From NCBI GenBank assembly GCA_016794245.1, contig JAEUKR010000040.1, positions 1 through 39,304 on the forward strand: a stretch of DNA of 39,304 nucleotides. The letters run 5' to 3'. The notes beneath the pieces were generated by a model. That model did no database searches. It saw only the letters and a program-made list of their open reading frames with translations, and was not told the origin of the DNA. The translations under genes were made by a program, and so were the position numbers. Origin of the DNA: Caedimonas sp. GTDB lineage: Bacteria > Pseudomonadota > Alphaproteobacteria > Caedimonadales > Caedimonadaceae. Positions 1 to 39,304 of the stretch are shown one piece after another (positions within the stretch are counted from its first letter, which is position 1; each line of letters starts with the position of its first letter).

Positions 1-87
1 GTAGCCATCGTAGCCTGTATGCATAAATTACTGACTATCCTCAATGCCAGAATGTATAATTTTTATAATGGAAAAACTTTTTATTGA
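1..87 (+). mobile_element. IS110-family transposase, C-terminal fragment (runs off the left edge)
   Basis: The first 28 codons read to a TGA at 85-87 and contain the stretch VACMHKLLTILNA. This closely matches the conserved C-terminus of IS110/IS1111-type transposases as I know the family. These enzymes carry an N-terminal RuvC-like DEDD domain and a C-terminal transposase_20 domain, and only the last residues are visible here. The rest of the element would lie left of the window, which fits a contig breaking inside a repeated insertion sequence. The call rests on a short motif, so the family is likely rather than certain. Confidence 0.65.
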
Positions 88-106
88 ATCTTGAAAAAGA
101 CTGTTG

Positions 107-225
107 CTCCAAAAACCATTATTTTTTGAAGCATGGAGAGAAAGTTCAAGAACTTGTTAGTATTTTTAGGTTCTTTTTCAGGCTTTATCGTCCAATTTCT
201 GTGGAAGATTTAAGAGAATAACAGC
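107..225 (+). repeat. 119-bp terminal direct repeat, left copy
   Basis: This stretch recurs at 39172-39290 in the same orientation with 11 mismatches and no gaps, while the sequence on both outer sides differs. One plus-strand frame is open through both copies and ends in the same residues (LYRPISVEDLRE, stop at 219-221). Coding differences in the central part are conservative (R/K, I/V twice, otherwise silent). It therefore looks like the conserved 3' end of a repeated gene, probably of a mobile element, but I do not recognise the family. Confidence 0.8.
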
Positions 226-470
226 GATGTTTGATCAAACAGGCAGGTTTCTGCCTTCCAGCCATAAAAAACCTCACTTCCTTGATCGTTTAAAAGTTTG
301 ATCTTAGGTGAGGCAACACTTCTAGAACAGTTAGATTTTTCTTGAGGAAATGCGCCTTCTCGATCACCTGGTCGATGACGAACAGTGGCACAAGGAACCA
401 CTCGCGCGGGACGATGGGGTTTGCTTGTCCGAACATTTACAGTTTTTTTAGAGTGTGATTTCTCCACCAT
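210..470 (-). CDS. Hypothetical 86-aa protein, 3' end overlaps the repeat
   Basis: This is a small basic ORF with an AGGAAA about 11 bases before its ATG. I recognise no family; it has no membrane segment and is rich in Lys, Arg, Ser and Pro. Its last five codons lie inside the 119-bp repeat, so the original C-terminus may have been replaced when the repeat was inserted. It could be a truncated gene, or no gene at all. Confidence 0.3.
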   Translation of the reverse strand: MVEKSHSKKTVNVRTSKPHRPARVVPCATVRHRPGDREGAFPQEKSNCSRSVASPKIKLLNDQGSEVFYGWKAETCLFDQTSLLFS

Positions 471-544
471 TTATTTGTCCATTTCCTGTTTTAATTCAGG
501 CATTTCCAGAAAACATAACCTTGGTGTCCTTGGTCACGCAAAAT

Positions 545-586
545 CTAGTTGACTAGGAAACATTATTGATGTAGTTTACTAGTCAA
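545..586. promoter_or_regulatory. Probable MarR operator: inverted repeat upstream of the marR-type gene
   Basis: TTGACTAG at 549-556 is matched by its exact reverse complement CTAGTCAA at 579-586. The left half also lies in a near-palindrome (545-556, CTAGT/ACTAG arms) and the right half contains the perfect palindrome ACTAGT (578-583). MarR proteins are dimeric winged-helix repressors that usually bind such palindromes in their own promoter. The 549-554 hexamer also resembles a -35 box. Autoregulation is an inference from position and symmetry. Confidence 0.55.
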
Positions 587-602
587 CCAAATGGGGTGTG
601 CC

Positions 603-1064
603 ATGCAAGATAAAATCAATATCAGTTCACTAGAAGATCATACGGGGTATTGGCTCCGATGCGTCTCTAATTATGTCTCGCATGCCTTTGCCCGCAAGCT
701 CGCTGAAAAGGATGTAACTGTCGCTGAGTGGGCGCTCATGCGTGTGCTCTATGGACAAGAACTGCTTGCCCCCAGTCGTATTGCCGAACAAATGGGCATG
801 ACGAAAGGAGCTATCACCAAGCTTGTTGACCGACTGATTGCAAAGTCTCTTGTAGTCAGAGAAGCCTGTGCTGAGGATGGCCGAGCACAAACCATCCGCC
901 TAACCAAAAAGGGCGCTCAATTTATTCCAAAACTCGCAGCTCTTGCAGACCAGAATGACAAGGAGTGTTTTTTACACCTCTCTCATGATGATCAACAAAC
1001 ATTACAGCGAATTTTAAGAGGGCTGGCTTCTAAATTTGGCATCACCTCAGTAGCAATTGATTAA
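603..1064 (+). CDS. MarR family transcriptional regulator
   Basis: A 153-aa winged helix-turn-helix protein of normal MarR length. The HTH spans about residues 55-80 (IAEQMGMTKGAITKLVDRL) and the wing about 91-104 (EDGRAQTIRLTKKG), flanked by dimerisation helices. An in-frame ATG at 591 is possible, but the ATG at 603 has a GGGG-type ribosome site at the right distance and 591 has none. It precedes a DUF1398 gene and tag by short gaps, probably as one operon, and palindromic operator-like sequence lies directly upstream. MarR proteins typically derepress on binding phenolic or drug-like ligands; the ligand here is unknown. Confidence 0.9.
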   Translation: MQDKINISSLEDHTGYWLRCVSNYVSHAFARKLAEKDVTVAEWALMRVLYGQELLAPSRIAEQMGMTKGAITKLVDRLIAKSLVVREACAEDGRAQTIRLTKKGAQFIPKLAALADQNDKECFLHLSHDDQQTLQRILRGLASKFGITSVAID

Positions 1065-1085
1065 CACATCAAAAGGAGAAAATCG

Positions 1086-1487
1086 ATGAATGACCAACAA
1101 AAACAAATCGCGCAACAATGCAGACAGGGCGCTGAAGATAATACTATGCTTTTCCCTGAGATTGTAGCGCAACTCGTGCAAGCAGGTTTCGAGCGTTATG
1201 CCGTTGATTTCTGCAACGCAACAGTCACGCACTATCTTTCTTGTGGAGAAAGTCTCATTCTTGAAACACCCCGTGAAGAAACATCAATACCTGAGCATTT
1301 TGATGCCGACGCTGTTCAAGCTGCTATCAAAGAAGCTCAGATGAAGGTTGCGGGTTATAGTTACAAGAGCTTCCGTAAAAAGGTCATGGCGGCAGGATGC
1401 GTTGGATACACTGTCTCATTCTTGGGCAAGCGTGCAGTATATTTCGGTCGTACTGGCGAAACCTATGTTGAACATTTCCCACAGTAA
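1086..1487 (+). CDS. DUF1398 family protein (YbcV-like)
   Basis: A 133-aa soluble protein starting after an AAGGAG ribosome site (1072-1077), 21 bases after the MarR gene. Sequence and length fit the DUF1398 family: an N-terminal helical part, a central block with CNATVTHYLSCGESL, and a C-terminal block with the YSYKSFRKKVMAAGCVGYTV signature. Biochemical function is unknown for the family. Position between a MarR regulator and a DNA glycosylase suggests co-expression with both, which does not define a role. Confidence 0.8.
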   Translation: MNDQQKQIAQQCRQGAEDNTMLFPEIVAQLVQAGFERYAVDFCNATVTHYLSCGESLILETPREETSIPEHFDADAVQAAIKEAQMKVAGYSYKSFRKKVMAAGCVGYTVSFLGKRAVYFGRTGETYVEHFPQ

Positions 1488-1503
1488 CATGTGTATTTAG
1501 AAA

Positions 1504-2073
1504 ATGACGGATAAAACCCGCTGCCGTTGGTTGCCAGAAGGTAAACCAGACTACACTGAATATCACGACATAGAATGGGGCGTACCAGTGCATGACGACA
1601 AAAAACTGTTTGAGATGCTGATTTTGGAAGGCGCTCAAGCAGGTCTTAGCTGGTACACTATCCTCAAGCGTCGTGATGGCTACCGTCTAGCATTCAAGAA
1701 CTTGGACCCGTTAAAATGCGCGAAGTTGACGGATACTGAACTAGAGAAGGCACTTGCTAATGGCGATATTATCCGCAATCGATTAAAGGTGTTTTCGGTA
1801 CGCAAGAATGCGCAGGTATTCTTGGCAATTCAGAAGGAGTTCGGCTCGTTTGATGACTATCTATGGCGATTTGTAAATGGCAGGCCTATTGTGAATCGTC
1901 CGAAGAGTATGCAAGACATACCTTCCACCACGTCCATATCAGATGCTATTTCCAAAGACCTGAAAAAACGTGGCATGAGTTTTGTAGGGTCAACAATTAT
2001 TTACGCGTACATGCAGGCCGTCGGGATAGTAAATGACCATATGATCGGATGTTATCTCTGCGATAGCATTTAA
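1504..2073 (+). CDS. tag: DNA-3-methyladenine glycosylase I
   Basis: The 189-aa protein has the standard Tag length and hallmarks. It should excise 3-methyladenine from alkylated DNA as the first step of base excision repair. The zinc-binding residues of the family are visible as C7, H21, H179 and C183. The catalytic-pocket motif LEGAQAGLSW spans residues 41-50 with Glu42. The N-terminal RCRW and the HDIEWG block are also typical. It begins 16 bases after the DUF1398 gene and is probably the last gene of the marR operon. Confidence 0.93.
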   Translation: MTDKTRCRWLPEGKPDYTEYHDIEWGVPVHDDKKLFEMLILEGAQAGLSWYTILKRRDGYRLAFKNLDPLKCAKLTDTELEKALANGDIIRNRLKVFSVRKNAQVFLAIQKEFGSFDDYLWRFVNGRPIVNRPKSMQDIPSTTSISDAISKDLKKRGMSFVGSTIIYAYMQAVGIVNDHMIGCYLCDSI

Positions 2074-2149
2074 TAAAACAGCTGCATTCGGTAGAATACA
2101 CATTCTATTTTCTACTTCTGGCTGAAACGCGCTAAAAAAGAACAAAACT

Positions 2150-2489
2150 TGTTGGATTATTCTCACGGATGTTACCAAAATACGTCCAAAATGTTATCAA
2201 TTCACAGTTATTGATGACTAAACCTCTTGCAGAACCGGATATGGCGTCGGGATTTTTAGGCAAAAGCATCTGCCAGATACAGGTTATGTAACAGGTCTAT
2301 TGTACCCGTTTACGTGTCTTGCGCTTATATCCAGCAAAAACGGTTGCAAATGCTGTGCTCTTCTTTAGTGAAGTTTTAAGTGCGTTACCCTTTCCAATTC
2401 AACGTATTCGGACAGACTGGGGTATTGAGTTTTTTAACGATGCTTTGCAAGAAGAACTTATGGTTCATTGGTCAATTTTTGTTCGATGA
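2150..2489 (+). pseudogene. IS481-family transposase fragment, interrupted by 82 bp
   Basis: Two pieces of one DDE integrase core can be read. 2168-2218 gives DVTKIRPKCYQFTVIDD and then a stop. 2301-2489 gives CTRLRVLRLYP, then PFPIQRIRTDWGIEFF and ELMVH, then TGA. In intact IS481 transposases the first piece runs directly into the second (VIDDCTR...), so 2219-2300 looks like an 82-bp out-of-frame insertion. The third acidic catalytic residue and both element ends are missing, so this is a dead relic. The rest of 2074-2554 shows no gene that I can support. Confidence 0.8.
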
Positions 2490-2554
2490 TTCTTAAAAAC
2501 CTGTATCAAATTTTAGCAGATGTTGACAGCGAATGTGGTTCGAGTGTGTGATTT

Positions 2555-2956
2555 TTATTTCACCTCAGGATATTCGTCTGGTCGCGCCTGATAATAACCG
2601 ATGCTTTTATTGTCGGAGTCCATTTCGACATAAGCATTATAAACGCGCCTCTCAAAACCACCCTTTTCGTCTTTCTTCTTGAGGCGGGCATCTTCACACT
2701 CTTGATAAGATAAACCCTGAGCAAGACTTAGAGCATGGATCACTTCCAATAGATCGGCAAGCTCTTCTTTGACGGCGCTTCGGTTTCTTGCTTGTACCAC
2801 TTCTTTTGCCTCTTCTAAAAGCTTGTCCTTCAGACGTTTTACATATTCATCTGTTTCCATTACACGTTCGAAAGCAAAAATATTATCTTTTCGCATGATA
2901 TCTGGCAACTTATCTCGAATCAATTTATCTACTTTAAAACGATATCTTTGGGTCAT
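2555..2956 (-). CDS. MazG-like nucleoside triphosphate pyrophosphohydrolase
   Basis: A 133-aa protein with the all-alpha NTP pyrophosphatase fold. The N-terminal block KVDKLIRDKLPDIM is typical of the phosphoribosyl-ATP pyrophosphatase-like branch. The metal-binding acidic motifs are EEAKE (residues 48-52) and EELADLLE (64-71). Such enzymes hydrolyse non-canonical or excess NTPs to NMP and pyrophosphate. The exact substrate is not readable. It sits alone between the IS481 relic and the acetyltransferase pair. It is not HisE, since no his genes are nearby and the N-terminal extension differs. Confidence 0.8.
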   Translation of the reverse strand: MTQRYRFKVDKLIRDKLPDIMRKDNIFAFERVMETDEYVKRLKDKLLEEAKEVVQARNRSAVKEELADLLEVIHALSLAQGLSYQECEDARLKKKDEKGGFERRVYNAYVEMDSDNKSIGYYQARPDEYPEVK

Positions 2957-3155
2957 GAACTACGCCACCAAATCGATTCTATCATGATGTGAATCTAGAC
3001 AGGAAAATGTACCGTCTGATCAGAATTGTTAAAAACCCTGTGAGTGACACCGGACGGAACAACATAGCATTATTCTTGTGTAACATATATTCTTTCCATC
3101 AAAAATGAGGTGCGGTTTTTATTGAAATACATTAGTTCAGCAAAATGTTTTTCTG

Positions 3156-3692
3156 TCAGCATGTTCTTAGCATCCACGTGATCTTACCATTATTTACTTT
3201 TTTGATTGTTTTAAAGCCTGCTTTCTCATAAGCGCGAAGGGCAAATGTATTGGCAGTGTCTGGATCAACAAACACATGATCGAAATGTTTGAAAACGTGA
3301 AGTTTCAGACATATTTCCAGCGCTTTTGAACCTATGCCTTTGCCAGTGAACTCGGGCTCGCCGATATACCAATCGAGGGCAGCACAAGATTGTGGTAAGT
3401 CTGACGTTTCATATCCTTGTTCATGTGGAAAATCATGTGCGCTGTAGTATTGAATGTAGCCAATCGGTTTTTGATCCATAGAGATGATATAAGCGTGCAT
3501 CGGTTTCTCGATCATCTGTTCTTGCAGTTTGAATCGCTTATATCCTTTAACATAATCGCCGTATTTCTCCCAAATTAATTCAGGTGTCCACTTTACATCG
3601 CGGCTCCACCAGGATTTGACGTGAGGGGCCTCTAACCACTTCAACAGGAGCGGGAAGTGCAATTCAGTGAGAGGCTCAAAGGTGATGCTCAT
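3156..3692 (-). CDS. GNAT acetyltransferase, aminoglycoside 6'-N-acetyltransferase-like
   Basis: The 178-aa protein has the layout of AAC(6')-I-type GNAT enzymes: an N-terminal WLEAPHVKSWW block, the PIGYIQYY strand, the acetyl-CoA pyrophosphate loop TGKGIG (about residues 116-121), and a C-terminal NTFALRAYEKAGF helix. The ATG at 3692 was chosen because it overlaps the stop of the upstream CatB-type gene as ATGA, so the two genes are translationally coupled; an ATG at 3719 is also open. It probably transfers acetyl from acetyl-CoA to an amine. Aminoglycoside specificity is a family-level inference. Confidence 0.8.
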   Translation of the reverse strand: MSITFEPLTELHFPLLLKWLEAPHVKSWWSRDVKWTPELIWEKYGDYVKGYKRFKLQEQMIEKPMHAYIISMDQKPIGYIQYYSAHDFPHEQGYETSDLPQSCAALDWYIGEPEFTGKGIGSKALEICLKLHVFKHFDHVFVDPDTANTFALRAYEKAGFKTIKKVNNGKITWMLRTC

Positions 3693-4339
3693 AAGGCGCC
3701 TTCCTGAAATTTTTTCCACAAAGCCTCAACATCGGCAGACCTTAAGTCATTCAGGTTTCTCTTCAACGTTTCAAGATCCCAATTCCACCATCTGACTTGA
3801 AGGAGTTTTTCGATCTCCTTATCTGAAAACCTTTTCTTGATAAGGCGCGCAGGATTGCCGCCCCAAATTTCATAAGGATCCACATTTTTTGTAACCACTG
3901 CCCGAGCAGCAATCACCGCACCATCGGCAATTTTGACACCAGGCATAATCAAGGCTTCAGCGCCAATCCACACATCATTTCCGATAACTGTATCGCCTTT
4001 GCGCTTGTGTCCTTTCGGAGGGACGGTTTTGTAGCCATCGAAATCTTCATCAAAACAATCCAGAGGGTAAGCAGCAATCCAGTTGTAGTTATGCCCTTGA
4101 GTGCCGCCCATCATGAACTTAACACCCGTGGCAATCGAGCAAAAACTGCCAATGATGAGGCGGTCTGTTTCGTGATCTGCTCGATGATTATCCAAATCAT
4201 CCAGATACATCACGCATTCTTCAAAAGTCTTGCCATGATAGTACCCTGAATAATAAGAATAATTACCTACAATAATGTGACGACATTTAATATGGTCTTT
4301 GATGAAAATAGATTCTCGATAATTCTTAAAAAACATCAT
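3689..4339 (-). CDS. CatB-type (xenobiotic) O-acetyltransferase
   Basis: The 216-aa protein matches type-B chloramphenicol/xenobiotic acetyltransferases along its length. It has the N-terminal VGNYSYYSGYYHG block, IGSFCSI, the catalytic His83 within GGTQGHNYNW, hexapeptide repeats forming the left-handed beta helix (about residues 115-150), and the GGNPARLIKKRF and WWNWDLE blocks. These trimeric enzymes acetylate chloramphenicol or other hydroxyl-bearing antibiotics. It is followed by the GNAT gene with a 4-base overlap, and its start overlaps the stop of a 32-codon ORF. The actual substrate is unproven. Confidence 0.85.
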   Translation of the reverse strand: MMFFKNYRESIFIKDHIKCRHIIVGNYSYYSGYYHGKTFEECVMYLDDLDNHRADHETDRLIIGSFCSIATGVKFMMGGTQGHNYNWIAAYPLDCFDEDFDGYKTVPPKGHKRKGDTVIGNDVWIGAEALIMPGVKIADGAVIAARAVVTKNVDPYEIWGGNPARLIKKRFSDKEIEKLLQVRWWNWDLETLKRNLNDLRSADVEALWKKFQEGAL

Positions 4340-4434
4340 GCAGCTACCTTTTTCATCTTGGTTAAGCTTTTAATAAACAACATAAACTGATCTGTATTTA
4401 GTTCAATTGCTGAAATATATTCTTTTTCAGTCAT
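4336..4434 (-). CDS. 32-aa upstream ORF coupled to the CatB-type gene
   Basis: An ATG at 4434 opens a 32-codon frame that ends in a TGA overlapping the ATGATG start of the CatB-type gene. A stop immediately precedes its ATG, so it is complete as read. There is no strong ribosome site. It could be a leader peptide, a coupled small protein, or the remnant of a longer gene; I recognise no family. Confidence 0.3.
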   Translation of the reverse strand: MTEKEYISAIELNTDQFMLFIKSLTKMKKVAA

Positions 4435-4538
4435 CTAGATAATTTTTGCTGCCTGTTTAACAGGTTTCGTGCCTTCAGGGAACAAGCTGGATATTTGGCT
4501 CGTTTGTCACCCTCGATTTTGATCGTAAATTGCTGTAA

Positions 4539-4544
4539 TATAAT
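4539..4544 (+). promoter_or_regulatory. Likely -10 element of the holA promoter
   Basis: A perfect TATAAT lies 38 bases before the holA start codon in the space that separates it from the divergent acetyltransferase genes. No good -35 hexamer is visible at 16-18 bases, so this is a tentative promoter call. Confidence 0.35.
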
Positions 4545-4582
4545 CTATCACACTGCAAGACTGAAGAATTATTAAACATATC

Positions 4583-5581
4583 ATGAAACTTTCTTCGATT
4601 TTACCATGGGTTCAAAAAACGGCGCCGTCTCAAAAAGCTGTTTTATTTTTTGGCTTTCATGAAGAATTAATTTCTTACAGGCTCAAATGTCTTCAAAACC
4701 ATTATTCAGGCCAGGATTTTCAGATTGTTCATGCAGTTTCTGGATCTGAAATGATTGATCACCTTCATAGCTCCCAAAGTCTGTTTGAATCAAATTCTTT
4801 TAAGAAATGTATTGTTTATCAAAATATTACAGATACGTTAATGAAAACGTATGACTTTATTACTCCTCTTCTAACGAGTCCTCATATTCTTTTACTGTCC
4901 TCTCATAAATTAAATTCTCGATCTAAACTTGTGGCTTCTCTTCAAGCACATAAACAAACAGCTGTTATCCCCTGTTATGATGTTGATTTATCAGAAATTT
5001 CGCAAGTCATAGCATCTTATGCAGATAAAATATCTTTAAAAGTTGATTCTTCGGCACGGCAATATTTAACATGTTTTTTAAGCGCTCAATTAGAAGCGTT
5101 TTTCCCGACTATGGAAATGCTTGCACTTTATGGAGATTCTCATCTTTTGAGTGAAAAGGATATACGAAACGCATTAAAGGGGCTTTCTTCATCTATGATT
5201 GACGACTTTAACCAACATTTTTTTCTCGGCAATCTCTCTGCCTTACACTATCTTTTAGAGGATGTTGAATCCTCAGACTGGATTTCCTTGATCCGGCAAT
5301 TACTCCAAGATGTTACAACATTAATGTCTTTTCAGATATACCAAGTAATGCCGTCACTTTTAAAAGAATTTTGGATGAGGGGAGATGTTAAATTTTCCTA
5401 TTCTCGAATTCCCTTATACCAAAAATGCCTGAAAGATTGGTCTTTAGAAAGATGCGGTTCTGTTCTCGAACAACTTTTGAGATTAGAGACACGCTTAAAA
5501 TCTACACCGCCGTTTTGCCTCACAGAAATTTATCATCTTTTATTAAGCCTTTCAGACGGCCAACGAAAGATTCGTCAATAA
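4583..5581 (+). CDS. holA: DNA polymerase III delta subunit
   Basis: The 332-aa protein has the length and pattern of a divergent HolA: an N-terminal RecA-like fold with VLFFGFHEELISYRL, then a central helical lid and a C-terminal collar-type helical region. HolA opens the beta clamp within the clamp loader. The position next to parB is where alphaproteobacteria often keep holA, which supports the call. Unlike the usual codirectional order it is convergent with parB, and the two coding ends overlap by 30 bases. No clear ribosome site precedes the ATG. Similarity is weak, so the context carries part of the weight. Confidence 0.65.
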   Translation: MKLSSILPWVQKTAPSQKAVLFFGFHEELISYRLKCLQNHYSGQDFQIVHAVSGSEMIDHLHSSQSLFESNSFKKCIVYQNITDTLMKTYDFITPLLTSPHILLLSSHKLNSRSKLVASLQAHKQTAVIPCYDVDLSEISQVIASYADKISLKVDSSARQYLTCFLSAQLEAFFPTMEMLALYGDSHLLSEKDIRNALKGLSSSMIDDFNQHFFLGNLSALHYLLEDVESSDWISLIRQLLQDVTTLMSFQIYQVMPSLLKEFWMRGDVKFSYSRIPLYQKCLKDWSLERCGSVLEQLLRLETRLKSTPPFCLTEIYHLLLSLSDGQRKIRQ

Positions 5582-6433
5582 AATGTCGAGTTGTTCAAGT
5601 GAATGAAAATGAATATTGAGAACCCCCGAACCATTGGGTTTCAAATCAAGGTTAACTTTCAAATGAAGTTTCTCGGTTAATCTTTGAATAAGTCCTTTAA
5701 TATCATTATCGTTTTCAGGCAAAAAATTTATTCTTTCGATTTTTGAAACTTTTTGACCACGTTGAACAAGTTTTTCAGTTTGACGTACATTCAATCCGTT
5801 TCGAATGATTTTTTGAAGCAGTTCTTGTGGAAACTCTGAATTAATCAAGGCACGTGCATGACCTGCTGTAATTTTACCTTTTTTCAATGCTTCCTTCACT
5901 TCTTCACCAAGAGAGAGAAGTCTTACTGAATTTGCAATATAGCTGCGGCTTTTCCCCAGAGCTTGAGCCAGATCATCTTGCGTATATTGGAACTCATCCA
6001 TGAGACGCTTGAAGCCCTGCGCTTCTTCAAGAGGATTAAGATCATGGCGCTGAATATTCTCAATCAAGCCCGTTTCAAGAGCTTCTAAATCGCTCATTTC
6101 TCGAACGATTGCGGGAATTTCGGCGAAACCAGCCTCTTTGGCAGCACGCCACCGCCGCTCTCCCGCAACAATTTCATAGTTTGCTAACCCGTGGTGAACG
6201 GGACGCACTAAAATCGGTTGAATAACTCCTTTCTCCCGAACAGACGCAATCAAAGAGTCAAGGGATTCTTGATCGAAAGATTCTCTTGGTTGATAGCGTC
6301 CTGGCGCGAGTTCATGAATCGAGACAATACGAATTGACTGATTCTCTTCTCCTGTACCTATTAAAGGATCTGAACCCAGAAGCGCCTCAAGGCCTCTCCC
6401 CAAGGATTTACTCGTCGTTGACGATTGCGACAT
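5552..6433 (-). CDS. parB: Chromosome partitioning protein ParB
   Basis: ParB is the CTP-dependent clamp that loads at parS and spreads on DNA for origin segregation. The 293-aa product starts with the conserved SLGRGLEALLG region that contacts ParA. It continues with the catalytic core (VRPVHHGLANYEIVAGERRW and LIENIQRHDLNPLEEA), the helix-turn-helix (TQDDLAQALGKSRSYIANS) and a C-terminal dimerisation domain. The ATG at 6433 has GGAGG at good spacing, which decides it over the ATG at 6448. The start lies inside the end of parA, so the two are coupled. A perfect parS site lies 1.4 kb upstream in rsmG. Confidence 0.96.
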   Translation of the reverse strand: MSQSSTTSKSLGRGLEALLGSDPLIGTGEENQSIRIVSIHELAPGRYQPRESFDQESLDSLIASVREKGVIQPILVRPVHHGLANYEIVAGERRWRAAKEAGFAEIPAIVREMSDLEALETGLIENIQRHDLNPLEEAQGFKRLMDEFQYTQDDLAQALGKSRSYIANSVRLLSLGEEVKEALKKGKITAGHARALINSEFPQELLQKIIRNGLNVRQTEKLVQRGQKVSKIERINFLPENDNDIKGLIQRLTEKLHLKVNLDLKPNGSGVLNIHFHSLEQLDILLTNLSLAV

Positions 6434-7205
6434 TTTTCCATCCTCCATCTTTTTTCAATATCTCTCTTGCCAACCGCATATAAGCAAGCGAACCAATACT
6501 CTTGACATCATAAATAAGAACGGGCATCCCATGAGACGGCGCTTCAGACACCTTGACGTTTCTTGGAATCATCGTCTCAAAAACATAATCTTGAAAATGT
6601 TGCCTCACATCCTGAGCCACCTGATCGCATAACGCATTTCTTTTATCATACATCGTAAGAGCAATTCCAAACAGATTTAAAGAAGGATTCAAACGCGCCT
6701 GGATGCGTTTAATGGTGTTAAGAAGTTGACTCAGTCCCTCAAGGGCATAAAACTCGCACTGCAATGGCACAATAACATCACTTGCAGCGACAAGGGAATT
6801 TAAGGTCAGAAAGCCTAATGAGGGGGGACAATCAATGAGAATATAATCATATTTTGAACAAGCATTCTCAAGAGCACGGTGAAGTCGAAATTCTCGTTCC
6901 GATACAGAGACCAATTCAACTTCAGCCCCTGCCAAATCAGGAGAAGCAATGATTAATTCAAGTCCTGGGATTTTCGTTTGAATAGTCAATCTTTCAAAAC
7001 CTATATCAGAAAGAAGAAGATCGTAAGTGCCTTTTTTTCGTTCTCGTCCATAAATCCCTAACCCTGTACTTGCATTCCCTTGAGGATCCATATCGATAAG
7101 TAAAACTTTTTTTTGTACCGCCGCAAGAGCTGTTGCAAGATTGATTGTTGTTGTGGTCTTGCCTACACCTCCTTTTTGATTTGCAAGTGCAATAATTTTC
7201 ATCAA
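6408..7205 (-). CDS. parA: Chromosome partitioning ATPase ParA
   Basis: The 265-aa protein has the deviant Walker A motif (QKGGVGKTTTTINLA, about residues 10-24), the A' motif LLIDMDPQGNASTGLG and the Walker B motif DYILIDCPPSLG. It is the Soj/ParA type without an N-terminal DNA-binding domain, as expected for the chromosomal system. It forms the nucleoid-bound ATPase gradient that moves ParB-parS complexes. It is followed by parB with a 26-base overlap and preceded by rsmG with a 19-base gap. Confidence 0.97.
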   Translation of the reverse strand: MMKIIALANQKGGVGKTTTTINLATALAAVQKKVLLIDMDPQGNASTGLGIYGRERKKGTYDLLLSDIGFERLTIQTKIPGLELIIASPDLAGAEVELVSVSEREFRLHRALENACSKYDYILIDCPPSLGFLTLNSLVAASDVIVPLQCEFYALEGLSQLLNTIKRIQARLNPSLNLFGIALTMYDKRNALCDQVAQDVRQHFQDYVFETMIPRNVKVSEAPSHGMPVLIYDVKSIGSLAYMRLAREILKKDGGWKNVAIVNDE

Positions 7206-7224
7206 TCCATTCTCTCTTTTATCT

Positions 7225-7839
7225 TTATCTTTTTCTTGTTATCTCTTTTATCTCTAAAATGATTCCTGTGCAATCAGTTATGCTTGGATATTTTTTCTCT
7301 GAAAATCGCCATATCGTATGAGCTTCTTTAATCTCTTTTTCCACATCTTTTCCTTTTAAGAAAAGGCAGGAACCTTCTTTTTTCAAGTGAAGAGAGGCAT
7401 AGTTTAAAAGAGAGGAAAGATCGCTGACTGCTCTTGCCATCACAACATCGCCCTGAAGAGAGGGAAGATCTTCAATTCGATGTGAAATAATTTGAATGGG
7501 TGCCCCTGTTATTCTTTTTACTTCTCGCAAGAATGAAGATTTTTTATGATTTGATTCAACAAGAAAAGTTTGGGTGTTTTTTAAAAGCGCAATGACGACC
7601 CCTGGAAATCCCGCCCCACTTCCCAAATCCACGATTGTTCGCGTTGATAAAGAAATATAAGAAATAAGTTGCGCTGAATCCAGAAAATGACGCTCCCAGA
7701 TGTAAGGGAGTGTAGAGTCTGAAATTAAATTAAAAGCCCTTTGCCACCGAACAAGAATATCGTGATAGAGTTTGAGGCGATCAAATGTTTCACGTGAAAC
7801 ATTGATTCCTTTCTCCCGAAAAAACTCCAGACTTGACAT
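7225..7839 (-). CDS. rsmG: 16S rRNA (guanine-527-N7)-methyltransferase RsmG
   Basis: The 204-aa SAM-dependent methyltransferase modifies G527 of 16S rRNA. The N-terminal VSRETFDRL motif, FNLIS, the WERHFLDSAQL block and the SAM-binding motif DLGSGAGFPG (residues 71-80) identify it. The codons for residues 13-18 double as a perfect parS site. It starts 2 bases after the rho stop. In most alphaproteobacteria mnmE and mnmG separate rho from rsmG; they are absent here. Confidence 0.95.
   Translation of the reverse strand: MSSLEFFREKGINVSRETFDRLKLYHDILVRWQRAFNLISDSTLPYIWERHFLDSAQLISYISLSTRTIVDLGSGAGFPGVVIALLKNTQTFLVESNHKKSSFLREVKRITGAPIQIISHRIEDLPSLQGDVVMARAVSDLSSLLNYASLHLKKEGSCLFLKGKDVEKEIKEAHTIWRFSEKKYPSITDCTGIILEIKEITRKR
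7786..7801. promoter_or_regulatory. parS centromere site
   Basis: The 16-base sequence TGTTTCACGTGAAACA is a perfect match to the universal bacterial parS and is fully palindromic. It lies inside rsmG, where it encodes part of the conserved VSRET motif. It is about 4 kb from the predicted oriC and next to parAB, as expected for the site where ParB loads. Confidence 0.96.
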
Positions 7840-7841
7840 TC

Positions 7842-9098
7842 CTAATTGTTCATGGACATGAAAAAGTCATTGTTTGTTTTCGTCAAACGCAGTTTTTCCA
7901 GTAGAAATTCAAGCGCTTCTGTTGATCCCATCGGTGCCAGAATACGACGTAAAACCCACATTTTAGAAAGCGTTGCTTTGTCAACCAAGAGTTCTTCTTT
8001 ACGCGTTCCGGAACGTGTAATGTCGATAGCGGGAAAGGTTCGCTTATCAGAAAGCTTGCGATCCAGGATAATTTCAGAATTACCTGTTCCCTTAAATTCT
8101 TCGAAGATCACTTCGTCCATACGAGAACCAGTCTCCACAAGCGCCGTGGAAATAATTGTCAAAGATCCACCCTCTTCAACATTACGTGCTGCACCAAAAA
8201 ATCTTTTGGGTCGCTGAAGCGCATTTGCGTCAACGCCCCCGGTCAAGACTTTGCCAGATGAAGGAACAATGGTGTTGTAGGCGCGCGCAAGGCGTGTGAT
8301 ATTGTCAAGTAAAATAACCACATCCCGTTTATGTTCAACCAGACGTTTTGCTTTCTCAATCACCATTTCTGCAACCTGAACATGGCGGAAAGCGGGTTCA
8401 TCGAATGTCGAACTTACGACTTCTCCTTTAACGGAACGGGCCATATCTGTCACTTCTTCCGGGCGCTCGTCGATCAAAAGAACGATCAGATAGATATCGG
8501 GATCATTTACGGTAATAGAATGAGCAATTTGCTGAAGCATAACTGTTTTTCCCGAACGGGGAGGGGCCGTAATAAGAGCACGTTGTCCCTTTCCCAGAGG
8601 TGCGATAAGGTCTATGACACGCGCTGTTAGATTGCTATTCGGATCACCTTCAATTTCGAGTTTGAATTTTTTATCAGGGTAAAGAGGGGTAAGATTATCA
8701 AAATTGATGCGGTGACGTGCTTTATCAGGTTCCTCAAAATTAATCGTATTTAACTTCAGCAACGCAAAATAGCGCTCGCCATCCTTGGGAGATCGAATCT
8801 GACCTTCCAGGGAATCGCCCGTCCGCAAACTAAAACGGCGTATTTGGCTGGGTGATACGTACACATCGTCAGGTCCCGGCAGATAATTCATTTCAGACGA
8901 TCTGAGGAAACCAAATCCATCTTGTAAAACTTCCAGAATCCCCCCTCCATAAATAGGGATATCTTTGCTTGCTTGCTGTTTAAGAATAGCAAAGATAAGG
9001 TCCTGTTTTTTCAGGGAACTAGCGTTTTCAATTTCGTTTTCTTCAGCCAAAGTGAGAAGTTCAGCAGGAGATTTCAACTTTAAATCACGGATATTCAT
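7842..9098 (-). CDS. rho: Transcription termination factor Rho
   Basis: The 418-aa hexameric RNA helicase is of normal length. It has the N-terminal Rho_N helices (residues 1-45), an RNA-binding cold-shock-like domain with GFGFLRS (60-67), the Walker A motif APPRSGKT (178-185), the Walker B region [14 protein letters not shown] and the Q-loop [15 protein letters not shown]. It terminates transcription at rut sites. A 92-base leader separates it from hemJ. It probably heads the rho-rsmG-parA-parB run while being reachable from the hem operon. Confidence 0.97.
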
Positions 9099-9190
9099 AG
9101 ATCTTTCTTTTTATACTCTGAGCATTAATATTTTGGGAAATCTTGTTTCAGAAGGCTGGTTCAAAGGACAGCCATATGCCATCTATATAC

Positions 9191-9640
9191 CTAGAATGGT
9201 TTCAATACAACAAGAAACACAATTAAAATTAACAAAATTGGTGGAACTTCATTTATGATGCGGTAAAATTTTTCAGAATGACGATTCTGATTCCGCGCGA
9301 AGCTTTTCATCCACGTAACAAAAATCCCATGAAAACCCGACATAAGCAAGACCAGGAAAATCTTGACATGAAGCCAACCCAAAGGCGACGCGCACATTCC
9401 TCCCACGCCCAACACACATAAACCAGATCCCCATGTCATCAGCATGGAAGGCGTCATAATGATTCGAACAAGCCTCCTTTCCATGATTTTAAACAATTCG
9501 CTTGTTTCTGAATCAGGCGGCACACGGGCATGATACGCAAAAAGTCGAGGCAGGTAGAAAAGAGCCGCCATCCACGCGACCACGGAAATAATATGTAAAC
9601 TTTTAAATATCAGGTAGTGGGAAGTTAAAAAATCAGACAT
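9191..9640 (-). CDS. hemJ: Protoporphyrinogen IX oxidase HemJ
   Basis: The 149-aa membrane protein has four to five hydrophobic helices and the conserved HemJ residues: H16 in LHIISVVAWM, and H91 and K93 in LHVKIFLVLL. HemJ oxidises protoporphyrinogen IX to protoporphyrin IX in the inner membrane and replaces HemG/HemY-type oxidases in many alphaproteobacteria. Its start overlaps the hemH stop by 8 bases, so the substrate-producing and substrate-using steps are co-translated. Confidence 0.92.
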   Translation of the reverse strand: MSDFLTSHYLIFKSLHIISVVAWMAALFYLPRLFAYHARVPPDSETSELFKIMERRLVRIIMTPSMLMTWGSGLCVLGVGGMCASPLGWLHVKIFLVLLMSGFHGIFVTWMKSFARNQNRHSEKFYRIINEVPPILLILIVFLVVLKPF

Positions 9641-10655
9641 TTGCGTTCACGCCTTGACAGAAGCAGTTTTCCTCCCCTTGAGAGCACACAAAGTCGTCAT
9701 GGGAAGCGTCCTGACAACACAATTCAGCCAACCCCTCGATAAACTCCGGATGAATCCCAACGGTCGGAACCCTGAAAAATTTGTTTACGCCCGAAGCTTC
9801 CGCAAGGATTTTATACTGATAATCAAGTTCGTAAAGAGTTTCGGAATGCTCGGACACAAAAGAAATCGGCACAAGAACAACATTTTTATGCGTGCGTCCC
9901 AAGCGTTTGATTTCGCCATCCGTAGCAGGGCCAATCCATTCCAGAGGACCCACCCGAGATTGGTAAGCAATGGAATAAAAGCATCCTCTTTCTTTCATTT
10001 TTATTTCATCCATCACAGCTTGCACCGTCTGTTCAACCTGTTTCTGGTAAGGATCTCCCGCTTCAATGATACGTTTCGGCAGACCATGAGCAGAAAAAAG
10101 CACATGCGTTTGAGACAGGTCATCGACTTTTTGAAGCGTCTCGTCCAACAGCTCAGCCACAGCCCGAACAAAACCACGCTGCGCAGGATAGCATCCGATG
10201 GTTCGTGTGGAAACATTCAATCCCGTTTTCCGGGTGGTTTCCGACCAACATTTCAAAGAGGAAGCCGTCGTTGTCGTAGAAAATTGAGGATAAAGAGGCA
10301 AGAGGATAACCTGGCCAGGTCGATAGGCTAAAACCTCTCGAACGGTTTCCTCGGTGAAAGGATGCCAATAACGCATGGCAATAAAAACGCGAAAATGACG
10401 ACCAAGTCTCTTTTCAAGGCTTTGCGCCTGAGCCTGAGTATTCTTGAGAAGAGGCGACCCTCCCCCCAGATGAGCGTAAATAGCCTGCGCCTCTCGCGAT
10501 CGCTTCCGCGCAATCAACCATGCCAGGGGTTCGCGAAAAATCCCCGGAAGACGAAGAATAGCGGGATCACGAAACAGATTGCGCAGGAAAGGTTGAACCG
10601 ATTCTAATTGGTCTGGCCCCCCCAGGTTAAGCAAAACAACAGCCGTTCGCCCCAT
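9633..10655 (-). CDS. hemH: Ferrochelatase
   Basis: The 340-aa enzyme inserts Fe2+ into protoporphyrin IX, the last step of protohaem synthesis. Diagnostic blocks are LLNLGGPD at the N-terminus, LPLYPQFSTTTTAS, the catalytic-His motif LFSAHGLP, SYQSR-like AYQSRVGP, and VPISFVSEHSETLYELD. The tail is unusually rich in cysteine (C313, C314, C324, C331, C333), suggesting a [2Fe-2S] cluster as in the Caulobacter and animal enzymes. It lies 3 bases after hemE and overlaps hemJ. Confidence 0.96.
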   Translation of the reverse strand: MGRTAVVLLNLGGPDQLESVQPFLRNLFRDPAILRLPGIFREPLAWLIARKRSREAQAIYAHLGGGSPLLKNTQAQAQSLEKRLGRHFRVFIAMRYWHPFTEETVREVLAYRPGQVILLPLYPQFSTTTTASSLKCWSETTRKTGLNVSTRTIGCYPAQRGFVRAVAELLDETLQKVDDLSQTHVLFSAHGLPKRIIEAGDPYQKQVEQTVQAVMDEIKMKERGCFYSIAYQSRVGPLEWIGPATDGEIKRLGRTHKNVVLVPISFVSEHSETLYELDYQYKILAEASGVNKFFRVPTVGIHPEFIEGLAELCCQDASHDDFVCSQGEENCFCQGVNANV

Positions 10656-10658
10656 TTT

Positions 10659-11693
10659 TTATCCTCGATCCCGCACAATACGCATCAACTGAGCCACATG
10701 TTCAGGAGGCGTTTCTGGAACGACTCCATGCCCCAGATTAAAGATATAGGGTCGTCCCGCCAAGCTTTTTTCGAGTCTTCGAATTTCCTGTTCAAGAATT
10801 TGACCGCCGGCAACCAATACTTGAGGATCAAGGCCCCCTTGAAGAGGCAGACGAGGGGAAAGTTGAGGAAGAAGAACATTCAGATCCACACAGGTGTCCA
10901 GGCTGAGCGCTGTCACTCCTGTCGCCTCCACGTAAGTGGGGATCTTCTCGCCGATTCCCTTGGGGAAACAGATCACTGGAATATCAGGCTGCTCTTGCCT
11001 GAGAAAATCAAGCAAGCGTCGCGTAGGCGCATAAATAACCTGCTCCATGAGAGGAGAGGGGACGACCCCCGCCCATGAATCAAACAACTGAAGAACCTGA
11101 GCGCCCGCCGCCACTTGAGCCACAAGATATTTCTCCGTGGCCTCACAGATCAGATCCATGACAAGCCTTGCAAGCGCAGGATCACGATACCAGAGCTGAA
11201 GAGCCTGGGAAAAAGTTCGGCTTCCTCCTCCCTCCACCATATAAGCGAAAATCGTCCAGGGCGCCCCTGCAAATCCAATCAGGGCTTTTTCAGGGGAGAG
11301 GGAAACGCGAAGCCGCCGCAGGGTTTCAAAAACCGGTGACAGCGTTTCCAGGAAACGATCAAGACCAAGACGGGAAAAGTCCTGTTGAGAGCGCAAGGGC
11401 AATAGTTGTGGGCCTTTTCCCTCATGAAACGCAACTCTTTGACCCAAGGCATGAGGAATGACCAGGATGTCAGAAAACAAAATAGCCGCGTCCAGATCAT
11501 AGCGTCGGAGAGGCTGCAACGTTGCTTCAACAGCCAGGTCAGGGGTCAGACAGAACTGAAGAAAGTCAGAATATTTCTGGCGAAGAGCGCGGTATTCAGG
11601 AAGATATCGCCCCGCTTGCCGCATTAGCCAGACAGGAGCAGGGGAAAGGATGTTTCCTTTGAGAACCTGAAGCAGTTTAGGGTAGGACTCCAT
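10659..11693 (-). CDS. hemE: Uroporphyrinogen decarboxylase
   Basis: The 344-aa enzyme converts uroporphyrinogen III to coproporphyrinogen III. It has the conserved N-terminal PVWLMRQAGRYLPEYR, FSDILVIPHALG, GFAGAPWTIFAYMVEG and the C-terminal FNLGHGVVPETPPEHV. It is first of the hemE-hemH-hemJ operon and begins directly at the oriC region. A TTAA-N7-TTAA site lies 13-27 bases upstream of its start codon. In Caulobacter the hemE promoter is part of oriC and under CtrA control, and the layout here suggests the same. Confidence 0.97.
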   Translation of the reverse strand: MESYPKLLQVLKGNILSPAPVWLMRQAGRYLPEYRALRQKYSDFLQFCLTPDLAVEATLQPLRRYDLDAAILFSDILVIPHALGQRVAFHEGKGPQLLPLRSQQDFSRLGLDRFLETLSPVFETLRRLRVSLSPEKALIGFAGAPWTIFAYMVEGGGSRTFSQALQLWYRDPALARLVMDLICEATEKYLVAQVAAGAQVLQLFDSWAGVVPSPLMEQVIYAPTRRLLDFLRQEQPDIPVICFPKGIGEKIPTYVEATGVTALSLDTCVDLNVLLPQLSPRLPLQGGLDPQVLVAGGQILEQEIRRLEKSLAGRPYIFNLGHGVVPETPPEHVAQLMRIVRDRG

Positions 11694-11705
11694 TACAATA
11701 TACTC

Positions 11706-11720
11706 TTAATATATTTTTAA
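11706..11720. promoter_or_regulatory. CtrA-type site TTAA-N7-TTAA (hemE side)
   Basis: Exact full-site match to the CtrA consensus, starting 13 bases before the hemE start codon on the minus strand. In Caulobacter CtrA binds such sites to repress the hemE promoter and initiation. Whether this organism has CtrA cannot be seen in the window. Confidence 0.5.
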
Positions 11721-11806
11721 TAAACTTATGATGTAGTAGTAGTGTAGGGGAAAACTTTTTCCCCAGACAGGGTATATCTTTATCATCATTTTTTCTCCCG
11801 TTAACC

Positions 11807-11821
11807 TTAACAAATGATTAA
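11807..11821. promoter_or_regulatory. CtrA-type site TTAA-N7-TTAA (oriC centre)
   Basis: A second exact TTAA-N7-TTAA match, 22 bases from the nearest DnaA box. An extra overlapping TTAA half site begins at 11801. Two exact full sites in under 400 bases is more than AT-richness should give by chance. Confidence 0.5.
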
Positions 11822-11842
11822 GATTTTTTAAAGAGAAGAAAC

Positions 11843-11949
11843 TTATCCCCATATCATCCCCATTTTATGCATATGTGGAAAAGTCTGGGAAAAAAAGAAG
11901 GAAAAGGGGGAAAAAACAGGAGAAAGAAATTTATAAAAAATTATCCACA
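11843..11949. promoter_or_regulatory. DnaA box cluster
   Basis: TTATCCACA at 11941-11949 is a perfect R-type DnaA box. TTATCCCCA at 11843-11851 and the reverse-strand TGTGGAAAA at 11874-11882 each differ at one position, and TTATCCCAT at 11952-11960 is a weaker candidate. Purine-rich and AT-rich runs between them could be the unwinding element. Confidence 0.75.
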
Positions 11950-12083
11950 ACTTATCCCATCATGATACAGTCAGGAAGAAAGACCAAACTTCTTTCATTG
12001 CCACATATGGCGGGCGTTTTTAGCGCCAAAATCACCCGCTAGAGTCAGGTGAGAAAAGACGTCTACTGAACGAAGACATTTTT

Positions 12084-12692
12084 ATGGAAACGCGCCTCCC
12101 TCCTATATACGTATTAGGTCTTACAGGGTCGATTGGATCTGGAAAGTCTGAGACGGCTCGAATATTTCGACGACTTCGTTTTCCTGTTAGTGAGGCCGAC
12201 GAGATCGTTAGAGAACTCTATGCTGCATCTCCTCTGTTGCAGGAAGCTCTATCAAACATTTTTCCTTTCGATCACGTTCCTTTCTCGCGTTCGAGAGTGG
12301 CAACCCTGATGATGGCCAACCCCTTTCTTTTAGATGAGCTTGAAAAGGTTATTCATCCCCTCGTAAAGGAAGAGCAGAACAAACGGATCAAAGAGGCGCG
12401 AGAAAGAGGCAACAAGTTAATCGTTCTAGACGTCCCCTTGTTGTTTGAGGCAGGATGGGAAAAAGAGTGTGACGGCATTCTGGTTGTGACATGTCGATCT
12501 GAGATTCAGAAACGGCGCGTGATGGCGCGCGCGGGGATGACGGAAGAAAAGTTTGAAATCCTTCGTCGGCGACAATGGAGTGATGAAAAAAAATGCGCGC
12601 ACGCGGACTTTATTCTTGATACCAGTCAAGGACGCCTTCACACATTTATGCAGTTACGTCAACTTCTTGAAAATAAATGTAGATATCTGTAA
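12084..12692 (+). CDS. coaE: Dephospho-CoA kinase
   Basis: The 202-aa kinase phosphorylates dephospho-CoA at the 3'-OH, the last step of coenzyme A synthesis. The P-loop GLTGSIGSGKS (residues 12-22), the EADEIVRELY substrate region, VIHPLV and the DVPLLFEAGWE block identify it. It is the first gene right of oriC. In many alphaproteobacteria a PPSR-type regulator, maf and aroE lie between oriC and coaE; they are missing here. dnaQ follows after 40 bases. Confidence 0.96.
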   Translation: METRLPPIYVLGLTGSIGSGKSETARIFRRLRFPVSEADEIVRELYAASPLLQEALSNIFPFDHVPFSRSRVATLMMANPFLLDELEKVIHPLVKEEQNKRIKEARERGNKLIVLDVPLLFEAGWEKECDGILVVTCRSEIQKRRVMARAGMTEEKFEILRRRQWSDEKKCAHADFILDTSQGRLHTFMQLRQLLENKCRYL

Positions 12693-12732
12693 GTGTGTAC
12701 AAGTGCGGGTCGTTAAAAAAGGAAGTGAAATC

Positions 12733-13416
12733 ATGCGTGAAATTGTTCTGGATACTGAGACAACAGGTCTTAATCCACTTGAAGGACACCGTTTGATAGA
12801 GATCGGGTGTATCGAGCTTTATAATCGCCTTCCAACGGGACGGATCTACCATACCTATATTAATCCTGAACGTGACGTCCCTGAAGAAGCTTTCAGAGTG
12901 CATGGCCTATCGACACAGTTCCTCTCGGCGCATCGACCTTTTCGGGAAATATATCGTGAATTTCTCGATTTCATTGATCATGATATCCCCCTTGTCATAC
13001 ATAACGCACGATTCGATATGAATTTTTTAAACGTTGAGCTTAAAACTTTGGGGGTTCCTCCTCTCCCTTTTCAACGCACTGTGGATACCCTCAGAATTGC
13101 CAAAGAGAAATTTCCCGGCTCTCCAGCCACACTGGATACTTTATGCAAACGCTTTAAGGTGGATAATGCCAGACGTGAAAAACACGGCGCTTTGCTGGAT
13201 GCCGAGCTTCTGGCTGAGGTCTATCTGGAATTGATGGGAGGACGGCAAGATTATCTTGTACTGGAGCGGGAAACTGTTGCACGTAAAATCATCAGAGAGC
13301 AAAAAACAGTCCTTTCCTTCTCTCGCCCAAAACGCTCTTTTGCTTTGAGCGCGCAAGAGAAGGAAAATCATCTGGCGTTTTTAAAGAAAATCAAGAGCCC
13401 GTTTTGGCTTGACTAG
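12733..13416 (+). CDS. dnaQ: DNA polymerase III epsilon subunit (3'-5' proofreading exonuclease)
   Basis: The 227-aa product carries the DEDDh exonuclease motifs: DTETTG (D7, E9), the second motif around VIHNARFDMNFL, and HGALLDAELLAEVYLEL with the catalytic His and Asp. The ATG at 12733 follows an AGGAAG ribosome site and is where the protein family starts, although the frame is open from 12553. It proofreads for the replicative polymerase. Its last 26 bases overlap the end of the convergent secB. Confidence 0.95.
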   Translation: MREIVLDTETTGLNPLEGHRLIEIGCIELYNRLPTGRIYHTYINPERDVPEEAFRVHGLSTQFLSAHRPFREIYREFLDFIDHDIPLVIHNARFDMNFLNVELKTLGVPPLPFQRTVDTLRIAKEKFPGSPATLDTLCKRFKVDNARREKHGALLDAELLAEVYLELMGGRQDYLVLERETVARKIIREQKTVLSFSRPKRSFALSAQEKENHLAFLKKIKSPFWLD

Positions 13417-13918
13417 CGGCTTTTTGTTGTTGGGGTTCAACATATTGCTTGCGATAAAGCTCAACAAAGTCGATCGGCGTCAGGGCAAGCGTCGGGAATC
13501 CGGCTTCGCGTGTGATGTTTGCGATAATCAGGCGCGCATAGGGAAAGAGAAGGCGAGGACATTCAATCATCAAAATAGGATGAACAGCCTCTTGGGGGAC
13601 GTTGCCAATCTTAAAAGTCCCGCCATACTCAAGTTCCGCGATGAACAGAGTATGAGACGTATTTTTTGCTTCCGCCTTGAGGTGCAGGATAACTTCAAAA
13701 GCCCCTTCCTCACCCTGGTTTGCCTGAATATCGAGATTCAGGGACATTTCCGGTGTTTGTGAAGTTTGCTTAAGGCTTTGCAGAGGGTGGGGATTTTCGA
13801 ACGAAAAATCCTTGATGTATTGAGCAAGAACCGTCAGAGGAGCAGATTTAAGCATATCCTTTTGTTCCTCTGATGTTCCATCCGCCTTTAATGTATTTGT
13901 GTTCTGGCTTCCCATCAT
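13391..13918 (-). CDS. secB: Protein-export chaperone SecB
   Basis: The 175-aa tetrameric chaperone keeps preproteins unfolded and hands them to SecA. Recognisable parts are LAQYIKDFSFENPH near the N-terminus, EVILHLKAEAK, the conserved IECPRLLFPYARLIIANITREAGFP helix region, and a flexible C-terminal tail. AAGGAG precedes the ATGATG start. It is convergent with dnaQ with a 26-base overlap and divergent from the Tim44-like gene. Confidence 0.95.
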   Translation of the reverse strand: MMGSQNTNTLKADGTSEEQKDMLKSAPLTVLAQYIKDFSFENPHPLQSLKQTSQTPEMSLNLDIQANQGEEGAFEVILHLKAEAKNTSHTLFIAELEYGGTFKIGNVPQEAVHPILMIECPRLLFPYARLIIANITREAGFPTLALTPIDFVELYRKQYVEPQQQKAASQAKTGS

Positions 13919-13978
13919 TTTTCTCCTTTTGATTATTTTAGCATGGTATAAACTATCATGTTAGTATTAATCAATCCT

Positions 13979-13984
13979 TATAAT
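13979..13984 (+). promoter_or_regulatory. Likely -10 element for the Tim44-like/mltA operon
   Basis: A perfect TATAAT sits 25 bases before the Tim44-like start in the 91-base divergent gap with secB. No convincing -35 hexamer is visible. Confidence 0.35.
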
Positions 13985-14009
13985 CTCGGAAGAGAATTGT
14001 CGAATTAAA

Positions 14010-14648
14010 ATGTCGTCAGACCTTATATCAATCTTTATTTTTGCGGTGATTACCGGTTTTTTAATTTTCAGGCTTTATAGCGTTCTGGGTCAACGGACAG
14101 GGTTTGAGCCTCCCAAAGAGCAGCCTGTGGAAAAACCGGAAAATTTTAAGCCTCAGTCTGAGGTTACTCTTGAGGAAGATACGGATAAACTTTCAAACCC
14201 GGCCTTGAAAAGGTTGGTGAAAAGTATCAAAAGCCATGACCCTACCTTCGATGTGGACGAGTTTCTGAAAGGTGCCACGCGCGCCTTTGAAATAATTCTG
14301 AAAGCTTTTGCCGGGGATGATGTAAAAACGCTCAAAAATCTTTTGGGGTCCGTGATTTATAAAGAATTTGAAACGACGATCAAGGAACGCCAGGAACAAG
14401 GCGAAACGCTGGAGACAACTCTCATTAAAATAGAATCTCCGCGTCTCGTGGAAGGCCGGATCCGTGGAAGTGTAGCAGAAGTCACCGTGGAATTCCAAAC
14501 GGAGCAAATCCATATCATCCGTGATAAAAAGGGAAATATTATCGATGGTCATCCTAAACAGATTGAGCAATTGATTGATCTGTGGACGTTCAAACGTGAT
14601 TTGACCCAAAGAAATCCTAATTGGATCTTGATCAAAACATCAACCTGA
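14010..14648 (+). CDS. Tim44-like domain protein (TimA-type)
   Basis: A 212-aa protein with one N-terminal membrane helix (about residues 5-22), a charged Pro/Glu linker, and a C-terminal Tim44-like domain (about 65-210, with the FLKGATRAFEIILKAFAGDD start). Alphaproteobacterial homologues are related to the mitochondrial import-motor tether Tim44. The bacterial role is not settled; binding at the inner membrane is likely. It precedes mltA by 15 bases, the usual alphaproteobacterial order. Confidence 0.88.
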   Translation: MSSDLISIFIFAVITGFLIFRLYSVLGQRTGFEPPKEQPVEKPENFKPQSEVTLEEDTDKLSNPALKRLVKSIKSHDPTFDVDEFLKGATRAFEIILKAFAGDDVKTLKNLLGSVIYKEFETTIKERQEQGETLETTLIKIESPRLVEGRIRGSVAEVTVEFQTEQIHIIRDKKGNIIDGHPKQIEQLIDLWTFKRDLTQRNPNWILIKTST

Positions 14649-14663
14649 AACCTGAAACTTCAT

Positions 14664-15824
14664 ATGACCCTTCCTTTTATTTCTCCTTTACCAGACTTTC
14701 AGTTGAGGAAAACGCCCCTTGAACATTTGCCAGGCTATCGAAAGGATGATTTAAAAACAGCGGTGCAGGCTTGGGAACATTCATGCGCCTATTTACTGTC
14801 CCTTCCTTCCGAGACTCCTTTTCTTTTTGGGACAAACGCTTTGGAGTGGCAATGCGTCGCTCGTCTGTATCTGGGTTTTTCCTGTTCCCGTCGGCAAGAA
14901 CCGGAAGATTTCAGAGAATATCTTTCCAGATTTTTCGAGGCCTATGAACTCTTGTCTCACTCTTCCGATGATCGACTTTTCACCGGCTATTATGAACCTG
15001 AATTACGCGGGGCGCGAAGCAGAAAGACAGGCTATACCTGCCCTGTTTATGGAAGGCCTCTTGGGCTGATCGTCATTGAGGATCTGGGGATCTTTCGCCA
15101 AAGCCTCGAAGGACATCGTATTGCGGGATTCGTCAAAGAGGGGACGCTTGCGCCAGCCCCTTCCCGTCAACAGATTGAGAGGGGCGCTCTTGATGGTCAA
15201 AACCTCGAGATTTGTTGGGTTCAGGATGCTCTTGATCTCTATTTCATGCACATTCAGGGAAATGGCAGGATCCTCTTCGAGGATGGCAGCTGGACGCGCT
15301 TGCGATATGACGGCACAAATGGACATGCCTATCATTCTTTGGGCGCCGAGATGATCGCGCACGGCCTTATAGCGCCTGAAGAAGTTTCGATGCAAAACAT
15401 AAAGGATGTGTTGCGTTCTCGTTGTTCTCCAGATTTTATATCGACATTGCTTTCCGTTAATGCGTCCTATGTTTTCTTTAAAGAGACAGGAGCGAGCGAA
15501 GGCCCTGTGGGACGGATTGGACAACCCTTGACGCCCATGAGATCGCTTGCCGTTGATCCGCGCACCGTTTCGCTGGGAATGCCTCTCTGGGTTTCCAGGT
15601 TTGATTCTGATTCCTATTCTCATTCTCATTCCGACTCTGATTCGGTACTTTCAGGATTTATGACGGCTCAGGATGTGGGCGGGGCGATCAAGGGACTCAT
15701 TCGAGGCGATATTTTTTGTGGTACAGGAGAAACCGCCGGCGCGTTGGCTGGGCGTTTGAAACAGGAAGGGCGACTTTTTGTGTTTCTCCCTAAAAAAGAC
15801 ATGAGAGAAAAAAATTTGAAGTGA
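14664..15824 (+). CDS. mltA: Membrane-bound lytic murein transglycosylase A
   Basis: The 386-aa enzyme cleaves the MurNAc-GlcNAc bond with 1,6-anhydro formation. Family blocks are [14 protein letters not shown], the [19 protein letters not shown] region, [15 protein letters not shown] and the catalytic-Asp motif [11 protein letters not shown] in the 3D domain. No clear lipobox or signal peptide is seen at the chosen start, so the N-terminus is uncertain. Residues 314-327 are a low-complexity Asp/Ser/His insert just before the catalytic Asp. uvrB begins 10 bases later. Confidence 0.92.
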
Positions 15825-15834
15825 CACGAGCAAG

Positions 15835-17838
15835 ATGTTGACATCCGACTTATTTCAACTGAAATCTGATTTTTGTCCCGCAGGTGATCAGCCCCAGGCC
15901 ATTCAGGAATTGATCATGAACCTTCAGCAAGCTGAAAAGAATCAGGTGCTTTTGGGTGTGACGGGATCGGGCAAAACGTTCACAATGGCTCATGTGATTC
16001 AACGTTTGGGAAGACCGACGCTGATTATGGCGCCCAACAAAACGCTTGCCGCGCAATTGTATGGGGAGATGAAAGAATTTTTTCCTGAGAATGCCGTCGA
16101 GTACTTCGTTTCCTATTATGATTATTATCAGCCAGAGGCGTATGTTCCGCGTACGGATACGTTTATCGAAAAAGAAGCGACCATCAATGAGCAAATTGAC
16201 CGCATGCGACATTCCGCCACGCGATCTCTGCTTGAGCGGCGGGATGTGATTATCGTTGCCAGTGTCTCGTGTCTTTATGGCATTGGTGCGGCTGAAGATT
16301 ATGTCGAGATGACCATCCGCCTTAAAACGGGTGAGCGCATCGCTATGGTAGAGCTTCTTAAAAGATTGGTAGAACTTCAATACAAGCGAAACGACATAAG
16401 CTTTCATCGGGGAACTTTTCGCGTCAGTGGAGATACTGTTGAAATCTTCCCTTCTCATGTGGAGGATCGGGCATGGCGGCTTTCGTTTTTTGGGGATGAC
16501 CTGGAAGAGATCAATGAGATCGACCCTTTGACAGGGGAAAAAGTCAAGCAGCTGAAAGAGATCATCCTTTTCCCCAACAGCCATTATGTCACGCCCAGAA
16601 CAACGATACAGCAGGCGATCAGGTCCATTCGTCATGAGCTGAAAGAACGTCTCGAAGAATTGGAGGGACAAAACAGACTTCTGGAAGCGCAACGACTAAG
16701 GCAACGAACAACATTCGATCTTGAGATGCTCGAAGCCACAGGGATGTGTTCCGGCATCGAGAATTACTCGCGTTTCCTCACGGGTCGTGCGCCTGGAGAG
16801 CCTCCCCCAACCTTGTTCGAATATCTTCCCCAAGATGCTTTGCTGATCGTGGATGAAAGTCACGTTTCTATTCCTCAAATTAAAGGGATGTATCGAGGAG
16901 ACGCGGTACGTAAAAATACACTGGCTGAGTACGGATTCCGTTTACCTTCCTGTCGCGATAATCGACCTCTCAAATTTGAAGAGTGGGACGGGATGCGACC
17001 GCAAACGGTGTTTGTCTCGGCGACGCCAGGTCCCTGGGAACTTGAGCAATCTGCCGGCGTGTTTGTTGAGCAGGTGATCCGACCCACGGGGCTTACCGAT
17101 CCTGTTTGTCTGGTCAGGCCCACCCAGCATCAAATCGATGATCTGATCGCCGAATGCATCGAAACGGCTCGGAAAGGCTATCGGGTTCTGGTGACGACAC
17201 TGACCAAAAAGATGGCTGAGGCCTTAACGGAATATTTGAGCGAAGCGGGTTTGAAGACACGCTATGTTCACTCGGATGTCGATACGCTTGAGCGCATTGA
17301 AATCATCCGCGATCTGAGGTTGGGCGTGTTTGATGTCCTGGTCGGGATTAACTTGCTGCGCGAAGGGCTTGATATTCCCGAATGTGCGCTTGTTGCGATT
17401 CTGGACGCTGACAAGGAGGGCTATCTGCGCTCGCGAACTTCTTTGATTCAAACGATAGGACGCGCCGCTCGCAATGTGGAAGGTCGCGCCATTTTATATG
17501 CGGATAAGGTGACGGATTCCATGAAAGTGGCTCTTGAAGAAACACAGCGCCGTCGCGAAAAACAGCAAGCCTATAATGCCGTTCATGGCATTACTCCGGA
17601 ATCCATCAAGAAATCAATCGCTGACATTTTAATCAGCGTTTATGAAAAAGATCATGTGACGGTTGCCATGAAGGAGGACAAAACCGCTCATCTGGTGGGC
17701 AAGAAACTGAAAGCATATAAGGCGGATTTGGAAAAACGGATGCTGAAGGCGGCTGGAAACCTTGAATTCGAGGAAGCCGCCAGATTTCGGGATGAATTGC
17801 GCGCTCTTGAGACGAAAGAATTGGGGATGGAGAAATAG
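15835..17838 (+). CDS. uvrB: Excinuclease ABC subunit B
   Basis: The 667-aa UvrB is full length. It has Walker A GVTGSGKT (residues 41-48), the beta-hairpin [15 protein letters not shown] that locks the damaged strand, [10 protein letters not shown], the helicase motif [14 protein letters not shown] and QTIGRAARN, and a C-terminal UVR motif ([17 protein letters not shown]) for contact with UvrC. It verifies lesions in nucleotide excision repair. It is co-directional with mltA and ends before a truncated palindromic repeat. Confidence 0.97.
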
Positions 17839-17850
17839 TGTTATGCTGTT

Positions 17851-17911
17851 CGCCGCGGGACTCCTCACCACTCGTTCGCCTGCCCAGATTTCGGAATCCT
17901 TTGGGTATATA
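17851..17911 (+). repeat. ERIC-like palindromic repeat, right half only (copy A)
   Basis: This segment matches the right half of the full copy at 30630-30757: a CGCGGGACTC block, a CTCGT-CGCC block, and the end CCTTTGGGTATA. The left half is absent. The 12-base string AGTGTTATGCTG just before it (17837-17848) also occurs beside copy B. It sits between convergent uvrB and hemY. Confidence 0.7.
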
Positions 17912-17931
17912 AAAAATAGTTATTTTTTATA
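17908..17931. terminator. AT-only hairpin between convergent uvrB and hemY
   Basis: Eleven-base arms TATAAAAAATA and TATTTTTTATA are perfect reverse complements with a GT centre. Poly-A and poly-T runs on either strand could serve both converging genes, but the stem has no G or C, so terminator strength is doubtful. Confidence 0.35.
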
Positions 17932-17934
17932 CAA

Positions 17935-19092
17935 TCATTTCAGGGCTGCGTTGGCGTCGTGGTTTGCCTGTCGCTCGTATTCCGCCATAAGCTTCGAAAA
18001 GCGCGGATCTTCTGGATGATGTTCCTGATATTCCTGAAGATGACTTCGTGCGACGCCCCATAATTCAGCTTCCAGAGCCATTTCAACACGCGCTGACAAA
18101 CTTTCTGGATGAAAGGGATTGTCCTGGGTTAATTTCTCAACAAGTTGGTATTTTGCGAGAGGATCCAGAGATTCATGCGTCCTTAAATAAAGATCGATGA
18201 TTTTTGGGTCTGGCATTTGTCGCCATGCCTTTTCAAGCAATTTTTGGGCTTGTCTGGGATAATGCTGTGAAATCAGTAAATCGGCGTACATCAATGTTTC
18301 TTGTAAACAGGGATGCGCTCGATAGGCTTTTTCAGCCTGTTCAAGAGCACACCCGAATTCATTTGATCGTATGGCTGTTTGTGATCGGGCGGTGGCAAGT
18401 CTGCTTTCTAAAAGCTTTATTTGCTCTTTTGGCAAGAGTTTCAGTCGACCTGTTTTCTGAAGCGCTTGTGCTGCTTCATCCAGAAGCCCGCAAGATAAAA
18501 AGGTATCAAAAATTTCCACTGCCAGCTTCGGAGCATGAGTGATATAGGGTAAAGCCTGACGAGCGTAATCTGCTCCGTCGTGTGCGTGCGCTTTGTCGCT
18601 CATTCGTTTCAGAGCGATTAATCCTCCGTACCCCAGGGCTTCTCCTCCCGAAAGTTTGGTAAGTTCCGCAAACCGCGCCTGCGCTTCTGACAATTGTCCT
18701 TGCTTTTGCGCAATGAGGGCGGCCAGAAATATCGCGATCGGTCTGGTTTCTGGATCCTGTAAGGCCGGATGAAGCGCTTTGAAGGCATATGGATTGTTTT
18801 CATTTTGATAAGCCGAGAAGCTTGTCAGTAAACTCTCATAAGCTCGTTTCCGATCATAAAGACAATAACGGTCATAGAGTTTGCCAGGAATACGCCAGAT
18901 CGCCCTTGATACTCTGAAAAGAAAAACGCCAACCAGAAGGCTAGCAAAAAATCCTCCCAGACATAAGGCAATTGACATGTGGAGATGGTACTCCAGCCAG
19001 TGAATATCGAGCGTGCCGGGATGGTTGATCAACCAGAGGACGATTATCCCGCCTATCATAGCTTGTGCCATAAAAAAAATCACTTTACGCAT
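17935..19092 (-). CDS. hemY: HemY-like TPR membrane protein (not the oxidase)
   Basis: A 385-aa protein with two N-terminal membrane helices (about residues 6-24 and 40-60, HemY_N domain) followed by TPR-like helical repeats (ALGYGGLIALKRMSDKAH, LAKYQLVEKLTQDNP). Despite the symbol it is the enterobacterial-type HemY scaffold, unrelated to protoporphyrinogen oxidase HemY of Bacillus. It lies downstream of the Mic60 gene in the usual alphaproteobacterial order. Its role in haem synthesis is not biochemically clear. Confidence 0.85.
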   Translation of the reverse strand: MRKVIFFMAQAMIGGIIVLWLINHPGTLDIHWLEYHLHMSIALCLGGFFASLLVGVFLFRVSRAIWRIPGKLYDRYCLYDRKRAYESLLTSFSAYQNENNPYAFKALHPALQDPETRPIAIFLAALIAQKQGQLSEAQARFAELTKLSGGEALGYGGLIALKRMSDKAHAHDGADYARQALPYITHAPKLAVEIFDTFLSCGLLDEAAQALQKTGRLKLLPKEQIKLLESRLATARSQTAIRSNEFGCALEQAEKAYRAHPCLQETLMYADLLISQHYPRQAQKLLEKAWRQMPDPKIIDLYLRTHESLDPLAKYQLVEKLTQDNPFHPESLSARVEMALEAELWGVARSHLQEYQEHHPEDPRFSKLMAEYERQANHDANAALK

Positions 19093-19131
19093 TCACGGCT
19101 CCAGAAAACAGATTTCTAATACCTTTTTTCT

Positions 19132-20313
19132 TCACTGCGCTGAGATCATCTCCAAAATAATCTGGTTCTTAAGGAAATGTCGGGTCTCATGAATTTTTTC
19201 CAGCGCCATCGCCTGTGCCAACCAGTTCTCAAGTTTGAGGCTGGGCCTGTTACTTTGCTTCAGGGAAGACAAAAGATCAATGGCTTGTCTAAAATGTCCA
19301 TGACTGATATCGAGATCTGCGCGATGCAAGATGTCTGGGGGCGAGGCTTGTTGATTTTCCTGTCCCCCTTCATGAACGCGGCTGACCTTCACGCCATTTT
19401 TCAGGTACCATTTCATCTTTTCCCACCATGATAAATTTTGGGAAGGGGAGAGGGCGTTGAAAATCTCGGCTTTGACCCCCTTGAAATTTTCTCTCAGTTT
19501 TTCAGCATTAGGAACGCCTGATGGTGCATACGTTTCCAGAATTTCAATCGCTTTTGCGATTTTCACGTTGTGTCCCGTCAGTCTTTTTACTTCATTCAAC
19601 TCATTCTCAAAAGGCTCTCCACTTGAAATCGCCGTTTGAAGCCTCTGATATCTTTCCCAGACCTGGGGTGCCCGCGCCTGAATTTTTTCAACAACGAACA
19701 AGCGTTCTTCAAGCTGTTGAACTTTATTTTCAAGATTTTCAAGAGTTGTGATGATCTGGGCTATCTCGGTCATCGCCCCTTGTTCATTCGTGGTTTTGGA
19801 TATCCCCTTGTCTTGAGCTTTCGCAAAAATAGAAGCATCTTGACTATTGCTGGAAGATAAACCAAGAGACAAGGGGGCAGAAGAACCAGAAAGAGCGGAA
19901 GAATCCATCCCAACGCTTTTTGTCGCCTGATCAATCGCCATCGGTGCGCCTGATGGTTGATGTTGATCTTTATTGTGAATATTTGTAAACGCTGAAGTCG
20001 GTTTGGCGCCTTGATTGGAAAGACGAGATAAAGAAGATTCTAAAGATTGCCGGGAGAAGTGAGAGTGCGCTTCTTGTTCTGGAACGTCTTCTTTTTTCAA
20101 ACTTTGAACGATGATTCCTAGCAACAAGGCGATAACCGCTGCGCCTCCTGCGATAAGGCAGATTTTTTGAGACCGTTGTGACAGACCCTTACAGAATCGT
20201 GACAGTCCTTCACAGGAAGGTGATGTTTCCTTTTTTTGTGAAGAAGGGTCTTTTGGGGAGGTCGTTACAGTATCTTCGACCTGGGTTTTATGTTTTTGTT
20301 TTGCAGATGTCAT
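19132..20313 (-). CDS. Alphaproteobacterial Mic60 (mitofilin) homologue
   Basis: The 393-aa protein has a disordered Lys/Ser-rich N-terminus, one membrane helix (about residues 50-72), a Ser/Gln-rich linker, a coiled coil (ITTLENLENKVQQLEERLFVVE) and a C-terminal mitofilin-type helical region. The gene order hemC-hemD-Mic60-hemY is the context in which bacterial Mic60 was recognised. Homologues shape intracytoplasmic membranes or cristae. Its ATG overlaps the hemD stop by four bases. Sequence conservation is low, so context is important. Confidence 0.75.
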   Translation of the reverse strand: MTSAKQKHKTQVEDTVTTSPKDPSSQKKETSPSCEGLSRFCKGLSQRSQKICLIAGGAAVIALLLGIIVQSLKKEDVPEQEAHSHFSRQSLESSLSRLSNQGAKPTSAFTNIHNKDQHQPSGAPMAIDQATKSVGMDSSALSGSSAPLSLGLSSSNSQDASIFAKAQDKGISKTTNEQGAMTEIAQIITTLENLENKVQQLEERLFVVEKIQARAPQVWERYQRLQTAISSGEPFENELNEVKRLTGHNVKIAKAIEILETYAPSGVPNAEKLRENFKGVKAEIFNALSPSQNLSWWEKMKWYLKNGVKVSRVHEGGQENQQASPPDILHRADLDISHGHFRQAIDLLSSLKQSNRPSLKLENWLAQAMALEKIHETRHFLKNQIILEMISAQ

Positions 20314-21062
20314 TTTTTTCTCTCCCTGTCTCTGGTTTCAAAATAATTTTCAAGCGTATACATCATGCTGCGTCCCGATCTTTCAGGAGAAACAAGTGTT
20401 TCCTGCCATACGTATGTCTTCAGGGGTTTGGCCACCTCTGGGCTTAGGCACAACGCGACCATGCGTTCAAAAGCCTTTGCATATGTCCTTGTCAGGGTAA
20501 CAAAAACTTCAGCCGTCCGGGGAGAAAAAAACAAAACGGCGTTCAATCGACCCGTAATCAGCGCTTCTTGTGTTTCGGATTTGAGAGACGAAGCCGCCAA
20601 TGCATGATAGGCAATTATTCTTTCAACGTCATATCCATGAGAGGAAAGCAGGTGAACCAGATCTTTTTTAATTTCTTGCCCCGATACATAGATAATTTTG
20701 CCGGCACTTGGATTCAGTTTCTCTATTAAAAGACGCGCCAGATGATCTACGGATCCCTGGGCGGCATAAACAGCGTTAAAACCCATTTGGCGCGCCTGAT
20801 GCGCCGAAACATCCCCAACCACATAAAAAGGGACGTGGCGATGAAGGGTGAGTTGACTCAAACGTCGAATTCCGTTGATGCTGGTTGTCACTAGAGCCTG
20901 GACATTTTTAAGATTCAGGGGCGGACAGTCAACGGGGCGGATATGCAGCATGGGATCGACAATCACTTTAAATCCCCGCTGAATGAGGGCGCGCATCATT
21001 TCCTCCACTTCATTTGAAGGGCGCGTGAGCAAAAGCGTCACATCATGTTTGTCATGTACCAT
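20310..21062 (-). CDS. hemD: Uroporphyrinogen-III synthase
   Basis: The 250-aa protein fits HemD: an N-terminal LLLTRPSNEVEEMMRALIQRG block, VTTSINGIRRLSQ in domain 1, and the C-terminal AVLFFSPRTAEVFVTL motif. HemD closes hydroxymethylbilane into uroporphyrinogen III with inversion of ring D. The family is poorly conserved, but placement directly after hemC with a 25-base overlap supports it strongly. Confidence 0.9.
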   Translation of the reverse strand: MVHDKHDVTLLLTRPSNEVEEMMRALIQRGFKVIVDPMLHIRPVDCPPLNLKNVQALVTTSINGIRRLSQLTLHRHVPFYVVGDVSAHQARQMGFNAVYAAQGSVDHLARLLIEKLNPSAGKIIYVSGQEIKKDLVHLLSSHGYDVERIIAYHALAASSLKSETQEALITGRLNAVLFFSPRTAEVFVTLTRTYAKAFERMVALCLSPEVAKPLKTYVWQETLVSPERSGRSMMYTLENYFETRDRERKK

Positions 21063-21970
21063 GCCTTGAATTCCTGACCTAATGCATAAGCCTTTAAAGA
21101 GAGATCCTCAAAATGAGCCTCAAGCGATCTTTCCAATATTTTGCCTCCATCAGGCAGGGCGACCATTGCCGCAAGGGACATACGCCCCTCTTCCTCTGCC
21201 TTTGTGTTGATCTGTGCCAAGCCTGCGATGGGCGTTGTGCAATCCCCTCCGAAACCCCGCAGGAATTGATGTTCTATATGCACTGTTTTTTCTGTTTCCC
21301 GATGACTGAAAGTTTTGAGCATTTTTTGAAGCGCTTCGTCCTCTTCCCGAACTTCAATACCGATAACACCCTGAGCAACGGCGGGAATCATAATGTCTGT
21401 GTCAAGAACTTCCGTAATGATTCCGGTACGGCGGAGTCTCTTGAGTCCGGCGTAGGCGAGCACCATAGCATCATAGTCGCCCGCAGCCAATTTTCGCAGT
21501 CTCGTATCCACATTTCCCCTGAGAGAAACGATTGTCAGGTCAGGCCGAAGCGAGAGAATTTGCGCCATCCGGCGGGGAGAACACGTGCCAACCCTTGCGC
21601 CTTCGGGAAGTTCTCGCAGCTTCTTTCCTGTGCGCGAGATCAAAACATCTCGCGGATCTTCCCGTTCAAGGAAGCAGGGAATGATAAGACCACGGGGCAA
21701 GGGGACTTCCACATCCTTCATGGAATGAACGGCGAGATCAATCTCTCCCCTGAAAAGTCCTTGCTCCAGCTCTTTGGTAAACAAGGCTTTACCGCCCATT
21801 TCTCTTAGAGGACGATCGGTGATTTTATCTCCCGATGTTTTAATAATCCTGATGTCAATATCAATCTCAGGGGCATTTGCTTTCAGGCGGTCACACACCA
21901 TTCTTGCTTGTGTCAGTGCGAGCGCGCTTCCGCGCGTTCCGAGCCGTATTTTTTTTTCTCTATTCATCAC
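21038..21970 (-). CDS. hemC: Hydroxymethylbilane synthase (porphobilinogen deaminase)
   Basis: The 310-aa enzyme polymerises four porphobilinogens into hydroxymethylbilane. Blocks seen are LGTRGSALALTQA, KTSGDKI, LFTKELEQGL, AVHSMKDVEVPLP, VGTCSPRRMAQ and SLRGNVDTRL. The dipyrromethane-cofactor cysteine is C244 in GFGGDCTTPI. It heads hemC-hemD-Mic60-hemY and is divergent from tsaD across an 81-base AT-rich gap, which must hold both promoters. Confidence 0.97.
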   Translation of the reverse strand: MMNREKKIRLGTRGSALALTQARMVCDRLKANAPEIDIDIRIIKTSGDKITDRPLREMGGKALFTKELEQGLFRGEIDLAVHSMKDVEVPLPRGLIIPCFLEREDPRDVLISRTGKKLRELPEGARVGTCSPRRMAQILSLRPDLTIVSLRGNVDTRLRKLAAGDYDAMVLAYAGLKRLRRTGIITEVLDTDIMIPAVAQGVIGIEVREEDEALQKMLKTFSHRETEKTVHIEHQFLRGFGGDCTTPIAGLAQINTKAEEEGRMSLAAMVALPDGGKILERSLEAHFEDLSLKAYALGQEFKAWYMTNMM

Positions 21971-22051
21971 TTGAGCTTTGAGGATGAAATGTTATAAATC
22001 CATATAACCATATTTGATGAATTGTTGTAAAAATATATTATATTAAAAAAT

Positions 22052-23098
22052 ATGCTTATTCTCGGCATTGAAACAAGTTGTGATGAAACGTCCGCTGCTG
22101 TTGTCTCTGATGAGCGCAAGATCATGTCTAATGTTCTTCTGGCGCAGCTGGATCCGCATATTCAATGCGGCGGCGTTGTTCCGGAAGTGGCCGCGCGATC
22201 TCACCTCGATTCCCTGGATTCCGTCATTCGCCGCGCCTTGGCGGAAGCAGATGTGACGTTAAACGACATTGACGCTGTCGCAGCCACCGGTGGCCCCGGC
22301 CTTATCGGTGGCGTCATCGTAGGCGTCACGACGGCCAAGGCGATCGCTCTGGCATCAAACATTCCCTTTATCGCGGTCAATCATCTGGCGGGACATGCCC
22401 TGACCGTCCGGTTGACCGATGATGTCGCTTTTCCTTATCTTTTGCTGCTTGTTTCAGGAGGGCATTGTCAATTGATGATTGTAGCTTCTCCGCTCGATTA
22501 CCGCATCTTGGGTGAGACAATGGATGACGCCGTGGGAGAAGCGTTTGATAAAATTGCTAAACTTATCGGCCTTGATTATCCGGGCGGTCCTCATGTCGAG
22601 AAACTAGCGCAACAGGGAGACCCGTCGAGATTTCCTTTTCCACGTCCCTTTTTTGACAAAAAAGATCCAGAATTTTCTTGCGCTTTTTCTTTTTCAGGGT
22701 TAAAAACGGCTGTCAGAAGAACTTTAGAGAAGCTGGGAAATTTGACAGACAAGGATCGCGCCGATTGTGCGGCGAGCTTTCAATATACTGTTGGTGAAAT
22801 CTTGAAGAATCGTGTTCTGAATGGCCTGCGGAAATGCCGAGACATGAACGTCCCGCTGACAGGTTTTGTCGTTGCCGGTGGCGTAGCCGCCAATCAATAC
22901 TTGCGTCAGTCGCTCGAAAAGATCGTGATGTCCCAGAATCTGAAATTCATGGCGCCTCCCCTCGATTTATGCACTGATAACGCGGCGATGATTGCGTGGG
23001 GAGGAATAGAGAAAATGCGCTTGCGTCAGGTTGATTCATTGTCTTTTGTGCCAAGACCGCGTTGGCCTCTTGTTGAACTTGGAAGAGCACCCTCATGA
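22052..23098 (+). CDS. tsaD: tRNA N6-adenosine threonylcarbamoyltransferase TsaD
   Basis: The 348-aa ASKHA-fold protein transfers threonylcarbamoyl to A37 of ANN-decoding tRNAs. The N-terminal LGIETSCDETSAAVV, the metal-binding histidines H111 and H115 in VNHLAGHALTVR, the LLVSGGHCQL strand, the VGEAFDKIAKLIGLDYPGG region and VAGGVAANQYLR are all intact. It is divergent from hemC, a common alphaproteobacterial arrangement. Its stop overlaps the gpsA start as ATGA, so the two are coupled. Confidence 0.97.
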   Translation: MLILGIETSCDETSAAVVSDERKIMSNVLLAQLDPHIQCGGVVPEVAARSHLDSLDSVIRRALAEADVTLNDIDAVAATGGPGLIGGVIVGVTTAKAIALASNIPFIAVNHLAGHALTVRLTDDVAFPYLLLLVSGGHCQLMIVASPLDYRILGETMDDAVGEAFDKIAKLIGLDYPGGPHVEKLAQQGDPSRFPFPRPFFDKKDPEFSCAFSFSGLKTAVRRTLEKLGNLTDKDRADCAASFQYTVGEILKNRVLNGLRKCRDMNVPLTGFVVAGGVAANQYLRQSLEKIVMSQNLKFMAPPLDLCTDNAAMIAWGGIEKMRLRQVDSLSFVPRPRWPLVELGRAPS

Positions 23099-24093
23099 CG
23101 TCGGTGAGCGTTTTAGGGGGGGGATCCTGGGGAACGGCTCTAGCCCTGACCTCTTGTAAAGCCGGCAATGTAACGACGTTGTGGGTTCGTGATTCTCAAC
23201 AGGCTGGGCAAATGCTGGTGTCACGGGAAAACAGGAAATATTTGCCTGGCATTACATTACCGCCTGAGCTGACTATCACGCCTTCAATTGAACAAGCCGC
23301 TCAATCAAACATCGTTCTTCTTGTCTGTCCCGCTCAAGCATTACGTTCTTTTTTAGAGGATATTAAAAACATCGTTTCTCCGGATGCTTATCTCGTCATT
23401 TGTTCAAAGGGGATTGAAATTGAGACAGGAAAATTGCTCAGTCAGGTGGTGGCGGAAATTTTGCCAAATTATTGTGTAAGTGTTCTGTCTGGCCCCACTT
23501 TTGCGCGCGATATTGCCCAAGAACGCCCGACGGCGGCGACACTGGCGACAGAAGAAATGACGACCGCTCGATGGCTTGCGAGTTCTCTCTCCTGTTCCAC
23601 GTTTCGCCTTTATTCCGCCAATGATGTTGTGGGCGTAGAGCTTGCGGGAGCGCTTAAAAATGTTATTGCCATTGCCGCGGGCATCGCAACCGCCCGTAAC
23701 CTTGGGGAAAGCGCACGCGCTTCGCTGATGACGCGAGGGCTTGCGGAAATTTCCCGCCTGGGCCTTGCAATGAGCGCTCAGGGCGAAACGTTTCTGGGTC
23801 TTTCAGGGGTGGGAGACATCATCCTGACCTGTACTTCTCCCCAGTCGCGCAACATGTCTTTTGGCCTGGAGATTGGCAAGCTTGATCGTTTCGTGCTGGA
23901 TAAGCAAAACCCTGCTGTTTTGACAGAGGGAATATTCACGGCCAAAGCCGTTATGTCCCTTGCCGCTTCAAAAGGGATAGAGCTTTCTCTTCTGGAAAGT
24001 ATTTATCGAATCGTCCATCAAGGAAGCTTGATTGAAGAAGAGATCAGACTTCTTCTTTCGCGGCCTCTTAAAGTGGAAGCCTCTGGAGGGTAG
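23095..24093 (+). CDS. gpsA: Glycerol-3-phosphate dehydrogenase [NAD(P)+]
   Basis: The 332-aa enzyme reduces dihydroxyacetone phosphate to sn-glycerol 3-phosphate for phospholipid synthesis. It shows the Rossmann motif LGGGSWGTALA (residues 7-17), ENRKYLPGI, SKGIE, LSGPTFARDIA and the catalytic-Lys region ELAGALKNVIAIAAG, plus the C-terminal LSGVGDIILTCTS. It is translationally coupled to tsaD and followed by the EVE gene after 7 bases. Confidence 0.97.
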   Translation: MTSVSVLGGGSWGTALALTSCKAGNVTTLWVRDSQQAGQMLVSRENRKYLPGITLPPELTITPSIEQAAQSNIVLLVCPAQALRSFLEDIKNIVSPDAYLVICSKGIEIETGKLLSQVVAEILPNYCVSVLSGPTFARDIAQERPTAATLATEEMTTARWLASSLSCSTFRLYSANDVVGVELAGALKNVIAIAAGIATARNLGESARASLMTRGLAEISRLGLAMSAQGETFLGLSGVGDIILTCTSPQSRNMSFGLEIGKLDRFVLDKQNPAVLTEGIFTAKAVMSLAASKGIELSLLESIYRIVHQGSLIEEEIRLLLSRPLKVEASGG

Positions 24094-24100
24094 GGTAGAG

Positions 24101-24511
24101 ATGAAATATTGGTTGATGAAAAGCGAGCCTTCCACATGGTCCTGGCAAGATCAGGTTCAGAAGGGAATTGAACACTGGACTGGCGTGAGGAACTATCAGG
24201 CTTGCTCATATATGAAGGAAATGAGAAAAGGAGACTTGGCCTTTTTCTATCATTCGGTGAGTGAAAGGAAAATCGTGGGGATTGTTGAAATTGTGAAGGA
24301 GTATCATCCTGATTTTACCGACGAAACAGGAAAATTCGGTATGGTGGACGTGCAGGCCGTCAGGGCTTTGCCGCAGCCTGTAACCTTGGCGCAGCTCAAG
24401 GCGGATTCGCGATTTTCGCATCTTCGTTTACTTCGGCAATCCCGACTTTCCGTCATGCCTGTTGATGAACCCTCATGGAAGATTATTCTGGAAATGGGAG
24501 GAGCGACATGA
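24101..24511 (+). CDS. EVE domain protein
   Basis: A 136-aa single-domain protein starting MKYWLMKSEPSTWSW at ATG 24101 after a purine-rich GGAGGGTAGGGTAGAG. The EVE signature includes HWTGVRNYQACSYMKEMRKGDLAFFYHS. EVE domains have a PUA-like fold and read modified bases in DNA or RNA. It is short and complete as in other alphaproteobacteria, where it also follows tsaD-gpsA. Its stop overlaps the start of the next gene (ATGA). Confidence 0.9.
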   Translation: MKYWLMKSEPSTWSWQDQVQKGIEHWTGVRNYQACSYMKEMRKGDLAFFYHSVSERKIVGIVEIVKEYHPDFTDETGKFGMVDVQAVRALPQPVTLAQLKADSRFSHLRLLRQSRLSVMPVDEPSWKIILEMGGAT

Positions 24512-25998
24512 GCCTCTTTTTTTCTTTAAAGGAAAGCTTGCTCAGGGTCATCGAGTCTGTGCCCTTTCCCCAAATCTATAAAATTGTTTTTTTTACGCTC
24601 TTGCCTTTAAGCGTTTTTGCACCGCTAGGAATCACGGCCTTGATGTGTTTGCTCGCGGTCGTTTTCTTCATGGAGATGGCAAGGAATTTTCCTTTGAAAT
24701 ATATCTTTCAGGAAAACAATAAGCTCGTTTTTCTGTTGGGGATCATCCTGATTTTTTCATTTTTTTCCTGCTTTGGCTCAATTATAAAGGGAGAAAGTTT
24801 TAAGAATTGGGTGAGAATAGCCTCTCTTTTTCTGGCGGGGTATGTTGTTTTGAGGGGGCTTCAAACGACGTCCTGTCAAAAAGAAATCATAAAAAGTCTT
24901 CGGGCAGGATTTATCGTTGCCCTGATTCTCCTTTTTATCGAATCAATGACAGATGGCTTTATATTGATTCTTATTAAGCAGGAAATTGTCGAATTATTTA
25001 AATACAACAAGTCTGTTTCTGTGATGATTCTCTTGGCAGGGCCTGTATTCTTCCTCTCTACAAGATATCTGGCGCCTTCACATCTTTTTTATTTTTTAAG
25101 CGCGCCAGTCTTTATTGTTTTGATTTATGTCGTTTTCTCTTTGAAACATGACGCTTCCAAGGTTGCCGTTATAATCGGGTCAATTTCGTTTGTTATACTT
25201 TATTTTTTGTCGCTGAAATCGAGAAAGATATTCCTGCAAATACTGATTTGTTTTTGTTTTGCAGGCTCTTTGACCATTCCAAAGATTTATTCTGTTCCCA
25301 TTGTTAAAGAATCCGCATTCCAGTATTGTAAGAAACTGAGCCTGTATCACCGTGTAGCTATCTGGACCACTGTGCGCCAGATAGCGTTCAATCAAGTGAA
25401 GGATCTTGAAGGTTCTGTGAAACACACCCTTTTTGGATTCGGGATAGAAAGCTTAAAATCAGATATTTTTTCAAGATTGACGTATACGTGGGAATTACCA
25501 TCTCCCATTGAGTCATCCAAGACTTCTCCCAAACAATCAGAGATCAGGAAAATGATGGTTGAATCCATGAATCTGAAACATATTAAAGAAGCGCTCGATC
25601 CGGACAAGGCATCTTCTGACCAGATCCTCTATAAATATAATTTTCCTTTTGTGACAAGCAAAGGGATTCCCTCGCATCCTCATAATTTCATTTTGCATAT
25701 TTTATTAGACTTGGGTCTTGTCGGTCTTCTTTTCCTTTTTTTGCTGATAGAGTTATGCGTCTGTGGAATTTTGAGATTCAATTCACATCCTGTTTACTTG
25801 TGTATGGCCTCTGGAACCTTGATAATTTTCTTGATTATTGCCTCCATCAGTTATGGTATCTGGCAAAGCTGGTGGATATGCGTCATATGGCTTGTCGCTT
25901 CTCTCTTGCAGCTTCTCAAGGTCAAACCTGAAAAATCACAACAGGAAGAAATAAGAATAAGTGACGAAAATGATTTAAAATTTGATTTTGTTCTCTAA
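24508..25998 (+). CDS. O-antigen ligase/polymerase (Wzy/WaaL-like) membrane protein
   Basis: A 496-aa polytopic protein with about ten hydrophobic segments and a large loop near residues 270-400. The loop end carries GIPSHPHNFILHILLDLGLVG, which fits the Wzy_C/O-antigen ligase motif (H-NFxL--L---GL-G). Such proteins ligate or polymerise O-antigen or related glycans at the periplasmic face. ATG 24508 overlaps the EVE stop as ATGA. The following gene makes a modified sugar nucleotide, which fits a surface polysaccharide role. Ligase versus polymerase cannot be told. Confidence 0.75.
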   Translation: MSLFFSLKESLLRVIESVPFPQIYKIVFFTLLPLSVFAPLGITALMCLLAVVFFMEMARNFPLKYIFQENNKLVFLLGIILIFSFFSCFGSIIKGESFKNWVRIASLFLAGYVVLRGLQTTSCQKEIIKSLRAGFIVALILLFIESMTDGFILILIKQEIVELFKYNKSVSVMILLAGPVFFLSTRYLAPSHLFYFLSAPVFIVLIYVVFSLKHDASKVAVIIGSISFVILYFLSLKSRKIFLQILICFCFAGSLTIPKIYSVPIVKESAFQYCKKLSLYHRVAIWTTVRQIAFNQVKDLEGSVKHTLFGFGIESLKSDIFSRLTYTWELPSPIESSKTSPKQSEIRKMMVESMNLKHIKEALDPDKASSDQILYKYNFPFVTSKGIPSHPHNFILHILLDLGLVGLLFLFLLIELCVCGILRFNSHPVYLCMASGTLIIFLIIASISYGIWQSWWICVIWLVASLLQLLKVKPEKSQQEEIRISDENDLKFDFVL

Positions 25999-26076
25999 AA
26001 CAGAAAAACAAATATATTGAATTGTCCATCTTATATTGCGTATAAGTAAAATATAAATTGAAAGATTATTGATGAT

Positions 26077-28035
26077 ATGAAAAACGTTGTGAAATATATA
26101 ATTAAAAAGATCTTGAGATATTTTTCTGATCTCGACGACAAAATAAATAAAACATATTTTATTTTTACGCACGACCTTCTGGCTTCTTTTATTTCTTTGC
26201 CTCTTTCCTTGTGGTTAAGGGTGGGAGAAGAGATTCATGATTACCCGACGGAATTGATCGTCAAACACGCAACGATTTACGCACTGCTTTCCGCAGGCGT
26301 ATTTGTCTGGTTCAGGACATACAGAAGCGTATGGCGATATGTCTCCATGAATGAGCTTTTGTTGCTGACCGTTTCTGTAAGCTGTACCAACATTCTTTAC
26401 CTTATGACGGCATTTCTCATGTCTCATTCGGGGACGATGCCGCATTCGCTTGTCATCATTAACTGGTTTATCAATATCGCTCTTTTAGGCAGTTCAAGAT
26501 TCACCTATCGTTTCCTGAAAAATGAATTCAACCATTCTTCCCAAGGCGGTTCTTTTTCATTGCCGGTGAAAACGCTTTTGATCGGTCTGACGGATCAGAC
26601 GGAAATGTTTATTCGAGACCAGATTCGGCAAGGAGAGAGTTCTTACGATATTGTCGGGATTCTGGAAACCACAAACCGTAATATTGGTCGCCACGTTCAT
26701 TCTGTTGAAGTTTTAGGTCAATTGAGGGATTTTCCGAAAGTCTTGAAAAAATTGGAGTCATTCAATAATTGTCCTCAGAAACTGGTGATTACCGATCCTG
26801 ACTTTACGGGGAAACCCTTGCAGGAACTTATCACGCTCAACAAAAAATATAACTTTGAAATCGCGCGTTTGCCTCGGATGTGGGAAATGACAAGCGCCAC
26901 TCAAAAGATCCAGATTAAACCCATTTCAATTGAGGATCTGCTGGGACGTCCTCAAGTAGGTCTCAATCGCAAGAGTATGCAAGTATTTCTCCGTGGTAAG
27001 CGTGTCCTTGTGACGGGATGCGGGGGGTCTATTGGCGGAGAACTTGTTCGACAAATTGCCAACTTTGATCCCTCTCATCTGACATTGCTGGATCATTCCG
27101 AGTACTTGTTATATAAATCTGAATTGGAGTTAAGTGAAAATCACCCGGACCTTTCACGTCGGGCTATTCTGGCTGATGTGGCGAATTCTATTCGAATCGC
27201 AGAGATTTTTAATGAAGAAAGACCTGAAATCGTTTTTCACGCCGCCGCTCTTAAACATGTCCCTATCGCTCAGACAAATCCAAACGAAGCTGTGATGACA
27301 AATGTGATGGGCACACAGAACGTTGCGGAAGCTGCCCGTCAGTGCAACGTCAAGGCGGTAGTCTTTATTTCAACAGATAAGGCCGTTAACCCGACAAACA
27401 TTATGGGAGCTACAAAGCGTCTTTCGGAAAGTTACTGTCAGGCATTGGATAGCCTTGGCGTCAAAGAGAAAACAACGCGTTTCATTACAACGCGGTTTGG
27501 AAATGTTTTAGGATCCACAGGGTCGGTGGTGCCTCTTTTTAAACGACAAATCGCCCGTGGGGGACCTTTGACAGTGACGCATCCAGACGTAAAACGTTAC
27601 TTTATGACGATTCATGAAGCTGTGGAACTTGTGCTTCAGGCGGCTGTTCTGGGGTATGAGAGTCCAGACACAGCCGGACAAATTTTTGTTTTGGAAATGG
27701 GAGATCTTATTAAAATCTCTGATTTGGCGCGCCAAATGATTCAACTGGCCGGGTTTATTCCCGATAAGGATATACAAATTAACTATACAGGATTGCGAGA
27801 AGGGGAAAAACTGTATGAAGAGCTGTTTTATGGGGAAGAAAAATTGATCAAGACAAAATGCAGTGGACTCATGTTGGCTTCTCCAAAGGTGATGAATTAT
27901 GGACTTTTGAGAAATTCCCTTCATCAACTCCGGGAGTATGCTCAACAGTATCAGACGGATTTAAGCCTGGAGATGCTTAAAAAACTTGTTCCTGAATATC
28001 AGTTTGGAAATGAGTCCCATTTCCAAACCGATTAA
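26077..28035 (+). CDS. FlaA1/CapD-type nucleotide-sugar 4,6-dehydratase, membrane bound
   Basis: The 652-aa protein has four N-terminal membrane helices (about residues 25-150), a CoA-binding-like Rossmann domain (to about 290), and a C-terminal extended SDR domain. In the SDR domain the NAD motif is VLVTGCGGSIGGEL and the active-site region is STDKAVNPTNIMGATKR. Met replaces the usual Tyr, as in WbpM/PglF-type UDP-GlcNAc(GalNAc) 4,6-dehydratases. It makes a 4-keto-6-deoxy sugar nucleotide for surface glycans. A 78-base AT-rich gap separates it from the ligase-like gene. Confidence 0.9.
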   Translation: MKNVVKYIIKKILRYFSDLDDKINKTYFIFTHDLLASFISLPLSLWLRVGEEIHDYPTELIVKHATIYALLSAGVFVWFRTYRSVWRYVSMNELLLLTVSVSCTNILYLMTAFLMSHSGTMPHSLVIINWFINIALLGSSRFTYRFLKNEFNHSSQGGSFSLPVKTLLIGLTDQTEMFIRDQIRQGESSYDIVGILETTNRNIGRHVHSVEVLGQLRDFPKVLKKLESFNNCPQKLVITDPDFTGKPLQELITLNKKYNFEIARLPRMWEMTSATQKIQIKPISIEDLLGRPQVGLNRKSMQVFLRGKRVLVTGCGGSIGGELVRQIANFDPSHLTLLDHSEYLLYKSELELSENHPDLSRRAILADVANSIRIAEIFNEERPEIVFHAAALKHVPIAQTNPNEAVMTNVMGTQNVAEAARQCNVKAVVFISTDKAVNPTNIMGATKRLSESYCQALDSLGVKEKTTRFITTRFGNVLGSTGSVVPLFKRQIARGGPLTVTHPDVKRYFMTIHEAVELVLQAAVLGYESPDTAGQIFVLEMGDLIKISDLARQMIQLAGFIPDKDIQINYTGLREGEKLYEELFYGEEKLIKTKCSGLMLASPKVMNYGLLRNSLHQLREYAQQYQTDLSLEMLKKLVPEYQFGNESHFQTD

Positions 28036-28057
28036 ACAGAAGGTTCAACACCTCGAC

Positions 28058-28079
28058 GGTTTGAAAGACGAAGGGTATA
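28058..28079 (-). repeat. ERIC-like palindromic repeat, left end only (copy B)
   Basis: Read on the minus strand, these 22 bases match the left end of the full copy (TATACCCTTCGTCTTTCAAA). The 12-base AGTGTTATGCTG found beside copy A occurs here at 28089-28100, at the end of the holin gene. It lies in the gap between the dehydratase and the phage block, so it marks the junction. Confidence 0.6.
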
Positions 28080-28092
28080 AGGGCATAGAGTG

Positions 28093-28647
28093 TTATGCTG
28101 AATAATTTCCCTTGCTTCTTAACAGGGCAGCCAGATCTTTTGTTTTGCTGCCGCGAGAGGATCCAAATTCAAAGGCGTAAGCGTCTTTAAGACAAGCCCC
28201 GAATATTCCCGCGATCGTTGAAATGATCCCTACTGCTTCGCCCGGCAATTCCTTTTGGTAATACCCAAGGGCAAAAAGACAAAAGAGAAGACCTGTAGCC
28301 GCCGCGATCACCATGATATCGGCGCGCGTATTGCTGCGTCCGGCGGCGATGATCGCTGCATCGCGAGCACGCGCATTCATTCGTTCTTGAAGATAGGCGT
28401 GTTCTGTCTCATGTTCTATGTTCGCCAAAGCCTGTTGATATTGAAGAAGCAGTTTAGGATCTTGCGCGAGAGCCTGAACAGCGGCCATAGGTTCCTCTGT
28501 TTTCGTTATTTGTTTAGCAATGCCGACGACTTGCTGCGCGACTTTTTGAGTGGTGGCGACAGATTCTTCGGAACTTGATAGCCATTTGGAAACCAAGGGA
28601 GCCATTTCAGCCAAAGCAACAGCCGCCGTGATAAAAGGTATCGCCAT
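28093..28647 (-). CDS. Holin, GTA 3TM holin type
   Basis: A 184-aa protein with a hydrophobic N-terminal segment, a long charged helical middle, two membrane helices (about residues 108-128 and 136-152) and the end AFEFGSSRGSKTKD. That pattern fits the holin family named for gene-transfer-agent release (GTA_holin_3TM). It would permeabilise the inner membrane so that the adjacent hydrolase reaches peptidoglycan. It starts 2 bases after the hydrolase stop and is the last gene of the phage block. Confidence 0.75.
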   Translation of the reverse strand: MAIPFITAAVALAEMAPLVSKWLSSSEESVATTQKVAQQVVGIAKQITKTEEPMAAVQALAQDPKLLLQYQQALANIEHETEHAYLQERMNARARDAAIIAAGRSNTRADIMVIAAATGLLFCLFALGYYQKELPGEAVGIISTIAGIFGACLKDAYAFEFGSSRGSKTKDLAALLRSKGNYSA

Positions 28648-28649
28648 GA

Positions 28650-29105
28650 TTAACCTCTTTCTTCGGGATAAAGTTTAAAAAATAGATGTTGCCCAATACG
28701 AGCGTTTGGCTTTATGCCTTTAGCCCAGGCCGGAGGATAGAAAAGCCAGGAAGCGTAATAATGATCGCTTCCCTGCGTCAGATCAGGCCACTTTTTTTGG
28801 TACACGTTTTCCGCGACATGCCAGCATAAATCGAAAACAGGATTGTCTCCTGACTGGACTGATGAAATAATCTGATAATTGGGATCTTTCATATTCCAGC
28901 AGGAGAACTGATAGGGTTTCAGGCAAACCTCGCTGAGCGTTTTTCCAAACCGCTGGGGCGCTCTTGTCCGATTCATGACTACGTTGGCGATGGCTACAAG
29001 AGCACTGAGCCCTCCCTCTGGCTGACTGAATTCGCTTCTTGCTTCTCCATAGATCGTTCGCGCCAGGACATCCAGATTATAAAAATGTTTATCCTGTTCA
29101 TTCAT
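28650..29105 (-). CDS. Cell wall hydrolase, SleB/Hydrolase_2 family (phage lysin)
   Basis: A 151-aa hydrolase with the family signature LARTIYGEARSE followed by ALVAIANVVMNR, FSCWN, and the DHYYASWL and PAWAKG blocks. The Glu of GEARSE is the likely catalytic acid. The ATG at 29105 was chosen because the family starts there; upstream in-frame codons to 29159 are Lys/Arg-rich and overlap the acidic tail of the previous gene. Next to a holin it forms a lysis cassette. No signal peptide is seen, so export probably depends on the holin. Confidence 0.85.
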   Translation of the reverse strand: MNEQDKHFYNLDVLARTIYGEARSEFSQPEGGLSALVAIANVVMNRTRAPQRFGKTLSEVCLKPYQFSCWNMKDPNYQIISSVQSGDNPVFDLCWHVAENVYQKKWPDLTQGSDHYYASWLFYPPAWAKGIKPNARIGQHLFFKLYPEERG

Positions 29106-29679
29106 CGTCGTTGTCTTCCTCTTCTTCATCTTCCGCCTCTTCGATGACAAAAGCCTCATCTTTCAGGGCATGCCAATTTCTGCCATCGCCATAGATCAAA
29201 CACACTTTTTTGGACGTTACGTAGAGTCCAAGCGCTCCCATTTCTGCTTTGGGCAAATTGTCTTTTGTGAAAATGGGGACTTGCGTAAGCGTGACGGAGC
29301 GGTTCAGCATTTCGGAAAGATCCAGAAAAACTTTCCAATTTTGCTCTTCAAATTGAGCGCCACTGTGATGTGTAGTCACGCAGACCCAGGTTTGAGCGTC
29401 TTTAGCAACAACGTCATAGGCGGCATAGAAAGTGTTTGCCTCCCACTTGCCGCGCAAAGCGTAGGTCAGCCGAGGAAGTTTGAATTGTCCGAAAGACGTG
29501 CCATAGCTTCCCGTAATGTTAAGAGTGTCACCGTTTTGCTCAATTTCTTTGATTCCTTCTGCCGGTGTCGGGGTTGTCTCCAACGTTTCGATGCGTTTGA
29601 GAAGTTCTTCAAAATTTCCATCAATTTCATCCGAGGTTAGAGGCGCTCCTTTTTGATAACGATAAACGACAGGCATCAT
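29098..29679 (-). CDS. Phage tail/fibre-like protein, 193 aa
   Basis: The N-terminus YRYQKGAPLTSDEIDGNFEEL is the kind of segment that begins many phage tail-fibre or appendage proteins. The middle is beta-rich with a carbohydrate-binding-like WEANTFYAAYDVVAKDAQTWVC stretch, similar to short repeats in tail appendages. The C-terminus is a run of Glu/Asp. It starts with a 4-base overlap on the 310-aa gene and overlaps the hydrolase by 8 bases. A receptor-binding or tail-tip role is inferred only. Confidence 0.5.
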   Translation of the reverse strand: MMPVVYRYQKGAPLTSDEIDGNFEELLKRIETLETTPTPAEGIKEIEQNGDTLNITGSYGTSFGQFKLPRLTYALRGKWEANTFYAAYDVVAKDAQTWVCVTTHHSGAQFEEQNWKVFLDLSEMLNRSVTLTQVPIFTKDNLPKAEMGALGLYVTSKKVCLIYGDGRNWHALKDEAFVIEEAEDEEEEDNDDE

Positions 29680-30608
29680 GTTCTCCCTTGGTTCAGTTGT
29701 GGCATGAACGTAATATCAACCTCTCCGCTTTCCAACTCCAGTTGCTGATAAGTCTTCGAGGTATATGTTAAAAGTTCTTTCGACGATTTGTGCTGAAGCG
29801 TGATCCTGGCGAGTCCTTGCTGGATAGAATCCGCGAGCGAGTTGCATTGATCCTTGGTCAGGTCATCCTCGAAAAACCAGCGGGAATTCGATTTTACTCC
29901 CCCATGAGGGGGGATGATATTCTCTTTCTTTAAAGCGATGAGCGAGTAAAGTTTTAGATATGTCGTCTGATCCGAAGAGAGGATAACCGAAAAAATCATC
30001 ACTATTTTTTCAATGCTTATTCCCGCTTTGCAATATCCACCATAGCCAAGAACAGGAGTGGATTCACTTCTTGTCTTGCCATGAGGAGGCGTGACCATAC
30101 AGACGTCCTGGGGAGAAAAGTTTAGCTGTTGAATGAGTAACGGATCCGTTTGAACCCGAAATTCTTTTCTCAATACGGTGCGGTCAGGAGGCAAGATCAG
30201 TTTGATTTCCTGAAACTCTTCTCCTTGAAAAGGCTTGTCATCAAACAGACCGTATCCTGCGAAGTGCAGTTCAATGGCTCTGTTGCAGCTGAATTTGGCA
30301 ATCGCTTCATCGTTTCCTCCCCGAACGGCGTCCACTCCATAATAAGGAACCGCTCTCATCGCCTTATTGTTGATGATGAGTTGCACAAGAGATGAAGCGT
30401 CTTTTAGAGGAACAGGAACAATTTTGGTACGCAGGATGACAGAGGCGGGAAAGTCTTTGGCGCCAGCGAAGGTCACTTGAATATTTCCCTTTCGGTGAGC
30501 TGTTGAAAGAACGCCTTCTTCGCTCACATCGCTATCAGGTGCGGATATCAGCGCTCCTTGCGGATAGGGCTTTATCTGACAAGCGCGAATGCCGCGATCA
30601 ATGCTCAT
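29676..30608 (-). CDS. Phage-block protein of unknown function, 310 aa
   Basis: AAGGAG precedes the ATG. The protein is soluble, beta-rich, without membrane segments, and I do not recognise a family. Its place between a large tail/hub-like protein and a fibre-like protein suggests a tail or adhesion component. The 162 bases before it hold the longest palindromic repeat of the window, which separates it from the gene it would normally follow. Confidence 0.5.
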   Translation of the reverse strand: MSIDRGIRACQIKPYPQGALISAPDSDVSEEGVLSTAHRKGNIQVTFAGAKDFPASVILRTKIVPVPLKDASSLVQLIINNKAMRAVPYYGVDAVRGGNDEAIAKFSCNRAIELHFAGYGLFDDKPFQGEEFQEIKLILPPDRTVLRKEFRVQTDPLLIQQLNFSPQDVCMVTPPHGKTRSESTPVLGYGGYCKAGISIEKIVMIFSVILSSDQTTYLKLYSLIALKKENIIPPHGGVKSNSRWFFEDDLTKDQCNSLADSIQQGLARITLQHKSSKELLTYTSKTYQQLELESGEVDITFMPQLNQGRT

Positions 30609-30629
30609 GATAATATTTCTCCTTTCCTT

Positions 30630-30757
30630 TGTACCCTTTGTCTTTCAAACTGTGGGGGCGTTGGCCTTCGGGATTCGTCCTGCTCACGTACTGATTGTAC
30701 GCTGCGCGGGACTCACCGCTCGTCCGCCACCCCACATCTTGAAATGCTTTGGGTATA
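30630..30757 (-). repeat. ERIC-like palindromic repeat, full copy (copy C)
   Basis: An imperfect palindrome of about 127 bases fills the gap between two phage genes. Outer blocks pair as TACCC/GGGTA, TTTCAA/TTGAAA and TGTGGGG/CCCCACA. The apex is CGTAC-TGATT-GTACG (30687-30701) with flanking GTCC-GC pairing. Length, TATACCC/GGGTATA-type ends, a GCGTTGGC block and a GGGACTCAC block resemble the ERIC/IRU consensus as I remember it. Ends recur at 17911, 28058, 30758 and 32734. Confidence 0.8.
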
Positions 30758-30772
30758 TATACCCTTCGTCTT
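30758..30772 (-). repeat. Truncated left end of a second ERIC-like copy in tandem
   Basis: TATACCCTTCGTCTT follows directly on the GGGTATA end of copy C and is the left end of a further copy that stops after 15 bases. The stop codon of the 648-aa gene (30771-30773) overlaps it, so the repeat supplies that gene's terminus. Confidence 0.65.
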
Positions 30773-32717
30773 ACAGAATCTGGAGGTGTTCGTTCTGCCC
30801 GGAGGCTTTTAAATCAATTTGCCTGGGAGAAGACCAGGGATAGGGGATATCAACTTCTATATATTCCGTCATTGTTCCCAAGGGCTTTAAATCCAGAAGT
30901 CGTATATGAAGCGTCGTTGGCACGTGCTTGAGAGCCGCTTCGATATTGTGGCTCAGCGGGTATTGAGTACGCAGAAGATGCTTGTTTTGCCGTGAGGCTG
31001 GATTCGTAACAGTCATTTCCTGAACCAGATCTCTTGCCGTTAATGCTTGAGGCTGGATCCATCTTGTTTGATTTTCCTGATTTTGTGGCAACTGATAATC
31101 TATGTCTGAGGGAGAACGTCCTTTTAAAACATCCGTCTGGTAATCAGGACTCCCATAATCCATGCTATAAGTATAAGACGCATGAGACAGGGTTGGCGCA
31201 TCCCTGTTCCTCATCTCTTCCCCTGTTCCAATGGAAACCCCCAGAATTACCTCTCCCCATTTCTTGCCAGATTGACCTTCCATACATAATCGCAATGATT
31301 TGACTTTGCCCCATACTTCTTCTCCTGGAAGGCGGTGATCTTTAATCTTTACGGAATGATCACATGTAAGATCGACGAAATTTTCAATGGGACCAGACAC
31401 AGTAATTTCTACAGCGCGTGCTGAAGCCGCCAAATGTGCACGCGCGATTTCAATCGCGTATTCAATCGCTTTTTTGCCGCGGTCTGTTGAAAAAAATCGA
31501 CCTTGATGTGCGGAAAACAAAGCTTTTGGTTTTTTCCCGGTCGCTATCCAATGATGCCGATCTTCCTCAAAGGTTGCTTCTGATCTGTGCTTGCGCCTGC
31601 AAGTATAAGCGCCATCACCGTAAACAACGCGGAAACCCTTGCTATAATTCCACTTGGCATGCCATGTGTGTATGTCGTCTGTGGAAGCAATGTTTTGCAA
31701 ATTAAGATTTAGTTTCCGCGTTCTTTGATCATAGTCCGGAGAAAGCTGTGTAGCGTGCCCAAGCGTGAATCGCACTTTTTCACGACGTTTTTGCCGATAG
31801 ATCCATCCGAGCACAAGGTTTGCTTTAAACCATGACCTTTTGAGTCTCTTTTGCTGGGGTTGAGAGGGCTTGTCCTTACCATACGCCGGATCTTCAGGAG
31901 AAACCCAGATCGGTTCGGAAACCGCAGGATATAAGTTGAGGTCTCCGGTATAATTGGGCGTAATTTCTTTTAAATCGCTTTTCGCAACCCAGTATCCAGA
32001 GTGGCCGATTTTTTCATTTGTTTGCCACCATTTTGCTTGTAGATCTTCTCCTGTTAGCGTATTGACGATTCCTTCCCGGAAACAAGATCTTATGAGGGGC
32101 GAGAGATCGGTCTCTCCTCGATAGTGTTGGATCCACTCGACGGAAAGAGAAACGTTAACGGCGCTGAGGGGCGGCTCTCCCATACGTATTTTCAGACTGT
32201 CGTAAAAATGCTTTTCTCCAAGATCGACTTTATGAGATCCCCAAAACAGGTTTGAAAGCTTTACCTCGCCCGTTTTTCGACACCAGAAAAACAATTCGGA
32301 ACGCGCTTCAAGGCTTTCCATAGGATCATCATGCCCTTCTTCCTCTACGAACAGAGAATCCCAGAAAGGAGACCCCTTGAGATTCTGGTGAAGAGTTTGA
32401 AGCTGATCTTCCCAATGAGAGGGGCGCGCCGTAAAGTTTAAAGCGATCATCTCGCGATTCAGATGATGAGGAACAGCGCAAAGTTTTCCTTTGAAAAGAA
32501 GCTCGATTCCTTTTCCACGATCGCAGGAAACATAGCACCATTGTTTTTGATGAGGATCAAGAAACCCTGCATAAGGATTTCGGATTTCAATCGTGACAAG
32601 AGGGAACGCCCCTTCTTTTTCCGTCAGGGAAAAGGAAAATATTTCTCCATCTGTCAAGGCGTGGCGTAACGGATTAAAATCTTCCCTTTCATCGACCCAT
32701 GCGAAATATAGCTTCAT
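30771..32717 (-). CDS. Large phage tail/baseplate hub-like protein, 648 aa
   Basis: A very strong GAGGAGGT ribosome site precedes the ATG. The N-terminal quarter (FSLTEKEGAFPLVTIEIRNPYAGF, then LLFKGKLCAVP) has the look of a hub or tail-associated beta domain, but I do not recognise a named family. It has no membrane segments and many Trp and charged residues. Size and place in the block suggest a tail-tip structural protein. It is bracketed by palindromic repeats (copy D upstream, copy C and its tandem end downstream), and its stop codon lies in the repeat, so the native C-terminus may be altered. Confidence 0.5.
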   Translation of the reverse strand: MKLYFAWVDEREDFNPLRHALTDGEIFSFSLTEKEGAFPLVTIEIRNPYAGFLDPHQKQWCYVSCDRGKGIELLFKGKLCAVPHHLNREMIALNFTARPSHWEDQLQTLHQNLKGSPFWDSLFVEEEGHDDPMESLEARSELFFWCRKTGEVKLSNLFWGSHKVDLGEKHFYDSLKIRMGEPPLSAVNVSLSVEWIQHYRGETDLSPLIRSCFREGIVNTLTGEDLQAKWWQTNEKIGHSGYWVAKSDLKEITPNYTGDLNLYPAVSEPIWVSPEDPAYGKDKPSQPQQKRLKRSWFKANLVLGWIYRQKRREKVRFTLGHATQLSPDYDQRTRKLNLNLQNIASTDDIHTWHAKWNYSKGFRVVYGDGAYTCRRKHRSEATFEEDRHHWIATGKKPKALFSAHQGRFFSTDRGKKAIEYAIEIARAHLAASARAVEITVSGPIENFVDLTCDHSVKIKDHRLPGEEVWGKVKSLRLCMEGQSGKKWGEVILGVSIGTGEEMRNRDAPTLSHASYTYSMDYGSPDYQTDVLKGRSPSDIDYQLPQNQENQTRWIQPQALTARDLVQEMTVTNPASRQNKHLLRTQYPLSHNIEAALKHVPTTLHIRLLDLKPLGTMTEYIEVDIPYPWSSPRQIDLKASGQNEHLQIL

Positions 32718-32733
32718 TTTACCTCCTCGACTT

Positions 32734-32767
32734 TATACCCTTCGTCTTTTGAAATCCTTTGGGTATA
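32734..32767. repeat. ERIC-like repeat, internally deleted 34-bp form (copy D)
   Basis: The left end TATACCCTTCGTCTT is joined directly to the right end TTGAAATCCTTTGGGTATA with the whole middle missing. It lies in the gap between the divergent 648-aa gene and the EamA gene. It is therefore in the leader of one or both. Confidence 0.75.
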
Positions 32768-32891
32768 GACTTCTTTTCTCAAATTTGCCTGACTCCAAAA
32801 TTTACTCGACAAAATATAGAGAGATCTGGCATAAGATGATTATCGGCTTTGCGTAAATTCTAATCATTCTAATCAGAGGACAAACAGATCA

Positions 32892-33851
32892 GTGACCCGC
32901 GCCATCAATATTAAAAACACGCATTGGTTTAATCGGCCCGGTTATCTGCAAGGCGTCTTCTGGATCGTTATCGTTGCGTTGATCAGCAGCTCTAACGATG
33001 TTCTCATGCGTTTGACAGGCACACGCCTTCCTTCAATGGAAATTTCCTTTTTTCGATTTTTCTTTTCTTTTATGATTCTGTTGCCGATAATGCTTTTTCA
33101 GGGGGGACAAGCATTCCAGACTTCGCGTCCCGGGCGGCACATCTTGCGCGGGCTTCTTGGTTTTGGAGCCGTTGCCTTCTGGTGTGCGGGTATCAACATG
33201 GTTCCTCTTGCTGTTGTCAGCACCCTTGCTCTCACGGTTCCTCTCTTTGTTCTTCCCATGGCCATTGTTTTTTTGGGAGAAAATGTTGGATGGCAACGAG
33301 CTGCCGCTACGCTTTCCGGCTTTTTGGGCATCGCTATTATTGTCAATGGAACATCGCAAACCCACGATGCGATACAATCTATACAATCTCTTGACAAGGG
33401 AACGTTGTTCCTTGTCGCTGCAACTATTTTGTTTGCGTGCAGCGATATTCTGAACAAGAAAATGGTTGTCAAGGAGTCCAATTTAACAATGTTGTTTTAT
33501 TTTGCCGCAGGCACGTCTTTATGCGGCGCCATTCCCGCCTATATCGTATGGGAAATGCCTACAGTTACTGAATTATGTTATTTATTCTGTTTGGGAGCAG
33601 GGGGAAACCTTATTTTGTATTGTCTTCTTAAAGCGTTTGCCGCAACTGACGTATCTGCTCTGGCACCGTATCGTTATGTTGAACTGTTTTTTGCCTGCTT
33701 GTTTGGGTTGGTACTTTTTAATGAAATTCCAACCATGACAACGCTTTTGGGAGCCGTTGTTATTATTCCCAGTACTTTTGCGATTGCCTACTATGAAACA
33801 CGGCATCAAAAAATGCTGGCGATGACACAGACACAGGAGGCGAGTTCCTAG
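32892..33851 (+). CDS. EamA/DMT-family transporter
   Basis: A 319-aa protein with about ten membrane helices in two EamA repeats (about residues 18-150 and 165-305); the end of the first repeat shows the typical LGFLGIAIIVNG. The start is GTG at 32892 with AGAGGA upstream. Members export or import small metabolites; in Rickettsia a related protein imports S-adenosylmethionine, so an uptake role is possible but unproven. It is the only plus-strand gene within the phage block and lies where tail genes would be expected. Confidence 0.85.
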   Translation: MTRAINIKNTHWFNRPGYLQGVFWIVIVALISSSNDVLMRLTGTRLPSMEISFFRFFFSFMILLPIMLFQGGQAFQTSRPGRHILRGLLGFGAVAFWCAGINMVPLAVVSTLALTVPLFVLPMAIVFLGENVGWQRAAATLSGFLGIAIIVNGTSQTHDAIQSIQSLDKGTLFLVAATILFACSDILNKKMVVKESNLTMLFYFAAGTSLCGAIPAYIVWEMPTVTELCYLFCLGAGGNLILYCLLKAFAATDVSALAPYRYVELFFACLFGLVLFNEIPTMTTLLGAVVIIPSTFAIAYYETRHQKMLAMTQTQEASS

Positions 33852-33867
33852 CCTGGTATAGTGTGGC

Positions 33868-33884
33868 TCCCACCCTGGGTGGGA
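33868..33884. terminator. GC-rich hairpin after the EamA gene
   Basis: TCCCACCC and GGGTGGGA are exact reverse complements around a single T, forming a short stable stem. It lies between the convergent ends of the EamA gene and the 171-aa gene. No T-run follows on the plus strand, so a terminator role is tentative. Confidence 0.35.
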
Positions 33885-33900
33885 AACTGGACGAGGTATA

Positions 33901-34416
33901 TTAAACTTCTTCCAGATCCAGTTGCCACCCTCCAGAAAAGCCCCACTCGTCTGTAGTCAATTTATATCCCACAACACGCATGTGAAGATAAGGTCGATAA
34001 AAAACATAAAGTCTGTCGGCCTCTTCCTGTTCATCCATTAAAACAACCGCCCGTCCTGTCACCGATCGAATCTCTTTTTGTTGTTGATGTTCATCCATGA
34101 CAATCACTGAATTTTCAACAGGGTCGCGGTTTAGCGTGATATTTTGGGGCGCTTTGATCTCTTGGGATAATCTTTGAATGCATCCCACTTTCATAAGGCT
34201 GCCTCGCCAAATCCCCTCGAGAGAAGGGCATGACTTATCCTGGCACTGAATTGTCGATTGAAATTTATGATGTTCTTCTCGACCCGTGTAAATCAGTTGT
34301 CCATTAACGGTACGCCTTAAATCTCCGGTCATCAAAGGGACAAGGGTTTGTTGACAATGACGCGCGGAAAAAGGAGGAAAGCCAACACGGTCCAGTATTA
34401 ATTCTGATTCGTACAT
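33901..34416 (-). CDS. Phage-block protein of unknown function, 171 aa
   Basis: GGAGG precedes the ATG, directly after the small 46-aa ORF. The protein is soluble, with a CQDKSC pair of cysteines near the middle and a beta-rich C-terminus ending GGWQLDLEEV. No family is recognised. Position after the DUF3168 gene suggests a tail or connector component, and its downstream neighbour in the original block appears displaced by the EamA insertion. Confidence 0.55.
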   Translation of the reverse strand: MYESELILDRVGFPPFSARHCQQTLVPLMTGDLRRTVNGQLIYTGREEHHKFQSTIQCQDKSCPSLEGIWRGSLMKVGCIQRLSQEIKAPQNITLNRDPVENSVIVMDEHQQQKEIRSVTGRAVVLMDEQEEADRLYVFYRPYLHMRVVGYKLTTDEWGFSGGWQLDLEEV

Positions 34417-34426
34417 AGGATCCTCC

Positions 34427-34567
34427 TTACCATGTTGCCCAGCGTGGTAAAAGGACTTGCTGCGTTATCGCTGATTCCCTGAAGTAGCGCTCAAGGGTTT
34501 CGAGTGTTTCATAATGGGCCTCAAGTACTTTATGATTTTCAGATAAATCGTTATTTTCAAAATTCAT
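34427..34567 (-). CDS. Small 46-aa protein of the phage block
   Basis: The ATG at 34567 has GAGAGG just upstream and the frame runs to TAA at 34427-34429, filling the gap between the DUF3168 gene and the 171-aa gene. The product is acidic and helical at the N-terminus (SENHKVLEAHYETLETLERY) and rich in Trp/Arg at the end. No family is recognised. The same strand, good ribosome site and tight fit (10 bases before the next ATG) make it likely real. Confidence 0.5.
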   Translation of the reverse strand: MNFENNDLSENHKVLEAHYETLETLERYFRESAITQQVLLPRWATW

Positions 34568-34588
34568 ATTAACCTCTCTTTTTCTCGC

Positions 34589-34984
34589 TTACTTTAATCT
34601 TATGAGGATTGTGAAAATCAAAACAGCCGTCCGCGTGACGCCATCTTTTTCATTTTTTATCTCACTTTCCTCAAACCTTGCCAGGCCGGCCGCGCCCTCT
34701 TGAAGAACGAACGATGTTCCTTCCAAAGCGGTCAATATTTTTTGATGAAGATCTTGAATCTCGGCTTCTCCTTTATAACGACTCGTAATCGAAACGGTGG
34801 TTTTCATACGTCCTGCTTTTTGCGGCATCGGGCTTCTTTCAATCGGGTTTAATTGAAGCGCGATATAAGGAGGCGAAGCGTCAGGCAGGACTTGACCAAA
34901 AATATGAACCTGAGGCAAAGTCTGGCTCAGCTTGTTTTCAAGCGCCTGATAAATTCCAAAGTCACTCATGGGGGTCTCCGTCAC
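34589..34984 (-). CDS. DUF3168 tail completion protein (GTA gp8-like)
   Basis: A 131-aa protein with the DUF3168 pattern: an N-terminal helix (FGIYQALENKLSQTLP), a PPYIALQL strand, a VSITSRYKGEAEIQDLHQKILTAL core and a final strand. In HK97-like phages and gene transfer agents this protein caps the tail at the head junction. It overlaps the head-closure gene by 23 bases. Confidence 0.75.
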   Translation of the reverse strand: MTETPMSDFGIYQALENKLSQTLPQVHIFGQVLPDASPPYIALQLNPIERSPMPQKAGRMKTTVSITSRYKGEAEIQDLHQKILTALEGTSFVLQEGAAGLARFEESEIKNEKDGVTRTAVLIFTILIRLK

Positions 34985-35333
34985 TCTTTAGTGTCGTACT
35001 GACATTAAAAAACTGATAACCGTCTTTTTGGGTCGGCTCTTCCAGGACAACTAAAAAAAGCCCTTTCCAATGAAGGCGCATTCCTCTTTTGATCGCGTGA
35101 TTCGCGCGCGCCACGACTTTATAGACACGAGAAAGTTCTTCCACTCCTCCCCGTCTCTGCCCGCGCAGTTCAACAGAACTGGCCGATCCTTGCGCGGAAG
35201 CCAGTGGGGTCAGCTTGATCCATAATTTAGACAGGTTTTCCCATCTTTCATGAAAGCCTCCCCGTTCGTCTTTAACCAACATACGCTCTTGCAGCGTCAC
35301 ATAGTGGCGCAGTTCGTTGAACAGAAATGTCAT
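34962..35333 (-). CDS. Phage head closure / head-tail adaptor protein
   Basis: The 123-aa product matches small head-tail joining proteins: LRHYVTLQERMLVKDERGGFHERWEN, LTPLASAQGSASSVELRGQ, and YKVVARANHAIKRGMRLHWKG. The frame is open to a TTG at 35420, but ATG 35333 with GAGG upstream gives the usual family length. It would connect the portal-connector ring to the tail. It follows the head-tail connector gene after 120 bases. Confidence 0.75.
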   Translation of the reverse strand: MTFLFNELRHYVTLQERMLVKDERGGFHERWENLSKLWIKLTPLASAQGSASSVELRGQRRGGVEELSRVYKVVARANHAIKRGMRLHWKGLFLVVLEEPTQKDGYQFFNVSTTLKSDGDPHE

Positions 35334-35453
35334 CGTTGTTAACCTCGGAATAAAAAAATCATAGGTTTTTTCATAAGCAGACCAAAGCCTGACACCCAAC
35401 TTCCGGCTTTTGAAAGTCAAAGAGTATAATTAAGGAGTATAACTAAAGAGTAC

Positions 35454-36074
35454 TCAGGCAAGTCTGCTAACGCGATAGGGTTTGACAAGCTCAAGAGCGC
35501 CGGGACTGAGAACAGGCGGAAGCCCCCTGTTATCGTTGACGCCAACACGCTTTTCGTAGAGATCCGCAACCATCATCAGCATTGCTTGACGCAGCGGATC
35601 GGGAACGTCTTTGACCGTATCGCCATAGCCAGCGCTAAAGTCAATCTGAATCAGGCTTTGAGAGTGGAACGCGTTTGTCTGTAGATTTGAAAAATGCATT
35701 TTGGCCACCCGTCCAGCGGTATCCAGACGATAACCTGAAATCTCGCGAGATCCATAATCGTTTATCAGTTTAGGCTTGTCCAAAAGCTTGATAAACGGTG
35801 AACGAGGAATCTCTAAACCTTTAGATCCTCGGCTTTTTTGTCCTGTCAGGTAAAGATCGTCACTGATGGACAGACAATAAGCGAGATTTATGCGAAAACG
35901 CCATGATTGACAGATTAAAGACCTTGCCGTGTAAGCTTCCACGGCTTGACGCGCCGTTTTGATAAGATTCTTGAGAATCTCGTCTTCCTCTGCTCCCTCC
36001 AACCTTAAAAAGATCTTGGTTTCTAAAAGGTTGATGGGCTCACAGGCAGGTTGTTCCAGTAAAATTAAGCTCAT
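35454..36074 (-). CDS. Head-tail connector protein (gp6/GTA gp6-like)
   Basis: A 206-aa protein with the N-terminal LLETKIFLRLEGAEEDEILKNLIKTARQAVEAYTARSL pattern typical of HK97 gp6-type connectors. Its C-terminal PDPLRQAMLMMVADLYEKR is also family-like. GGGAGG precedes the ATG. It forms the ring under the portal. A hairpin-containing 131-base gap separates it from the capsid gene. Confidence 0.8.
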   Translation of the reverse strand: MSLILLEQPACEPINLLETKIFLRLEGAEEDEILKNLIKTARQAVEAYTARSLICQSWRFRINLAYCLSISDDLYLTGQKSRGSKGLEIPRSPFIKLLDKPKLINDYGSREISGYRLDTAGRVAKMHFSNLQTNAFHSQSLIQIDFSAGYGDTVKDVPDPLRQAMLMMVADLYEKRVGVNDNRGLPPVLSPGALELVKPYRVSRLA

Positions 36075-36164
36075 AAAACCTCCCGTTTATACATTACGCA
36101 TATGTTTCTGTCTGCTTACGTCAGTCTATGCGAATGATGACTACTGAACTGTTAAGGAGAACCC

Positions 36165-36180
36165 CCGATACCTCCATCGG
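36165..36180 (-). other. Small hairpin between capsid and connector genes
   Basis: CCGAT and ATCGG (36165-36169 and 36176-36180) can pair around a six-base loop. It may tune read-through after the highly expressed capsid gene; no T-run follows. Confidence 0.25.
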
Positions 36181-36205
36181 AACCGAGGGTGTCCAGGATT
36201 AACGT

Positions 36206-37432
36206 CTACTCTTGCTCTCCTCCGGCGAACTTAATGATTTTGAAAGCATCAAAGTTCATGACATCTCCTCCGACGCGCTTGGTTGTGTAGAACTCGACAT
36301 AGGGCTTTGCGCTGAAAGGATCCCGAAGAATGTGTATCCCCGCGCGATCCACGATCTGATATCCTTCTTTTAAATTCGCGAAAACGATCGCATTGCTTGG
36401 TCTGTCAGGTGTTAATGGCGGCATATCCTCGACGATAACGACTTTATATCCCAAAAGCGTCGGCGTTGATTCAGCTCCCAACCCTGGGAGCCACAGATAA
36501 AGACCATTTCTATCTTTCAATTTTCTGACCGCCGCATGTGCCGAACGCGACATCAGCCAAACGGCGTCCTTCTGGTATTCCGATTTCATCGCGTGAATGG
36601 TTTCGATCAAAATGTCTCCCGGATTCTCTTGGGCGAATGCTCCGTTCACACCTGTTTGAAGATGTTCAATCTTTCCCCATTCCAGGGCGCCGCGCTCAAC
36701 CGTGGCATAATTCATGAACCCCTTTGGTTTATTGTCCCCATCGCCTTCGAGGAAAGCTTTGTTCTCGACCTGAGCCATTTTTGTGGAAATGCGGTTTGCC
36801 AACCATTCCTCTATGTTCACGCGGGAATCGTCCAGAAGCTTTTGCGTGGCTCTGGGTTTGGCATAGAGTTCATGTACAGGGATCTGTATTTTTGCCAACT
36901 TGGGCGAAGTCGATTCGTCCCGTTGTTGCGTTTCAGCAGCCCATCCGACTTCCGCTTTCTCTTTATCAATGAGAAGGTCAACGGAACTTGAAGAGATGGT
37001 CATCACACTCGCTAATTCCCGAATGGGAGACAGATTCGCAAGTTCGCGCCCAATACGATCAGAGACCACCTGGGGAATTAAATATCCTCCATCAGCGCCA
37101 CTGCCACTGCTCAGAGCTTTCGCCTCAAGCTGGAAAAGTTTTGTTTCGTCTCCCTTGCGGACATAATGAAAGAAAGCAGACTTGCGTTCTTGTTCGGAGA
37201 AAGAAAGAGATCCTTCCGTATCTCCAAGGGCGGGTCTTTTGAAGGCAAGCTGAAGTTTGTTCAAATTCTCATACTTACGATCTACCTCAGCATTTAAACG
37301 GGAAAGTTTTTGCTCTATTAAACTGTCTGCCTTGCCTGTTTTTTCGAGAGACGACAGTCTCTCATCATAGGTAGACTTGAATTCTTCAAAAGCGCAACCA
37401 AGCTCATTGACGGCATTAAGAACCGTTTCCAT
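36206..37432 (-). CDS. Phage major capsid protein, HK97 family
   Basis: The 408-aa protein has an N-terminal coiled-coil delta domain (about residues 1-65) that acts as scaffold. The HK97-fold region begins near SSGSGADGGYLIPQVVSDRIGRELA (about 108) and continues through SSSSVDLLIDK, the EVGWAAETQQRDES loop and FLEGDGDNKPKGFMNY to the end. The adjacent prohead protease presumably removes the delta domain. The sequence looks intact. Confidence 0.95.
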   Translation of the reverse strand: METVLNAVNELGCAFEEFKSTYDERLSSLEKTGKADSLIEQKLSRLNAEVDRKYENLNKLQLAFKRPALGDTEGSLSFSEQERKSAFFHYVRKGDETKLFQLEAKALSSGSGADGGYLIPQVVSDRIGRELANLSPIRELASVMTISSSSVDLLIDKEKAEVGWAAETQQRDESTSPKLAKIQIPVHELYAKPRATQKLLDDSRVNIEEWLANRISTKMAQVENKAFLEGDGDNKPKGFMNYATVERGALEWGKIEHLQTGVNGAFAQENPGDILIETIHAMKSEYQKDAVWLMSRSAHAAVRKLKDRNGLYLWLPGLGAESTPTLLGYKVVIVEDMPPLTPDRPSNAIVFANLKEGYQIVDRAGIHILRDPFSAKPYVEFYTTKRVGGDVMNFDAFKIIKFAGGEQE

Positions 37433-37474
37433 AGTATCCTCCAGTCAGTAAATCAGTGAAAATGTATCGTTTGG

Positions 37475-37491
37475 AATCCTGTTTCAGGATT
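37475..37491 (-). other. Hairpin in the capsid gene leader
   Basis: AATCCTG and CAGGATT pair perfectly around a TTT loop in the 75-base gap between protease and capsid genes. Such stems often protect or attenuate the capsid message; function here is inferred. Confidence 0.35.
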
Positions 37492-37507
37492 TAATGAGTA
37501 TATCAAC

Positions 37508-38059
37508 CTAAGACTTTAAAATGCGAATGGCGTGTTGAATGCTCTCAATTAACGGATCATTGTTTATCTCCCTTGTTTTCAGGTTGGTAATTCTTGCGGC
37601 TCTGTTTGCTGGGAAGGTCACCAGAGAAATTTCAAACAGATCCAACTGTTTCAAAAGACGCTCTTTCAGGTTTGGGCCTTTTGAAGCCTGTACGACGCGA
37701 TAGCCAATCGAAAGACTGTCGAGGACTCGTGCTTTCATCAGGGCATACGCTTCTTGCGCCCGTCTTAATTCCAGAATCAATCGTCCCTTGACGAATAAGC
37801 CTCGATCGTCCTCGCGAATTTCTTCCCAAACGCCGATGGGGTCAGACGCATCATGCTGCCAAAGCATTTTGGGCGACGTGCTTTGTGCTGCTATAGCTTC
37901 CAGAGACTTTTGAAAAGCTCCCTTTAAAACACGATCTCCTTGATCGTCCAGCTCATTAAAGATGCTGGCGTAACCGCTGAAGCTTCCTAGATTGTTGCAG
38001 GATTTAATTAAAAAAGGCGCTGAACATTTACGAAGTGAAAGTGAAACTGAATTCGTCAT
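37508..38059 (-). CDS. HK97-family prohead protease
   Basis: The 183-aa protein has the herpesvirus-assemblin-like fold of prohead proteases: GYASIFNELDDQGDRVLKGAF, the catalytic His in KMLWQHD, the catalytic Ser in LDSLSIGYRV, and LLKQLDLFEISLVTFPAN. It processes the capsid delta domain during maturation. Its ATG overlaps the portal stop as ATGA. Confidence 0.92.
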   Translation of the reverse strand: MTNSVSLSLRKCSAPFLIKSCNNLGSFSGYASIFNELDDQGDRVLKGAFQKSLEAIAAQSTSPKMLWQHDASDPIGVWEEIREDDRGLFVKGRLILELRRAQEAYALMKARVLDSLSIGYRVVQASKGPNLKERLLKQLDLFEISLVTFPANRAARITNLKTREINNDPLIESIQHAIRILKS

Positions 38060-39177
38060 TTAACATTCTCCTTATGCCGAAAAAGAACGTCTCCGTTTTC
38101 AAGAGGAGCATATCCTACCGCGCGTCGTTTTTCGTTGATTGTCAGAAAATGGGCGCCCGCAATTTTAGCCCATGCTTCTTCCCGGCGTTGCGCAAGGGCG
38201 GGAATTCGGTCAATGTCATAGGAAAGCTTCAAGCCTTTTTCGAATTGAGGGGCAAGCCATAGGTTGAATTCATCCGTAAGATAATCCAGCAAAGGAAGAA
38301 TCGTGTCTTCCCACAGATGAAACCGAGCCTCCTTATAGTTCGAAAACGTGGCGTCACCGGGTACGCCAACAAGCATGGGAGGGACGCCATAGGCTTGTGC
38401 GATTTCGCGTGCGGAGAGATTTTTCCCATTGATAAAGTCAAGATCCTTGGGAGAAAGACCCATTTCCTTCCACTCGAAATCTCCTTCCAGAATAAGAATA
38501 CGACCGGCATTCAACTCACCCTCATACAGTGATTTGACATCCTGTCGAAGCTCTTCCCGTTGCTCATGGTTGAGGTTTTGCCCCTCTCCCTGTCCTATGA
38601 TCAATGCTCCTGAAGGACGACCCCCGTTTTGCAGTAAAGCCAGATTATGCCCTGCTACCGCGTTATGTTGATCAATCGAACAGGCTGCCGCTTCAATGGG
38701 ACTCATGCCATACCAGTCGTTCAGGGGATGAAACAGTCTTAAATGCAGGACGTTCCCTTCGCGACTGAGGGTGTCGCCTCTTAAGACGCGGTGGCTTCCC
38801 TTCACGGTATATTCATAAGCATGTGGAATCCCCGTGGCGCTCGGAATGATCTTGATGCGATCGGGCCTGAGAGGATGAAGTTCGGCAGGACAGTCGTCAA
38901 ACCCTCGGACAATTTCAATATAACTGTTTCCGGCAAGCAAAAGATAAGCAAGCGTCGCTTCTATAAACGCCGACCCCGCCTGTCGCGGACTGGGACAATG
39001 GAGCAGGTCGAGAAGAGGATGATGAAGCAATTCTTCCTCTTTGTAATAAAGGCGCCATGGCACGCTTGCTGCTCCTCTTGCAATAAGATTCACGGCGCGA
39101 TAAACGATGACGTTTTTCTGATATCCTTCTTCGGCAAGAGCTTCATAGCGCCGCGGTGTCCAGATGGAGACCTCCAA
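38056..39177 (-). CDS. HK97-family phage portal protein, 5' truncated by the repeat
   Basis: Residues match HK97/GTA portals from the WTPRRYEALAEEGYQKNVIVYRAV block on, with AGNSYIEIVRG, LHPLRPDRI and the GVPPMLVGVPGDATFSNYKEA motif near the end. In related portals roughly 20-30 residues precede WTPR. Here the frame hits the 119-bp repeat five bases before the only usable start, a TTG at 39177, and a stop follows at 39211-39213. The gene is therefore probably missing its true start, and the terminase that should precede it is not visible. Confidence 0.88.
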   Translation of the reverse strand: MEVSIWTPRRYEALAEEGYQKNVIVYRAVNLIARGAASVPWRLYYKEEELLHHPLLDLLHCPSPRQAGSAFIEATLAYLLLAGNSYIEIVRGFDDCPAELHPLRPDRIKIIPSATGIPHAYEYTVKGSHRVLRGDTLSREGNVLHLRLFHPLNDWYGMSPIEAAACSIDQHNAVAGHNLALLQNGGRPSGALIIGQGEGQNLNHEQREELRQDVKSLYEGELNAGRILILEGDFEWKEMGLSPKDLDFINGKNLSAREIAQAYGVPPMLVGVPGDATFSNYKEARFHLWEDTILPLLDYLTDEFNLWLAPQFEKGLKLSYDIDRIPALAQRREEAWAKIAGAHFLTINEKRRAVGYAPLENGDVLFRHKENVK

Positions 39178-39290
39178 AAACCAGCAGATTTTGAGGCATG
39201 GAGAGAGGATTCAAGAACTTATTAGCATTTTTAGGTTCTTTTTCAGGCTTTATCGTCCAATTTCCGTGGAAGATTTAAGAGAATAACAGC
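39172..39290 (+). repeat. 119-bp terminal direct repeat, right copy
   Basis: Aligns without gaps to 107-225. The plus-strand frame ending in LYRPISVEDLRE stops at 39284-39286, matching the left copy. Its left edge coincides with the break of the portal gene, which argues that this repeat, or the element it belongs to, inserted there. The remaining 14 bases to the window end differ from the left copy. Confidence 0.8.
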
Positions 39291-39304
39291 TCCTTTTTCA
39301 CGAA

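Follow-up and report, generated by a model that had tools for sequence, protein, structure and literature searches.

This locus raises the question of whether a repeat of the ERIC type can reside in an alphaproteobacterial genome. ERIC elements, which are short, mobile palindromic repeats, have been known since about 1990 and are used in strain typing, and both their origin and the enzyme that moves them are unknown. A 2024 review gives their range as Enterobacteriaceae and Vibrionaceae (PMC10969869). The window, that is the whole stretch of DNA analysed here (39,304 nucleotides from Caedimonas sp.), had received a first-pass annotation describing an imperfect palindrome of about 127 bases in the gap at 30630-30772, between two phage genes, followed by a truncated second copy in tandem and resembling ERIC/IRU in an alphaproteobacterial setting. 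We conclude that this palindrome is very likely a genuine member of the ERIC family, belonging to an alphaproteobacterial branch.

The palindrome and its gene setting

The palindrome is housed in the spacer (30609-30770) between two co-directional minus-strand genes, and three partial copies of the same family lie elsewhere in the window:

17852..17909, minus strand: partial left-end copy of the family
28037..28078, plus strand: partial right-end copy of the family
29676..30608, minus strand: downstream gene of 310 aa without a family match
30632..30757, minus strand: complete element, very likely of the ERIC family, in ERIC orientation, 126 bp; bounded by TATACCC at 30757 and GGGTAC at 30632, with CGTACTGATTGTACG as apex
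30758..30790, minus strand: truncated second copy, right-hand end only, head-to-tail, abutting the complete copy, 33 bp
30771..32717, minus strand: upstream gene of 648 aa without a family match; the truncated copy makes up its 3' end
35372..35427, plus strand: partial right-half copy of the family

On the minus strand, the element reads TATACCCAAAGCATTTCAAGATGTGGGGTGGCGGACGAGCGGTGAGTCCCGCGCAGCGTACAATCAGTACGTGAGCAGGACGAATCCCGAAGGCCAACGCCCCCACAGTTTGAAAGACAAAGGGTAC. Its forward-strand left end, (T)GTACCC, is a degenerate TATACCC and its right end is GGGTATA; the inner pairs are TTTCAA/TTGAAA and TGTGGGG/CCCCACA, and the apex is CGTAC-TGATT-GTACG. The annotated ends, inner pairs and apex held, with the left end degenerate. 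The palindrome itself held as well, its left boundary being right within a few bases and its right boundary including part of the tandem remnant. That remnant, also correctly called, corresponds to positions 96-128 of the family consensus (88% over 33 bp). It contains the TAA (30771-30773) of the 648-aa upstream gene, within a degenerate CAGATTCTGTAAGACGAAGGGTATA. The downstream gene has its ATG 23 bases beyond the element, preceded by an AGGAG that resembles a Shine-Dalgarno sequence.

The placement between two phage genes needs a qualification. Neither flanking gene has a match in Pfam or PHROG, and both sit in a cluster that also encodes portal, prohead protease, major capsid, connector, tail-terminator and endolysin-like proteins. 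This segment (28093-39177) forms an HK97-type head/tail cluster with unidentified tail genes; it may represent either the remains of a prophage or a cluster resembling a gene-transfer agent. It is adjoined by plus-strand surface-polysaccharide genes at 24475-28035 (O-antigen ligase-like Wzy_C, Polysacc_synt_2).

RNA folding of 30620-30800 gives one hairpin of -65.7 kcal/mol, compared to -46.8 ± 3.9 kcal/mol for dinucleotide shuffles (z = -4.9), none of the 200 shuffles being as stable. A generic repeat finder at default settings reported no inverted repeat for the palindrome, presumably because its arms are interrupted, and Rfam holds no family matching the element.

Relationship to ERIC

The ERIC sequence first used as query matches 5,376 of 5,426 E. 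coli genomes, and the published consensus (PMC2759123) is its reverse complement save for a few positions. Aligned to the published E. coli consensus, the window element is identical at 86 of 122 positions (70%) and colinear over the full length. The alignment score is 70, compared to a mean of -15.5 (sd 7.7, maximum 16.5) for 3,000 shuffles (z = 11.1), and falls to 2 in the opposite orientation. Against an S. enterica ERIC variant, z is 6.7.

A profile HMM was also built from gammaproteobacterial ERICs only, using 23 copies from E. coli, Serratia, Pantoea, Klebsiella, Rahnella, Vibrio and IMG/VR contigs. This gamma-only HMM matches the window element end to end at 38.3 bits, which together with the consensus identities supports the ERIC/IRU likeness initially proposed. 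It likewise matches 30 of 30 tested copies from the source genome, all on the same strand and at up to 43.6 bits, the weakest few being individually below significance; the maximum on 1,200 shuffled copies is 5.0 bits. Conversely, a profile of the genome's own copies was run against gammaproteobacterial ERICs; the best of these, on a Serratia plasmid, scores 38.3 bits, with shuffles at 6.0.

Identity to individual enterobacterial ERIC copies is modest. With blastn, the family consensus retrieved no E. coli ERICs and gave only short partial matches to plasmids, one of which (20 bp, Serratia, H56) is a real ERIC end; the window element itself matched nothing among plasmids and phages. An exact-pattern match on genome contig L058 was rejected, being 34 bp only without the remaining element.

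As for the properties by which ERIC is described, the length of about 127 bp is met (126 bp in the window, with full copies clustering at 124-133 bp), and the 7-bp terminal inverted repeats TATACCC/GGGTATA are present in the family, the left end in the window being degenerate (TGTACCC). The remaining structural criteria, a single long imperfect hairpin common to the copies and many, mostly intergenic copies, are met too. The described host range (Enterobacteriaceae or Vibrionaceae), which is not structural, is not.

Dispersed copies, their ends and their movement

A BLAST-type DNA search of the genome gave 44 matches (40 candidates scored) and a covariance model search at least 143 copies, a lower bound because 150 candidates were scored. 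Iterated nhmmer over 756 kb (57% of the assembly) identified 149 pieces without overlap, of which 77 are full length and which together cover 2.0% of bases; the reversed-sequence control of the same 756 kb gave 0 pieces. Extrapolation yields an estimate of about 260 pieces genome-wide, that is 200-300 copies and fragments in a draft genome of 1.33 Mb (95.7% complete, contamination estimate 0.12%). The copies are spread over many contigs, and many are truncated. The first-pass annotation, which had mentioned neither this large family size nor the presence in several other alphaproteobacterial families described below, would have been refuted by the lack of a significant ERIC-profile score and of further genomic copies, or by copies not sharing the fold. 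This refutation is not fulfilled: the score is significant, the copies number at least 143 with a reversed control of 0, and the fold is shared.

More specifically, a 30-copy alignment yields a consensus hairpin with 44 pairs. In this alignment, 89.7% of pair cells are paired, compared to 87.5 ± 0.3% after shuffling, and sliding the partner by 1-3 columns drops pairing to 22-46%. Two-sided changes occur in 14 pairs and 34 cells, versus 8.1 and 16.0 in shuffled columns. Because related copies share changes, these compensatory counts overstate independent events.

Among copies of at least 100 bp (n = 85), 61 are intergenic (72%), 13 partly so and 11 inside predicted genes of at least 100 aa; random placement would give 9%, 13% and 78%, respectively. 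Of 31 copies initially classed as 'in CDS', about 20 owed this to spurious short ORFs or to overlap with a gene edge only. With respect to tandem genes, 17 copies lie in the same and 15 in the opposite orientation, showing no preference.

The most similar and apparently youngest copies are concentrated on one 101.6-kb contig (C18 of the source genome, G000). Short copies of about 82-95 bp with both ends (C20:11428-11519, C4:4205-4297, C35:6837-6928 and C45:23453-23548 of the same genome) are possibly an internally deleted sub-type.

Conservation stops abruptly on both sides: at the TA boundary, information drops to about 0.1 bits, from values of about 1-1.6. Two copy pairs with 100% identity have unrelated flanks, which indicates that movement is recent. 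The copy at C49:40788-40913 interrupts another dispersed repeat, and its joined flanks align with uninterrupted relatives: the empty site at C35:28891-29023 reads GCGT-TA-AAAG and the filled C49 site TCAT-TA-[element]-TG-CAAG. This insertion may fit TA target duplication, a tentative inference from the single empty site found, which compares paralogs 77% alike and in which the 3' TA of the filled copy reads TG.

Another palindromic repeat is also dispersed in the source genome; its ends are AGACCTCTTGCATAACC...GGTTATGCAAGAGGTCT, and it occurs at C35:28891-29023 and C38:26940-27044. It is also found inside ERIC copies (C17:68055-68272, C17:102384-102657, C44:35183-35435 and C38:49960-50163), and an ERIC copy lies inside it, so that the nesting is reciprocal.

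The choice of TA as target would suggest an IS630/Tc1-type enzyme; however, no DDE_3 (IS630-type) transposase was matched in the assembly, the search being limited to DDE_3 with other classes outside its scope. Four widely spaced ERIC end pairs were candidates for an autonomous element in the 57% of the genome read. The two intervals read were rejected, their contents being an epimerase-like gene and a mechanosensitive-channel-like gene. Within the DDE_3 search, these two intervals and 57% of the genome, no transposase with matching ends was found.

Our main reading, to which we assign a probability of roughly 0.88, is that the family is an alphaproteobacterial branch of ERIC, a non-autonomous MITE of about 127 bp that would insert at TA and duplicate it, and that has been amplified in this genome. 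Homology, copy number, sharp TA ends, a fold with compensatory changes, intergenic bias and in-frame copies were observed directly, as were recent identical copies at unrelated sites and the match of one filled site to its empty paralogous counterpart. In this view, the MITE would be moved in trans by an unidentified transposase, which is inferred, and the window copy would have inserted between two genes of a phage-type operon, beside an older truncated copy. The operon transcript should then contain a long hairpin in this intergenic stretch, and this hairpin would probably change the processing or stability of the flanking messages. The latter prediction is made by analogy with Yersinia, in which ERIC insertion at gene ends alters transcript levels via an RNase E site (PMC10969869, citing De Gregorio); there are no expression data.

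Host range, alternative explanations and known systems

The alphaproteobacterial setting claimed at the outset held. A split alphaproteobacterial tmRNA (alpha_tmRNA, 222 bits) is present on contig C49, which bears many copies, about 0.6 kb from the copy at C49:77071-77201; among 14 control genomes, only Caulobacter matches the alpha_tmRNA model. Because the 16S signature ALF968 gave no match, the class assignment rests on alpha_tmRNA and kinship labels. The small genome suggests, by inference, a host-associated bacterium.

The distribution was surveyed using a model of source-genome copies plus gammaproteobacterial copies. Within the same order (10 genomes), matches were found in the source genome, G007 (17) and G009 (1), the latter two being of one genus, and 0 matches in three same-family genomes. 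In a class sample, 6 of 385 genomes match (families f1, f9, f17 and f114); fuller scoring gives 23 copies in G249, 14 in G329 and one each in G254, G119 and G022. Copies of G249 and G254 reach 24-30 bits with the gamma-only profile. Because the G022 match (L126) is short and the G007/G009 copies are diverged, at about 10 bits or less against that profile, we regard these as weaker members. In a phylum sample, 27 of 398 genomes match, 25 of them outside the class and 3.6-5.3 Mb in size, as expected for enterobacteria and relatives. Related elements are present in about four further alphaproteobacterial families and most genomes of the class are without any, an absence that is approximate because the large samples were scored with stricter filters. 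The G007 and G009 loci L131-L147, from a different family of the same order, represent a group of diverged 127-bp palindromes with TA ends, TATACCTATTCARTTTCGACGTGTGGG...TTTGAAAGAGGATGGGTATA.

A midpoint-rooted maximum-likelihood tree from about 127 positions splits gammaproteobacterial from alphaproteobacterial copies with a support of 100, placing the source genome with G007/G009 (98) and f9, f17 and f114 together (96). This clean separation argues against recent transfer from enterobacteria.

The alternative that survives best, although unlikely, is that copies are kept mainly as functional RNA elements, such as RNase processing signals or terminators, and not as mobile parasites. Compensatory changes, strong hairpins and intergenic bias are in its favor, as is the effect of Yersinia ERIC on mRNA decay (PMC10969869). 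Against it, copies show no orientation preference, many are truncated, some lie within coding sequence and sister genera lack them; furthermore, a conserved hairpin is equally expected if transposition needs the fold.

Convergence, in which an unrelated alphaproteobacterial MITE would resemble ERIC through its palindrome and TA-rich ends, is very unlikely. In its favor, bacterial MITEs commonly combine TA ends, a length of 100-200 bp and a hairpin (PMC2229807), the match of the G007 relatives lies largely in the apex and the right-hand end, and blastn fails to connect the two families. However, the similarity is colinear over all 127 positions, non-paired blocks included. It is also strand-specific (2 vs 70; 30/30 copies on one strand), which is strong counter-evidence because shared architecture would favor neither strand.

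Recent horizontal transfer of an enterobacterial ERIC, or assembly contamination, would agree with the three same-family genomes without copies and the patchy occurrence in the class (6/385), but is very unlikely given the alpha/gamma split, the grouping of copies from other alphaproteobacterial families with the source genome and not with enterobacteria, the location of copies on many contigs, near alpha_tmRNA and inside genes with same-order orthologs, and the low contamination estimate.

The alphaproteobacterial ERIC branch that we favor has in common with ERIC/IRU/RU-1 of Enterobacteriaceae and Vibrionaceae (Hulton 1991; Wilson and Sharp 2006, cited in PMC10969869) the 127-bp length, TATACCC...GGGTATA ends, TA sites, full-length colinear sequence, hairpin, intergenic dispersal and occasional in-frame gene fusion. 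Unlike ERIC of enterobacteria, it has another host class, a different center and inner stem and a separate well-supported clade, and it is denser than ERIC in E. coli. QMITE2 of Coxiella, reported across gamma- and alphaproteobacteria (PMC5896051), and CIR of Caulobacter/Brucella, which is without terminal inverted repeats (PMC2229807), are small palindromic repeats too. The element is of a known kind, and what is likely new is the host range, together with the density and the in-frame use seen in an alphaproteobacterial genome of small size. Full-text literature searches found no report of ERIC in Alphaproteobacteria; most subscription papers were outside their scope, and such a report could exist. 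ERIC mobile DNA would inhabit a much wider bacterial range than the literature searched states. Furthermore, a 1.3-Mb genome with recent identical copies, and none in sister genera, narrows the search for the ERIC enzyme, candidates being genes that the ERIC-bearing genomes in the two classes share but their relatives lack.

Rickettsia palindromic elements (RPE), not all of which end in TA (PMC2229807), similarly have alphaproteobacterial hosts, in which palindromic units about 100-150 bp long interrupt protein genes in frame, whereas most source-genome copies are intergenic. A bolder reading, possible at best, is that ERIC is an old proteobacterial palindromic mobile element with a long alphaproteobacterial history, from which enterobacterial ERIC and RPE-type in-frame elements may both derive, all moved by a still unidentified trans-acting enzyme; the sequence relation to RPE is untested. 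If this were true, the enzyme should be found in genomes with recent, numerous copies, such as the source genome.

At least three copies satisfy the RPE criterion of in-frame insertion into protein genes: a YgfZ/CAF17-type gene, a permease-like gene and murG each hold one in frame, well within the gene, and all three have the same orientation. Genes with internal copies have orthologs in the same order, and the insert is absent from relatives for the two in-frame genes compared. The murG copy links ERIC with the entry of palindromic elements into Rickettsia proteins. This gene (L106:7315-8583, which is C45:27315-28583 of G000), the single murG match in the source genome, contains an insert derived from ERIC that is in frame and about 55 residues long. 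The flanking segments are only 3 bases apart in the relative G004, in which the insert is missing, and alignments to known MurG structures cover both sides of the insert.
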